DNA from: Candidatus Amesbacteria bacterium
GTDB taxonomy: Bacteria > Patescibacteriota > Microgenomatia > CAZETR01 > Amesbacteraceae
Reading direction: 5' to 3'
Assembly (NCBI GenBank): GCA_027371535.1
Contig: DAHXMV010000007.1
Location: forward strand, 1 to 48,550
DNA length: 48,550 nt
The stretch's first letter is position 1; every line of letters begins with the position of its first letter. A model generated the notes under the pieces. That model made no database searches and had not been told where the DNA came from. It saw nothing but the letters and a program-made list of their open reading frames with translations. Of this stretch, positions 1-48,550 are shown in pieces. Both the position numbers and the translations under genes were made by a program.

Positions 1-364
1 AAGCTGAAGCTGGTGTAGGTGCGGGCGGAGCGGGGGTGGCGGTGGGGACCGGGGTAGGGGTAGGTGTGGGTTTGGGTGTGGGGGTAGGAGTTGGTTTGGG
101 AGTGGCTGTAGGCGGGGGCGGCGGGGGCGGGTTGCAGCCATTAACGTTGTAGGTACTGCAACCGCCACCGGAACTGCCCGGGGGGTTACAGCAGGTGATC
201 GGACCATAGGCTGAACCGTCACCATATTTGCAGTTGCAGCACTGAGAACCGCTGCACCAATAAGGACTATTACAGGCAGTGGCACAAGCAGCGAATACTT
301 TAGCGGGAGAGGTGAGGAGAAAGAAAAAAAAGAGAGAGATGAGCAGCAGTAGACGGCGGAGCAT
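1..364 (-). CDS. Cys-rich secreted protein with Pro/Thr linker (3' end outside window)
   Basis: Read on the minus strand from ATG at 364 and open to the left edge, so the C-terminus is missing. Residues 1-22 form a signal peptide (M-L-R-R then a Leu/Phe core, ending T-S-P-A). About 60 residues with ten cysteines follow (including CC pairs), then a Pro/Thr/Lys-rich low-complexity linker (repeats of P-T-P-K type) that would span or tether to the wall. A -10 hexamer TAAAAT with TGT extension lies 7 nt before the ATG (372-380), so it may be expressed separately from the pilin-like genes behind it. No known family is recognised. By analogy such linkers join a secreted head to a surface-anchored part; that role is inferred. 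It shares the Cys-rich theme with the first gene of the cluster (4117-4656). Confidence 0.7.
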   Translation of the reverse strand, partial: MLRRLLLLISLFFFFLLTSPAKVFAACATACNSPYWCSGSQCCNCKYGDGSAYGPITCCNPPGSSGGGCSTYNVNGCNPPPPPPPTATPKPTPTPTPKPTPTPTPVPTATPAPPAPTPASA

Positions 365-398
365 TAGGTATATTTTAACAGAAGCACGTAAAGACTAA

Positions 399-704
399 TT
401 ATTGACAAAAAAGGAATTCAGATCCATCGACACAAATGTTAAAAGTGTTCAGATCTACTCTTAAAAACAGGCCGATAAGATTAAGTATTAACCAGGCAGA
501 GAGGGTGATGACCAAACCGGCCAAAGCGTAGGTGATGGTGAGACGGGCTCTAATGGCGGCGTCTTTGTCACCGCCGGCACTTATATACTTGAAACCACCC
601 ATAAGGAGCATGACCAAAGATGCCATTCCAGCCAAGCCCAGAAGCGAATGGATAAAGTAAGTAGCGACCATACTTAAATGGGGCAGCATAGCAGGTGCGG
701 TCAT
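399..704 (-). CDS. T4SS-pilin-like small membrane protein (paralog 11)
   Basis: 101 residues with two hydrophobic helices (about 12-36 and 56-84) joined by a polar loop carrying the cluster signature A-G-G-D-K-D-A followed by basic residues. This is the organisation of TrbC/VirB2-type pilins: two membrane helices with a short charged loop. Unlike most paralogs it has almost no N-terminal extension and it ends in a short tail with two cysteines (N-I-C-V-D-G ... F-C-Q), so it is one of the more divergent copies. It is the last pilin-like gene in the minus-strand array and is 50 nt from the next copy. The family call rests on topology and the GGDK loop; whether it is assembled into a pilus is unknown. 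Confidence 0.75.
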   Translation of the reverse strand: MTAPAMLPHLSMVATYFIHSLLGLAGMASLVMLLMGGFKYISAGGDKDAAIRARLTITYALAGLVITLSAWLILNLIGLFLRVDLNTFNICVDGSEFLFCQ

Positions 705-754
705 AAAAGATATGTTAGTTTAAGTAACACTCTAAAAACAAGCATATATCCGGA

Positions 755-1111
755 TTAGCTGCCGATGCGTTCGAAATTAACCATAATGAGGTCGATATTA
801 AAGAGGGCTCTGATGACAAAGAGGATGGCGTAGGAGGAAAAGACAATAGCCAAGCCGACTAAGGCAGACACTAACCGTTTGCGGGCTTTTTCGGTGCCTT
901 CCTTGTCACCACCCGCAAAGATCCACTGCAGACCACCCCACAGGAGGGAAACAAAAGAAAAAACTCCGGCGGCACCAAGCATAATATTAATGGCGGTCCG
1001 CAAATATTCGGAAGGGGTATATTGAGTCAGCACCTGGAACTGAGTGGATATGTTGGCAATATTCGGGCTGTCGGTATGGGGGGCAACAAGCTGAGCTAAA
1101 TACATAGTCAT
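755..1111 (-). CDS. T4SS-pilin-like small membrane protein (paralog 10)
   Basis: 118 residues. An N-terminal segment of about 35 residues ends in the shared block PSEYLRTAIN; two membrane helices follow, separated by L-Q-W-I-F-A-G-G-D-K-E-G-T-E-K-A-R-K, and the protein ends in F-E-R-I-G-S. It is most similar to the neighbour at 1195-1614, implying a recent duplication. No long signal peptide is evident. Start choice: ATG at 1111, five or six nt after the predicted start point of a strong extended -10 (TGGTATAAT, 1123-1131); a second ATG at 1105 is possible. The gene is cut off from upstream transcription by a terminator at 1131-1166, so it has its own promoter. Confidence 0.8.
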   Translation of the reverse strand: MTMYLAQLVAPHTDSPNIANISTQFQVLTQYTPSEYLRTAINIMLGAAGVFSFVSLLWGGLQWIFAGGDKEGTEKARKRLVSALVGLAIVFSSYAILFVIRALFNIDLIMVNFERIGS

Positions 1112-1122
1112 GATAAGTAAGA

Positions 1123-1131
1123 ATTATACCA
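1123..1131 (-). promoter_or_regulatory. Extended -10 promoter for pilin-like paralog 10
   Basis: On the minus strand the sequence reads TGGTATAAT, a perfect TATAAT with the TGn extension. It lies directly behind the U-tract of the terminator at 1131-1166 and 12 nt before ATG 1111. This gives the distal part of the pilin array an independent promoter. Confidence 0.7.
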
Positions 1132-1166
1132 AAAAGAAACCACCCCGGTAATCACCGGGGTGGTTT
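1131..1166 (-). terminator. Intrinsic terminator inside the pilin-like array
   Basis: A perfect 13-bp inverted repeat (1137-1149 and 1154-1166) with a 4-nt loop AATC is followed on the minus strand by TTTCTTTTT-type U-rich sequence (down to 1131). It lies just after the stop of the gene at 1195-1614. The core stem CCACCCCGGT/ACCGGGGTGG is GC-rich. On the plus strand the hairpin is followed only by TTTTG, so the minus direction is favoured. It would cut the array into two transcription units. Confidence 0.85.
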
Positions 1167-1194
1167 TGAATCAGAAAGCCTTTGGGTAGCCAGA

Positions 1195-1614
1195 TTAGGC
1201 TCCCAATTGAGTCAAATTGACGGAAATGACGTCAATATTGAACAAAGCTCGCATGATAAACAGTAAGGCGTAAGCAGAGAAGACGAGGGCCAGACCGATC
1301 AAAGCAGCCGTAATCTTTTTACGGGCTTTTTCGGTGCCTTCCTTATCTCCACCGGCCAGGATCCACTGCAGGCCTCCCCATAACAAGAAAATAAAGGAGG
1401 CGACACCTGCAATTCCCAGCATGACGTTGATTAAGGTTCTCAGAAACATGGAGGGAGTGTAGGTAGTCAGGACGTTGAACCGGGTGGCAATATTAGAAAC
1501 ATCGGGATTGTCACCACCGGTTGCAGGAGTAAGAGCAGCTAAAGCCGAAGATGGCGCGAAAGCCATCACGGTGACAGCTGCACCGGTAAAAGAAAGAATT
1601 TTAGAAACTTTCAC
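1195..1614 (-). CDS. T4SS-pilin-like protein with signal peptide (paralog 9)
   Basis: 139 residues. A clear signal peptide (about 1-26, M-K-V-S-K-I-L then a hydrophobic core ending S-A-L-A-A) precedes a linker with TPSMFLRTLINVMLG, helix 1, the loop Q-W-I-L-A-G-G-D-K-E-G-T-E-K-A-R-K-K, helix 2, and a C-terminal tail N-L-T-Q-L-G-A. The start is GTG at 1614, preceded by a Shine-Dalgarno-like AGGTGA and a promoter TGTTATAAT about 30 nt upstream. That makes this one of the few genes here with a real 5' leader. A signal peptide plus two helices is the pre-pilin layout of VirB2/TrbC. It is closest to the gene at 755-1111. A strong promoter, RBS and terminator surround this single gene, so it may be the highly expressed, major subunit (inference). 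Confidence 0.85.
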   Translation of the reverse strand: MKVSKILSFTGAAVTVMAFAPSSALAALTPATGGDNPDVSNIATRFNVLTTYTPSMFLRTLINVMLGIAGVASFIFLLWGGLQWILAGGDKEGTEKARKKITAALIGLALVFSAYALLFIMRALFNIDVISVNLTQLGA

Positions 1615-1641
1615 AAGACAATCACCTGCCTTTCAAACAGG

Positions 1642-1650
1642 ATTATAACA
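1642..1650 (-). promoter_or_regulatory. Extended -10 promoter for pilin-like paralog 9
   Basis: The minus strand reads TGTTATAAT (TGn plus a perfect TATAAT). The predicted start point lies near 1635, giving a leader of about 20 nt that includes AGGTGA before GTG 1614. It sits in the 49-nt gap between paralogs 8 and 9. Confidence 0.7.
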
Positions 1651-1663
1651 CTTCGGAGGGATT

Positions 1664-2053
1664 TCAGGTACCGAAACGGGTGATGTTAATACCTATCAGG
1701 TCAATACCAAACAGGGCCCGGACGACAAACAGGATGGCATAAACGGAAAAGACCAGGGCCAGGCCGATGAGGGCGTTGATAATTTTTTTGCGGGATTTTT
1801 CGACAGCATCCTTGTCACTTCCGGCTGTAATCCACTGAACACCACCCAGCAATAAATAAAGAAAAGAGAGAACGCCGGCACCGCCGATTAAAATTTCGAT
1901 TGCGGTTTTCACATAATTGGAGGGGAGCAATTTGGTGATATTCACATAGGGGGAGTTGGGATCGACGAAATTTATCACGTCTGCCGAGACTAATAAAGGA
2001 AACAGCAGAGCAGCTGAAAGGAAAGCGATGAGAAGACGGATAAATTTGGACAT
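1664..2053 (-). CDS. T4SS-pilin-like protein with signal peptide (paralog 8)
   Basis: 129 residues from ATG 2053. This start was chosen because it falls 4 nt after the previous stop and gives a normal signal peptide (M-S-K-F-I-R-L-L then a hydrophobic core to about residue 24, V-S-A). A TTG at 2068 would overlap the upstream gene. Then come LLPSNYVKTAIEILIGGAGV (helix 1), the loop Q-W-I-T-A-G-S-D-K-D-A-V-E-K-S-R-K-K, helix 2 and the tail N-I-T-R-F-G-T. The loop carries GSDK in place of GGDK. It is translationally close-packed with paralog 7, so the two are co-transcribed. The pilin-like role is inferred from the family pattern. Confidence 0.82.
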   Translation of the reverse strand: MSKFIRLLIAFLSAALLFPLLVSADVINFVDPNSPYVNITKLLPSNYVKTAIEILIGGAGVLSFLYLLLGGVQWITAGSDKDAVEKSRKKIINALIGLALVFSVYAILFVVRALFGIDLIGINITRFGT

Positions 2054-2057
2054 AAGA

Positions 2058-2387
2058 TCAGGAACCAATCTGGGATATGTTGATACTGATTAGATTAATG
2101 TTGAAGAGGGCGCGCATGATATAAAGGATGGCATAGCTGGAAAGGACAATAGCCAAACCGATTAGGGCTCCGAGGATTTTTTTCCGGGCCTTGTCCACGG
2201 CGTCCTTATCACCCCCGGCAGTGATCCACTGAATTCCTCCCATGAGCAAGAAAATAAAAGCTGCCACTCCGCCAAAACCCAGTAGAACATTGATAGCTGT
2301 CCTGAGAAACATACTGGGTTTGAAACTCTGGAGAACCAAGAGGTTGCTGTTGATATTGGAGACATCGACTAGATCGTTGTCGGGCAT
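2058..2387 (-). CDS. T4SS-pilin-like small membrane protein (paralog 7)
   Basis: 109 residues with no cleavable signal peptide. A short polar N-terminus (M-P-D-N-D-L-V-D-V-S-N-I) leads to SFKPSMFLRTAINVLLG, helix 1, the loop Q-W-I-T-A-G-G-D-K-D-A-V-D-K-A-R-K-K, helix 2, and the tail N-I-S-Q-I-G-S. It is essentially the mature domain of the signal-peptide-bearing paralogs 8 and 9, which suggests either a different export route or a start within a longer ancestral gene. It is separated by 4 nt from each neighbour. A weak TANNNT hexamer (TAATCT, 2394-2399) lies 6 nt before the ATG inside the upstream stop region. Confidence 0.82.
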   Translation of the reverse strand: MPDNDLVDVSNINSNLLVLQSFKPSMFLRTAINVLLGFGGVAAFIFLLMGGIQWITAGGDKDAVDKARKKILGALIGLAIVLSSYAILYIMRALFNINLISINISQIGS

Positions 2388-2391
2388 AATT

Positions 2392-2742
2392 TCAGATTAA
2401 AGTGGGAACGTTAACGGATCTGAGAGAAACACCAAAAAGGGTTTCCACTACCCATAAGATGACAAAAATTGAGAGGAGGATGGCAATACCTATCAGGGCG
2501 TTTCTGATTCTGGCAGTGGCCTTTTGGACGGCATCTTTGTCGCTTCCGGAGGTAATGTAGGAGTAACCGCCCAGGATGAGCATAATAAAAAAGTAAACAC
2601 CGCCAGCGCCAATAGCAAAAGTAATCAGGCCTCGCAGGTATAACTGGATAGTGTATGCGGGGCCTCCATAAACGGACATATCAAGAGCATTGCCGGCCAA
2701 GCCATTCAAAGTGGGAACCCAGATAATAGGTAAAAGATACAT
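2392..2742 (-). CDS. T4SS-pilin-like small membrane protein (paralog 6)
   Basis: 116 residues from ATG 2742, which follows the upstream stop by one nt; the alternative TTG at 2775 would overlap it. The N-terminal 35 residues include a Trp/Pro-rich segment, then helix 1 (about 36-60), the loop Y-I-T-S-G-S-D-K-D-A-V-Q-K-A-T-A, helix 2, and a tail ending V-N-V-P-T-L-I. The Q-W before the loop is replaced by Y-S-Y, making this copy more divergent than 7-10. It is tightly packed in the minus-strand operon. Confidence 0.8.
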   Translation of the reverse strand: MYLLPIIWVPTLNGLAGNALDMSVYGGPAYTIQLYLRGLITFAIGAGGVYFFIMLILGGYSYITSGSDKDAVQKATARIRNALIGIAILLSIFVILWVVETLFGVSLRSVNVPTLI

Positions 2743-2743
2743 A

Positions 2744-3124
2744 TTAGGCTCCAATACTGCCAAAGGTGATAACAAAATCGAAAATATTCAAACCCAGGAA
2801 TTTAGCGATCAACCCAACGAGAGCATACGCGATAACTACAATAAATAGACCAATAAAGGCATGGGTAAGTTTTTTCTGGGCGGTCTGGATATTTTGTTTG
2901 TCACCTCCGGAATTTATCCATGACAATGCGGCTAAAATGATCTGGAGAAGGAACCAAATGCCGGCGATTATAGTGAGAAGACCCAAAACGTTAGAGATCA
3001 AAGTCTCAACCCGCTGGAAAGCGTCATTGTAATGTTCCTGTCCCGGGCCTCCGACATTGCCAAGGGGGCCGATACCGCTCATATTTCCCAAATTGACAAC
3101 CCCGGCTAAAAGACGTGATGACAT
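2744..3124 (-). CDS. T4SS-pilin-like small membrane protein (paralog 5)
   Basis: 126 residues from ATG 3124, chosen because it starts 5 nt after the upstream stop. The N-terminal 45 residues are Gly/Asn-rich and end in an amphipathic segment (Y-N-D-A-F-Q-R-V-E-T). Helix 1 follows, then the loop L-S-W-I-N-S-G-G-D-K-Q-N-I-Q-T-A-Q-K-K, helix 2, and a tail ending F-G-S-I-G-A. The GGDK signature and the basic residues after it are intact. No signal peptide is evident. It belongs to the older, divergent half of the array. Confidence 0.8.
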   Translation of the reverse strand: MSSRLLAGVVNLGNMSGIGPLGNVGGPGQEHYNDAFQRVETLISNVLGLLTIIAGIWFLLQIILAALSWINSGGDKQNIQTAQKKLTHAFIGLFIVVIAYALVGLIAKFLGLNIFDFVITFGSIGA

Positions 3125-3129
3125 AGATT

Positions 3130-3492
3130 TTAGGGACCAGCTGTAAATATACGGGGGTTTATAAGAATATCCCAATATTGCCTGCCAAAAATGATATATC
3201 CCATCAAACCGGCGATTAAATAAGTACTGGCGACAATCAACAGACCGACGAATGAGCGCCAGATGCGTTCGGTGGATTTTTGGTAGGCTTTGGGATCGCC
3301 TTGGGCGGTCAAAAAACCATAACCGGCCAGGACGATATTGAATAAGGTATAGAGACCGGCGCCGACGATGGCAACCTTGACCAAATTTGACAGGAGAGTG
3401 ATGAGGCCTTCGCCGTTGGTGCCGGAATAACCGGTAGCATCCGGGGCGAGGACATTGAAAGGATTAGTGACTTTGCCAAATATACCAAGCAT
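3130..3492 (-). CDS. T4SS-pilin-like small membrane protein (paralog 4)
   Basis: 120 residues. A polar N-terminal 30 residues (M-L-G-I-F-G-K-V-T-N-P-F-N) lead to helix 1, the loop Y-G-F-L-T-A-Q-G-D-P-K-A-Y-Q-K-S-T-E-R, helix 2 and an unusually polar C-terminus (G-R-Q-Y-W-D-I-L-I-N-P-R). The loop is QGDPK, closer to the ASGDPKK of the first gene (4117-4656) than to the GGDK copies. Spacing is 5 nt downstream and 3 nt upstream, so the gene is part of the same polycistronic message. Confidence 0.8.
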   Translation of the reverse strand: MLGIFGKVTNPFNVLAPDATGYSGTNGEGLITLLSNLVKVAIVGAGLYTLFNIVLAGYGFLTAQGDPKAYQKSTERIWRSFVGLLIVASTYLIAGLMGYIIFGRQYWDILINPRIFTAGP

Positions 3493-3495
3493 AGA

Positions 3496-3810
3496 TTAGG
3501 GAGAAATATTAGGATTTAAGAAATTAATACCAACGACACTGCTCAATATCTGAAGTATAAAATAAGCGGCCAGGACTAGCAAGAAGCCGATGGCGCCGTA
3601 GGTGACCATTAATTTGTATTGGGCGACTTTTTGGGGCGAATTATTCTGACCACCCTGAATAATTAACTGGAAACCGCTGTAGAGGATCAGACCCATGAAA
3701 AATAAACCGGCAGCGATAATAACATTGGGAAGCAGGACACTGATAATATCCGCAAAACTCCAATAATTAGCATCGGGGTGGAAATTGAAAAAGGCACTGC
3801 GGAGGTCCAT
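3496..3810 (-). CDS. T4SS-pilin-like small membrane protein (paralog 3)
   Basis: 104 residues with two membrane helices (about 24-48 and 72-95). The loop between them reads I-I-Q-G-G-Q-N-N-S-P-Q-K, so the acidic-lysine signature (GDK) is lost and replaced by a Gln/Asn-rich sequence. The tail ends I-N-F-L-N-P-N-I-S-P. It is assigned to the family by position, length and topology rather than by the motif. It lies 5 nt from paralog 2 and 3 nt from paralog 4. Confidence 0.75.
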   Translation of the reverse strand: MDLRSAFFNFHPDANYWSFADIISVLLPNVIIAAGLFFMGLILYSGFQLIIQGGQNNSPQKVAQYKLMVTYGAIGFLLVLAAYFILQILSSVVGINFLNPNISP

Positions 3811-3815
3811 AGGGT

Positions 3816-4112
3816 TTATAGGATATTCAGGCCGAGAATTTTTTGCACGATCTGAAGGATAAAATAAGAGCAGACGACTACCAACAGGCCCAAAAGGGCA
3901 TTGCTGACCTGTTTATGAACACCACGGACTTTGGCTTCGTCGCCCATACTGCTAATAAATGTATAGCCAGCAGTAATAAGAATATATAAAAAATATAATC
4001 CGGCGCCTCCTATGGCAAACGAAAGAACTCGGGAAAGAATGTCAGCTGGCAATGTGCTGAAATCAGTAAACATACTAGGTTGGTAAAGATCTTTAATTTG
4101 CGCCAGATGCAT
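3816..4112 (-). CDS. T4SS-pilin-like small membrane protein (paralog 2)
   Basis: 98 residues from ATG 4112, which lies 4 nt past the stop of the first gene; longer upstream reading would overlap that gene almost fully. An N-terminal segment (M-H-L-A-Q-I-K-D-L-Y-Q-P-S-M) is followed by helix 1, the loop F-I-S-S-M-G-D-E-A-K-V-R-G-V-H-K-Q, helix 2 and the tail I-L-G-L-N-I-L. The GD..K spacing is shifted relative to GGDK copies. The YQPSMF element matches the PSMFLRT region of other copies. Confidence 0.77.
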   Translation of the reverse strand: MHLAQIKDLYQPSMFTDFSTLPADILSRVLSFAIGGAGLYFLYILITAGYTFISSMGDEAKVRGVHKQVSNALLGLLVVVCSYFILQIVQKILGLNIL

Positions 4113-4116
4113 ATGT

Positions 4117-4656
4117 TTAGAAGGAAAAACCAAACAAACTAATGCCGAGAATTTGTGAACCGATGAAATTAAGAATGACCACAGCCAAAGCAATAAGGGT
4201 AATACCGGTAACAGCAGCAACGATTAAATCACGACCTTGGGCGATTTTTTTTGGATCACCTGAGGCGGTAGTAATGGTAAAACCAGCGTACACTATGATA
4301 ACCATACCAAGTAAACCTCCCAAACTGAGAGACCATTTAATGATTTGGTTAGTCATGGCCTTGGGATCACTGGTGTCTATACAACCAAGGGCGGTTTTGA
4401 TAGCTAGGCCGCCATTGGGGCTGGTGCAACCAAAGAAGGGGTTGTGGCGGTCACACTCCGCCTGATCGCTACAACACATGTAATCTACCGGTGCCGCACA
4501 GTGATATGTACCAAAACCTATAAAATTGATACAACCATAGATCAACATATTAGGTTTCCAACAAAGAGCTTCAACGTCTTTGGCGCCGAAGGACAGAAAT
4601 GTTATTAATATGGGGAGAACAAAAAATATTTTTTTACGGATTAGTCTACTGATCAT
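4117..4656 (-). CDS. Cys-rich pilin-like protein, first gene of the array (paralog 1)
   Basis: 179 residues. A signal peptide (about 1-31: basic start then a hydrophobic core, ending near G-A-K-D-V-E-A) is followed by a 65-residue domain with eight cysteines (including one CC pair), not seen in the other copies. The pilin-like part comes last: helix 1, the loop I-T-T-A-S-G-D-P-K-K-I-A-Q-G-R-D, helix 2, and the tail G-I-S-L-F-G-F-S-F. The cysteine-rich insert suggests an exposed, disulfide-stabilised domain and so a specialised subunit, for example a tip or adhesive pilin; that is inference. It heads the minus-strand array and is divergent from the spoIID-like gene at 4706, with a 49-nt intergenic region between them. 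Confidence 0.8.
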   Translation of the reverse strand: MISRLIRKKIFFVLPILITFLSFGAKDVEALCWKPNMLIYGCINFIGFGTYHCAAPVDYMCCSDQAECDRHNPFFGCTSPNGGLAIKTALGCIDTSDPKAMTNQIIKWSLSLGGLLGMVIIVYAGFTITTASGDPKKIAQGRDLIVAAVTGITLIALAVVILNFIGSQILGISLFGFSF

Positions 4657-4705
4657 CTAAGCTAAAGTTTAGCACAAGTTGGAAGGAGTAGGGTATGATT
4701 TGAAT
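4657..4705. promoter_or_regulatory. Divergent promoter region with palindrome
   Basis: Divergent starts at 4656 (minus) and 4706 (plus) share this 49-nt gap. It contains a perfect 13-nt palindrome GCTAAAGTTTAGC (4661-4673), which also offers a minus-strand -10 (TAAACT). On the plus strand TATGAT (4694-4699) sits exactly 6 nt before ATG 4706. The palindrome could be an operator or simply paired -10 elements. Confidence 0.5.
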
Positions 4706-6421
4706 ATGAAAAAAGCGGCGGCAGGTGTGATGCTGGCAATAGGAATTTTTCTGACTGTTTATACAAGCGTATTTGCGGATGAGTGTGATAATGCCGGCAG
4801 TCTGAGTTACGACCAGGCCGGGTCGTGCATATCCAAATTACAGGGGATATCGGATGCAATATCCAAGGCAAATACGACCAATGCGGCCCAACTGACGGGT
4901 TTGCAAAATCAGGTGGCCGGCTTACAGAATCAGATAAAAGCGATGGAAAACCAGTTGGTTAAGCTGGAACAGGGAATATTTGAGAGGGAAGTAAAGGTGG
5001 GAGTAAAACAGGAGTTACTGGCAGCCAAGGTAAGACAGGATTATATCCAAAAAAGAGAACAACCCGTATTAATGCTCTTATTTGCCGCCCAGACAGCGGA
5101 AGATTTTTTCAAGGACGTGGCCTACAGGGAAAAACTGGCGGCCGCAGACAAGGGATTTATCGACTCGATTGCGGCAGAGGTCAGCGACCTGAATGACCAG
5201 TCCAATCAATTAAAAAACCAGAAAACCAGTCTGGCCGCCCTGAAAGACCGGGTGGACAAGCAAGCCACCTGGCTCTCAGGCGAAGTCGATAAGGCGAACA
5301 GGTATGTGGCTGACTTGGGAGGAAAGATTTCAGCATTGACTGCCAGACAGCAGGAGATACTGGCAGAAAGACAGGGAAATTTTTATACATCAGTCGGTGA
5401 TGTGCCCCTGGCTGACGATCCCAACTCCCGGCCGGATTTTAATCCGGGATTTTCACCGGCGTTTGCGGTGTTTTCTTTCGGCGCGCCGCATTTTAAGGGG
5501 ATGAGCCAGTACGGAGCATTTGGCCGGGCAAAATCCGGGCAATCAGCAGAAGACATTCTGCACGCATATTACGGGGGAGGAATAGAAATTAACAAGGGAT
5601 ATTCCACAAATATCAATATCCGGGTACAGGGATACGGGACGGTGGATCTGGAGACATACGTAAAAAGAATCTATGAGGAGCCGTCAGAATGGGGAGGTGA
5701 AGGCGGGATGGAAGCGTTAAAAGCCCAGGCAGTGGCAGCCAGGTCGTACGCCCTGGCCTATACCAATAACGGGGCGGGATCGATTTGTGCTACGGAGGCC
5801 TGCCAGGTATATAAACCTTACAATAAAGGCGGCAACTGGGATACGGCGGTAAATGCCACTAGGGGATGGGTGCTTTTGGCTAACGGCAAACCATTTTCCG
5901 CCTGGTATGCGTCGACATCGGGGGGGTATCAGCAGTCATATACGGCCAACGGCTATACCACACCGGGTTTTTGGGATACTCCGGCCGGAAGGGGAGGCTG
6001 GACAGGACAAGCATATGAAAAGATCGCGGGAAGCCCGTGGTTTTACAAGGGCTGGTACAGAACCCGGGGGGGGGATAGCTGCGGGAAAAACCATCCCTGG
6101 CTGACGAGCGAGGAAATGGCGGATATTTTAAATGCCTGGGTGGTTTTGAACAACGGGAATGACGATCGGGTAAGCCCGATAGGAAGTTGTTGGGGAGGGA
6201 ATCCATACAGCATGGCAGATCTGAGGGGCAAGGGAGGTTTTACCAGTGTCAGTAATGTGTCAGTGACTTACTCCAACGGCGGTTACACAGCGAGCGTACA
6301 TTTTGATACCAATAAAGGCGGGGTGGACATAAACGGTACGGATTTTAAGAATGTGTTTAATCTGAGGGCACCGGGGAGGATTACAATTATGAGCGGGTTA
6401 TATAATATAGAACACAAATAG
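4706..6421 (+). CDS. Secreted coiled-coil/SpoIID-domain protein (peptidoglycan-acting)
   Basis: 571 residues from ATG 4706, preceded by TATGAT with 6 nt spacing. Signal peptide 1-25 (ending V-F-A). Residues about 45-220 form a long Gln/Lys/Ala-rich coiled coil, resembling the N-terminal coiled coils of CwlO/PcsB-type hydrolases (L-L-F-A-A-Q-T-A-E-D-F motif). Residues about 260-560 match the SpoIID/LytB domain: G-M-S-Q-Y-G-A, then L-E-T-Y-V-K-R-I-Y-E-E-P, A-L-K-A-Q-A-V-A-A-R-S-Y-A-L, and later a Y-A-S-T-S-G-G-Y motif. SpoIID enzymes are lytic transglycosylases acting on glycan strands denuded of peptides; the E in Y-E-E-P matches the family catalytic-glutamate region. It lies back to back with the pilin array, so a job in remodelling the wall for appendage passage or division is plausible but inferred. 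Confidence 0.85.
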   Translation: MKKAAAGVMLAIGIFLTVYTSVFADECDNAGSLSYDQAGSCISKLQGISDAISKANTTNAAQLTGLQNQVAGLQNQIKAMENQLVKLEQGIFEREVKVGVKQELLAAKVRQDYIQKREQPVLMLLFAAQTAEDFFKDVAYREKLAAADKGFIDSIAAEVSDLNDQSNQLKNQKTSLAALKDRVDKQATWLSGEVDKANRYVADLGGKISALTARQQEILAERQGNFYTSVGDVPLADDPNSRPDFNPGFSPAFAVFSFGAPHFKGMSQYGAFGRAKSGQSAEDILHAYYGGGIEINKGYSTNINIRVQGYGTVDLETYVKRIYEEPSEWGGEGGMEALKAQAVAARSYALAYTNNGAGSICATEACQVYKPYNKGGNWDTAVNATRGWVLLANGKPFSAWYASTSGGYQQSYTANGYTTPGFWDTPAGRGGWTGQAYEKIAGSPWFYKGWYRTRGGDSCGKNHPWLTSEEMADILNAWVVLNNGNDDRVSPIGSCWGGNPYSMADLRGKGGFTSVSNVSVTYSNGGYTASVHFDTNKGGVDINGTDFKNVFNLRAPGRITIMSGLYNIEHK

Positions 6422-6426
6422 CGATT

Positions 6427-7140
6427 ATGACTGATATTTATGTGGCAGGGACCAGCGACAGCCAGAATACGGGGCAGGAAAGTAAGGAGGTTACCGGTGT
6501 TAAAACTGAGGGGGAAAAGAGAAGCCAACCGGAGGAAAATGTCAGGCAATGGGTAACAAATATGCTCGACAGAACAGGGGAAACACCGGGAAGGTTTGTG
6601 GGCGGGGCATACAACGTGCGTCCGGACAGCCGGTTCATAAACGAACAGGATGACGAAGAAGTGGTGCTGATGCTGAGATCCCACCCGATTACCAACTTGG
6701 GCTGGATAGTAGTGGGGATACTGGTACTATTGGTAATGGAATTTTTACTGGGAACGGGAATAGCCAGTGCATTACCAACCAGATATGTGTTTATAGGAAG
6801 ACTGATGGTGTATTTAATAGCCCTGGGATATGCATTTCAGAAGTTTTTGGACTGGTATTACTCGGTAATGATTGTGACTAACGAGCGGATAATTAATGTG
6901 GATTTTATTAATCTGCTTTACCGGGTGGTAACCTATGCCACACTAAATCATATAGAGGAACCATCCATGGTGGCGGGGGGATTTGTGAGGTCGTTTTTCA
7001 GGTACGGGGATATTTTTATTGAGACAGCAGCAGAAACACCATCTATTCAGGCGGTAGCCATCCCGTATCCGGACAGGGTGATTAAAATTATTTCGGAATT
7101 GTCGGAAGAACTGGAGAAGAGGAGGGAACTTGGCCAGTGA
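6427..7140 (+). CDS. Membrane protein with bacterial PH-like domain (bPH2)
   Basis: 237 residues. An acidic, disordered N-terminus (1-75) is followed by two membrane helices (about 91-113 and 119-140) and a C-terminal cytoplasmic domain (about 140-225) with the bPH2/YdbS pattern: W-Y-Y-S-V-M-I-V-T-N-E-R-I-I-N-V-D then strands ending in the Y-G-D-I-F-I-E-T-A block. Such proteins are frequent in gram-positive and CPR genomes; their ligand is unknown. The gene begins 5 nt after the SpoIID gene and overlaps the next by 11 nt, so these form one operon. Confidence 0.8.
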   Translation: MTDIYVAGTSDSQNTGQESKEVTGVKTEGEKRSQPEENVRQWVTNMLDRTGETPGRFVGGAYNVRPDSRFINEQDDEEVVLMLRSHPITNLGWIVVGILVLLVMEFLLGTGIASALPTRYVFIGRLMVYLIALGYAFQKFLDWYYSVMIVTNERIINVDFINLLYRVVTYATLNHIEEPSMVAGGFVRSFFRYGDIFIETAAETPSIQAVAIPYPDRVIKIISELSEELEKRRELGQ

Positions 7141-7375
7141 CGCTGCCGGTGTGAGGATTATACAGGGGCTGTTAAATACCGGACCGGGGATAATTTTTAA
7201 GTGGTTTGAAGTAATCGGGATGGTAATGTACTGTATTTTTGCATTGGTAGTGATCAAGCAGGTGGGCATAATGGCGGAAACTTTTGAGTCGGAGGTGAAC
7301 GGGACAGTAAAAACATTTGCCTGGCTGCATTTTTTTCTGGCGGGGTTTTTGGCCGGATTGGCAATTTGGCTATAG
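7130..7375 (+). CDS. Small two-helix membrane protein, unknown
   Basis: 81 residues with two hydrophobic helices (about 25-46 and 61-81). The start is TTG at 7130, supported by GGAGGG five nt upstream; it overlaps the PH-domain gene by 11 nt, implying translational coupling. A GTG at 7151 is an alternative. No family is recognised. The length and two-helix shape recall the pilin-like proteins on the other strand, but there is no GGDK loop, so it is not assigned to them. Confidence 0.6.
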   Translation: MASDAAGVRIIQGLLNTGPGIIFKWFEVIGMVMYCIFALVVIKQVGIMAETFESEVNGTVKTFAWLHFFLAGFLAGLAIWL

Positions 7376-7401
7376 AGGGAGTGTGGTATTCTTGAAGTGA
7401 T

Positions 7402-9315
7402 ATGGAGGCAATGGTGGGCAAGCTGGTGGGATCTCTGGGTCCAAGGGTCTGGGCACAGGTATATGATTTTACCCCGGAAGCAAAGGACAAAATTGAAAAC
7501 AGGGGAAGGCTGGTGGCAGTCGTGAGTATGGAGCTGGAAAACGATACGGAACAGGTGAAAATAGTCCAGATTGGCCGGGAAGTGCTGTCCAGGTTACATG
7601 AGAGATATTACGGGGCTGAAAGCGGCGGGGCTTTCGAGGTGTTAAAAGAGGCGGTTAATAAGGTGCGGGAAGAATTTGAGTACGCAGAAATTTCAGCAGT
7701 AGGGCTTTTAAACAATATATTATATGTGGTGGCGGGAGCGGGGGCCGGAGTCTTTGTAAGCATCGGGAGCAGACAAGGCTGGCTGGTGAGACCGGGGGCC
7801 GACACGGATGGTCAGGAAGTATTTTCCGGCCGGGCAACAGAAAAAGAAATCCTGGTGATCGGGAACAAAAAATTCTGGGCGGGGGTGACGGAGGGGACAG
7901 TCAGAGCGGCGGCTGAAGCCGGACGGGAGGAGATGGAAACCGGGATGGAAATGTTAACTGCAGTCCAAAGGGGGGCTGAGGAAACCGGCGGGGAGGCGGG
8001 GGTAATGATTGAAATCACCCGTCTGGAAGAGGAAAAAACAGAGACCGAGGAAGTAACGGAACAAGAAACACCTGCACGGGAGACGCAAACCGTAAAGCGC
8101 GAAGCCGAAGAAGTTCCGGTGGTAAATGAAGTGAAATCCAACCCGGTCGAGACGGTGACGGAAAAATCCAAGGAGAAACTGGCCGGAGGATGGGGAAGCC
8201 GGATTTATATCCGTCACGGGGATAAACAGGAACAACGGAAAAAGATGATGTACGCGGGGATCGGGTTTTTGGTGTTATTGGTGATAATGGCCGGAGCAGG
8301 CCAGGTATGGCTGAAACAACGGAATCTGAAAAATTCAACCATGGAGACACAGATAGAAAAATTGGCAGGGAACTTTAATGAGGCCAAAGCCGATGCTGTA
8401 TTAAACCCTTCAAGAAGCAGACAACTCCTATTGGACATTAAAAGCAGGCTGGCTGAAATGCAGAACGCAAAGATTAAAGACAGCAGGCTGACGGCAATAA
8501 GCAAAGATTATGAGCAGGTATGGGAAGAAGCCAGCGGGGTGGTAAAGGTCAACCTGACAGAGCTGATTAATTTATCTTTACTGCGGACCGGGATGACCGG
8601 GGACAAACTGGCAAAGGGTGATAACAATCTGGAAGTTTTGGACACCACCGGGGACCGGGTAGTGGAAGTAGACACAAAAACAGGTGCAGGGAGCGTGGTA
8701 GCGGGAGGAAACAATTGGAAAGGAGCAAGGCTTTTGGCCACCTATCCGGGGAAGATTTTGGTGATGACTGACAGCGGGATTATGGCTGTAGATACGAACA
8801 AACCGGTGGCAGAGAATGACCCGGAACTAACTGATATGTCAGATATGAAAATTTATGCAGGAAACATTTATTTACTGGATAATAAGAATGGACAAATCTG
8901 GCGGATGAATGTAAACAACAGCGGCAGTTACGGGAAAAAACAAGCGTGGTTAGCAGACGGAAAGACCGATGATGAATTAAAAAACGGAATCGGGATGGCG
9001 ATAGACGGCAGCATTTGGATAATTAAACCCGGGGGACTTTTAAAATATACCCGGGGGGTGAAAGAGAGTATACAAATTTCCGGACTGGAAACAGCCTGGG
9101 GAGACGGAGCGGTGTTGTTTACGGATGAAAATACCCAGAAGCTTTATGTATTGGACCCGGGAAGCAGGCGGGTGGTGATTTTGTCGAAAAGCGGACAATA
9201 TGAAAAGCAGTTGTCGGCAGACGGGCTTTCAGGGGCAAAAGACATGGTGGTAGACGAAAGCGGCGGGAAACTGTATTTTGGAGGGGACGGAAAGGTGTGG
9301 ACAGCAAGCTTATGA
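7402..9315 (+). CDS. PP2C-like (degenerate) domain, TM helix and extracellular propeller-like domain
   Basis: 637 residues. Residues 1-210 resemble a PPM/PP2C-type phosphatase fold (R-L-V-A-V-V-S-M, later G-A-G-A-G-V-F-V and an I-L-V-I-G-N-K-K-F-W segment), but the metal-binding D-G-x-G-G signatures are absent, so it is probably a pseudophosphatase. A charged Glu/Thr-rich linker (about 210-265) leads to one membrane helix (about 283-303), a short helical region, and a C-terminal domain (about 385-637) with repeated G-D-x-V/W-x-V-D type strands suggesting a beta-propeller (NHL/WD-like). The layout implies an external sensor linked to a cytoplasmic domain. An extended -10 (TGGTATTCT, 7384-7392) lies 9 nt before the ATG. 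It overlaps smpB by 4 nt. Confidence 0.65.
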   Translation: MEAMVGKLVGSLGPRVWAQVYDFTPEAKDKIENRGRLVAVVSMELENDTEQVKIVQIGREVLSRLHERYYGAESGGAFEVLKEAVNKVREEFEYAEISAVGLLNNILYVVAGAGAGVFVSIGSRQGWLVRPGADTDGQEVFSGRATEKEILVIGNKKFWAGVTEGTVRAAAEAGREEMETGMEMLTAVQRGAEETGGEAGVMIEITRLEEEKTETEEVTEQETPARETQTVKREAEEVPVVNEVKSNPVETVTEKSKEKLAGGWGSRIYIRHGDKQEQRKKMMYAGIGFLVLLVIMAGAGQVWLKQRNLKNSTMETQIEKLAGNFNEAKADAVLNPSRSRQLLLDIKSRLAEMQNAKIKDSRLTAISKDYEQVWEEASGVVKVNLTELINLSLLRTGMTGDKLAKGDNNLEVLDTTGDRVVEVDTKTGAGSVVAGGNNWKGARLLATYPGKILVMTDSGIMAVDTNKPVAENDPELTDMSDMKIYAGNIYLLDNKNGQIWRMNVNNSGSYGKKQAWLADGKTDDELKNGIGMAIDGSIWIIKPGGLLKYTRGVKESIQISGLETAWGDGAVLFTDENTQKLYVLDPGSRRVVILSKSGQYEKQLSADGLSGAKDMVVDESGGKLYFGGDGKVWTASL

Positions 9316-9746
9316 AAGTAGTCAACCAAAAAGCCAGATTTGATTATGAACTGGGTGAACGGGTGGAAGCGGGAATAGTGCTGACCGGGGCGGAAGTGAA
9401 GTCAGCCAAATTGGGACAGGTAGATATGAGTAATGCGTTTGTAAAATTTAAACCCAGCCGGTTCGGCAGGCAGGAGGGTTGGGTATTTAACCTGATGATT
9501 TATCCGTATAAACATGCGGACAACCGGGAATATGTCCCGACCAGGCCCAGGAAACTGCTGCTGCACCCCAAAGAAACACTGGAGATGGTGGTAAAGATGA
9601 AGCAAACAAACAGGATGATAGTGCCGACGGCTTTATATACCGAAAACAATTATGTCAAAATTGAGCTGGCCCTGGCGAGAGGAAAAAGAAAATATGAAAA
9701 GAGGGAGACAATTAAAAAGAGGGATGAAGAAAGACAAGGAGAATAA
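9312..9746 (+). CDS. smpB: SsrA-binding protein SmpB
   Basis: 144 residues from ATG 9312, which overlaps the previous stop as ATGA. It shows the SmpB pattern from the N-terminus: N-Q-K-A-R-F-D-Y, G-I-V-L-T-G-A-E-V-K-S, Y-K-H-A-D-N, R-P-R-K-L-L-L-H, and a basic C-terminal tail (G-K-R-K-Y-E-K-R-E-T-I-K-K-R-D). The length is normal. SmpB delivers tmRNA to stalled ribosomes for trans-translation; its partner ssrA lies at 13139-13555 on the other strand, with an integrated element between them. The last two motifs (GKRKYEKR, then the basic tail) are the part that reaches into the mRNA channel in known structures. Confidence 0.96.
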   Translation: MKVVNQKARFDYELGERVEAGIVLTGAEVKSAKLGQVDMSNAFVKFKPSRFGRQEGWVFNLMIYPYKHADNREYVPTRPRKLLLHPKETLEMVVKMKQTNRMIVPTALYTENNYVKIELALARGKRKYEKRETIKKRDEERQGE

Positions 9747-9933
9747 TATTGTGTGGACTCCCTGAGAAATAATTGGAACCAAGTGGTGGATTATATCTTT
9801 CGGTGGTATGGTGTGTTGGCTCAAAGACAAAAGAGGAGAGAGCTGAGGCTAAATTGGCAACTTAACTCTGCCTATTAGGCACATGATGTTATATGAAACA
9901 TAAAGAAGTGATGGCACTTTGGGTATGGTGAGG

Positions 9934-10602
9934 TTATTTAGAGCCAGTTAATGTATTTTTCCACCTGACAACTGGAGTGTTGTCTTGGAGTTTGAGTTGA
10001 GGATACTCTCTTTTTACCCAATCAATGTCGTAGCCGCTTTCTGGTCTGAGGTCGGTAACAAGGTGAGACTTGCCTGAAGTTACATCTACAACAAATTGAC
10101 CGTTTTCCAACTTTAAGTATTGTCCAACAGCCTGACCTAGTTGTCCTCTGGTTTCAACTTCTCCAACAGCAGTTTGCCAAGCGCCTACCTGGCCAATGTA
10201 TTTATCGGCATCATCAGGGTCTTCGGTTTGGAATATTTGATAAACATCTCCTGTTTCATCATCAACCCTAATTATTCCATCTGCTTCTCTAATGTTGAGT
10301 TGGTCAAGGGTGTTCCAGACGGGGGTGGCGTATTTTGCCTGCCCCTTCTTGTCAGAAAACTCTGCTACGTATCCATGAGCAACTCCACTTTGGTCTACAA
10401 AGCTTACTGTTGAGCGATAACCTCCAAAGAGGCCGCCTGTGGTGAAAGTTAGGACTCTGTCGGGTTTTCCAGCGTTTAATGCCTCTACGACCGACTTAAC
10501 TGACTCATGTTCAATGACTTTCTGACCTCCGAGGTTGTGTTCTGTGTGTTCTTTATTTTGGCCTTGCCCAGGAATTATTAGATTGTCTTTGTCGCTGTCC
10601 AT
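9934..10602 (-). CDS. Hypothetical soluble protein on integrated element
   Basis: 222 residues, acidic, with no membrane segment or signal peptide. The N-terminal 30 residues are polar and probably disordered (M-D-S-D-K-D-N-L); the rest alternates short beta-like strands (R-S-T-V-S-F-V, G-I-I-R-V-D, F-V-V-D-V). No family is recognised. A -10 hexamer TATATT lies exactly 6 nt before ATG 10602, so it is likely leaderless and expressed alone. Base use is less GC-rich than in the chromosomal neighbours, in keeping with a cargo gene. Confidence 0.65.
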   Translation of the reverse strand: MDSDKDNLIIPGQGQNKEHTEHNLGGQKVIEHESVKSVVEALNAGKPDRVLTFTTGGLFGGYRSTVSFVDQSGVAHGYVAEFSDKKGQAKYATPVWNTLDQLNIREADGIIRVDDETGDVYQIFQTEDPDDADKYIGQVGAWQTAVGEVETRGQLGQAVGQYLKLENGQFVVDVTSGKSHLVTDLRPESGYDIDWVKREYPQLKLQDNTPVVRWKNTLTGSK

Positions 10603-10742
10603 GATTTAAATATACTATGCACGTAATCGGGATGTCAATTCATCTGACCACTAAAATAATCGATTATTAAGTATTATAGGTCTATAAGTTATGGTTTAGA
10701 TTGGTTTATATTTTGACTCTTTTACTTTGAGAGAAGGGCATT

Positions 10743-10940
10743 TTATGTATCATTATTTTTGGGAATTTTGAGTTCATTGGTTGGCCTATACCCATCCGTG
10801 GCTAAAGGATGGAGGGTACCAGAAGAACCGAGAGTAGGGATGGGAACAGTGGAAGTATTGGGAGTGGTAGGTATTGGTTTGTGTCGGAAAAAGACAACCT
10901 GGGTGGTATCTGGTTTGGGTTGCATGGGGGTGTAGGACAT
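10743..10940 (-). CDS. Small Pro/Thr-rich hypothetical protein
   Basis: 65 residues, rich in Pro, Thr and Asn, without hydrophobic helices and probably disordered. It is kept as a gene because TAAAAT lies exactly 6 nt before ATG 10940, matching the promoter-start spacing of other genes in the window, and because it is the only open frame in the interval. No function can be suggested. Confidence 0.4.
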   Translation of the reverse strand: MSYTPMQPKPDTTQVVFFRHKPIPTTPNTSTVPIPTLGSSGTLHPLATDGYRPTNELKIPKNNDT

Positions 10941-10973
10941 AATGTAATTTTATTCCGACTGGCAAACTGATAG

Positions 10974-11019
10974 TTGACTTATAGTCTTTTATGGTCTACT
11001 ATGGTCTGGTATGGCTAAG
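10974..11019 (+). promoter_or_regulatory. Promoter overlapped by four 10-bp direct repeats
   Basis: TTGACT (10974-10979) and TACTAT (10997-11002) are spaced by 17 nt. Starting at 10980, four consecutive decamers begin TATAGTCT, TATGGTCT, TATGGTCT and TATGGCTA, running into ATG 11011. A helical-turn period over a promoter suggests a binding array for a protein, possibly the product of the gene itself. Confidence 0.55.
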
Positions 11020-11370
11020 CAGGATGATGATAAATATAATCTGGCGTTGCTTCGTGGGTGGAGGAGAGACCAGTTGAAGTTGTTAAGTTTATTTACAGAG
11101 CGACCAGTGATATCACAGGTAATGATGTCTGGGGCGAGTGGATGTCGTCCAGGTTCATTTGAGTTGGGGGGAAAGATGACTGCGTTGGCTAGAGCCAAAC
11201 TGATAGAAAAATGTGGTCGAGATGAAAATGGACAACTGTTGTGGCAACTAAACAAAAAGAAAACGGCATTGAAGGAGTTAGAAAGCTTTATGAAGTCTAT
11301 GGGAATTAGTACCAACTCGTCTATTGACGAAATAATTTCCCATGACGATTTACCAAAAACCAATAAATAG
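11011..11370 (+). CDS. Small putative winged-helix protein on integrated element
   Basis: 119 residues, basic, soluble. Predicted helices (R-D-Q-L-K-L-L-S-L-F, A-L-A-R-A-K-L-I-E) and a following turn with G-Q-L-L-W-Q-L-N resemble the helix-turn-helix plus wing of small transcription regulators, but no family signature is certain. It lies on the recombinase side of the element, in the same orientation, about 120 nt ahead of the small ORF at 11490. Four 10-bp repeats cover its promoter, which would fit autoregulation. The start codon lies about two nt from the predicted transcription start, so it is leaderless. Confidence 0.55.
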   Translation: MAKQDDDKYNLALLRGWRRDQLKLLSLFTERPVISQVMMSGASGCRPGSFELGGKMTALARAKLIEKCGRDENGQLLWQLNKKKTALKELESFMKSMGISTNSSIDEIISHDDLPKTNK

Positions 11371-11489
11371 CGTCTTTGTTTCGCATCTACGTTTAGTTGG
11401 CAACTTCTAGCGTAGGCAAGGTGAGCAAAGCCCCACAAGGGTCAGGGTGATAATTTCGGGCGCCATTACAAGCAATTTTGTAGTGGCAA

Positions 11490-11648
11490 ATGACCCAAAA
11501 TATCACCATAAAACAAGCCCGATTAAAGCTGGGGAAAAAAGCCGAAAATATGACCGACAAACAAGTTGAGCAGGTGCTAAATTTCCTGTACAAGCTGTGT
11601 GGGCGAGTTGTTGACACTGTTGTGGAAAGGACGAACTATGAAGCCTAA
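11490..11648 (+). CDS. 52-residue ORF coupled to the recombinase
   Basis: ATG 11490 to TAA 11648 encodes a 52-residue, Lys/Gln-rich helical protein starting M-T-Q-N-I-T-I-K-Q-A-R and ending E-R-T-N-Y-E-A. It overlaps the recombinase start (ATG 11638) by 11 nt, suggesting translational coupling. The first half (I-K-Q-A-R-L-K-L-G-K-K-A-E-N-M-T-D-K-Q-V) could be a short helix-turn-helix, so it may be a recombination accessory factor; this is inference. No family is recognised. Confidence 0.5.
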   Translation: MTQNITIKQARLKLGKKAENMTDKQVEQVLNFLYKLCGRVVDTVVERTNYEA

Positions 11649-13176
11649 GGCGTTAATTTATTGTCGTGTGAGTTCTGAGCGGCAGGTGAAAGAAGGCCAT
11701 GGCTTAGACAGTCAGGAAAAGCGTTGCAAAGATAGAGCCGATGCCAAGGGGTATCCTTTTGTGGCGGCGTTTAGAGACGAGGGAGTATCTGGGGGATTAT
11801 TGGAACGACCAGGAATGAAAGCCTTATTGGCTTATTTGGATGACCATCCGACTGAACACTTCGTGGTGCTGATTGACGATTTAAGCAGGTTGGCCAGAGA
11901 TGTAACAGTACATTTGAGGCTTCGGCTTGAGCTTAAAGCCAGAGGCGCAGAGTTGGAATGTCTGAATTTAGATTTGGATAAGACAGAAGAGGGAGAATTT
12001 GTAGAGCTGGTAATGGCGGGGACGAATCAACTATTCAGAAAGCAAAACAGGAGGCAGGTTATCCAAAAGATGAAAGCCAGGATGGAGATGGGTTGCTGGC
12101 CATTGTGTTTACCACCAGGTTTGAAATATGTGAAGACGGAGGCGTACGGAAAAGTGCCGATGCCAGATGAACCCCTGGCAAGTATATTTAAGGAGGCTAT
12201 TGAGGGTTATCGGGACGGTTTACTGCTAACTTTGGACGAGGTAAGAAGGTTTATTTTGGACAAGTATAAGGTGTATGGGGTTGCCCGTAGGTTATCACTA
12301 AGGGGGGTTAATGATATCTTGACCAAGTTTTTGTATACAGGTTTGGTTAAGTATGAACCATGGGGAGTTACCTTAAGAGAGGGCAAGGGAAAGGGGTTTA
12401 TCACTTTGGAGACGTATGAAATTGTACAAGAAATATTGGCTGGTAAAAGAAAACCGAGGCTAAGAAATGATTACAATGCAGATTTTCCAGCACGGGGTGT
12501 AGTCGCATGTGCAGGTTGCGGAAGGCCACTAACGGCAAGCTGGAATACAGGCAGGAACAAGAGATATCCCAACTATTGGTGCAAGACGGCTGGATGCCAG
12601 TATAGGTATAAAACTATTGCAAAAGGGACGTTGGAGGGTGAATTTGCCACGTTACTTAAAAGTGAGGAATTACCAGCTGGGGCATTTGATTTAGCAGCTG
12701 ATGTGCTGTTGGATGTGTGGGGGCAGAAGAAGCAAGAGGGGATGGCTGTGAGGGAACAGAAATTAAAGCAAGAGGCTGAGTATGATGGATTGTTAACTAA
12801 TTTAACGGCAAGGGTAGCTAAGACGGCTGATGATGGTTTGGTGGCGAATTATGAGAAGGAGATAAAGACGTTGTTGGATAAAAAGACGGCGTTGGGAGAT
12901 GGGGCTAAGGTTCAGAGGTATACAGATGAACAGTTTGGAACCGCCAGTAGACGGGTAATGGACACACTAAAAGACCCCTTAGGAATGTGGAATAGTGATG
13001 AGTATGAAGATAAGAGAGTCGTTGCGGAGATGTATTTTGACGAGCGGCCTAAGTATGATTACGTTTCGGGATTTGGAACCGCTAGTTTAGCTCTTCCTAT
13101 AGCCATTATTCATGATTCTGGAGGTCAAAAAGAGCGTTTGGTGGAGATGGAGGGAGTTGAACCCTCGTGTGAATAG
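11638..13176 (+). CDS. Large serine recombinase (site-specific integrase)
   Basis: 512 residues from ATG 11638; the AAAGGAC upstream is a usable RBS, and longer reading to 11599 adds only leader. Domains: resolvase catalytic domain (about 1-140) with Y-C-R-V-S-S-E-R-Q carrying the nucleophilic serine and L-I-D-D-L-S-R-L-A-R; recombinase domain (about 150-280); zinc ribbon (about 290-330) with C-A-G-C-G then C-K-T-A-G-C; and a coiled-coil segment after residue 370. This family integrates and excises phages and elements through a Ser-DNA intermediate. The last residues (V-E-M-E-G-V-E-P-S-C-E) are antisense to the tmRNA 3' end, so the native C-terminus was probably altered at integration. Confidence 0.93.
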   Translation: MKPKALIYCRVSSERQVKEGHGLDSQEKRCKDRADAKGYPFVAAFRDEGVSGGLLERPGMKALLAYLDDHPTEHFVVLIDDLSRLARDVTVHLRLRLELKARGAELECLNLDLDKTEEGEFVELVMAGTNQLFRKQNRRQVIQKMKARMEMGCWPLCLPPGLKYVKTEAYGKVPMPDEPLASIFKEAIEGYRDGLLLTLDEVRRFILDKYKVYGVARRLSLRGVNDILTKFLYTGLVKYEPWGVTLREGKGKGFITLETYEIVQEILAGKRKPRLRNDYNADFPARGVVACAGCGRPLTASWNTGRNKRYPNYWCKTAGCQYRYKTIAKGTLEGEFATLLKSEELPAGAFDLAADVLLDVWGQKKQEGMAVREQKLKQEAEYDGLLTNLTARVAKTADDGLVANYEKEIKTLLDKKTALGDGAKVQRYTDEQFGTASRRVMDTLKDPLGMWNSDEYEDKRVVAEMYFDERPKYDYVSGFGTASLALPIAIIHDSGGQKERLVEMEGVEPSCE

Positions 13177-13555
13177 TTCTTAAATTCCGGTTTAGTTACA
13201 AGCTTACCCTGAAAAATTTTGGCTTCAGGGAGCCGTGGTTTATGTGTCTTAGTCCCGGATCAGGAAAACCTACCTAATAGGAAGCACTCCGATTTGTTTT
13301 GTCACCCCAGTCAGGCAATCAGAGAAACCCGGTTTGGGACGCCGTTTCATTTAGGCTTAAGCGTTTACACGTATGCTAAACGAACCGGAGCAAAGGGACT
13401 AACCAGCGAGCGGACAAAATATCCCGCGTCGGCCAGAAAACCCTTTACCTTTGTGCTTAAGTTTGCACTTTGGTGTGAATTCTGTTTTACGAGCGTAATT
13501 CAAGCTCGGCTTGCCGAAATTTTAAGGTACCTATCCAGCGAAACCCATCATCCCC
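13139..13555 (-). ncRNA. ssrA: tmRNA (SsrA)
   Basis: 417 nt on the minus strand. The 5' GGGGATG (13555 down) pairs with CATCTCC before the A-CCA end at 13139, giving a 7-bp acceptor with one G-U; CCA is encoded. The T-arm is a perfect GAGGG-TTCAACT-CCCTC. The likely resume codon is GCA at 13466, giving a tag that starts A-N-L-S-T-K and ends R-L-A-Y-V after 33 codons (stop TAA 13365-13367), which is long for a tag. A shorter reading ending P-L-A-G before a TAG is possible. It works with SmpB (9312-9746). A consensus promoter lies at 13569-13597. Confidence 0.93.
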
Positions 13556-13564
13556 AAAAGACTG

Positions 13565-14653
13565 CTACATTATACTCTTTTGAGGCTGATTTTCCAAGCG
13601 AAAGGCATATAAGAGGTACAGACCGGACAGGAGAATCAGCCAGGAAATGATCACCGGTACCAAGGAAAAGCCGATACTGATGACCAGAAGAAGAATAACA
13701 GCCAGGCGGGGACGGTATTTTAGGAGAACAAACAAGGGGAATAACAGCAACGCCAGATCCTGACTATAGGTGTGACCGGAAAAAATACACAGGAAGAAGG
13801 GAAGACAAACCAGAGTTGATGGTAATGTTGGTTTGATCCTGGCCACAAAAACCAAAATCAGGGGTAATAAAATAATAGTCAGTATAAGGGGTAAGTGGAC
13901 TTGCTGGTGGAAATTGCCTCCGTTTGCGGATAACCCAAAATGCTGTATAAAGGCCGGATAGGCAGCCAGACTTTCTGGTCCGACCAGCAGAAGACAGGTG
14001 CCAATTACAACCAACAAACCACAGAGCAATCCCAGGATAAATTTTTTAGGCGGACGGGCAAGGAGAAGAAACGGCAAACCGATGACAAAGTATTGGATTT
14101 TAAACAATAACAATACAGTGGATAGTCCGGAGATAAAATACCGGCGACCGGAAAAAAAGTGGTACATAAGCATAAAAGACAGTGAAACCGCAATGGATGG
14201 CTGGCTGATTAAAAGCGCATAAACCTGCGGAGTAAAGGCAAACGGTACCAGCCAGTACAAGGGGAAGGGAAAGTGTTTTTTTACCAGATAGAGAAAGATA
14301 AAGACCAGTGACAGCATAAAAAAGAGATTTAGAAAATATGCCAGCGAAAAAGGGAGGAATATCAGAGGCAGAAAATAAACAGCAAAAACAGGCAAATATA
14401 AATATGGCTGCAGGCGGGGATTATACAGTCCGTATGCAGCCAGAAGTGAGTTCTGGATATGATATTGGGTGTCAATATCGTATAACTGTGCCCTGTCCGG
14501 AGAAGCAATGATTTTGGCTCCGGTGAGAAAGGCTTTTAAGTCGCCGTTTAAGATGGGATAAGGGATGGTTAAATAGATCAGAGCAAATATCACGGAGAAA
14601 AAAGCAAGGTAAATAATAACCTGCCGGCGAAGATAATTTTCGAACGGGTTCAT
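13565..14653 (-). CDS. GT87/DUF2029-like polyprenyl-phosphate-mannose-type glycosyltransferase
   Basis: 362 residues, almost entirely hydrophobic, with about nine or ten membrane helices. An N-terminal helix is followed by a short extracytoplasmic loop with G-D-L-K-A-F-L-T-G-A-K and Y-D-I-D-T-Q-Y-H, the region that carries the catalytic acidic residue in GT87-type GT-C enzymes. Further on, L-Q-P-Y-L-Y-L-P-V-F-A resembles the P-x-x-Y-P-P stretch of that family. It would transfer a sugar from a lipid-phosphate carrier at the outer face of the membrane. The ATG at 14653 has TATAAT 12 nt upstream. The ssrA promoter lies within the last codons of this gene. Confidence 0.7.
   Translation of the reverse strand: MNPFENYLRRQVIIYLAFFSVIFALIYLTIPYPILNGDLKAFLTGAKIIASPDRAQLYDIDTQYHIQNSLLAAYGLYNPRLQPYLYLPVFAVYFLPLIFLPFSLAYFLNLFFMLSLVFIFLYLVKKHFPFPLYWLVPFAFTPQVYALLISQPSIAVSLSFMLMYHFFSGRRYFISGLSTVLLLFKIQYFVIGLPFLLLARPPKKFILGLLCGLLVVIGTCLLLVGPESLAAYPAFIQHFGLSANGGNFHQQVHLPLILTIILLPLILVFVARIKPTLPSTLVCLPFFLCIFSGHTYSQDLALLLFPLFVLLKYRPRLAVILLLVISIGFSLVPVIISWLILLSGLYLLYAFRLENQPQKSIM
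13569..13597 (-). promoter_or_regulatory. ssrA promoter
   Basis: On the minus strand TTGGAA (13592-13597) and TATAAT (13569-13574) are separated by 17 nt. The -10 ends 13 nt before the mature tmRNA 5' end, leaving a short leader for 5' processing. It lies within the 3' end of the glycosyltransferase gene. Confidence 0.75.
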
Positions 14654-14665
14654 ATAACCAGAAAC

Positions 14666-14675
14666 ATTATATGAT
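14666..14675. promoter_or_regulatory. Overlapping divergent -10 elements
   Basis: The 10-nt stretch ATTATATGAT holds TATAAT on the minus strand (14666-14671, for the gene starting at 14653) and TATGAT on the plus strand (14670-14675, exactly 6 nt before the comF ATG at 14682). The two promoters share bases and should exclude each other. Confidence 0.55.
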
Positions 14676-14681
14676 GAAGAA

Positions 14682-15368
14682 ATGGGAAACTGGCTGGATG
14701 TAATTTACCCGAGACAGTGTGTCGGATGCGGAAAAGCCGGCAGTTATATCTGCCGGGATTGTGAAGTAGGGATGTGGGAGGAAGAGCAGATCTGTCCGGT
14801 ATGCTGCAGGTTATCCGGCTACGGCGCAAGACATGAATATTGCAGGAAGCCCTGGAGTATGGACGGGCTGACCTGTTTTTGGACTTATGAGGGTTTGACC
14901 CGCAAGCTAATTACCAAGGTAAAATACAATTTTTATTTTGACTATTTGCGGGAATTTATAATTTTAAACTCGGAATTATTGAAAAGGACTGAATTTACAT
15001 ACTTTAACAGATATCTGGAACTAAAGCCGGCGGCGGTGCCGATACCTCTGTTTGAAAAAAGACTTAAAGAGAGGGGGTTTAATCAGGCAGAAGTAATAGC
15101 CAAAACTCTGGAGAAGCAGTGGGGATTGGATACTAATAATTTGCTGGTAAGGGTAAAGGATACGGGAAGACAGGTGGGGAGGACGCGGGAAGAAAGATTA
15201 AAAGCGATGGAAGGAGCATTTGAAATAAATCACAAATCACAAATTTCAAATGACAAAGTATTATTGGTAGATGATGTGTGGACGACGGGGGCGACAATGC
15301 GGGAGGCGGCTAAGGTACTGAAACAGACGGGGACGAGACGGGTATGGGGGCTGGTGCTGGCGCGGTAG
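14682..15368 (+). CDS. comF: ComF-family phosphoribosyltransferase-like protein
   Basis: 228 residues. The N-terminal zinc-ribbon part has C-V-G-C, C-R-D-C and C-P-V-C-C motifs; the C-terminal part (about 110-228) is a PRTase fold with the E-R-G-F-N-Q-A motif of ComF and the PRPP loop V-L-L-V-D-D-V-W-T-T-G-A-T. ComF proteins support uptake of single-stranded DNA during natural transformation, with a helicase partner not seen in this window. Between these motifs, residues about 182-191 (N-H-K-S-Q-I-S-N-D-K) derive from an in-frame CAAATCACAAATTTCAAAT repeat. Leaderless start: TATGAT, 6 nt, ATG. The last 59 nt overlap the convergent gene at 15310-17514. Confidence 0.9.
   Translation: MGNWLDVIYPRQCVGCGKAGSYICRDCEVGMWEEEQICPVCCRLSGYGARHEYCRKPWSMDGLTCFWTYEGLTRKLITKVKYNFYFDYLREFIILNSELLKRTEFTYFNRYLELKPAAVPIPLFEKRLKERGFNQAEVIAKTLEKQWGLDTNNLLVRVKDTGRQVGRTREERLKAMEGAFEINHKSQISNDKVLLVDDVWTTGATMREAAKVLKQTGTRRVWGLVLAR
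15224..15254 (+). repeat. In-frame CAAATCACAAAT-type repeat in comF
   Basis: An AT-rich run made of 7-8-nt units (ATCACAA, ATCACAA, ATTTCAA) encodes the polar stretch N-H-K-S-Q-I-S-N. Similar runs occur in four other places within conserved coding regions of this window. Confidence 0.7.
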
Positions 15369-17514
15369 CCCAATTCTGAGTTATGCCCTGAGCGGCAATA
15401 GCATTAAACTGTCGGACTGCTTCGGACTCGGTTTCAGTGGACGGAACGGATTCAGTCGGCGTTTGTTCGGCTGCGGGGGCAGGGACTATGGCTGGATTTT
15501 CCGGTGCGGGAGTTTCTTCAGGTTGGGGTGGGGAAATTTCTTCCGTTGGAGTTTGTGAGGTTTCTGATTCAGGCGGCGGGGCTGTTACGGTCTCTGTGGT
15601 CACGGGAACTTCGGCAGGTTTGTCATCAATATTGGTTTCTCCGGATTCAGGCGGAGCGGGGGGAACAACAGCAACTGTTTCAGAAGCGGGGGGAATCTCG
15701 GCCGGAGGTTTATTTTCTACCTGGGAGGTTTCATCAGTCGGCGGTGGCGGGGTTGGTATTTCGGGTACGGCGGCTGCAGTTTCAGGGACAGGGGGGAGCT
15801 GGTTGGGAGACAAAACCTCCTCGCCGGCATGTTCGGTGGCTGGCGGTTCGGGTCCGGGAGTTTCAACGGGATTGGATTCAGAAGTAGAGGGAAGTCCATT
15901 TAATATTTCTGCGCCGGCAGGGATATCGGGAACGGCGGGAGTGGATTTAAGGCCAGTCATTATTTGGGAGATTTTAGCAGCGCGATCCAGGACTTTAAGA
16001 TGACTGCCTGCCAGACTGGAGTTGTCAATCATGGCGTCGAGGGCTTGCTGGCGCATGGCGGGATCGTTGGCAGCAGCAGCTTGGAGGACCTGGAGCATAT
16101 TGATTATGGCGAGAATTAACGATTGGATAATATTGGCAGTTTCCTCGGCTTCGATTTGTTCCAGAGTTTGTCTGAGCTGAACGGAATTTTCCTGGGTGAG
16201 GAATTGTTCCATCACAGCTTGGAGTTTGGTTTTATCATTTTCGTTTAAGAGCTGTTCCAGCGCCTGGGGGATAGGATTTTCGGTATCCTTAATATTTTCC
16301 TGGGGTTTTTCAGTTTCCGGGGGCTGATTATTTATCTCCTGGTTGGACGATTGTGATGGGGCACTTTCCTGTGGTGACCTGGCGGAATTTTCGTCAGATG
16401 GGCCAGGGGGAGTTTCGAATGGGGTTTCGGCTGCGGGTATTACAGGGTGGGGATCGACCCCCACAGTAACAGGGTTATTAAATAGTCCCTCAGCTAAAGA
16501 CCGGGGAGCATTCGGAGAAATTGGTGTGGAAATCTCAGGTTGATTAGGATCGGTAGCGGGAGAAGAAACGTTTTCCGTACCGGAGGAACCTTTTACCGAA
16601 GGCGACGGTGTTTCCGGCGAGGGGTTTTCGGTCTGGGTTTGCGGGGATGCATCTTCAGTTAACGGAGGAAAAGCCTCACCCGCGGGAATAACGGTGATCA
16701 TTTCCGGTGGTATTTTTTCGGATTGGGCAAAATCTGAGACCGGGGTGCTATCGGGTTTTTGGTTTAAACTGGTAACCGGAGCGGGAGGATTTTCCGGTGC
16801 GGAGGGGACATTAGCCGGAAGTAATAATGTTTCCTGTGGGGTTTTTTCCGGCTGAGGGGATGGCGGAGCTTCGGTTTCAACCTGCGGAAAGGTGGCTGAA
16901 GGAGCAGTGGCTGTCTCAGAAAGGGGGTTTGCAGACGGAAGCCGGGAAACAATTTCGGAATATTGGTGGAGTTTATTATAAAGTTCCGTATTACCGCCGG
17001 CGATTGCCTGCTTTTCCATTTGGGAAATTTCTTCTGCCAACCGGGACGAGTTCTCTTTGGTCAAGTGTTGCTCCATGACCTTTTGAAGATTATCGGTATT
17101 TCCGTCAACAGCAGCATTTAAAGCTTCCGCGATGGGGTTTTCCGGCGGGGGGGTAGACAGATATTCGGGTGGCCGATCAACACCCACATTCACAGGCTTG
17201 TTCCACAAGCCTTCGGCTGACCGATTAGGATCAGTTGCCGGAGAAGAAAGGTTTTCCGAACCGGAGGGGTCTTTTACCGAAGGAGACGGTGTTTCCGGCG
17301 AGGGGTTTTGGTCCTGATCAGAGGATATGTGGGGGTTTTCGGTAATCGCGGGAGGGTTTAAGACAGCCGGAGTTTCCGATTTAGCGGTAGTATTCGGAAA
17401 AAAGGCAATCGAAGTTTCAGTATGAGCCGGAGGCGGGGTTGTAGCGGAAACGAGAGGTTCCCTGACAGGAGCCTTAAAGGCAACTGCACCGGCTTCGACA
17501 GATGGACCATCCAT
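15310..17514 (-). CDS. Large disordered Pro/Glu/Thr-rich protein with internal duplication
   Basis: 734 residues, very rich in Pro, Glu, Thr and Ser and nearly free of hydrophobic segments. Two copies of a roughly 130-residue unit are visible: one near residues 70-175 and one near 290-450. Each contains S-P-S-V-K, S-S-P-A-T-D-P-N, a G-V-D motif and a helical block (A-L-N-A-A-V-D-G-N-T-D-N-L-Q-K-V-M-E-Q in the first, its counterpart with L-N-E-N-D-K-T-K-L-Q-A-V-M-E-Q in the second). There is no signal peptide, so it is cytoplasmic or exported by another route. Extended -10 TGTTATGCT ends 6 nt before ATG 17514. The C-terminal codons overlap the end of comF in antisense. Function unknown. Confidence 0.75.
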   Translation of the reverse strand: MDGPSVEAGAVAFKAPVREPLVSATTPPPAHTETSIAFFPNTTAKSETPAVLNPPAITENPHISSDQDQNPSPETPSPSVKDPSGSENLSSPATDPNRSAEGLWNKPVNVGVDRPPEYLSTPPPENPIAEALNAAVDGNTDNLQKVMEQHLTKENSSRLAEEISQMEKQAIAGGNTELYNKLHQYSEIVSRLPSANPLSETATAPSATFPQVETEAPPSPQPEKTPQETLLLPANVPSAPENPPAPVTSLNQKPDSTPVSDFAQSEKIPPEMITVIPAGEAFPPLTEDASPQTQTENPSPETPSPSVKGSSGTENVSSPATDPNQPEISTPISPNAPRSLAEGLFNNPVTVGVDPHPVIPAAETPFETPPGPSDENSARSPQESAPSQSSNQEINNQPPETEKPQENIKDTENPIPQALEQLLNENDKTKLQAVMEQFLTQENSVQLRQTLEQIEAEETANIIQSLILAIINMLQVLQAAAANDPAMRQQALDAMIDNSSLAGSHLKVLDRAAKISQIMTGLKSTPAVPDIPAGAEILNGLPSTSESNPVETPGPEPPATEHAGEEVLSPNQLPPVPETAAAVPEIPTPPPPTDETSQVENKPPAEIPPASETVAVVPPAPPESGETNIDDKPAEVPVTTETVTAPPPESETSQTPTEEISPPQPEETPAPENPAIVPAPAAEQTPTESVPSTETESEAVRQFNAIAAQGITQNWATAPAPAPIPVSSPSVSVP

Positions 17515-17572
17515 TATTCAAGCATAACATGATTGGTAATTAGGGTAAAATTTTGAGAGAATACAGACGCTT

Positions 17573-17657
17573 GGAGGATATGCCGAGCGGCTAAGGCAAT
17601 GGTTTGCTAAACCATGACCGCGCAAGCGGCCGGTGGGTTCGACTCCCTCATCCTCCG
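17573..17657 (+). tRNA. tRNA-Ser(GCU)
   Basis: Acceptor GGAGGAT (17573-17579) pairs with ATCCTCC (17650-17656); discriminator G at 17657; CCA not encoded. The anticodon stem ATGGT/ACCAT closes loop TT-GCT-AA, giving anticodon GCU for AGC/AGU serine codons. A long variable arm (class II) and the T-arm TTCGACT are present. TAAAAT at 17546-17551 is a likely promoter. Confidence 0.95.
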
Positions 17658-17670
17658 CATCAGGGAAAAA

Positions 17671-17696
17671 ACCCCGCCAGGTGACGGTGTTTTTTT
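17671..17696 (+). terminator. Intrinsic terminator after tRNA-Ser(GCU)
   Basis: ACCCCGCC (17671-17678) and GACGGTGT (17683-17690) form an imperfect 8-bp stem (two mismatches) with loop AGGT, followed by a run of seven T residues to 17696. The position 13 nt after the tRNA fits. Confidence 0.6.
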
Positions 17697-17769
17697 GAGC
17701 GAAGCTGGCACATCGCCAGGAAACGCTAATTTTTAAATCCGGAAAGTCCTAATAACGCCAACGCCATTT

Positions 17770-18546
17770 TTATATATTAGGATTTACGGGCCCTTGGGTT
17801 GGTGGTGTTCCGGGTATATATCCCGACTGCGCGCTTCCGAAGCCAAAAATTGACGCAGTAAAATTCCGCTTAATTTCATCAATCATGGTTTGCAAATTCG
17901 TTCCTGCTGGCAAATTGGCAGCATTTCTTCGACCATCCTTTAGCAATTTCCAGCCGAATATAATACTAAACAATCGAATGAAAAAGGTAATGATGCTGGA
18001 AATTAATGCAAGCAATCCCGCCCAAAAAAATATCTGAAGAAAATTACTGATTGTTTTTGCTCCATAAGCCCACGAACCGGGATTGGCAGGATTGTAATTA
18101 ATAGTAATGATTTGTCCTGCTGACAAAGAGCAATAGTTTGATGAAGCTATGGGGGATCGATTAGTGTGTTCCTGACCATTGATAGTATAACTTACGGTTA
18201 ACGGACAAGAGGCGCTACTGTTGCCATTGCTATTTTTTATATAATTGGCTGGACCAACTGAAACAACTGTTGCCGAAGTTACTGCGGTCATATCGTTGAT
18301 TCCGGATAAGTTTCCAAAAAAAGTTGGAATGAACATGAAGATAACCCCCAAAACTATTCCGCCTATTGTGCCAAATATACCGGGACGTTTTTTCTGACCA
18401 AATTGATTGTCTATGCCAAAAAACCCATCAGTTATTAAAATTGCTCCGATTGCCTGTTCGGCCGCTGCGTAAGTGGCCGGCTCCTTCGTCTTATACGGTT
18501 CGAGGAAATCTATAGCTTTTTGTTTTAAGCCTGAAAATAATTTCAT
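17770..18546 (-). CDS. Membrane protein with DUF3592-like extracytoplasmic domain
   Basis: 258 residues. Two membrane regions (about 58-80 and 165-195) flank an extracytoplasmic beta domain (about 85-155) with A-T-V-V-S-V-G, T-V-S-Y-T-I-N-G-Q-E-H and I-T-I-N-Y-N-P-A-N-P-G, the pattern of DUF3592. It contains two cysteines that could form a disulfide. The C-terminus is cytoplasmic and ends in a Gly/Pro-rich tail. The function of the family is unknown. It sits 36 nt downstream of the gene at 18583-19335 on the same strand; codon use is more AT-rich than in the left part of the window. Confidence 0.65.
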   Translation of the reverse strand: MKLFSGLKQKAIDFLEPYKTKEPATYAAAEQAIGAILITDGFFGIDNQFGQKKRPGIFGTIGGIVLGVIFMFIPTFFGNLSGINDMTAVTSATVVSVGPANYIKNSNGNSSASCPLTVSYTINGQEHTNRSPIASSNYCSLSAGQIITINYNPANPGSWAYGAKTISNFLQIFFWAGLLALISSIITFFIRLFSIIFGWKLLKDGRRNAANLPAGTNLQTMIDEIKRNFTASIFGFGSAQSGYIPGTPPTQGPVNPNI

Positions 18547-18582
18547 ACTTTTTGGAAATTACTTCTGTTAAATAAAATAATT

Positions 18583-19335
18583 TTAGTAGCCCGTGATTAC
18601 ACAGACCCCGCTGTTCATAAATTCTTGAAGCGGATTGTCAACTACTTTGCCGTCTATGGTATAAGTAGTTTTTTGTTCACCATCTACCAAATTTGCACTT
18701 ACGCTGGCCCCAAAAGTTTCTGCTGACGCTACATCTTTGTAATATTGTGCTGCGGCCTTTCTCTCACTTTCTGTGTATTTACATTCCATTTTCCCGTTGT
18801 TTGGCATTTGCTCAACATAATCACATTTTCCATTCACAATTCCCAAAATTTCTTTTTCCAACATTTCACCCGTGAGGGGATGCTTAAAAGTAATTTTATA
18901 CGGTGTGCATGAGCTTAATTTGTCCGGGAAGACCATTTCCGGTTGCTGTAATCGGGGTTGAGCTGCTGATTGCTGGGAAGATGGCGGTGTAGTTGTATCG
19001 GTAGGGGTTTCTGCTGATAGCTGATTTGAAACCTTGTTAGAAATTTTAAGCATCTCCTTTGGCTTAAAAATTGTTTGGCTGGCAAGATATACACCGCCGC
19101 CTAATACCATCATTCCAATTACAATCCCCACAATAATTTTCCGGGTACCACCGGGAATAGCAACCGGGGCTGCTGATAATGAACCAGGCGCACTTTGGGC
19201 AACCATGTTACTGAAACCTTCTTCAACATCTTGTTGTTGCCAGCCATTAGCAATGAGGGAGTTTTTAATTTGCTCCTGGCTAACTCCCTGCTTTATTTGC
19301 TGACTGATGTAATCAAGTATTTGTTGATTAACCAT
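18583..19335 (-). CDS. Single-TM protein with N-terminal UBA-like helical motif
   Basis: 250 residues. Residues 1-45 form a small helical domain (Q-Q-I-L-D-Y-I-S-Q-Q-I-K-Q-G, then L-I-A-N-G-W-Q-Q-Q-D-V-E-E-G-F), a SHOCT/UBA-like module often seen at the start of CPR membrane proteins. A linker, one membrane helix (about 67-88) and a C-terminal extracytoplasmic domain with four cysteines follow (C-T-P-Y, C-D-Y-V, C-K-Y-T, G-V-C-V). TAAAAT ends 6 nt before ATG 19335, so it is leaderless. The C-terminal domain is not recognised. Confidence 0.65.
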   Translation of the reverse strand: MVNQQILDYISQQIKQGVSQEQIKNSLIANGWQQQDVEEGFSNMVAQSAPGSLSAAPVAIPGGTRKIIVGIVIGMMVLGGGVYLASQTIFKPKEMLKISNKVSNQLSAETPTDTTTPPSSQQSAAQPRLQQPEMVFPDKLSSCTPYKITFKHPLTGEMLEKEILGIVNGKCDYVEQMPNNGKMECKYTESERKAAAQYYKDVASAETFGASVSANLVDGEQKTTYTIDGKVVDNPLQEFMNSGVCVITGY

Positions 19336-19394
19336 GTTTCTATTTTATGACCTTAATTATAGTTTACTCTCTTCCCCGGCAGTTTTGGCAACAA

Positions 19395-19560
19395 TCATTT
19401 TGTTAAATCGTCAATACTCATCTCAAACACCCTGGCAATTTTCTTAAGTGCATCAGGGGTAGGGTTTTGATTTTTGCATGCTTCTGTAGACAATTTTGCC
19501 AATTTCTTTTGGGAATGTCCTTTGGCTTCCCTTAACTTTGGACGAAAGGATATTTTATAA
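19395..19560 (-). pseudogene. Remnant of an XRE-type HTH regulator
   Basis: On the minus strand the sequence reads L-R-E-A-K-G-H-S-Q-K-K-L-A-K-L-S then N-P-T-P-D-A-L-K-K-I-A-R-V-F-E-M-S-I-D-D-L, the two halves of an HTH_3 domain. About 12 residues that should hold the recognition helix are missing between them and no start codon lies nearby; the open frame simply continues upstream through repeats and tRNA. It is therefore called a decayed fragment. Confidence 0.55.
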
Positions 19561-19685
19561 ATACGCTGGGGTAAACGGGGAGAAGATAAAGTAGCACATC
19601 CCGTATCAGGAGAAATCAGAACGCAGTCAAGCAAAGATTGTTTGAGAGAAGATTCCCCTCGCAAAGCGAAATACGAAATTTTGTG

Positions 19686-19796
19686 GCGGAGAGGGCGAGA
19701 TGATTCGCTGGCGCTCATGAATCCCGCCAGGCAGCGGAGAGGGCGAGATGATTCGCTGGCGCTCATGAATCCCGCCAGGCAGCGGAGAGGGCGAGA
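19686..19796. repeat. 48-bp tandem repeat carrying the tRNA-Ser(UGA) 3' end
   Basis: Two exact 48-bp units (19686-19733, 19734-19781) each begin with GCGGAGAGGGCGAGA, the same 15 nt that form the 3' end of the tRNA gene at 19782-19796. The remaining 33 nt of each unit contain complementary pairs (CTGGCG/CGCCAG and GATTC/GAATC). The array looks like repeated insertion or amplification at the tRNA end. Confidence 0.8.
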
Positions 19797-19871
19797 TTCG
19801 AACTCGCGGTCCGACGTACATCGGACAGAGGTTTTCAAGACCTCCGCACTCGACCTCTATGCGACCTCTCC
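19783..19871 (-). tRNA. tRNA-Ser(UGA)
   Basis: Minus strand. Acceptor GGAGAGG (19871 down) pairs with CCTCTCC; discriminator G; no encoded CCA. Anticodon stem GAGGT/ACCTC closes the loop CT-TGA-AA, giving UGA for UCN serine codons. A long variable arm and T-loop TTCGAAT are present. Its 3' 15 nt are duplicated in the adjacent 48-bp repeats. Confidence 0.95.
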
Positions 19872-19937
19872 CCGGCTATTTATGGCCATAAAATTATAAC
19901 ATCAGGACCTTTATTGGTTTTATGTTATATTAAAAGG

Positions 19938-20450
19938 ATGGAGACTAAAGGGCCTCAGGTGGAGCAGCAGAAAATATTGCTGACCTGGAAAGCCGACAGC
20001 AGATCGTTCAGGCCGGAGGAAAACCAAAGCCGGACAGTGATAATTGTGATCGGGATTCTGGTGGCTATGGTACTGGTGTTTGCGCAGGAATGGTGGTTAT
20101 TAGTAGTGCTCTTGGCCGGGGCGTTTTATTACTGGGCGGCTTATAAGGCGCCACCGGAGATAGCCGAGTTTTCAATCTCCAGTAGGGGAGTGATCGGATT
20201 CGGCAGATTGTACGGCTGGGAAGAGATGAAGAAATGGTGGTGGGAGACCAAGAACGGAAGAAATGTCATGGTGCTGGATATGACTACCGGTTTAGTGGGC
20301 AGGGTATTTATACCTATTCAGGAGAGCAAATTTGAAGAAATCGGAAAAATGATGAATAAATACCTGCTGTTTGAAACTCCGCAGGAGACTGCCGGAGGCA
20401 AGATGGTGAAGTGGGTGAAGGAGAAATTTCCTTTGGAGAATAAGATTTAG
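19938..20450 (+). CDS. Membrane protein of unknown function (DUF5673-like)
   Basis: 170 residues from ATG 19938; an extended -10 TGTTATATT ends 6 nt before it, which decides the start over an upstream alternative at 19914. A polar N-terminus (1-38) is followed by a hydrophobic hairpin (about 40-78) and a cytoplasmic C-terminal domain with strands typical of bacterial PH-like/DUF5673 domains (I-A-E-F-S-I-S-S-R-G-V-I-G-F, then W-E-E-M-K-K-W-W-W-E). It resembles the protein at 6427-7140 in its layout. The gene ends 5 nt before the 3' end of the oppositely oriented tRNA-Arg. Confidence 0.6.
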   Translation: METKGPQVEQQKILLTWKADSRSFRPEENQSRTVIIVIGILVAMVLVFAQEWWLLVVLLAGAFYYWAAYKAPPEIAEFSISSRGVIGFGRLYGWEEMKKWWWETKNGRNVMVLDMTTGLVGRVFIPIQESKFEEIGKMMNKYLLFETPQETAGGKMVKWVKEKFPLENKI

Positions 20451-20455
20451 TCTTG

Positions 20456-20527
20456 TGCTCCCTGTGAGAATCGAACTCACATCAACAGTTCCGGAAACTG
20501 TTACTCTATCCATTGAGCTAAGGGAGC
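20456..20527 (-). tRNA. tRNA-Arg(CCG)
   Basis: Minus strand, 72 nt. Acceptor GCTCCCT/AGGGAGC, D-arm GCTC/GAGT, anticodon stem ACAGT/ACTGT with loop TT-CCG-GA (anticodon CCG), 4-nt variable region, T-arm GTGAG-TTCGATT-CTCAC; discriminator A; no CCA encoded. The body is nearly identical to the tRNA-Arg at 23779-23850. Confidence 0.94.
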
Positions 20528-20575
20528 AAATTCCTTATCTCGCTAGATCTGTCGATCCAGAGGAGCTAAGGGAGC
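20515..20575. repeat. Duplicated tRNA-Arg(CCG) 5' end plus small palindrome
   Basis: The 13 nt GAGCTAAGGGAGC of the tRNA acceptor/D-arm side (20515-20527) recur at 20563-20575, again at a 48-nt offset. The 35 nt between carry a short inverted repeat (TCTG..CAGA around TCGATC). It matches the layout seen at tRNA-Ser(UGA). Confidence 0.6.
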
Positions 20576-20635
20576 TTTGGGACGGACGGGATCAATTATA
20601 CTTTAATTATCAGACAACAGAGTAGAATAGGGAGA

Positions 20636-21241
20636 ATGGGTGAAGAAATTTTTAATGCTGTCAGCCACGGAGCAGGAGCATTAGCCGGAATTGCGGGGCT
20701 AATAATACTGATGATCCATGTACATAACCACTGGCAGACGGGCAGATTTTGGGGACTGTTGGTCTTCGGGGTGACATTAATTCTGATGTACCTGATGTCG
20801 ACTTTGTATCACAGTCTGATATTTACCAGGGCCAAAAAAGTGTTCCAGATACTGGATTATTCAGCTATTGCCGTATTTATTGCAGGGTCATATACGCCGA
20901 TTGCTGTGGTGACACTGAAAGATAACGGGGGATGGTGGTTGTTGGCCGGAGTATGGGGGCTGGCGATAGCAGGCATACTTTGGAGACTGTTTGGGGTGTA
21001 TAAAGAAAAGGTTCTGCTTTCATTATATTTATTAACCGGATGGCTGATTGTGATGTTTATAAAACCGCTGTCCGGGAGGCTGTCTTTGACTGCCATGATA
21101 CTGATTATTATGGGGGGACTGGCTTATACCGTGGGGACTGTATTTTTTAAGTGGAGAAAATTAAAATTTAATCACGGGATTTGGCACCTTTTGGTGCTGG
21201 GCGGGAGCGTCTGTCATTTTTTGGCAATAATGAGAGTTTAA
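20636..21241 (+). CDS. Hemolysin III / PAQR-family membrane protein
   Basis: 201 residues with seven membrane helices. The conserved PAQR polar residues are in place: E-x-x-x-N-A-V-S-H-G at the N-terminus, S-T-L-Y-H-S then L-D-Y-S-A-I-A-V-F-I-A-G-S-Y-T-P, and H-G-I-W-H-L-x-V-L-G-G-S-V-C-H near the C-terminus. The Ser, Asp and three His residues form the zinc site of this superfamily, related to ceramidase-like hydrolases. Its role in bacteria is not settled; despite the name, hemolysis is not its established function. TAGAAT lies 7 nt before ATG 20636, so the transcript is leaderless. It stands alone. Confidence 0.9.
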   Translation: MGEEIFNAVSHGAGALAGIAGLIILMIHVHNHWQTGRFWGLLVFGVTLILMYLMSTLYHSLIFTRAKKVFQILDYSAIAVFIAGSYTPIAVVTLKDNGGWWLLAGVWGLAIAGILWRLFGVYKEKVLLSLYLLTGWLIVMFIKPLSGRLSLTAMILIIMGGLAYTVGTVFFKWRKLKFNHGIWHLLVLGGSVCHFLAIMRV

Positions 21242-21302
21242 AGAAATATGGCGAAGGCGGTGAGTGCCGGTCTGGAACTTATTATTCCTAATATAAGAGC
21301 AA

Positions 21303-21608
21303 TTATTTTTTCCCGGTACGACCTTTTATATCAGAATTAAGTATTCTATTTCTAACCAAAATGTCATTGGTTGACATACTTACAAGGTTATTAGTCCAAT
21401 CTGGATGTGCTGCTCTAATTTGCGCCTCCACTACATCTCTGTCAGTCGGATAAAGTGGTTTTACATCAATTATTACAGGTGGCGTATCTACTGTTGTCGG
21501 TTCAGAACCAATAACAGGCTCTTCTATTGTGTATGTACCGTCCGGCCTTAAGTCAATTAAAACATTCCTTGCCGGGCGTATATTTGTTTCAGGGCTATCT
21601 TCTTCCAT
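21303..21608 (-). CDS. Hypothetical soluble protein
   Basis: 101 residues, acidic N-terminal half with Pro/Thr, then a helical C-terminal half (D-V-V-E-A-Q-I-R-A-A-H-P-D-W, R-N-R-I-L-N-S-D-I-K). No membrane segment and no recognised family. It is kept because an extended -10 TGGTATATT ends exactly 6 nt before ATG 21608. It is convergent with the PAQR gene. Confidence 0.55.
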   Translation of the reverse strand: MEEDSPETNIRPARNVLIDLRPDGTYTIEEPVIGSEPTTVDTPPVIIDVKPLYPTDRDVVEAQIRAAHPDWTNNLVSMSTNDILVRNRILNSDIKGRTGKK

Positions 21609-21751
21609 AAACAGAATATACCAATCAAAATTCTATTGAGTCAAAATTGGGCAAAGTTTTGGGCTATAAAATCAAGTTGTGTCTAGTTCCTGACACACCT
21701 CTTAAGAAAACTTAGAAAAACTTTTAAAGAGAAGTCTCGAAGATTTTTAAT

Positions 21752-23101
21752 TTATTTTTGGCCACTAATTGTTAACGAATTAAATATAAGCTCTTGTCCG
21801 TCAAGATATTTCTTGATTGTTGTATCAGACTGATTATTCTCGATCATGGTAATTTCTGTTAAAGCCAAATTTCTTGCTTGTTCAAGCGCAGTGTTTTCAT
21901 TACCCGCATTAAGATTCTCTAAGATTGTGTAGATAACTAAATTATTATACTTACTGTTCTGTAGAGGTATAACATACACTTTGGAAAGTTCACATCCTAC
22001 ATAACAATCTAATGTCCACACTTTAAAGCCCTGCACGTCTTTGGAGCTATTTGTTTTCTGAACTTTAATAATCTGCCAGTTAGCAGCGGACAGTTTTTGT
22101 TTTACTTGTCCCTCAGTATCTGTCATGGCTATTTTTGTATTAATCCAGTGCGGACTCCCTTCCCAAGAACTTGGGGTATAATTTGATGTACTTGCAGAAA
22201 CTTCATAATAGCCAGGTTCAAACCCAGTTTTGTTAAAATCAATACGCCACCATTCTTCTCCTTTATTTTGCGAACCACCCTTTCCGTGCGATGCTGGATT
22301 TTCTTCAGCACTTCTTAATTCGCTGGGGTAGTCAAAAGATATATCCAACTCCTTACTTTGAAATGAGATGTTCTTCCCTTCAAGACTTGCATCATATCGG
22401 AACGTGGAATAAATTGTATTGATGATTTGAGCAATGTTGGGATCTGTATAATTTTGTGTCACCATAAATTGAGCAACTTCCGTATCATTTAAAACAAAAG
22501 CAGCTATGTAATCATTGTATCCAGACTTAGGATTTAACACCAATCGTTTTACTAAAAATACTGTATTTTGACCCAACATTTTTTCCTCAAAGGTATAGTT
22601 GTATTGAACCGTCTGAGAGGTTCTATTGTATTCTGCCATGTTGTTTTTCTCTTTAATCAAATTATTGCGAATTTCCTCTTTGCTACCAGAAGATATTTGT
22701 TGCAGAATAACTGAGAGCCCGCTCGTTGGACTTACTAACGATAACAAGTAACCCCCAGTATCTTTTGATACTTTCCAATCTGAAGGATGCTTTAGGTAGT
22801 ATCTTTCTTGCGAGTTAGATTCAACAATCCAAGAGTCTGTATTTTGCAAGGCACTCCGTGTAATGCTGGGAGGTGAAGTTTTTTGTTGGTGCTGTCTTAT
22901 TGCTCCTAGCAAATAAGCACCTCCACCTAAAATAGCCATTAAAAAGACAAGCCCAACTATTATCAAAGTATTTTCTATTTGACCTATTCCGATTGAGGTG
23001 TTTTCTGAGGATTGAGTCGAAACAATATTCTGAATTGAAGATTCTTGTGGCGGTATCTGGTCAGTAACGTTATTTTCATCCATATTTTCCTTATTTTCCA
23101 C
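21752..23101 (-). CDS. Single-TM protein with two PsbP-like extracytoplasmic domains
   Basis: 449 residues. A polar N-terminus (1-48) is followed by one membrane helix (about 47-68) and a long outside part. Two stretches with the pattern Y-Y-L-K-H-P-S-D-W-K-V (about 102) and I-S-F-D-Y-P-S-E-L (about 255) resemble the start of PsbP/MOG1-like domains common in secreted bacterial lipoproteins. The function is unknown. GTG at 23101 is the upstream start; ATG at 23083 is equally possible. AT-rich codon use distinguishes it from the neighbouring polysaccharide genes. Confidence 0.6.
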   Translation of the reverse strand: MENKENMDENNVTDQIPPQESSIQNIVSTQSSENTSIGIGQIENTLIIVGLVFLMAILGGGAYLLGAIRQHQQKTSPPSITRSALQNTDSWIVESNSQERYYLKHPSDWKVSKDTGGYLLSLVSPTSGLSVILQQISSGSKEEIRNNLIKEKNNMAEYNRTSQTVQYNYTFEEKMLGQNTVFLVKRLVLNPKSGYNDYIAAFVLNDTEVAQFMVTQNYTDPNIAQIINTIYSTFRYDASLEGKNISFQSKELDISFDYPSELRSAEENPASHGKGGSQNKGEEWWRIDFNKTGFEPGYYEVSASTSNYTPSSWEGSPHWINTKIAMTDTEGQVKQKLSAANWQIIKVQKTNSSKDVQGFKVWTLDCYVGCELSKVYVIPLQNSKYNNLVIYTILENLNAGNENTALEQARNLALTEITMIENNQSDTTIKKYLDGQELIFNSLTISGQK

Positions 23102-23578
23102 TTAAATCAAATAAAAGAATAGCAAATTTGAAACTTTTCAACAAACAGTTTTTGACATTATTACGGACTCTTTTTTTCGTATTTTATCCTAAATCATATA
23201 CAACTCGAAGGCCGCCAACGGCTTTTAGAGTGTTTCTGGCGTGGTTTTTTAGTGTCCATGCCTCTTTTATCACTCTGAAGCGTTAGACTCTCACATTTAT
23301 TTAAAAGCCTATCTCTTTTCGTGTTTGAAATTAATTGGTTGCCATAAGATTTCATCAAGTATACGGTTTGGTAGACACTTTTTTTACGTCCGCTGATTGT
23401 AAAAGTGCCTGAATTGGATGAGTGACATTTTTAGGGCCGTGTGAATCCGGGTTTGGTTGTTGTAAACGATGGTTTGACAGATACCCAGAAGTTTTGAAAC
23501 CAATCTTTTTTTTTTACTTTTTCCAACTCTACTGTTAACACCTCACACAGTCTCTTTGAACCTGTTTGTCAGGCTTGG
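23102..23578. other. 477-nt intergenic region, no gene seen
   Basis: No credible ORF, tRNA or known RNA was found. A short hairpin GCCG-CCAA-CGGC followed by TTTT (23208-23226) could be a weak terminator on the plus strand. The rest is AT-rich with several T-runs. Confidence 0.5.
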
Positions 23579-23665
23579 CGGAGAGGGTGGGATTTGAACC
23601 CACGATGAGGTTTCCCCCATACAGCTTTTCGAGAGCTGCGCCTTCAACCACTCGGCCACCTCTCC
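23579..23665 (-). tRNA. tRNA-Ser(CGA)
   Basis: Minus strand. Acceptor GGAGAGG (23665 down) pairs with CCTCTCC; discriminator G; no encoded CCA. Anticodon stem CAGCT/AGCTG closes loop CT-CGA-AA; anticodon CGA reads UCG. Long variable arm and T-arm GTGGG-TTCAAAT-CCCAC are intact. Confidence 0.95.
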
Positions 23666-23677
23666 TCGTCTAAATCT

Positions 23678-23770
23678 GACTTTAGCCCTTGTCCTTCGTA
23701 AAATCCGGACTACGGATTAGAAGTCAGTTTCTCCTCTCAAATTGCTACCGCAATTTGGATAAGGGTAAGA
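23678..23770. repeat. Hairpin-rich element between two tRNA genes
   Basis: Nested inverted repeats: TTAGCCCTTGTCC near 23681 faces GGATAAGGGTAA near 23757 (two differences); CTGACTT faces AAGTCAG; and CAAATTGC-TACC-GCAATTTG is a perfect 8-bp hairpin near 23739-23758. It fills the spacer between tRNA-Ser(CGA) and tRNA-Arg(GCG). Confidence 0.55.
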
Positions 23771-23778
23771 TAACTGGG

Positions 23779-23850
23779 CGCACCCAGACCGAATCGGACG
23801 GTCATCAACAGTTCCGCAAACTGTTACTCTATCCGTTGAGCTATGGGTGC
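23779..23850 (-). tRNA. tRNA-Arg(GCG), unusual anticodon and T-loop
   Basis: Minus strand, 72 nt. Acceptor GCACCCA/TGGGTGC, D-arm GCTC/GAGT, anticodon stem ACAGT/ACTGT with loop TT-GCG-GA (anticodon GCG), T-stem GACCG/CGGTC with loop TCCGATT; discriminator G. The D-arm and anticodon arm match tRNA-Arg(CCG) at 20456-20527 except for G34 for C34 and one D-loop base. The T-loop has C at the normally invariant U55 position. Stems are fully paired, arguing against a pseudogene. Confidence 0.85.
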
Positions 23851-23935
23851 AAGTTTTTCGGGTGCAAAAACCGGCTCTAATATCAATTTTAACATCGGGA
23901 GGCGATTTGAGGCGAGATAAGATAAAATTCAATTG

Positions 23936-25471
23936 ATGAAGATCAATAAATACTCGTACTTACTGATCTGGCCAGTACTGTGGAGTTTGTTTCTGCTGGC
24001 GGGATTAAAAAGCCTGGATCCGGATTTCGGTTGGCATCTGACCATGGGGAGGTACATTCTGGCTCACGGAATACCCAGGACCGACCCGTTTTCGTATACC
24101 ATGCCCTCATTTCCGTTTGTAGATCATGAATGGCTGACAAATGTGATGTGGGGGCTGTGGTATCCGTTCTGGGGGATGACCGGTATGGCTATTTTATATG
24201 CGACTATGACAGTGGCAGCTCTGATGGTAGCCATTCCGAAGAAATTATGGAAATGGTCTGTAATACCTCTTCTTTTAGGAGCAGGGGCGCTGGTTACCAG
24301 GGGAGGGGTGAGACCACAAATCGGCGACTGGTTATTTTTGGCGGTGCTGCTCAGATTGGTTGAAACCGGGATTTGGAAAAGGTGGAAATGGGCAACGGTG
24401 GGACTATTTTGGCTGTGGGCAAACCTGCACGGGGGATTTGCTCTGGGGCCGGCGGTATTGGGGGTGTATTTAGCCGCCAAGTGTATTTGGGAAAGGAGGG
24501 TGAACAGTAGCGATGTCCTGGTATGGATTTTGGCAACCGGGGCGACGGTGATTAACCCCTATGGGATCAGGTTGTGGGGGGAGGTGGTGCTGCAAATGAC
24601 GGATACCAACCTGAAGCAGTATATACAGGAGTGGCTGCCTTTTTATACTTACCTGGAACTGGGTTTTTGGCTATTGGCAGCGATTTTGGTGGCATTACAG
24701 ACAAAGATCAAAAAAATACCGGACATACCCAGACAGGTTATTCTGGGGTGTTTACTACTGGCGGCTTTGACCAGCTTAAGACATGTCCCGCTGTTTATCA
24801 TTGCCACCATACCGGTTGTGGGAGAGTTGTGGTATGAATTTCACAGACTGGTGCGCAAGGCTCCTGAAGCGGAGAAAAGATGGAAATTGTTTAATAAAAT
24901 TTTGGTGACTGTATGTGTGCTGGAACTGGTAGCAGAAATCGGCGGCCAGACATGGCGATTGGCCACAAACCGGGGAGGAATCGCTTACCCGACGGCGGCG
25001 ATAAGTTTTCTTAAAACCCAGAATTACCAGGGGAATTTATTTTCAAATTATGCCTGGGGTGGATATCTGATCTGGAATTATCCTGATAAGAAAGTATTTA
25101 TTGACGGCCGGATGCCCAGCTGGAGATGGCCAAATATAGCTTTGTGGGGCGATGCATGGGGAAAATCCGCGCCCCAGGGAGAAAGTGCCTGGGCGTTTAA
25201 GGACTACATGAAAGTGGCTTTAGACGGACAATGGCAGGAGATTTTCAGGAAGTATCACATCACATCGGTATTATGGAATAAGGTAAATCTGGTGGGGGAT
25301 CAGAGAGGGTTAATTAATTTAAAAAATGTGGGATGGCTGGGCTTTCTGAGAAATAAATCAGGGGGACAAAAACCGAAAAATTTTCTTGATGAGCTGGTAA
25401 AAAACGGCTGGAAGAAGGTATACACGGACAAGGTGGCAGAGATATATGTCAGCCCACCCAATACCAATTAA
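23936..25471 (+). CDS. GT-C type membrane glycosyltransferase
   Basis: 511 residues from ATG 23936 (TAAAAT 7 nt upstream). About ten membrane helices occupy residues 5-330. The first extracytoplasmic loop reads L-D-P-D-F-G-W-H-L-T-M-G-R-Y-I-L and later D-H-E-W-L, the acidic D-x-D/H-E-W pattern of lipid-linked-sugar GT-C transferases. A soluble outside domain of about 170 residues follows, with Y-A-W-G-G-Y-L-I-W and V-F-I-D-G-R-M motifs found in the same uncharacterised family. The gene opens the glycosyltransferase island. Its last 23 nt overlap the convergent gene at 25449-26642. Confidence 0.72.
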   Translation: MKINKYSYLLIWPVLWSLFLLAGLKSLDPDFGWHLTMGRYILAHGIPRTDPFSYTMPSFPFVDHEWLTNVMWGLWYPFWGMTGMAILYATMTVAALMVAIPKKLWKWSVIPLLLGAGALVTRGGVRPQIGDWLFLAVLLRLVETGIWKRWKWATVGLFWLWANLHGGFALGPAVLGVYLAAKCIWERRVNSSDVLVWILATGATVINPYGIRLWGEVVLQMTDTNLKQYIQEWLPFYTYLELGFWLLAAILVALQTKIKKIPDIPRQVILGCLLLAALTSLRHVPLFIIATIPVVGELWYEFHRLVRKAPEAEKRWKLFNKILVTVCVLELVAEIGGQTWRLATNRGGIAYPTAAISFLKTQNYQGNLFSNYAWGGYLIWNYPDKKVFIDGRMPSWRWPNIALWGDAWGKSAPQGESAWAFKDYMKVALDGQWQEIFRKYHITSVLWNKVNLVGDQRGLINLKNVGWLGFLRNKSGGQKPKNFLDELVKNGWKKVYTDKVAEIYVSPPNTN

Positions 25472-26642
25472 CAAAATAAAGCGAGAGAGCGAATAAGCCG
25501 ACAGCAAAGAGCAGAAGCAGTCCCCGGTAGACCCAAGGGTTAGAAATTTTAGCCAGATAGATGAAAACGGGGAAGGAGATGATCTGATAGCGGCTGTAAG
25601 AGGACAGGTCGTGGACCAGGAGCGGGGTTAAAAATATGCAAAATGAGGTCCACCATAACAAGCGGTTAAGGTGTTTGTAGCCGGAGACCAGCAAAACGGA
25701 CAGAATAATGAGAGTGGAACAGTCGATTTGGGAGAAGTGCATAAAATGCAGGGGAAGCTGAAAGAAAGATAAAAACACAGCAAGGTTGTAGATTAAATAG
25801 GGGATACCAGGAGGTGGTACGAACCAAGAACTCAAAACACGGGAGAAGTAAAAGGGATTGCCGGTTTTGAAATAATTAAAGACCAGCCATCCGGTCAGAG
25901 GCAGGACGGTAACCAGGAGAGACGAAATAAACCGGCCGGGAGACAGGCGATGATTCTTCAGGTCGCGGACAAGATAGAAAAGGAAGACTAAATTGAGCAG
26001 TATGGCAGTGCCTTTGGTAATGTTGGAAAGGCCGAGCAGTAGCGCGGAGATGAAATAGCGCCGGTCTCTCAAGAAGTAGACGAACCAGATGATGAGCAGA
26101 AGTAAAAGCCCTTCAGCAAAAAAACTTCTGAAAAAGACCGAAAAAGGGTAAAGAAACATCAACCAGACAGTTTTAACCGCCAATTCTTTGGAATAGAACC
26201 TGGAAACCAGGTAGTAGAGGCTAATAAAATCCGAGATTAAAAGCAGATTGGTGGTTATAAAAGCGGATAAATCAACTGACGCAAAAAGGAAGTTAATAAT
26301 ACGGATAAGCATGGGGTACAGCGGAAAAAAAGCAAAAACCAAATTCTGCATCCGGTTTCTGGCGGTTAAATCATTCTGAACATGGGGATTGTAAGGGTAA
26401 CCATCAGAAGCGATTTTTAAATACCATTGGGCATCAAACTGAGCCAAACCGGAAAATAAATTAAAAGGCCGGCCGACTGATTTGGGATCCGTCTCAAAAT
26501 GATGGGCGTTAAACCGGTAGCTATTAAAATTGAAGGGGATGAGGGAATTAAACCGAAGCAGAAAGAGATAGAAAAACAGGTTGAAAAGAATGAAAATGAC
26601 TAACTGAAGCCTAAAAGTGCGATCCCTTAAGAATTCCGGCAT
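25449..26642 (-). CDS. PIG-V-like mannosyltransferase (GT-C)
   Basis: 397 residues, about ten membrane helices. The N-terminal outside loop has F-D-A-Q-W-Y-L-K-I-A-S-D-G-Y, the PIG-V/GPI-mannosyltransferase II motif with the catalytic Asp, followed by F-F-P-L-Y-P and, later, Y-P-F-S-V-F-F-R-S-F-F-A-E-G-L-L. Bacterial members probably use polyprenyl-phosphate sugars for surface glycans. TATAAT ends exactly 6 nt before ATG 26642; the divergent gene at 26654 shares this promoter region. It overlaps the convergent gene 23936-25471 by 23 nt. Confidence 0.8.
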   Translation of the reverse strand: MPEFLRDRTFRLQLVIFILFNLFFYLFLLRFNSLIPFNFNSYRFNAHHFETDPKSVGRPFNLFSGLAQFDAQWYLKIASDGYPYNPHVQNDLTARNRMQNLVFAFFPLYPMLIRIINFLFASVDLSAFITTNLLLISDFISLYYLVSRFYSKELAVKTVWLMFLYPFSVFFRSFFAEGLLLLLIIWFVYFLRDRRYFISALLLGLSNITKGTAILLNLVFLFYLVRDLKNHRLSPGRFISSLLVTVLPLTGWLVFNYFKTGNPFYFSRVLSSWFVPPPGIPYLIYNLAVFLSFFQLPLHFMHFSQIDCSTLIILSVLLVSGYKHLNRLLWWTSFCIFLTPLLVHDLSSYSRYQIISFPVFIYLAKISNPWVYRGLLLLFAVGLFALSLYFVNWYWVG

Positions 26643-26653
26643 GTTAAAATTAT

Positions 26654-28135
26654 ATGTTACCTGAAACGACTGTCAAAATAAACAAACTGAAGAAGAAATT
26701 TACGAACCGGAAAATCAGCCAAGGCATAATGTTGTTTGTGCTCCTGGTGATCAGTTGGCTGGTCTCCCTCCTATTCCATTTCGGAGTAAAAGATCAGGAT
26801 TGGTATTCATTTTATTATGTAGGCAGGGGGGTGGCAACAGGGCAGGACATGTATAAGGATTTTTCGGATAACAAAGGGCCAGTGTGGTATATATTGATGG
26901 CCGGATTGTATAAAATTTTCGGAAATAATCCGGGCGAAGCATTGGTGGTGTCTTCGGCGGTTTTGGATACGGCGGCGGTATGGTTGTTGTTGTCTTTGGT
27001 GTCCGGGTGGTTCGGAGAAGGGAGATGGGGAGGATTTAAAAAATATACGTGGGCGATTCTGGTTTTGTTATTTTATAAAAGCCTGAGCATGGGAACGCTT
27101 ATCGGGGGGATGTATGCCGAAAATTTAGCTAATATATTTCTGTTTGCGGCATTTTTATTATTTGACCGGCGCCGCGACGAGTGGTCCGGATGGTTGTTGG
27201 CGATGGCGGTATTTACCCGGCCGACCTATCTGGTGTTTGGGGCCGTGTTTCCGGCACTGAGATGGTCGGGAGAAATAAAAAGTCCGGGGCTTTACAAATG
27301 GGGAGCGGGGTTTCTGGCGGGGATATTAATGGTGATACTGCCCAGTCTGTACTTCGGTTCATTTAAAGATTTAATCGGGAATCTGATCATTTTCAACATA
27401 AAGTACGGGGGGGCATACAGCCTGACGGCCAGGTTCTTGCGGATTATGGCAGTACTCAAACTGGATTTAAGGCTAATTGTTTGTCTGGCCATAACTTTGC
27501 TGGGCTGGTTTTGGATAATAAAAAAGGAGGACCGGAAGACCAAGTTATGGGTGTCGGTATTAGCCGGGGGATCATTTTTGGCTACTTTTGGCAGCGGAGT
27601 GTTTTATACCCACCACTTTCTGCAATTTGTGCCGGCGGCAACCGGAGTGACTTATTATTTAATCAGACAGGAAAAAATTAAGATGATTTTTAAACCGCTT
27701 TTGGTGTCTTTAGGATTGTTGACGATATGTACCTTTCCGCTTTTTTTATTAACTGCCAAAATGGTAGTTTATCCGAATAATATCCGGCCGGCACCGCAAA
27801 TACCGGAGACGGCGACACATAAATATCTTGAAGTTGTACCTTTTTACCCAAGCCTGTATTTTTCTTATAACAAAAACAGCCCGGACAGATATTACCAGGG
27901 TTTTATGCTGTCAAAAAAATATAATCCCAATCCGGAAGCGGATATGGCCAGGCATGCCGCGTTGGATAAAAATATTGTCCGGGAGACTACCTTTTTGGTC
28001 GTAAGACCCAGTGGTCTTACAGATGGCGTAGATGATGAATATTTAAGGAATTTTAAAGGGAGATTCGGTCTGGTACTGGTAAGAACAGTCTCATTTACCG
28101 GGGGCAAGATAGATGTGTATCTGTCGAGTAATTAA
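26654..28135 (+). CDS. GT-C membrane glycosyltransferase, tandem copy A
   Basis: 493 residues, about ten helices, then an outside C-terminal domain of about 120 residues. The first loop carries F-G-V-K-D-Q-D-W-Y-S-F-Y-Y-V-G-R-G-V-A and Y-K-D-F-S-D-N-K-G-P-V-W-Y, the arrangement of GT39/ArnT-like enzymes (acidic pair then D-N-K-G-P). It is a clear paralog of the next gene (28208-29662), with the same motifs and C-terminal ending. The promoter TGTTAAAAT lies 3 nt from the ATG, so the true start point or start codon is less certain than for other genes. It probably decorates lipid-linked oligosaccharide or protein at the cell surface. Confidence 0.75.
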   Translation: MLPETTVKINKLKKKFTNRKISQGIMLFVLLVISWLVSLLFHFGVKDQDWYSFYYVGRGVATGQDMYKDFSDNKGPVWYILMAGLYKIFGNNPGEALVVSSAVLDTAAVWLLLSLVSGWFGEGRWGGFKKYTWAILVLLFYKSLSMGTLIGGMYAENLANIFLFAAFLLFDRRRDEWSGWLLAMAVFTRPTYLVFGAVFPALRWSGEIKSPGLYKWGAGFLAGILMVILPSLYFGSFKDLIGNLIIFNIKYGGAYSLTARFLRIMAVLKLDLRLIVCLAITLLGWFWIIKKEDRKTKLWVSVLAGGSFLATFGSGVFYTHHFLQFVPAATGVTYYLIRQEKIKMIFKPLLVSLGLLTICTFPLFLLTAKMVVYPNNIRPAPQIPETATHKYLEVVPFYPSLYFSYNKNSPDRYYQGFMLSKKYNPNPEADMARHAALDKNIVRETTFLVVRPSGLTDGVDDEYLRNFKGRFGLVLVRTVSFTGGKIDVYLSSN

Positions 28136-28207
28136 CAAGATCCTGGGGGGTGCTAGAATTATATTTTACACAAAACATCTGTTTAAAAAAAAGAATAATC
28201 TCCATAT

Positions 28208-29662
28208 ATGCCTGGCCTAAGAGGTCTTTTTTGGCGAAGGAGGAATTGGGGGATATTGCCGGCGCTGTTATTGATCAGTTTTCTATTATCCAGCTTATTC
28301 AGGTTCGGGGTTAAAGATCAGGATTTTTACTCCTATTACTACATCGGCAAGGGAGTGGCGCAGGGGAAGGATATGTATAAGGATTTTGCTGATAATAAAG
28401 GCCCGGTGTGGTATCTGGCTTTTTCCGGGTTGTATTTTGTTTTCGGCAATAATCTGACTGAGGCATTAGTAATCTCTTCGACCGTGTTCGATCTGGTGGC
28501 CGTGGTTTTATTACTTGAGCTGGTCACGGAGTGGTTTGGGCAGTCAAAGTGGGGTGTGGCGGGAGATTTGCTGACGGCGATACTGGTACTGATTTTTTAT
28601 AAGAGCCTGAGTATGGGGGTGTTGATTGGGGGATTATATTCTGAAAATTTAGCCAATATATTTTTGTTTGCGGCCTTTCTGCTGTTTAACAGAAAGAGAG
28701 ATTGGTGGTCGGGCATATTTTTTACATCGGCAATCTTTACAAGACTAACTTTTCTTTTCTTCGGACCGATGTTTTTTATTCTCAGGTGGTCGGGAAAAAC
28801 TAAAAGCCTATGGTTAGACAAGTGGATGCTGGGAATATTTTGTGGTTTCGGATTAGTATTTTTACTTTTAGTATATTTCGGATCACTTGGAGACATGATA
28901 AACAATATGATTAAATTCAACATCAGCTTTGGAAGTTTGTATAGTTTCGCAGATAAATTAGCCGGATTGGGCAAGGTGGTAACATTGGACATACGTCTGT
29001 TGTTATGTTCAGTGATGACTATTTTAGGGTGGGGATTAGTATTATGGAGAAAACGTTGGGGAATGAAATTGATGGCGTCAGCGCTAGCGGGATCGTCTTT
29101 GATTATTTCGTTTTTTTGCAACGGAGTGTTTTATACCCACCAATATTTACAATTTGTGCTGGCGGGTGTGGGGATAATATATTTTGTGATCATATCCGGG
29201 GGGTTGAGGGCGATGTTCATACCCATATTGGTGTCATTAGTACTGGCGACAGTGGTGACATTTCCGTTTTATGTGCTGACGGCGAAGGCGTTGGCTTACC
29301 CAAATAACATCAGGTCAGTCCCTGCGTTACCAGAGGTGACTACCCACAAATATTTACAGGTGATACCGTTTTATCCCAGCTTGTATTTTTCATACAACCG
29401 GAGTAGTCCAAACAGGTACTACGATCAGTTTTTCCTGTCTAAATATTCTAGTCTAGATCCGAATATGGATATTATCAGATATGAGGCTTTAAGTACGACA
29501 ACTCTTAAGCAGACGGCCTTTTTGGTGGTCAGGCAAAAAGGGGTCGAAGATGTAATGACAAAAGAATATTTACAAAACTTTAAAAGAAAATTTAATCTGA
29601 GGTTGGTAAGAACCGCAACTTTTAACGGAGGAGAAATGGATGTTTATTTAACGGGGATCTAG
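28208..29662 (+). CDS. GT-C membrane glycosyltransferase, tandem copy B
   Basis: 484 residues, paralog of copy A. It shares F-G-V-K-D-Q-D-F-Y-S-Y-Y-Y-I-G-K-G-V-A, D-M-Y-K-D-F-A-D-N-K-G-P-V-W-Y, F-Y-K-S-L-S-M-G and the outside motif T-H-K-Y-L-Q-V-I-P-F-Y-P-S-L-Y-F-S-Y-N. It differs mainly in hydrophobic residues, so the two likely have the same chemistry with different acceptor or position. An extended -10 TGCTAGAAT (28151-28159) precedes it by 48 nt, so it can be expressed apart from copy A. Confidence 0.75.
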   Translation: MPGLRGLFWRRRNWGILPALLLISFLLSSLFRFGVKDQDFYSYYYIGKGVAQGKDMYKDFADNKGPVWYLAFSGLYFVFGNNLTEALVISSTVFDLVAVVLLLELVTEWFGQSKWGVAGDLLTAILVLIFYKSLSMGVLIGGLYSENLANIFLFAAFLLFNRKRDWWSGIFFTSAIFTRLTFLFFGPMFFILRWSGKTKSLWLDKWMLGIFCGFGLVFLLLVYFGSLGDMINNMIKFNISFGSLYSFADKLAGLGKVVTLDIRLLLCSVMTILGWGLVLWRKRWGMKLMASALAGSSLIISFFCNGVFYTHQYLQFVLAGVGIIYFVIISGGLRAMFIPILVSLVLATVVTFPFYVLTAKALAYPNNIRSVPALPEVTTHKYLQVIPFYPSLYFSYNRSSPNRYYDQFFLSKYSSLDPNMDIIRYEALSTTTLKQTAFLVVRQKGVEDVMTKEYLQNFKRKFNLRLVRTATFNGGEMDVYLTGI

Positions 29663-29708
29663 CGGGTACGTCCGGGGGTGTTAAAATTGGGTATTATTTG
29701 GCTTATCC

Positions 29709-29801
29709 GGAGAGGTCGCATATGGGAACATTTCACCCTTCGCTTACGCTCAGGGACTTTCCCATATGACAACCTATTGGGTTATTTGGAGAGGTCGCAT
29801 A
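29709..29801. repeat. Duplicated tRNA-Ser(GGA) 5' end around a palindrome
   Basis: GGAGAGGTCGCATA, the first 14 nt of the tRNA (29788-29801), also occurs at 29709-29722; with upstream bases the match is 21 of 24. Between the copies is a 10-bp perfect inverted repeat CATATGGGAA/TTCCCATATG (29719-29728, 29759-29768) around a 30-nt core with TTCGCTTACGCTCAGGG. It resembles a small palindromic insertion with duplicated target. Confidence 0.7.
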
Positions 29802-29874
29802 GTGGTCTAGTGCGCGCGCTTGGAGAGCGCGTGTCGCCGCAAGGTGACCGCGGGTTCAAATCCCGCCCTCTCCG
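29788..29874 (+). tRNA. tRNA-Ser(GGA)
   Basis: Acceptor GGAGAGG pairs with CCTCTCC (29867-29873), discriminator G; CCA not encoded. Anticodon stem CGCGC/GCGCG closes loop TT-GGA-GA, reading UCC/UCU. Long variable arm and T-loop TTCAAAT are present. With GCU, UGA and CGA this completes the serine set within the window. An extended -10 TGTTAAAAT lies about 100 nt upstream (29679-29687), before the duplicated end. Confidence 0.95.
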
Positions 29875-29888
29875 CCGAGGCGGGAAAA

Positions 29889-31133
29889 ATGATGCGGAAA
29901 AATATTCTGAAATTATTAAAACAACTGGTGAAGGCAGAGGCAGGAATAGTAATGGCCGGGGTACTGATATTATCCGTCTTTATGTTTTTCCGTTTTGAAT
30001 GGGGAGGGCAACAGTTTACTTATCTGGCAAAAGCTTATCTATCGGGAAAACCCTATTTTTTAGAAAAACCGGGGTCGTGGTGGGATACGGTGCGGGTAGA
30101 TAATAAATATTATTGGCCTTTGGGGCAGTTGCCGGCGGTTATGTTAACTCTGCCAGTAAAAATCTACAGGACAGGATTTTGGCAAGGCTATCTACAACTT
30201 GCCATGTTATTTTTAACGGCAGGGCTGGGTTTTGTGATAGCCAGAAAGGGAGGGTTTCCAAAATGGCATTCGGCAGTTCTGGCTTTTGGATTTTGCTTCG
30301 CTTCGGTTTATCATATGGCAGCGGGGATACCGACCAGTTGGTATATTTCGCATGGATTAGCGGTAGTCTTTATACTGGCGGCATTGGGGGAAAGTCTGAC
30401 AGCTAAAAGATTTTGGGTGATAGGAATATTGATGGCGGCAGTACTGTGGATCAGGTTTACTGCCGGGTTGGGGGTGGTGTACTTTCTGTTTATGGCTTGG
30501 GAGGGTGGGGCGGGGCGATTACAGAAACTGAAAAGAGTGGGGCAGTTGGTGATGCCGTTAGTATTGTCTGTGGTGATGTTTTTAATCTATAACAGGATAA
30601 TTTTCGGCAGCATGTTTAGTAACGGTTATCGGGATGTGAATGCGACTTTTCTGAATGTTCGGGAAAGATTTGAATTGGTAAATTATGGATTGTTTAAGAT
30701 AAAAAACATACCCACTAATTTTTACTACTATTTTATTAAAATGCCCGACCCGATTACTTTAAAGGTAATTTCCTACTGGGGGAGGACATTTATTCTTAAG
30801 CCTCCCTATGTGACAACGGACTATCCGGGTGTGAGTTTTTTTGTTGTGTCACCGGTGTTTTTATATATGTTAAGAGCCAATTTGAAGAAAAAACAAGTGA
30901 TATGGGCGATAGTAACGTCCATAGCAGTGCTGGCGACAATCTTGATGTGGTATTGGCCGGGCTGGGTGCAAACGGGTCCGAGGTATATGATGGATTTACT
31001 GCCATTCCTTTATGTCATACTCCTGGAGAGTTTCCCCGGCAAAAAACTGCCGATTTTTACCCAAGGGCTAATTATAGCCAGCGCTGTTTTCAACTACTAT
31101 CTTCTGATCACAATTTTGCCGGCATTAATGTAG
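29889..31133 (+). CDS. GT-C membrane protein (glycosyltransferase-like)
   Basis: 414 residues from ATG 29889, 15 nt after the tRNA-Ser; upstream reading runs through the tRNA and is rejected. About ten membrane helices. The first outside loop has F-E-W-G-G-Q-Q-F-T-Y-L-A-K-A-Y-L-S-G-K-P-Y-F and later W-W-D-T-V-R-V-D-N-K-Y-Y-W-P-L-G-Q-L-P-A, a family-specific pattern of CPR GT-C proteins. No separate promoter is seen, so it may be read through from the tRNA transcript, which would be an odd tRNA-mRNA fusion needing processing. Confidence 0.65.
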   Translation: MMRKNILKLLKQLVKAEAGIVMAGVLILSVFMFFRFEWGGQQFTYLAKAYLSGKPYFLEKPGSWWDTVRVDNKYYWPLGQLPAVMLTLPVKIYRTGFWQGYLQLAMLFLTAGLGFVIARKGGFPKWHSAVLAFGFCFASVYHMAAGIPTSWYISHGLAVVFILAALGESLTAKRFWVIGILMAAVLWIRFTAGLGVVYFLFMAWEGGAGRLQKLKRVGQLVMPLVLSVVMFLIYNRIIFGSMFSNGYRDVNATFLNVRERFELVNYGLFKIKNIPTNFYYYFIKMPDPITLKVISYWGRTFILKPPYVTTDYPGVSFFVVSPVFLYMLRANLKKKQVIWAIVTSIAVLATILMWYWPGWVQTGPRYMMDLLPFLYVILLESFPGKKLPIFTQGLIIASAVFNYYLLITILPALM

Positions 31134-31171
31134 AGCGTGTGAAGAGGGTAAGTTTTTTGTAAAATACGGCC

Positions 31172-32431
31172 ATGCGGATGAAAACCCTGTCGGTGATCGT
31201 GCCGGTATTTAATGAGGAAAAAACGGTGGGAGGGATTATTTCCAAGTTAGATAAGATAAATCTGGGCAAGCGAAGGAAGGAAATTGTGGTAGTAGATGAC
31301 GGATCGGGCGACGGCAGCGCCGGGATTATCAAAAAATTAAAAATCAAAAATTTAAAATTTATCCGGCATAAAAAGAATCAGGGCAAGGGGGCGGCAATCC
31401 GGACGGCGTTAAAAAAAGCCACCGGTGATTATGTGATCATTCAGGATGCGGATACGGAATACAACCCGGATGAAATAATCAAGCTGGTATCCGCTGCAGA
31501 AAAACAAAATCTACTGGTGGTGTTCGGGTCTAGAGACAAAGAGATTCGGAACAGGTACCTGTATCCGCATTATTATTGGGGATCGAAAATGCTGTGTGTA
31601 ATGTTAAACCTGATGTTCGGGGAAAAATTTACAGATCCGGAAACGTGCTATAAATTAATACAAACGGATTTAATGAGGTTTCTGGAAATTTCCGAGAGAG
31701 GTTTCGGGGTGGAGATGGAAATGGCAGCCAAGATAGCCAGGCTGAAAGTACCTTATGACGAGGTGTCCATAAGCTATCATCCGAGAAGCTTTGCGGAAGG
31801 CAAGAAAATCGGGATGAAGGACGGTTTTGAGGCGATTTTTCTAATCTGGAAATACTGGCAAAGGGATTTACACTTCGGGATAGGTGACAGAATTCTCAGG
31901 CAAATCAGGCTGGGAGAAACGCTGAAATACCTGAATTTTTCAAAAGGAGATGTGGTGGTGGATATGGGCTGCGGGAGGCAGGCCAGTCTGGGGTGGAGAC
32001 TCCGGCCGAAGGTAAAAAGATATCTGGGTTTGGATATGGATGTACCGGCAGTGGGGATGGAAAATATTAACCTGGTAACTGCAGACCTGGACAGGAAGAT
32101 TAAGCTGAATACAGGTTCGGCGGATAAAATTATCGGAGCGGCGATATTTGAGCATTTAAGAAAACCGGAAACTTTCTTAAAAGAATGCCGGAGGATACTT
32201 AAAACCGGAGGGATATTGGCACTAACAACGCCGGCACCGCCCCTGGCTGACCTGATACTGAAAATATGCCTGAAGCTGAAAGTAGTCGCGGCAGATGAAG
32301 TCTATGATCATGTAGGTTATTACAGTCTGAAAAAACTGGGAGAAATGTTGGTAAAAAGCGGTTTTGAATTAGAAAAAACCAAAGGGTTTTTGTTCGGACT
32401 GAACAATCTGATAGTCGCTAAAAAGCCATGA
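31172..32431 (+). CDS. Fusion of GT2 glycosyltransferase and SAM methyltransferase
   Basis: 419 residues. Residues 1-225 are a GT2/DPM1-like domain: L-S-V-I-V-P-V-F-N-E-E-K-T-V, V-V-V-D-D-G-S-G-D-G, N-Q-G-K-G-A-A-I-R and D-A-D-T-E-Y (the D-x-D). Residues about 240-419 are a class I methyltransferase with V-V-V-D-M-G-C-G-R-Q and L-K-T-G-G-I-L-A-L-T-T-P. GT2 enzymes of this type make polyprenyl-phosphate sugars from nucleotide sugars, so this gene may supply donors to the GT-C enzymes around it. TAAAAT lies 6 nt before ATG. It overlaps the next gene by 4 nt (ATGA). An AT-rich low-complexity stretch (31329-31361) encodes K-K-L-K-I-K-N-L-K. Confidence 0.88.
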   Translation: MRMKTLSVIVPVFNEEKTVGGIISKLDKINLGKRRKEIVVVDDGSGDGSAGIIKKLKIKNLKFIRHKKNQGKGAAIRTALKKATGDYVIIQDADTEYNPDEIIKLVSAAEKQNLLVVFGSRDKEIRNRYLYPHYYWGSKMLCVMLNLMFGEKFTDPETCYKLIQTDLMRFLEISERGFGVEMEMAAKIARLKVPYDEVSISYHPRSFAEGKKIGMKDGFEAIFLIWKYWQRDLHFGIGDRILRQIRLGETLKYLNFSKGDVVVDMGCGRQASLGWRLRPKVKRYLGLDMDVPAVGMENINLVTADLDRKIKLNTGSADKIIGAAIFEHLRKPETFLKECRRILKTGGILALTTPAPPLADLILKICLKLKVVAADEVYDHVGYYSLKKLGEMLVKSGFELEKTKGFLFGLNNLIVAKKP

Positions 32432-33567
32432 AGATTTATACGAAAATATTTCTCGGGGTGTGGATTATGGTATTGGTATATTTTACTTATACCGGGGCAA
32501 TTTCAAAGCCGACTGAGGGTGATAGTCTGGCCTACCACATACCGATTGCGAAAAATATTGCAGCGGGAAGGATTTTTGAGTTTTACGGAACGGGCAACCC
32601 GTTCCGATTATGGTTTTATCCGGCGATGGGGGAAACATTATTGGCCGGATTTATAAAGCTCGGGTTGCCATTGAACCTGTTTAACGTATCTGGCTGGCTG
32701 GCCCTGTCGGGCTCGGTTTATTTATTGGGAATGAGAAAGAGGTTGGGCAGGGAAGCGGCAATCATAATTGCTGTTGCTGTAGCGATGTGGCCATCGGTAA
32801 TCAGGCTTTTACCCAACCAGACAGTAGATATCTGGCTGGCGGTGTGGTTTACGGCAACTCTGGTACTGTGGGAGAAAAAATTTAAGAACAGGAAGGACTG
32901 GATGTGGCTGGGAGTCTACATGGGGCTTTTGGTGGGCATGAAATATTCAGGCCCGCTATTTGGGTTAATATTATTTTTGGTTTATCACCGGGAGTGGCTG
33001 AAAGATACGGGCAAATCAAAATATCTATGGCCGGGGTTGGTAATCATCGGAGGTTTCTGGTACGGCCGGAATTGGATAATAACAGGGGATCCCTTTTACC
33101 CCGGGGCTTTTTTGTGGTGGAGAGGAGACATAACTTATCACCTGCAAGACTGGAAAACGTGGATGACAATTTTTCAACATAAAGGCGGGGTGGAAGTTTT
33201 TGTTTCTGCCTTATTTTCAGAATTTTTGATCTGGCCGGTACTGCTTTTTCTGCCTTTTGTCAGACGGGACAGGCTGGCTATAACGGGTATTTTGTGTTTT
33301 GCCGCATATCTTGTTTTGCCATCATGGCCAGTGAACACAGTATCAGACCTGCGGTATACATATCCGGCATTTATACCTCTGTTATTGTCGGGATGGGTAT
33401 GGATAAGAGAGCAGAGGAGAGAAGAGTTGATGATGACAGCTGCCGGCTTATGCATCGTTGCAGAACTGACACAATTGGATTACAAACCGAAACTTTTTGT
33501 GATACTGATATTGGCATGCGTGTATATTCTTAATTTTCAATTTTCAAAAAATACTTTAAGTTCATAA
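32428..33567 (+). CDS. GT-C membrane glycosyltransferase-like protein
   Basis: 379 residues, about nine to ten helices. The first loop has A-I-S-K-P-T-E-G-D-S-L-A-Y-H-I-P-I-A-K-N-I-A, the G-D-(S/A)-x-x-Y-H pattern of GT39/GT83-like enzymes, followed by N-P-F-R-L-W-F-Y-P. The start overlaps the GT2-methyltransferase by ATGA, so the two are translationally coupled and likely work as a donor-synthesis/transfer pair. The last residues (L-N-F-Q-F-S-K-N-T-L) derive from an AT-rich repeat. Confidence 0.72.
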   Translation: MKIYTKIFLGVWIMVLVYFTYTGAISKPTEGDSLAYHIPIAKNIAAGRIFEFYGTGNPFRLWFYPAMGETLLAGFIKLGLPLNLFNVSGWLALSGSVYLLGMRKRLGREAAIIIAVAVAMWPSVIRLLPNQTVDIWLAVWFTATLVLWEKKFKNRKDWMWLGVYMGLLVGMKYSGPLFGLILFLVYHREWLKDTGKSKYLWPGLVIIGGFWYGRNWIITGDPFYPGAFLWWRGDITYHLQDWKTWMTIFQHKGGVEVFVSALFSEFLIWPVLLFLPFVRRDRLAITGILCFAAYLVLPSWPVNTVSDLRYTYPAFIPLLLSGWVWIREQRREELMMTAAGLCIVAELTQLDYKPKLFVILILACVYILNFQFSKNTLSS

Positions 33568-33568
33568 T

Positions 33569-35197
33569 TTGCAAGTGATAAGAAAATTATTACCGGTTTT
33601 GATAATAGTTTCAGTAGCGCTGGGGAGTGTATGGCCGATGGTGAAATGCTTGTCCTGTGTGGCGGATTTTGGCAGGGACGGATGGTTAATTAACTGGATT
33701 ATTAATACTTCCGGTAAAAATATATACGGGTTACATTCGGGTGATATCACACATATTTTTGACGGGGGTATTTTTTATCCATATAGACATGTATTGGCCT
33801 ATTCTGAAATGTTTTTTATAACTGCTTTATGGACCTACCCGATTGGTTTCTGGATACAGAACCCCGGGATTGTTTCAGGGCTGGCGCTGGTTTCGGGACA
33901 GCTTTTGACTTGTCTGATAATTTATAAATGGTGGAAAAAAATGTCCGGAAACGGGTGGGCAGCAATGATTGGTACTTTGGCTTTTGGTCTGTCGCGGATC
34001 AGGTTTGAATATCAGGTGCATCTGCAGATGTGGAGCATGCAGTACTGGCTTTTGGGAACATATCTCGTTTGGAGTTATTTTACCGACCGGAAAAGTTGGA
34101 AACTTTTTTTGGGATTCGGAGTACTGGGATTACAGGTGTGGGAGAGCCTGCTGCCTATATATTTTGCAGGTGTTGTGTTGGGTGTAAATTTTATTTTTTA
34201 TCATAAACTGTTAATTTTTAATAAATTTGAATTTTTGAGAAAATTGATTGCGGCAACGCTTCTGGGTGGAATGATAGCAATGCCGCCACTCTTAACTTAT
34301 CTGGGGGTAGGAAGGGAGTTTAATTTCCAGAGATCAATAAGGGAAGCAGCCAATAACAGCCTGGCTATAAACGATATTTGGAAAGAATTTGCCAGCCCGG
34401 GATTGTATATATTGCTGCTAATTGCAGCAGTCCAAATTACAAATCACAAATTTCAAATCACAGAAGAAAATGGCCGGAATATGAAGTGGTTGGGATTGGT
34501 AATGTTAGCGAGCCTGATTTTGGCTTTCGGGCCGGTGGTGAAATGGGGGACTAAAACGGTAAAAATCGGTGGGAAAATTCCGGTACCATTACCATATGCG
34601 GCGGCTTATTATGTGATACCCGGATTCGGGGCACTCAGGACTCCTTCGAGGTGGATCTGGGTATCAGGATGGGCGGCCTCGGGCCTGATAGCAATAGCTA
34701 TAAGTAAAATCCAAATCGCAAATCACAAATCACACATTTTGGGGATTTTGGGTTGTGTGACGGTGGCGGTGGCCGGGGGGACGGGGATTACCAGAGTGAG
34801 GGCGTTGCCTACTCCGGGTCAGGCACCCGAGGTGTACAAGTGGCTGGGCAGTCAGCCGGGAAAGGTAATGGTGATATTACCGATGGCCGAGCAGGAGTGG
34901 GAAATGGAGAGGTTACCTGATATTTTTGTTCATAATAAAATGACCCTCAACGGCTATTCGGGTTTTTATCCGCCTGACCAGGCGGATTTGGGGAAAGAAC
35001 TGACTGAGAGTTTTCCGGATAATAAGACCATGAAGGAGATGAAAGACTTAAAAGTAAATTGGGTGGTGGTGGATAAGAAAATGTACAATGAAGAATGTAA
35101 AATTTATAATGAAAATTGCGGAAGATTGGAGTTAATTGAAAAGACAGCCGGGGATAAAAAATGGGAAGATAAGGACTGGGCAGTCTATGAAATATAA
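33569..35197 (+). CDS. YfhO/GT-C-like membrane protein, copy A
   Basis: 542 residues, about eleven helices plus an outside C-terminal domain. It is a paralog of 36628-38220: both have G-I-F-Y-P or N-I-F-Y-P in the first loop, R-L-R-F/IRFEYQVHLQMW-type motifs, S-I-R-E-A-A-N and a G-P-V-x-K-W ... V-I-P-G-F block. The start is TTG 33569 or GTG 33575, two nt after the previous stop. Two SQITN-type repeats (34431-34463 and 34709-34740) lie in loops, and another AT-rich repeat near 35079-35117 encodes M-Y-N-E-E-C-K-I-Y-N-E-N-C. It overlaps the DUF4012 gene by 11 nt. Confidence 0.68.
   Translation: MQVIRKLLPVLIIVSVALGSVWPMVKCLSCVADFGRDGWLINWIINTSGKNIYGLHSGDITHIFDGGIFYPYRHVLAYSEMFFITALWTYPIGFWIQNPGIVSGLALVSGQLLTCLIIYKWWKKMSGNGWAAMIGTLAFGLSRIRFEYQVHLQMWSMQYWLLGTYLVWSYFTDRKSWKLFLGFGVLGLQVWESLLPIYFAGVVLGVNFIFYHKLLIFNKFEFLRKLIAATLLGGMIAMPPLLTYLGVGREFNFQRSIREAANNSLAINDIWKEFASPGLYILLLIAAVQITNHKFQITEENGRNMKWLGLVMLASLILAFGPVVKWGTKTVKIGGKIPVPLPYAAAYYVIPGFGALRTPSRWIWVSGWAASGLIAIAISKIQIANHKSHILGILGCVTVAVAGGTGITRVRALPTPGQAPEVYKWLGSQPGKVMVILPMAEQEWEMERLPDIFVHNKMTLNGYSGFYPPDQADLGKELTESFPDNKTMKEMKDLKVNWVVVDKKMYNEECKIYNENCGRLELIEKTAGDKKWEDKDWAVYEI
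34431..34463 (+). repeat. In-frame CAAATTACAAATCACAAAT repeat
   Basis: The repeat encodes Q-I-T-N-H-K-F-Q-I-T in a loop of the membrane protein at 33569-35197. Confidence 0.7.
34709..34740 (+). repeat. In-frame CAAATCGCAAATCACAAATCAC repeat
   Basis: A second copy in the same gene, encoding Q-I-A-N-H-K-S-H-I. Confidence 0.65.
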
Positions 35198-36626
35198 AAG
35201 GCTTTCCATTTGGGTAATTTTTTCGGGAGCAGTGATTGTGGGTTTGTTGGGGCTAGGCGGAGGGTGCACAGCGGCAGGATTTAAAATGGCAGGAGGAGTA
35301 CTTGATAACCGGGCTGATATTTTTAACCGATGGTACCCGGCAGTCAAATGGTGTACCAACGGGCTGCCGTTTTTGGGCAGGCTGAAAGAGATTTTGGACG
35401 GAAAATATATTGTTTTGTTACAGAACAATACCGAACTGCGGCCGACGGGAGGATTTATGGGCAGTTATGCCAGACTAAATTTTAGTCAGGGAGTAATGAC
35501 TGATTATGCAGTAGCCGATATCTATCAGCCGGACGGCCAGCTGCCCGGACATGTGGAACCGCCATATCCGGTGCAGGAATCTTTTAAGCAGGGCTGGTGG
35601 AAATTAAGGGACAGTAACTGGGATCCGGATTTTGCTACGGCAGCCGCAACCATTAAGTGGTTTATGGAACAGGGGGGAGAGGGGAATATCAAGGGAATTG
35701 CAGCGGTGAATCTGGAGCTACTGAAAAAATGGCTGTCGATATTGGGCGGAGTGAAGGTGATAACTTACGGGGAGACGGTGACGGACAAGAATTTGTACAG
35801 CCTGGCACAAAGTTATGCGGAAACCAGAACGGACGGAGATAAAACCGAGAAAAGAAACTTTTTGGGAGCAGTGGGGGCGGCGGTAATGGAAAAAACCAGG
35901 GGAGCGGGGGTGATAAAACTGGCCCGGCTGGCGGGTATGCTGGTGAACGAGCTTAACAACCGGCAAATGATGTTGTGGTCATCTGACGGAAAAGCCCAGG
36001 CGGATATTGAAAGAATGAGGTGGGATGGGGAATTGGCTTCGGGATGGGATAAGAGCGGGGATTATTTATATGTGGTGGATACGAATCTGGGGGCAAATAA
36101 AGCCGATTGTTGCATCGACCGCGGGGTAACACAGGATGTGGAGGCCAGTGTATCCGGAGCCACGGACCAGGTGATAACTGTGACCAGAAAGAACAATAAT
36201 CTGCCGGCCCAGGTAAAGCCGCCGGTGTCATGGGGCAGTGATTATAATGATTATGTGAGGGTGGTGGCGGCAAAAACCGGAGTAGATATTAGTAATGTAA
36301 CGGTGAACGGAAGAATTTTGAGGAGGGCAACAGCTGAGGATTTTTCCATCCCTAATTCACAAAGACAGTCGGAGTCGGCGGATATGTATAATGTGGAGGA
36401 TAAAGGTGACTGGCAAATAATCGGTTTCTGGATGTATGTAAAGGCGGGTGAGGCAGGAGAGGCACAAATACATCTGGCGAGCCGGCGCAACAAACAGGGA
36501 GAGTTTAAAGAGTGGCTGGTCCGGCAGCCGGGGACTAACAGCTTAGCCTACAATCTGACAGTGAACGGAAAGATAATTAAAAACGGAATGATTGAAAAAC
36601 AGCAATATATAGTAACCAATTACTAA
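35187..36626 (+). CDS. DUF4012-family secreted/anchored protein
   Basis: 479 residues from ATG 35187, which overlaps the upstream gene by 11 nt. One N-terminal membrane helix or signal (about 8-30, ending G-G-G-C-T) precedes a large outside part. The DUF4012 signature is clear: Y-I-V-L-L-Q-N-N-T-E-L-R-P-T-G-G-F-M-G-S-Y, followed by Y-Q-P-D-G-Q-L-P-G-H-V-E-P-P and R-D-S-N-W-D-P-D-F. DUF4012 proteins occur in cell-wall-polymer and CPR surface loci; the D-S-N-W-D-P-D region resembles LytR-CpsA-Psr-type phosphotransferases, which suggests glycopolymer attachment, but that is not proven. It lies between two paralogous membrane transferases and probably belongs to the same complex. Confidence 0.88.
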   Translation: MKYKRLSIWVIFSGAVIVGLLGLGGGCTAAGFKMAGGVLDNRADIFNRWYPAVKWCTNGLPFLGRLKEILDGKYIVLLQNNTELRPTGGFMGSYARLNFSQGVMTDYAVADIYQPDGQLPGHVEPPYPVQESFKQGWWKLRDSNWDPDFATAAATIKWFMEQGGEGNIKGIAAVNLELLKKWLSILGGVKVITYGETVTDKNLYSLAQSYAETRTDGDKTEKRNFLGAVGAAVMEKTRGAGVIKLARLAGMLVNELNNRQMMLWSSDGKAQADIERMRWDGELASGWDKSGDYLYVVDTNLGANKADCCIDRGVTQDVEASVSGATDQVITVTRKNNNLPAQVKPPVSWGSDYNDYVRVVAAKTGVDISNVTVNGRILRRATAEDFSIPNSQRQSESADMYNVEDKGDWQIIGFWMYVKAGEAGEAQIHLASRRNKQGEFKEWLVRQPGTNSLAYNLTVNGKIIKNGMIEKQQYIVTNY

Positions 36627-36627
36627 T

Positions 36628-38220
36628 ATGAGAAAGGGGTGGCAGCTGATATTTTTAGTGTGGATACTGGCCGGGTGGAGTATTTGGCCGGTACTTTCTC
36701 ATCCGGCAGCAGCTTTCAGATACGGAGGGGATGACGGAATTATTACCTGGCAGATCAACCAGACAATTCAAAAAATTCCCAATCATTTAGAGGATTTGTT
36801 TTCGGGAAATATTTTTTATCCGGATAAATACACGGGGGCATTTCATATGTTACTGGTACCAACAGCCGTTATGGGTTATCTACCAGTAAAACTGACGGGC
36901 AATCCGGCGGCGGCATACAACACGGGAGAGACAGTGGCGCAATTTTTAACCGTAACGGTAATTTTTTTATGGTTTTATGAATTGACCGGTGACTGGTGGG
37001 CGGCGTTTGCGGGGACAGAAGCAATGGCCTTCAGCCAGATAAGGTGGTACTTTCAGATAGACCTGCATATGTGGGCCATGCAATGGATGCTATTTTCATT
37101 GTGGATGGTGTGGAGATATACCAGAAACCAAAAAGTCTGGCAGCTATATGCAGCCGGGGGTTTTCTGGGGCTGCAGATCTGGGAAAGTATTTATCAGGCG
37201 GGATGGTTTTGGCTGGCCGCCGTAATTTTGGTTTATCCGAAACTGAGGCTATTCAAGAAGGATCTAAAACATCTGGCGATAATCGGGGCAGGAATATTAT
37301 TATTTATTTCCCCGGTAATTTCCGTGTACTGGAAGATTTATAAATTATATGGTTTCGGGGGATCAATCCGGGAAGCGGCAAATTTTGCCATGAGCGGGAA
37401 TGATTTATGGGGGAAATTCTTAAGCCCGGGATTGTACATAGCATTTCTGATATGCGGATATTTAGTTGTCAAATCTCAAATAACAAATCACAAACTACAA
37501 ACAAAGATTTTTAAAGGAGAGTCAAAAAGGTTTATAATTTTGGCAGTGGCGGGGTTGGTGCTGGCGTTGGGACCGGTTTTAAAATGGCATGATCAGACGG
37601 TTAAGATTTTCGGGAGATGGTTTTTACCCCTACCGTACGGAATAATTTATTATCTGATTCCCGGATTTTCGGTTTTGCGAAGCGTCCACCGGTTTATCTG
37701 GCTGACAGCTTTCGGGATGGCGGGATTGATTTCCATATGGGCGGCGAAGATAAAATCCGGGAGAAAATGGCTGGTAATCGGGGTGCTGATTCCGGTGGTA
37801 ATAGCCGGGGGGACCGGAATGCCGTCAATGGGGAGATGGCCTGATGTTAAGGACTATCCGGAGGTGTATAAATGGTTGAAGCTACAGTCCGGACAGGTAA
37901 TTTTGGAATATCCGGTGTATCTGCCTGCTGATGACAGATTGCAAAGAGAAGCTTTCAGGATGGTTTACAGTTTGTGGCACGGGAAAAAATTAATTTACGG
38001 GGCCAGCGGGTATTTACCGCCTGAACGCGGAAAACTGATCGGAGAGATAGCCAATAATTACCCGGATGGGATTTTGGACCGGAAACTGAAAGAATTAGGT
38101 ACAAATTATGTGGTGGTGCATAAAGACGAAACGACGCGGGAAAAATTGGCGGTATTTGACGAAGATAAAGATCTGAAGAAAGTATGGGAAGATCCGAAAT
38201 CCGTCGTATATGCTTTGTGA
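36628..38220 (+). CDS. YfhO/GT-C-like membrane protein, copy B
   Basis: 530 residues, paralog of 33569-35197 with the same motif order (Y-G-G-D-D-G-I-I-T-W-Q-I-N, N-I-F-Y-P-D-K-Y, F-G-G-S-I-R-E-A-A-N-F, L-S-P-G-L-Y-I, P-L-P-Y-G-I-I-Y-Y-L-I-P-G-F). About eleven helices and a C-terminal outside domain. It begins 1 nt after the DUF4012 stop. An SQITN-type insertion (37469-37504) lies in a loop at the same relative position as in copy A, right after the conserved L-Y-I helix, so the insertion may predate the duplication or mark a tolerant site. Confidence 0.7.
   Translation: MRKGWQLIFLVWILAGWSIWPVLSHPAAAFRYGGDDGIITWQINQTIQKIPNHLEDLFSGNIFYPDKYTGAFHMLLVPTAVMGYLPVKLTGNPAAAYNTGETVAQFLTVTVIFLWFYELTGDWWAAFAGTEAMAFSQIRWYFQIDLHMWAMQWMLFSLWMVWRYTRNQKVWQLYAAGGFLGLQIWESIYQAGWFWLAAVILVYPKLRLFKKDLKHLAIIGAGILLFISPVISVYWKIYKLYGFGGSIREAANFAMSGNDLWGKFLSPGLYIAFLICGYLVVKSQITNHKLQTKIFKGESKRFIILAVAGLVLALGPVLKWHDQTVKIFGRWFLPLPYGIIYYLIPGFSVLRSVHRFIWLTAFGMAGLISIWAAKIKSGRKWLVIGVLIPVVIAGGTGMPSMGRWPDVKDYPEVYKWLKLQSGQVILEYPVYLPADDRLQREAFRMVYSLWHGKKLIYGASGYLPPERGKLIGEIANNYPDGILDRKLKELGTNYVVVHKDETTREKLAVFDEDKDLKKVWEDPKSVVYAL
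37469..37504 (+). repeat. In-frame SQITN-type repeat
   Basis: CAAATCTCAAATAACAAATCACAAACTACAA-type units encode S-Q-I-T-N-H-K-L-Q-T. Confidence 0.68.
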
Positions 38221-38232
38221 TATTATGCGGGT

Positions 38233-39987
38233 ATGGACCAAGTGGAAGAGATAAAGAGCAAGGTCGACATTGTTCAGTTGGTAGGAGAGTATGTGAAATT
38301 AACCAGGGCGGGAAGGAATTTTAAGGGATTGTGCCCGTTTCACGGAGAAAAAACCCCGTCTTTCATGGTGAATCCGGAACTGCAGATTTTCAAGTGCTTC
38401 GGCTGCGGGGAAGGGGGGGATGCATACGCATTTTTGGAAAAGATGGAAGGGGTGGAATTTGGGGAAGCGCTGAAGACACTGGCCAAAAGAGCGGGAGTGA
38501 CTCTGGAGAGTTATCTGCCGACCAAGGGCGAGGAAGAGCGGGAAAGATTATTCAAGGTGAACTACCTGGCGGGGGAGTTTTACCACTACTTACTTACCAA
38601 ACATGAGTTGGGCAAGGAAGCCAGGGAATATCTGAAATCACGAAAAATTACCGGGGAGGCCATAGAAACATTCCGACTAGGTTTTGCGCCGGAGGGGTGG
38701 GATTATTTAATCAAATTTCTGGTCGGAAAAAAAGGGTTTAAAGAGCAGGATTTAGAAAAGGCAGGGCTGGCAGTTCCGAGCAATAAAGGCGGATATGACA
38801 GATTCAGGAACAGGGTGATATTTCCTCTGAACAACCACCGGGGACAGACGGTAGGATTTGCGGGAAGGGTAATGCCGGGAGCTGATGAGAAAGCCGGAGG
38901 CAAATATGTGAATACACCTGAAACGGAAATTTATCATAAAGGCGACTTATTATACGGATTGGATATCAACCGGGCGGAAATAAAAAGCCGGGGATGGGTG
39001 GTGGCGGTGGAAGGAGAGATTGATGCAATTGCCAGCTGGCAGGCGGGGGTGAAAAATGTGGCGGCGGTAAAAGGGTCGGCCCTGACAACTAAGCAGGTGG
39101 AACTGGTGAAAAGGTATTGCCAGACCCTGGTACTATCTTTAGATCAGGATGTGGCAGGAGACATGGCAGCCAGAAGGGGAATCGAGATAGCAGAGAAAGC
39201 AGGATTGATAGTAAAGGTTACCAATCCCAAATCACAAATTACAAATTACAAATATAAAGATCCGGGGGAATGCGCAACTGAAAACCCCGAAATTTGGAAA
39301 CAGGTAGTAGAGGGGGCGGTACCGATTTATGACTATTACATGTCGTCGGCAGTTGAGAGATTCGGTCTGACAGCAGAAGGGAAATCAAAAATCGGGAGAG
39401 AGTTATTACCAATCTGGGCGGCGATAGATGACGAAATTACAAAGGGGCATTATATAAAAAGACTGGCAGAGGTTCTGGGAGTAGAGGAGGGGGATGTGAG
39501 GAGACAACTGGATAAAATCACAAGTCCCAAATCACAAATTACAAATAATGATCAATCCACAAATATAAATAACCAAAATAAAACGAGGAGGGAGGTGGTA
39601 GAGGAATATTTGGTTGGTTTGGCATTCAGAAATCAAGCCATAGATAAACTGACGGATAAGAAGATTAAACGGTTATTTGGAGACGGGTTTTGGGGAAAGG
39701 TACTGGAGGGGGTGAAAACAGCAGGGGGTAAACAGACTGATGTCAGCCAAACGGTGAAACGATTACCGGCAGAATTAAAAGCCAGAGTGGAAGAGCTGTT
39801 TTTAGCGGAGGATGATTTCGGAGAAGGGAAATTTGAGGAGGAGTGGAAGAAAGCAGCGGCAGAATTGGAGGAAATCGGAATTCGGGAGGAGATTACGGTA
39901 ATTCGAGCTTCAGGCAGGCAGGAAGCCAAGCCCAAGGAACTCTTAACGCTGACCCAAAGATTAAACGATTTGACGAAGGGGAGATAA
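38233..39987 (+). CDS. dnaG: DNA primase DnaG
   Basis: 584 residues. The N-terminal zinc-binding domain has C-P-F-H-G-E-K-T-P-S-F and C-F-G-C-G-E-G-G-D (about 34-63). The catalytic RNA polymerase/Toprim domain has F-A-G-R-V-M near 218, A-V-E-G-E-I-D-A-I (about 256) and L-S-L-D-Q-D-V-A-G (about 300). The C-terminal helicase-binding region is short. It primes replication together with DnaB. Two low-complexity insertions, N-P-K-S-Q-I-T-N-Y-K-Y-K at about 330 and S-P-K-S-Q-I-T-N-N at about 430, are encoded by AT-rich repeats. Extended -10 TGATATTAT ends 6 nt before the ATG, so it is leaderless. rpoD follows after about 100 nt, a classic primase-sigma order. Confidence 0.97.
   Translation: MDQVEEIKSKVDIVQLVGEYVKLTRAGRNFKGLCPFHGEKTPSFMVNPELQIFKCFGCGEGGDAYAFLEKMEGVEFGEALKTLAKRAGVTLESYLPTKGEEERERLFKVNYLAGEFYHYLLTKHELGKEAREYLKSRKITGEAIETFRLGFAPEGWDYLIKFLVGKKGFKEQDLEKAGLAVPSNKGGYDRFRNRVIFPLNNHRGQTVGFAGRVMPGADEKAGGKYVNTPETEIYHKGDLLYGLDINRAEIKSRGWVVAVEGEIDAIASWQAGVKNVAAVKGSALTTKQVELVKRYCQTLVLSLDQDVAGDMAARRGIEIAEKAGLIVKVTNPKSQITNYKYKDPGECATENPEIWKQVVEGAVPIYDYYMSSAVERFGLTAEGKSKIGRELLPIWAAIDDEITKGHYIKRLAEVLGVEEGDVRRQLDKITSPKSQITNNDQSTNINNQNKTRREVVEEYLVGLAFRNQAIDKLTDKKIKRLFGDGFWGKVLEGVKTAGGKQTDVSQTVKRLPAELKARVEELFLAEDDFGEGKFEEEWKKAAAELEEIGIREEITVIRASGRQEAKPKELLTLTQRLNDLTKGR
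39225..39254 (+). repeat. In-frame SQITN repeat in dnaG (first)
   Basis: ATCACAAATTACAAATTACAAAT encodes K-S-Q-I-T-N-Y-K-Y-K between the Toprim core and the following helix. Confidence 0.72.
39525..39576 (+). repeat. In-frame SQITN repeat in dnaG (second)
   Basis: A longer copy encoding S-P-K-S-Q-I-T-N-N then a Asn/Gln/Thr-rich tail, in the linker before the C-terminal domain. Confidence 0.7.
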
Positions 39988-40088
39988 TGGGGTATATTGA
40001 CAGCATATTTTAGAGGTATGACATTTCGGTAGGAGTTCAACAAAGCTCACTCTCACCGATTTGACACAGACCTTTTTTTTGTGGTTTT

Positions 40089-41174
40089 ATGAAACTTTCA
40101 TCACAAGCAGAAAACTTGTTTGCCAGGGGCAAACACCAGGGATTTTTAACCCTGGATGAGATCCTGGAAGCATATCCGGATGCGGAAGACAAAATTCCGG
40201 AACTGGATGAGTTGTTTGCCAAGCTGATTACCGGCGGAGTGGATGTGTTTGAGACGATTACCGAGCAGGATGTAGAAGAGGATGAAAAAGCGGTATCGGA
40301 GTTGGAGAAGGAAATCGAAGCTCTGACTAAGATGGACGGGGTGGTGACGACAGACCCGGTAAGGATGTACCTGAGGGAGATCGGAAAAATACCATTGCTT
40401 AAGCCGGAAGAGGAAATCAGCCTGGCGCAGAAGATTGAAAAAGGCGACCGCAAAGCAAAAAGGAAACTGACGGAAAGCAATCTGAGGCTGGTGGTATCGA
40501 TAGCCAAAAAGTACGTGATGCGGGGATTGTCTTTACTGGACCTGATTCAGGAAGGAAATCAGGGACTCATCAGGGCAGTTGAAAAATATGACTGGAGAAA
40601 AGGTTACAAGTTTTCCACTTATGCAACCTGGTGGATCAGACAGGCGATTACCCGGGCTATTGCAGACCAGGCCAGAACAATCAGGATCCCGGTGCACATG
40701 GTGGAAACGATAAATAAACTGATCCGGACACAAAGACAGCTGATGCAGTCTTTGGGCCGGGAACCGACAGCCGAGGAAATTGCCGATACGATGGGGGAAA
40801 TGACGGCCCACCGGGTGAGAGAAATCTTAAAGATAGCCCAGGATACAACTTCTCTTGAAACGCCGGTCGGGGATGAAGAAGATTCGATGCTGGGGGATTT
40901 TATTGCAGACACATCACAACCAACTCCGATTGAGGCGGCTTCCAGGGAACTGTTAAAGGAAAACGTGGAGGAAGTACTGGCGACTTTAACTGACAGGGAA
41001 GCCAAGGTCTTGAGGATGAGGTTTGGGCTAGACGGGAAAAACCCGATGACTTTGGAAGAAGTGGGGAAAGAATTCGGAGTAACCCGGGAAAGAATCAGGC
41101 AGATTGAGGCCAAAGCGCTGAGAAAACTGAAACACCCGTCGAGAAGAAAGAAATTACAGGATTATTTGGAGTAA
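40089..41174 (+). CDS. rpoD: Primary sigma factor RpoD
   Basis: 361 residues. A short N-terminal region resembles region 1.1 ([13 protein letters not shown]). Region 1.2 follows ([11 protein letters not shown]), then region 2 (about 130-200, with [21 protein letters not shown] and [12 protein letters not shown]), region 3 (about 205-285), and region 4 with the helix-turn-helix [20 protein letters not shown]. It is shorter than E. coli RpoD because the non-conserved spacer is missing. It directs RNA polymerase to housekeeping promoters, here presumably the extended -10 type seen across the window. Confidence 0.97.
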
Positions 41175-41378
41175 ATGGCTAAAAAAAGTCCGGCAGAGGA
41201 GAGGGCAGAAGCCGAGATATCCAGGTTGAGAACTCTGCGTGAAAGCGGGCAAACTATTTCAACCAACAGTCTGTTGGAAACAGCTGATAAGGTGCTTAAA
41301 CTGGCAAAAAGAACGAGTAGAAAAAACAGAAAGTTTTTGGAGCAAACTGAAATAAGCGGGCCGGAGAATAAGGGCTAG
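41175..41378 (+). CDS. Small Lys/Arg-rich hypothetical protein after rpoD
   Basis: 67 residues, highly basic and helical (S-P-A-E-E-R-A-E-A-E-I-S-R-L-R, then K-L-A-K-R-T-S-R-K-N-R-K-F). The ATG directly abuts the rpoD stop, so the two are co-translated. No family is recognised; a nucleic-acid or RNA-polymerase contact is possible but not supported by a motif. Its last 4 nt overlap the convergent methyltransferase gene. Confidence 0.6.
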   Translation: MAKKSPAEERAEAEISRLRTLRESGQTISTNSLLETADKVLKLAKRTSRKNRKFLEQTEISGPENKG

Positions 41379-42118
41379 ACCTTGCGGGCAAGGATAGTAA
41401 GAAAGAGAGGAAATTCGGAGCGGGCGCGGTTTTCCATTCCGGCTGCACGACCGACACTGGCTTTGTCCGAGGCCCATTCTTCCAGATCAGTGATGATGAA
41501 ACCCGCCTGTTTGAGGAACAAGGCATAGGAAGACAGAGAAGAGTGGAAGGACCAAGTGACGGGACTATTTTTGTCTCCCGGGTGGGTAGTGACGGGGATT
41601 CTCAGGGGGGAAAGATAGCGGTTGATGCGGCGATATTCGATTTGATTTTGGGGATCGATGCCCCAGGAAGACTGGCGGGGAATACGGAAGCAGGGGTGAT
41701 TTAAGACTATTAGCAGAAAACCGCCGGTAATCAGATGTTTGGCTGCATTGTTGATCGCTATTTCCGGTTTTTCTATGTTCTGGAGGGATAAAATCAAGGC
41801 CGCGCGGGTGAAGTTTTTCCGGGGGAGAGAAAAAGGGCGGGCTACATCCCGAACCAGAAATTGGTGGCGGGAGAGTTTGCGGGCGTTATTAATCAGGGAT
41901 TGGGAAATATCCAGACCCAAATAATCTACGGTTTTGGGGAGGGCCCTGGCCAAGACTCCCTGACCGCAGGCCAAATCCAAAAGGGACGAATCCGGATTCA
42001 GATTCAGCAGGCGGAGGGATTTGGGGATGACGATGGATTTATGGTAGTAATCACCACTATTTCCCTGATTTTTAATATACCAGCCGGCAGATGATTGCCA
42101 AGATGTGCTAACGGACAT
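41375..42118 (-). CDS. Class I SAM-dependent methyltransferase
   Basis: 247 residues with the Rossmann motif I S-L-L-D-L-A-C-G-Q-G-V-L (about 45), motif post-I Y-L-G-L-D-I-S, and later A-L-I-L-S-L-Q-N-I-E and L-I-T-G-G-F-L-L-I-V. Substrate unknown; the sequence is closest to small-molecule/UbiE-like methyltransferases. It lies 5 nt after the gene at 42124-42840 in the galE operon on the minus strand. Confidence 0.85.
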   Translation of the reverse strand: MSVSTSWQSSAGWYIKNQGNSGDYYHKSIVIPKSLRLLNLNPDSSLLDLACGQGVLARALPKTVDYLGLDISQSLINNARKLSRHQFLVRDVARPFSLPRKNFTRAALILSLQNIEKPEIAINNAAKHLITGGFLLIVLNHPCFRIPRQSSWGIDPQNQIEYRRINRYLSPLRIPVTTHPGDKNSPVTWSFHSSLSSYALFLKQAGFIITDLEEWASDKASVGRAAGMENRARSEFPLFLTILARKV

Positions 42119-42123
42119 TTTGA

Positions 42124-42840
42124 TTAATTAAGCATTTTAAGACTTGCAGTATCAATGACATAAACAAAATTTTCGGGGGCGGATTGGGGACAATCGGCGT
42201 TTAAGGCATCGCAATCGGGCGGGGTTTCAAGGACGGTAAACAATATTCTGCGGTCATCCAGACGAACAGAGGTAATATAGGAATTATAGTGTTGGAGATT
42301 GGTAAATTCCTTAATAGGGGTGAATATATTGAATGGGGAAAGGCTAACAAACAAACCAGCCCGGCCAAAACCTCCCGCATCACTGGAGGAACTATTTATA
42401 ACCAGGAATTTTTCTTCAGGGCCCCAATACAGATTTTGCCGAACGTTAAAATTAAAATTTTGACCACTGATGATGTCTTTATGATCTGAAACCCGGAAGA
42501 TGGAGGGGGGTAGACCACCTTCATAATTAGTGTAGTTAGTGGCGAGATAGTCTTTTTTGGGGCTAAATACCGGCCGATCAAAGGATATGAGCCAAGCGGC
42601 ATCAGATTTGTCGATTTCATAGATAATTGAACTTTTACCGGTAGAATCTATGTATTTTAGGGCCTGGCGAGGCAATAACTTTTGATCTGAGGAGAACCCC
42701 GGGGTAACGTACCCCAAATTTACGATTTCAAATCCGGGTCCGGGTAACTGTAAAAAATAAAGGCAGGTAACCAGGGAAATAAAGATAAAAAGGAGGGGTA
42801 AGATGACGGGAAACCGGGATGGGGAAGCATCAGTAGCCAT
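42124..42840 (-). CDS. Membrane-anchored protein with propeller-like domain
   Basis: 238 residues from ATG 42840; the frame continues further upstream but would lie wholly inside galE, so the shorter gene is chosen. One membrane helix near the N-terminus (about 12-32) precedes an outside domain of repeated strands ([32 protein letters not shown]), reminiscent of a TolB/WD-type propeller segment. Two cysteines near the end may pair. It overlaps galE by 11 nt and so is translated from the same message. Function unknown. Confidence 0.65.
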
Positions 42841-43837
42841 GGGGGTTTTGTGATTGCCAACGCCAGGTATCGACACACATTTCATTAATAGTTTTTTTGG
42901 CCCGCCAGCCAAGTTCCTTTTGGGCCCTGGACGGATCGGCAAAACACAGGGCCACGTCGCCGGGGCGGCAGGGGACAATTTTATAGGGGATTTTTTGGCC
43001 GGAGGCTTTTTCAAAAGCCGTGACCAACTCCAGGACACTGATTCCTTGGCCTGTACCCAGATTGTAGGTGACCAGGCCCGGATTTTGGGACAATTTTTCC
43101 AGGGCTTTGATATGGCCGGCTGCCAAGTCCGAGACGTGGATATAATCCCTGATACCGGTACCATCGGGGGTGGAATAGTCGCCGCCAAAAATTTGCAGTT
43201 CTTTAAGTTTGCCGACAGCCACCTGAGAAATATAGGGCATGAGATTATTGGGGATGCCGGCAGGATTTTCACCGATTGACCCTGACGGGTGGGCACCGAT
43301 AGGGTTAAAGTATCTCAAAATGGCGATATTTAAAGACGGGTCGGCGGCCGATACGTCTCTTAATATATCCTCGATCATGAGCTTGGTGCGGCCGTAGGGG
43401 CTGAAGGTTTTCAAAGGAAAATCTTCGGTGATGGGGACTTTATCGGGCTGACCATAGACCGTGGCAGAGGAGGAGAAGACCAGGTTTTTGACACCGGCGC
43501 CGATCATGGTTTCCAGGAGGTTGATTGTCCCAACCAGGTTGTTACGGTAATAAGCAAGCGGCATACGGACGGATTCACCGACGGCTTTTTTCCCGGCGAA
43601 ATGGATAACGGAGTCATAATGGGTCTTTGAGAAGACTTGTTTTAAAGCAGGCTGATCCAGTAAATCAGCCTTGATAAACTCCAGTTTTTTACCGGTAATT
43701 TTTTGAACCCGGTTTAAGGGTTCTTCCTTACTATTGGAAAGATTATCGATGACGGTAACGGCAAAGCCGGAATTTAGAAGTTCCACACAGGTGTGGCTGC
43801 CGATATAGCCGGCGCCGCCGGTAACCAAGATATTCAC
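42830..43837 (-). CDS. galE: UDP-glucose 4-epimerase GalE
   Basis: 335 residues, extended SDR family. NAD-binding [10 protein letters not shown] at the N-terminus, S-S-S-A-T-V-Y-G with the catalytic Ser/Thr region, Y-G-R-T-K (the Y-x-x-x-K pair), and the GalE hallmark [12 protein letters not shown]. It interconverts UDP-glucose and UDP-galactose (or the N-acetyl forms), supplying sugar nucleotides for the glycosyltransferase island. GTG at 43837 is the start; TAAATT lies 6 nt upstream, so it is leaderless. It is the first gene of a three-gene minus-strand operon with 42124-42840 and the methyltransferase. Confidence 0.96.
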
Positions 43838-43881
43838 TGGTTAAATTTACAATGTAAAATGAAAAATGTAAAATTAGGAGG
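43838..43881. promoter_or_regulatory. Divergent promoter pair galE / holin-like gene
   Basis: A 44-nt AT-rich gap contains a minus-strand -10 TAAATT (43844-43849, 6 nt before GTG 43837) and a plus-strand TAAAAT (43869-43874, 7 nt before ATG 43882). Repeats of AATGTAAAAT lie between. Confidence 0.55.
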
Positions 43882-44211
43882 ATGAAGAAGTTACTATTTA
43901 GAACTTTAGCGGTGGGGGTGGCGGCGTACGTGGTACCGGGGGTGGGGGTAACAGGGATTTGGATTGCGCTGGCCGTGGCAGTGGTGCTGGGAATACTGAA
44001 TGCCTTTTTAAGGCCGATACTGCTGATTCTAACGATTCCCATAAACCTGATGACACTGGGGCTGTTTACTCTGGTAATAAACACGGGCATAGTGATGCTG
44101 ACATCCGTAATCGTACCCGGTTTTCATGTCACCGGATGGTGGGCGGCGTTTTTGTTTTCCGTAGTGGTGTGGCTGGTGAATTGGTTTCTTGAGGCTTTAG
44201 AGTCGGGATAA
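43882..44211 (+). CDS. Phage-holin-family IV / YvlD-like membrane protein
   Basis: 109 residues with four membrane helices and the conserved block N-A-F-L-R-P-I-L-L-I-L-T-I-P-I-N-L-M-T-L-G-L typical of the PF04020 family (Mycobacterial 4-TMS holin superfamily). Despite the family name, chromosomal members such as YvlD are membrane proteins of uncertain role and not lysis genes. GGAGG plus TAAAAT precede the ATG. It stands alone, divergent from galE. Confidence 0.88.
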   Translation: MKKLLFRTLAVGVAAYVVPGVGVTGIWIALAVAVVLGILNAFLRPILLILTIPINLMTLGLFTLVINTGIVMLTSVIVPGFHVTGWWAAFLFSVVVWLVNWFLEALESG

Positions 44212-44258
44212 TATAAATATATTGTATTGTTGATTGGAACCGAATAAAATACGAAGTA

Positions 44259-44496
44259 ATGCCCGAGAAGGGAACGTTTGCTGATAGGAGGAAAATGTGA
44301 GTTGTGCGGCTATTCTAAATACTCCGGGGCATTGGATTTACATCATGCCAGAGGTAAAAAGGAGTTTTCAATCGGGGAGAAAGGGTATACCCGCTCGTGG
44401 GTTAAGATAAGAAAAGAGATTTAGAAATGTGTTCTTTTGTGCGCTAATTGTCACCGAGAGGTGGAGGGGGGAGTAGTTCAAATAGACGGACCATGA
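44259..44496 (+). pseudogene. Decayed HNH endonuclease gene
   Basis: From ATG 44259 the frame reads M-P-E-K-G-T-F-A-D-R-R, then the homologous sequence continues in another frame: G-G-K-C-E-L-C-G-Y-S-K-Y, L-D-L-H-H-A-R and, after TAG at 44422-44424, K-C-V-L-L-C-A-N-C-H-R-E-V. These are the two zinc C-x-x-C pairs and the H-H of HNH nucleases. The stop stands where E is usual and is one base from GAG, so this is a frameshifted, nonsense-mutated gene. It ends 42 nt before the intron-bearing tRNA-Asn, hinting at past mobility. Confidence 0.75.
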
Positions 44497-44537
44497 ATTT
44501 CAGTTTTGCGGTATAATTTGAATCTGTACTTTCACAT

Positions 44538-44823
44538 TCCCCTGTAGCTCAATGGTAGAGCAGATCCCTGTCGGATTTGGCAGCCCCCTGAAGTAATTTG
44601 GGGAGGAAAAACCAGGCTAATTCGGGGAACTCCGGATATTATCCCGCTTCACTGGATCATCCGGACAATCCCGAGCTAAACGATGTACTGAATTGTACGT
44701 CGAAATGTGTAGAGACTATATACCTGGCTCCCGTTTAGCGGGATGATGAGATAGTCCAGACCTTTTGGCAACAAGAGGATTTCTGTAAGGATAAGGTTCG
44801 GGGTTCGAATCCCTGCGGGGGAG
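44538..44823 (+). tRNA. tRNA-Asn(GUU) interrupted by a group I intron
   Basis: 5' exon 44538-44571 and 3' exon 44786-44823. Acceptor TCCCCTG pairs with CGGGGGA (44816-44822) with discriminator G; D-arm GCTC/GAGC; anticodon stem GATCC/GGATA (one mismatch at 27-43); T-arm CGGGG-TTCGAAT-CCCTG; CCA not encoded. Joining gives loop CT-GTT-AA, anticodon GUU, with the intron between U35 and U36. TCC-start acceptor and G73 fit Asn. TATAAT at 44512-44517 is the promoter. Confidence 0.88.
44572..44785 (+). other. Self-splicing group I intron (214 nt, no ORF)
   Basis: P1 is formed by exon CTGU and internal guide GCAG (44579-44583 region), with the conserved U-G pair at the 5' splice site. The R/S core is present: AGAGACTATA (44711-44720) and ATAGTCC (44751-44757) form P7 (GACTAT/ATAGTC), with a P8-like hairpin CCCG-TTTAG-CGGG between. 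The intron ends in G at 44785 (omega G). It is compact, like other bacterial tRNA introns. Confidence 0.9.
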
Positions 44824-44896
44824 CACAATACTCATGATTACTCTTTAATTATTTTAGTGACTTTTGAATGGCGGGGATTGCAAAATGCAGCTTATT

Positions 44897-45088
44897 TTAC
44901 TTGAGAAAGTCAGTTGATAAAGAAATATAGTAAAAATGTTTATATTGACCGGAGTAAGTATTTAGGATACTTTTTTGCTTGTCCAAGAGGAGAGTGTCTT
45001 TGGTATCGTAAAAGTGAACCAGTAGTTCGAGAGGGTAAACATCCTTTATTTTAAATAACTCAGATGGTAAATAGCCTAATTTGAGCAT
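44897..45088 (-). CDS. Hypothetical 63-residue protein
   Basis: Soluble, Leu/Tyr-rich, starting M-L-K-L-G-Y-L-P-S-E-L. It overlaps the end of the next gene upstream (45076-45456) by 13 nt, so it is either translationally coupled or the C-terminal part of that protein separated by a frameshift. No family is recognised. AT-rich codon use marks it as foreign to the polysaccharide region. Confidence 0.4.
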   Translation of the reverse strand: MLKLGYLPSELFKIKDVYPLELLVHFYDTKDTLLLDKQKSILNTYSGQYKHFYYISLSTDFLK

Positions 45089-45456
45089 TCTTGACTGAGT
45101 GTAATGTTGGGAGGTTCGTAACTATTGGCCCACCCTAATGAATAAAGATAATTCTGAACTTCTTGGTACTCGTCCAGTATGTTGTCATTAGTTGCAAAAT
45201 ATAAACTATATTCAGTGCTACACCTGGTTTCGTTACGCATGAAATCCCAATTGCAGCCGGTCTTTAAAGTATAACGTTGGTTTGAAAGTTCGTGTGGCAA
45301 ATGGATTTTGCCAATTTCTTTGTAAGCAATGGCATCAACCTGGTCAAAAAGGATTTTATATTGTATTTGACCGATTTTTAACCGAATATATAATGCGGTG
45401 AAAATTAATAAAAATGTGAGAATTAGATATTTCAGAATCCGGAATACAAGTTTCAC
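45076..45456 (-). CDS. Hypothetical single-TM protein
   Basis: 126 residues with one N-terminal membrane helix (about 7-26) and an outside part containing three cysteines (G-C-N-W, R-C-S-T, E-C-S-N). GTG start at 45456 with AAGAAGG directly upstream. No family is recognised. It may form one unit with the ORF at 44897-45088. Confidence 0.5.
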   Translation of the reverse strand: MKLVFRILKYLILTFLLIFTALYIRLKIGQIQYKILFDQVDAIAYKEIGKIHLPHELSNQRYTLKTGCNWDFMRNETRCSTEYSLYFATNDNILDEYQEVQNYLYSLGWANSYEPPNITLSQECSN

Positions 45457-45571
45457 CTTCTTAAGTTTATAGAAGAAAAGTTATAATGTCGAATACAAAC
45501 GAAATCTAGAAAATCTATATATAATTTTACCCAGAATAACTACATTTTAATGTGGCAGATGGCTCAAGGAT

Positions 45572-45593
45572 GCTAACTCTTGAATAATTGTAA
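45572..45593. repeat. 22-nt direct repeat, left copy
   Basis: GCTAACTCTTGAATAATTGT plus two bases; the second copy (two mismatches) is at 48184-48205. The pair encloses the T-box, aspS and the cupin-Nudix gene. Confidence 0.5.
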
Positions 45594-45705
45594 TTAATTT
45601 CCTAATACTCTCGTTTATATTGAAACTTGGGTTTGGGAGCACTTAATCCTATAGTAGTTTTGATAAAGGGTAGTTTGAATCATAAATTTGCTGTATAATT
45701 GGGAA

Positions 45706-45900
45706 GGCGACAATGGAGTTGACACTCCGGAGCTGTAGGAAGAAAGAGAGCAATCTCAACTAGAACCTACCGGGAAGTTCCCGTAACAGAACAGAGGCGT
45801 GTCGGAAACGGAGCGTCTACAAGACCAAAAACAAGGTGGCACAGCGAGAGACCTCGCCCTTGCGAGACTAAGAAATTAGTCCATGAAGGCGAGGTTTTTT
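45706..45900 (+). promoter_or_regulatory. T-box riboswitch leader of aspS
   Basis: TATAAT (45694-45699) starts the leader. The T-box antiterminator is CAAGG (45832-45836), bulge TGGCACAG (45837-45844), helix CGAG/CTCG, and CCTTG (45858-45862). The bulge UGGC matches GCCA, the end of tRNA-Asp and tRNA-Asn (G73). The competing terminator is ACCTCGCC (45851-45858) with GGCGAGGT (45888-45895), an inner GACTAA-GAAA-TTAGTC hairpin, and six T (45895-45900). Stem I is short; the specifier could be AAC (45758-45760, in an internal loop) or GAC (45721-45723). Uncharged tRNA would favour aspS expression. Confidence 0.85.
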
Positions 45901-45926
45901 AGTGGTTAATTTAGTATGATAAATAC

Positions 45927-47237
45927 ATGAGGACTTACACCTCACAAGTAAAAGAAAAAGTCGGCCAAGAGGTCGAGCTGTTTGGGTGGGTACACACTGT
46001 CCGAAGCCAAGGTGGTATCAAGTTTTTGGTTCTGCGAGATATTCAGGGAATAGTACAGGTAGTAGTATCCAAGAAGGAGTCTCAGGCATTTGAAGTACTG
46101 GAGAAAGCGACTCTGGAATCAGTGGTACGAGTGGAGGGAATTGCCAAAGAGGAGAAACAAGCTCCGGGGGGAATCGAAATAAGTGCAACTGGTATAGAGG
46201 TGCTTTCTCTGGCTGATGCCCAATTGCCGATTCAGGCTGTGGAGAAAGGTGAGAACGAAGCCGAACAGCAAATCAGATTGGACTGGCGTTGGATTGACTT
46301 GAGAAAGCCTGGGAAAGCCTTAATTTTTAAAGTGTGGACCACAATGGAACAAGCTTTTAGAGAGTATTGTGTCTCTAACGGTTTTATAGAAATCCACTCT
46401 CCCAAGACGGTTATTACTTCTACTGAATCCGGTTCAGAGTTATTTGAAATCAAGTACTTCGACAGGAAAGCCTACTTGGCCCAGTCGCCACAACTGTATA
46501 AGCAGATGGCGATGGCAGCTGGTTTTGAGAAGGTATTTGAAGTGGGGCCGGTTTTTCGGGCTAACCCATCATTTACTTCCCGTCACGACACGGAATTTAC
46601 TATGTATGACATCGAAATGTCCTTTATCAAATCGCACCATGACCTGATGGCAGAGGAAGAAAAAATGATGGTAGCAATGTTTGCTGCCATAAAAGAGAAG
46701 TATGGTCAGGCCGTAAAAGCAGCTTATGGTCAAGAAATAACAGTTCCAACACTGCCTTTCCCGAAACTTACTTTGGGGGAGGCTAAAAAGCTTTCAGCAG
46801 AACTTAAAATACCCAATGAACGGGGTGAAGATTTAAGCCCGGAGGAAGAGCGGGCAATCGCCAAATATATAAAAGAGAAAGAAGGACATGACTTTGTGTT
46901 TATTTACGACTGGCCAGCCAAGGTGAGGGCGTTTTACAGCATGAGGTCGGAAACCGACCCTACTTTGTCCAAGACTTTCGATTTGTTATACCGAGGACTG
47001 GAAATTACCAGCGGGGCACAGCGGGAACACCGACCAGAGGCGCTAAAGAAACAAATTGAGGAGAAAGGTTTCAAAACTGAGCCATTTGAGAGCTATTTGA
47101 ATTTCTTTAAGTATGGTTGTCCACCACACGGTGGCTTTGCTCCCGGACCCACTCGAATGTTGATGCAAATGTTGGGAATTGGTAATGTTAGGGAAGTAAC
47201 TTATCTTTATAGGGGAGTAAATAGATTAACCCCATAA
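45927..47237 (+). CDS. aspS: Aspartyl-tRNA synthetase, archaeal-type, probably non-discriminating
   Basis: 436 residues, far shorter than bacterial AspRS (about 590) because the GAD insertion and C-terminal extension are missing, as in archaeal/eukaryotic enzymes. OB-fold 1-105; class II motif 1 around F-I-E-I-H-S-P-K; motif 2 V-F-R-A-N-P-S-F-T-S-R-H-D-T-E-F; motif 3 G-F-A-P-G-P-T-R-M. In the anticodon-binding loop H (G-W-V-H-T-V) stands where discriminating archaeal enzymes have W, and Q-A-P-G-G carries the Pro of relaxed enzymes, so it probably charges both tRNA-Asp and tRNA-Asn, with GatCAB (not in this window) finishing Asn-tRNA. A T-box leader precedes it. TATGAT also lies 6 nt before the ATG, a possible second leaderless start. 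Confidence 0.92.
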   Translation: MRTYTSQVKEKVGQEVELFGWVHTVRSQGGIKFLVLRDIQGIVQVVVSKKESQAFEVLEKATLESVVRVEGIAKEEKQAPGGIEISATGIEVLSLADAQLPIQAVEKGENEAEQQIRLDWRWIDLRKPGKALIFKVWTTMEQAFREYCVSNGFIEIHSPKTVITSTESGSELFEIKYFDRKAYLAQSPQLYKQMAMAAGFEKVFEVGPVFRANPSFTSRHDTEFTMYDIEMSFIKSHHDLMAEEEKMMVAMFAAIKEKYGQAVKAAYGQEITVPTLPFPKLTLGEAKKLSAELKIPNERGEDLSPEEERAIAKYIKEKEGHDFVFIYDWPAKVRAFYSMRSETDPTLSKTFDLLYRGLEITSGAQREHRPEALKKQIEEKGFKTEPFESYLNFFKYGCPPHGGFAPGPTRMLMQMLGIGNVREVTYLYRGVNRLTP

Positions 47238-47246
47238 AGAGTCTTG

Positions 47247-47363
47247 CTAAAGTGACAGAAGTCGTTGGATTTGCTCCATTACTAAGTCCGGACGTTCGAT
47301 AATGTCAGACCAGTCAGCTTTTCGGTAATCGTCCCATCCGGCGAGCAAAATGACCAAGTTCAC
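47247..47363 (-). CDS. Possible 38-residue protein or C-terminal fragment
   Basis: GTG 47363 to TAG 47247, beginning V-N-L-V-I-L-L-A-G-W-D-D-Y-R-K and ending I-Q-R-L-L-S-L. The sequence looks protein-like (amphipathic helices), and TATATT lies 5 nt before the GTG, but it could equally be the C-terminal remnant of a longer gene. No family is recognised. Confidence 0.3.
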   Translation of the reverse strand: MNLVILLAGWDDYRKADWSDIIERPDLVMEQIQRLLSL

Positions 47364-47396
47364 GTTTTAATATAACTTCTGGATTAAAATGGGGTG

Positions 47397-48161
47397 ATGA
47401 ATGTAAATGAAATAGTTGGAATATTAGACAAAGAATATCCGGGAAGAACAATTGTATTAAATACGCCTGAAAATACTGAAGAGGTAATTTGTGAGATAGA
47501 GCCTGCGAGTGAACACTCAGATTATAGTGTGGCAATTGCATACATTAGGAAGTCGAAGCCACATAAACATTTGAAAACAATAGAAGAGTATCAGGTAGAA
47601 GAGGGGGTACTAACTCTTTACTTGGACGGGGTAAAAAGGGAATTCAAGCAAGGACAAATATATGCAGTTTTGCCAGGGACCATACATTGGGCGGAAGGGG
47701 ATTGGGTGAGGGTGAAAGTGGTTTCAAAGCCAGGGTGGACATTGAATGACCATATACTTGTGGATGAAGCAGTATCTGCGGGTGGGGTAATTATTCAGGA
47801 TGGGAAACTGCTAGTCATAAAGTTTCCTCATGCAGATGGGATTACTTTTCCGAAGGGTCATGTTGAGGAGGGTGAAACATATAAAGAGGCGGCTTTACGT
47901 GAAGTGAGAGAAGAAACGGGATATAGCAATTTGGAGATTGTGAGAAAGCTGGGAGTTGTTACCAGACCGGCGACTGAAAAAGATGGACGGGTAGTAATTA
48001 AAGATATTCATCTATTTTTGATGAAAATTGTCGGAGATTCCAAAGGAAAGGCAGATGAAGAAACAGACTGGCTGACAATGGAGGAAGCACAAAAAAGACT
48101 GTTTCCACAAGAAGCTGATTTTCTTATCCGGAAAAGAAATTTGTTAATTAGCCAGCGATAA
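47397..48161 (+). CDS. Cupin-Nudix fusion hydrolase
   Basis: 254 residues from ATG 47397; TAAAAT lies 6 nt upstream, which supports this start over GTG 47394. Residues about 30-110 form a cupin-like barrel (H-K-H-L-K-T-I-E-E-Y, L-P-G-T-I-H-W), and residues about 125-254 a Nudix domain with the box G-H-V-E-E-G-E-T-Y-K-E-A-A-L-R-E-V-R-E-E-T-G-Y. Nudix enzymes hydrolyse nucleoside diphosphate linkages; the cupin could sense or bind a sugar or nucleotide-sugar. Physical link to aspS is loose (divergent small ORF between). It lies inside the direct-repeat-flanked segment. Confidence 0.88.
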   Translation: MNVNEIVGILDKEYPGRTIVLNTPENTEEVICEIEPASEHSDYSVAIAYIRKSKPHKHLKTIEEYQVEEGVLTLYLDGVKREFKQGQIYAVLPGTIHWAEGDWVRVKVVSKPGWTLNDHILVDEAVSAGGVIIQDGKLLVIKFPHADGITFPKGHVEEGETYKEAALREVREETGYSNLEIVRKLGVVTRPATEKDGRVVIKDIHLFLMKIVGDSKGKADEETDWLTMEEAQKRLFPQEADFLIRKRNLLISQR

Positions 48162-48183
48162 CTCGGGTAGAGGGTCAAACGAA

Positions 48184-48205
48184 GCTAACTCTTTAATAAT
48201 TGTGA
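48184..48205. repeat. 22-nt direct repeat, right copy
   Basis: GCTAACTCTTTAATAATTGT plus two bases, matching 45572-45593 with two differences. Confidence 0.5.
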
Positions 48206-48213
48206 CCGGTACC

Positions 48214-48262
48214 CCTTAAACTGAACACGGTTTCTATATAATCCGTGTTAGTTTAGGGAGGT
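48214..48262 (+). promoter_or_regulatory. TATAAT promoter inside a large inverted repeat
   Basis: AACACGG and CCGTGTT are perfect 7-bp arms around TTTCTATATAAT; the arms extend imperfectly to CCCTTAAACT / AGTTTAGGG with one bulge. The -10 lies in the loop. It precedes the transposase remnant, so it may be an IS end or its regulatory site. Confidence 0.45.
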
Positions 48263-48270
48263 GAATTTAT

Positions 48271-48339
48271 ATCAAAAACTTAATTGCTAAAGAAGTAAAA
48301 GAAGAGATACTCGGTAAAGTAAAGGCTGGTGATAGATAA
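48271..48339 (+). pseudogene. Truncated transposase N-terminus
   Basis: The frame after GGAGG (48258-48262 region) begins with ATC and reads I-K-N-L-I-A-K-E-V-K-E-E-I-L-G-K-V-K-A-G-D-R then stop. This is the start of a helix-turn-helix transposase (OrfA type); the rest, normally S-V-x-x-I-A-x-x-Y, is missing. It has no normal start codon. Confidence 0.45.
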
Positions 48340-48458
48340 ACTAAATATTGCAATTAAAAGTGTTAGAAGAAAAGGTTATAAGCTTTCTACGATTTCCCTA
48401 TAATTTCCCCCACGATTTCCCGTCGATTCGCGACTAGGCTGTAACTAGTATTGGCCGC

Positions 48459-48550
48459 ATGACAAATGCGGGCAATACAGAAATAGAACCAATTGAGAAA
48501 ATATTTAAGGGTGATCTGGATTGGGTGCCTATTCGACTTGATAATACCGT
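48459..48550 (+). CDS. Hypothetical protein (3' end outside window)
   Basis: ATG 48459 opens a frame that runs to the window edge (M-T-N-A-G-N-T-E-I-E-P-I-E-K-I-F-K-G). TAGTAT lies 7 nt before the ATG, the usual leaderless spacing here. Too short to assign a family. Confidence 0.5.
   Translation, partial: MTNAGNTEIEPIEKIFKGDLDWVPIRLDNT

Follow-up and report, generated by a model that had tools for sequence, protein, structure and literature searches.

A T-box of Clostridium acetobutylicum reportedly accompanies extra genes for aspartyl-tRNA synthetase (AspRS) and GatCAB, which are said to belong to a tRNA-dependent route to asparagine, and it is reported to bind two tRNAs. T-boxes that act on transcription generally need a long Stem I with a platform for the tRNA elbow, and an ultrashort Stem I has been described among T-boxes that act on translation (PMC7583486). 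The ileS switch of Nocardia farcinica combines a K-turn with a specifier codon in the apical loop (PMC10651847). Here, we describe a leader from Candidatus Amesbacteria, a member of the Patescibacteria (CPR), that lies in a 48,550-nt stretch of DNA (the window). Its sequence makes it highly probable that this RNA belongs to the transcription-attenuating T-boxes, with a Stem I of ultrashort form; it would sense tRNA-Asp and control a second AspRS of the archaeal, probably non-discriminating type.

Architecture of the leader

The leader spans positions 45701-45900 upstream of the AspRS gene, and its Rfam match, fold, and antiterminator/terminator pair identify it as a T-box, as originally predicted. 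Its elements and the gene that follows are as follows.

45694..45699, + strand: TATAAT, probable -10 element, read directly, directly 5' of the leader
45704..45734, + strand: ultrashort Stem I with a probable K-turn base (GC ... GAGC); fold, register test, and covariation
45715-45718/45725-45728, + strand: 4-bp helix of Stem I, paired in 98.6% of cells
45719-45724, + strand: apical loop of Stem I, 6 nt
45721..45723, + strand: specifier codon GAC (Asp); fixed-register test and a genomic tRNA-Asp(GUC) with G73
45735..45770, + strand: Stem II with S-turn-like strands (GGAAGAAA / CUAGAAC); alignment, pairs covary
45771..45792, + strand: Stem IIA and IIB pseudoknot (GUU/AAC); 85.7% (IIA) and 62.5% (IIB) of cells paired
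45795..45818, + strand: Stem III, predicted from the minimum free energy (MFE) fold
45832..45862, + strand: antiterminator with T-box bulge UGGCACA (UGGC at 45837-45840); Rfam, fold, and covariation
45850..45900, + strand: intrinsic terminator with a 9-bp outer stem and six U; fold, -23.3 kcal/mol; excludes the antiterminator
45927..47237, + strand: aspS2, archaeal-type, probably non-discriminating AspRS, 436 aa; NCBIfam, alignment, and tree

The Rfam T-box model RF00230 matches positions 45701-45864 across its whole length, with 36.7 bits and an E value of ~1e-6. The score is far below the gathering score of 93, which is a score threshold and not a biological feature, so Rfam defaults list no T-box at this site. 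The Rfam check proposed with the original prediction thus gave a full-length match but not a score above gathering. The fold of the leader beats all 200 dinucleotide shuffles (z -4.2), and a phylum model built from 18 short leaders, the window leader included, scores it at 115 bits.

All tested helices covary in the alignment of these 18 leaders. The covariation score is 0.569 versus 0.200, and 88.8% of cells are paired versus 68.4+-1.3% in shuffled and at most 47.9% in slid alignments; the shuffle control may carry a relatedness bias, but the slid control agrees. A wider set of 27 leaders gives 83.2% versus 64.2%. All four pairs of the Stem I helix and all three of IIB change on both sides, and both antiterminator helices covary. 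The Stem II S-turn and the IIA/B pseudoknot are thus present, IIB being the weaker element.

The antiterminator, which is the MFE fold and carries the UGGN motif in a 7-nt bulge, has an energy of -10.5 kcal/mol as a hand-written structure and -11.1 kcal/mol as the MFE. It is mutually exclusive with the competing terminator that overlaps it. The bulge ends in UGGCACA and not in UGGNACC, as in a few relatives. Stem I measures ~30 nt and has no distal tRNA-elbow platform, which counts against a transcriptional T-box (PMC7583486). Its design equals that of the N. farcinica ileS switch (PMC10651847), as would be expected of a translational T-box of the actinobacterial ileS class. We nevertheless consider translational control extremely unlikely, since the terminator ends in a U run and overlaps the antiterminator, the AspRS start codon lies 26 nt 3' of that run with no visible sequestrator, and many related leaders share the U-tailed arrangement. 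The same TATAAT hexamer is found a few bases 5' of several related leaders; a consensus promoter scan at 45694-45699 gave nothing above chance.

The specifier codon and the tRNA probably sensed

Stem I of the window leader reads GGCGACAAU-GGAG-UUGACA-CUCC-GGAGCU, with GAC in the apical loop. We set the specifier register at the triplet that ends one base short of the 3' strand of the helix. In 27 of 33 related leaders, this triplet codes for the amino acid used by the synthetase encoded downstream, with Asp and Asn codons both scored as a match for AspRS, whereas shifted registers match in 0 to 2 of the 33. Permuting the labels 20,000 times gave a mean of 6.4 matches and a maximum of 15. The 33 leaders were chosen because a short Stem I could be seen and their synthetase was identified, and the set is therefore not blind. 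Automatic hairpin choice failed on six of them and was right for a seventh (L106) via the wrong hairpin; all seven carry the expected codon by eye, L115 in a differently shaped loop. The leaders tested come from 40 additional short ones taken from the phylum scan, whose synthetases were named by NCBIfam and, for AspRS, by BLAST. The ileS leader of G132 has the loop UC[AUC]A, and a second T-box of the source genome, on contig C3, has the same Stem I design with the loop GU[CGC]G (Arg). The canonical internal-loop position of the specifier was also tried and rejected, as its triplets (CCG/UCC) fit neither an Asp nor an Asn codon.

By the fixed-register test, the window specifier is GAC and not AAC, the choice that the original prediction had left to be made, and it matches the AspRS gene that follows. 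The source genome encodes a tRNA-Asp(GUC) whose G73 complements the UGGC bulge. The bulge was correctly predicted to suit a tRNA with G73, a base that tRNA-Asp(GUC) and tRNA-Asn share here, so it would fit a T-box that senses tRNA-Asn, in which uncharged tRNA from the neighboring gene would turn on its own mischarging synthetase. Relatives of the aspS2 enzyme do have AAC leaders, and an AAU is present on the 5' side of Stem I. However, that AAU is outside the apical loop and ends in U, the triplet in the conserved register is GAC, and the leader of the nearest relative (G001) also carries GAC. We therefore find it very unlikely that tRNA-Asn is the sensed tRNA, as had been suggested; nothing ties the neighboring tRNA-Asn to the switch.

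From the architecture, covariation, codon register, exclusive folds, and gene set, all read from the sequence, we infer tRNA binding, the direction of regulation, and a dual tRNA specificity of the enzyme. The GAC codon in the apical loop would pair with the anticodon of tRNA-Asp(GUC). By analogy with the structure of the Nocardia ileS switch, this pairing is probably braced by Stem II and the IIA/B pseudoknot, which would replace the missing distal Stem I. The GCCA end of an uncharged tRNA would pair with the UGGC bulge, the antiterminator would form, and AspRS would be transcribed; with charged tRNA, the terminator, as the more stable structure, would prevail. The aspS2 product would make Asp-tRNA-Asp and probably Asp-tRNA-Asn, and GatCAB would amidate the latter.

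The synthetase, its origin, and the neighboring tRNA-Asn

The aspS2 product scores 519 bits against the NCBIfam model for aspartate--tRNA(Asn) ligase (NF003483; cut-off, 353). The source genome holds a second, native AspRS (on contig C33) that also passes with 462 bits, and the model therefore cannot tell the two copies apart. His24 and Pro80 of aspS2 align with W26 and K85 of T. kodakarensis AspRS, where we take His and Pro to be the states of relaxed specificity; the archaeal type and both residues had been predicted. Motif 3 reads GPTR for GxER, without the usual Glu, as in most of the clade. Clade members (L036, L037, L077, L125, and others) mostly have GPNR, GPTR, or GPGR, yet are the sole such AspRS found in many genomes.

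The native AspRS shares 55 to 70% identity with AspRS of the compared genomes of its own family. In contrast, the aspS2 product is closest, among those compared, to the enzyme of G001 from another CPR class (68%) and shares 55% identity with Collierbacteria copies. Its relatives with a name come from Collierbacteria and a further Patescibacteria MAG, which puts the window (contig C41) in CPR, most likely in the class Microgenomatia. The tree places the two AspRS of the source genome in separate deep clades (99/97 and 100/100) and groups aspS2 with G001 and L077 at a moderate 80/99. The proposed horizontal gain thus agrees with an origin that differs from that of the family's own AspRS; the implied Firmicutes source is not supported, as the copy falls among other CPR lineages. 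Transfer within CPR appears to be the simpler reading of these data than an ancient duplication followed by many losses. The G001 gene is arranged alike, behind a short T-box with [GAC]. No T-box is present at the Collierbacteria copies or at L077, which lie in a murB-aspS-glyS locus, and the T-box is therefore not tied to this AspRS clade. One locus (L198, on contig G319:C20) has three AspRS/AsnRS-like genes close together, one of them very divergent.

No AsnRS over the cut-off was found in the source genome (assembly 90% complete, 1.02 Mb), which has gatB over the cut-off and gatC, gatA, and gatB together on contig C11, away from aspS2. We extended this check to 36 genomes, comprising carriers of an aspS2-type AspRS (source genome included) and seven members of its family: none has an AsnRS over the cut-off, and every one has a gatB match, which exceeds the cut-off in 35. 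Most carriers yielded no other full-length AspRS of this kind than the aspS2 type, which must therefore serve both tRNAs in them. Genes related to aspS2 stand behind AAC (Asn) T-boxes in G267, G324, G280, G069, and G309, and AspRS genes of both clades are found behind GAC or AAC leaders. The prediction of a non-discriminating aspS2 product is thus well supported. If the enzyme were instead specific for tRNA-Asp (discriminating), and the native AspRS alone made Asp-tRNA-Asn, this would suit its answering to a tRNA-Asp signal; moreover, most of the family members checked yielded the native type alone, and these are without AsnRS. We regard such a division of labor as unlikely given the relaxed states of His24/Pro80, the orthologues that are the only AspRS of their kind in genomes without AsnRS, and those under Asn T-boxes.

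The tRNA-Asn gene lies ~0.9 kb upstream of the leader and, as predicted, contains an intron.

44538..44823, + strand: tRNA-Asn(GUU) split by a group I intron; exons 44538-44571 and 44786-44823
44572-44785, + strand: group I intron, 214 nt, between anticodon positions 35 and 36; RF00028, 62.4 bits (intron core)

ARAGORN identifies the spliced tRNA as tRNA-Asn(gtt), the only tRNA-Asn found in the assembly. It carries U1-A72, a pair that GatCAB is said to recognize. This tRNA is a probable substrate of the aspS2 enzyme and would stand outside the switch. As first proposed, aspS2 may thus make the Asp-tRNA-Asn, but the native AspRS probably charges tRNA-Asn too, and its presence makes the need for aspS2 unclear. 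A transferred Asn/Asp module that includes the tRNA gene is not borne out, as no tRNA-Asn lies beside the related AspRS genes examined, where an intron-split copy could escape detection. Elsewhere in the window, positions 43882-44208 encode a small protein matching Pfam Phage_holin_4_2 (103 bits) that adjoins galE (42830-43837, minus strand), and positions 47394-48161, just 3' of aspS2, encode a NUDIX hydrolase whose N-terminal part weakly matches a cupin.

Short T-boxes across Patescibacteria and in known systems

T-boxes were initially thought to be rarely noted in CPR, but at E<=0.01 the Rfam model has hits in 133 of the 380 genomes scanned from the phylum, 13 of them over gathering. The control genomes with matches (Bacillus, Thermus, Deinobacterium, Corynebacterium, and Lactococcus) belong to groups with T-boxes. 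Model R1, built from short leaders, also picks up long-Stem-I T-boxes; in a scan restricted to genomes of the class, 150 of the 280 have a match at E<=0.001. None of 12 related short leaders reaches the Rfam gathering score, which means that an annotation run with default settings would overlook the short variant. Part of the CPR T-boxes are canonical with a long Stem I (L006-L031, e.g., ahead of proS, argS, and tyrS). Those with a short Stem I cover at least eight specificities: Ile, Val, Pro, Gly, Tyr, Arg, Asp, and Asn.

Several other loci deserve mention. The [CGC] T-box on C3 (L004, 2074-6001) is followed by genes for a GNAT protein, for a protein of 451 aa that has no match in Pfam, and for an ArgS that carries a fused B3/4 domain at its N terminus. 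An Arg-like CGC triplet is also seen in short T-boxes that precede a similar GNAT gene in G156 (L116) and argH in G522 (L226). Two more with a CGC-like triplet (L087 and L091) lie near a Y-family DNA polymerase (IMS) gene, which is either an unexpected target or unrelated. We set aside a third Rfam match in the source genome (C42, 12 bits) as a chance hit.

The Asp and Asn leaders extend beyond synthetases. In the class of the source genome, a short T-box precedes an asparaginase-like protein (Pfam) with [AAC] in G622, which has no AsnRS match, and with [GAC] in G427, which has one; these two cases are suggestive of a pairing between an AAC specifier and the absence of AsnRS. Another with [AAC] precedes an aspartate aminotransferase-like protein in G416, where the protein scores below the equivalog cut-off, and in G609, and one with [GAC], read by eye, precedes PEP carboxylase in G439. 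We think it likely that Patescibacteria possess phylum-wide transcription-terminating T-boxes in which Stem I is reduced to the hairpin that bears the specifier, and that these T-boxes serve eight amino acids or more. Those with Asn codons would control AspRS, aspartate aminotransferase, and asparaginase because most Patescibacteria are without AsnRS, uncharged tRNA-Asn being read as aspartate shortage.

A literature search combining T-box with CPR, Patescibacteria, or Parcubacteria, outside subscription papers, found no report. TBDB mentions class I leaders with a truncated Stem I (PMC7778990), and a short transcriptional Stem I in itself may thus have precedent. What appears to be new is that T-boxes which terminate transcription have an ultrashort Stem I of the actinobacterial style, with eight or more tRNA specificities. 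These leaders extend T-box control to a phylum without earlier mention in our searches and suggest that transcriptional T-boxes can dispense with an elbow platform thought essential, making them small natural minimal tRNA sensors. Their specifier codons show directly to which tRNA the control of a synthetase responds, information that is rarely available for organisms so hard to cultivate, and they support a tRNA-dependent synthesis of asparagine in a large part of the group.

Like the C. acetobutylicum system, the window T-box occurs alongside a duplicate AspRS and GatCAB, but it has one short loop and one codon in place of binding two tRNAs, and the gatCAB genes are at a different site in the genome. 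Thermus thermophilus AspRS2 (PDB 1n9w) is likewise an archaeal-type non-discriminating second copy with His/Pro at the relaxed positions, in a clade separate from the aspS2 product. With the canonical transcriptional T-box of Bacillota (RF00230), the window leader shares Stem II, IIA/B, the UGGN-bulge antiterminator, the competing terminator, and the codon match, but it is without the distal Stem I and the internal specifier loop. The actinobacterial ileS T-boxes share its Stem I of K-turn, short helix, and apical-loop specifier, as well as its Stem II S-turn and IIA/B pseudoknot (PMC10651847, PMC7583486). They act on translation and are described for ileS, whereas the CPR leaders have a terminator platform and at least eight specificities.
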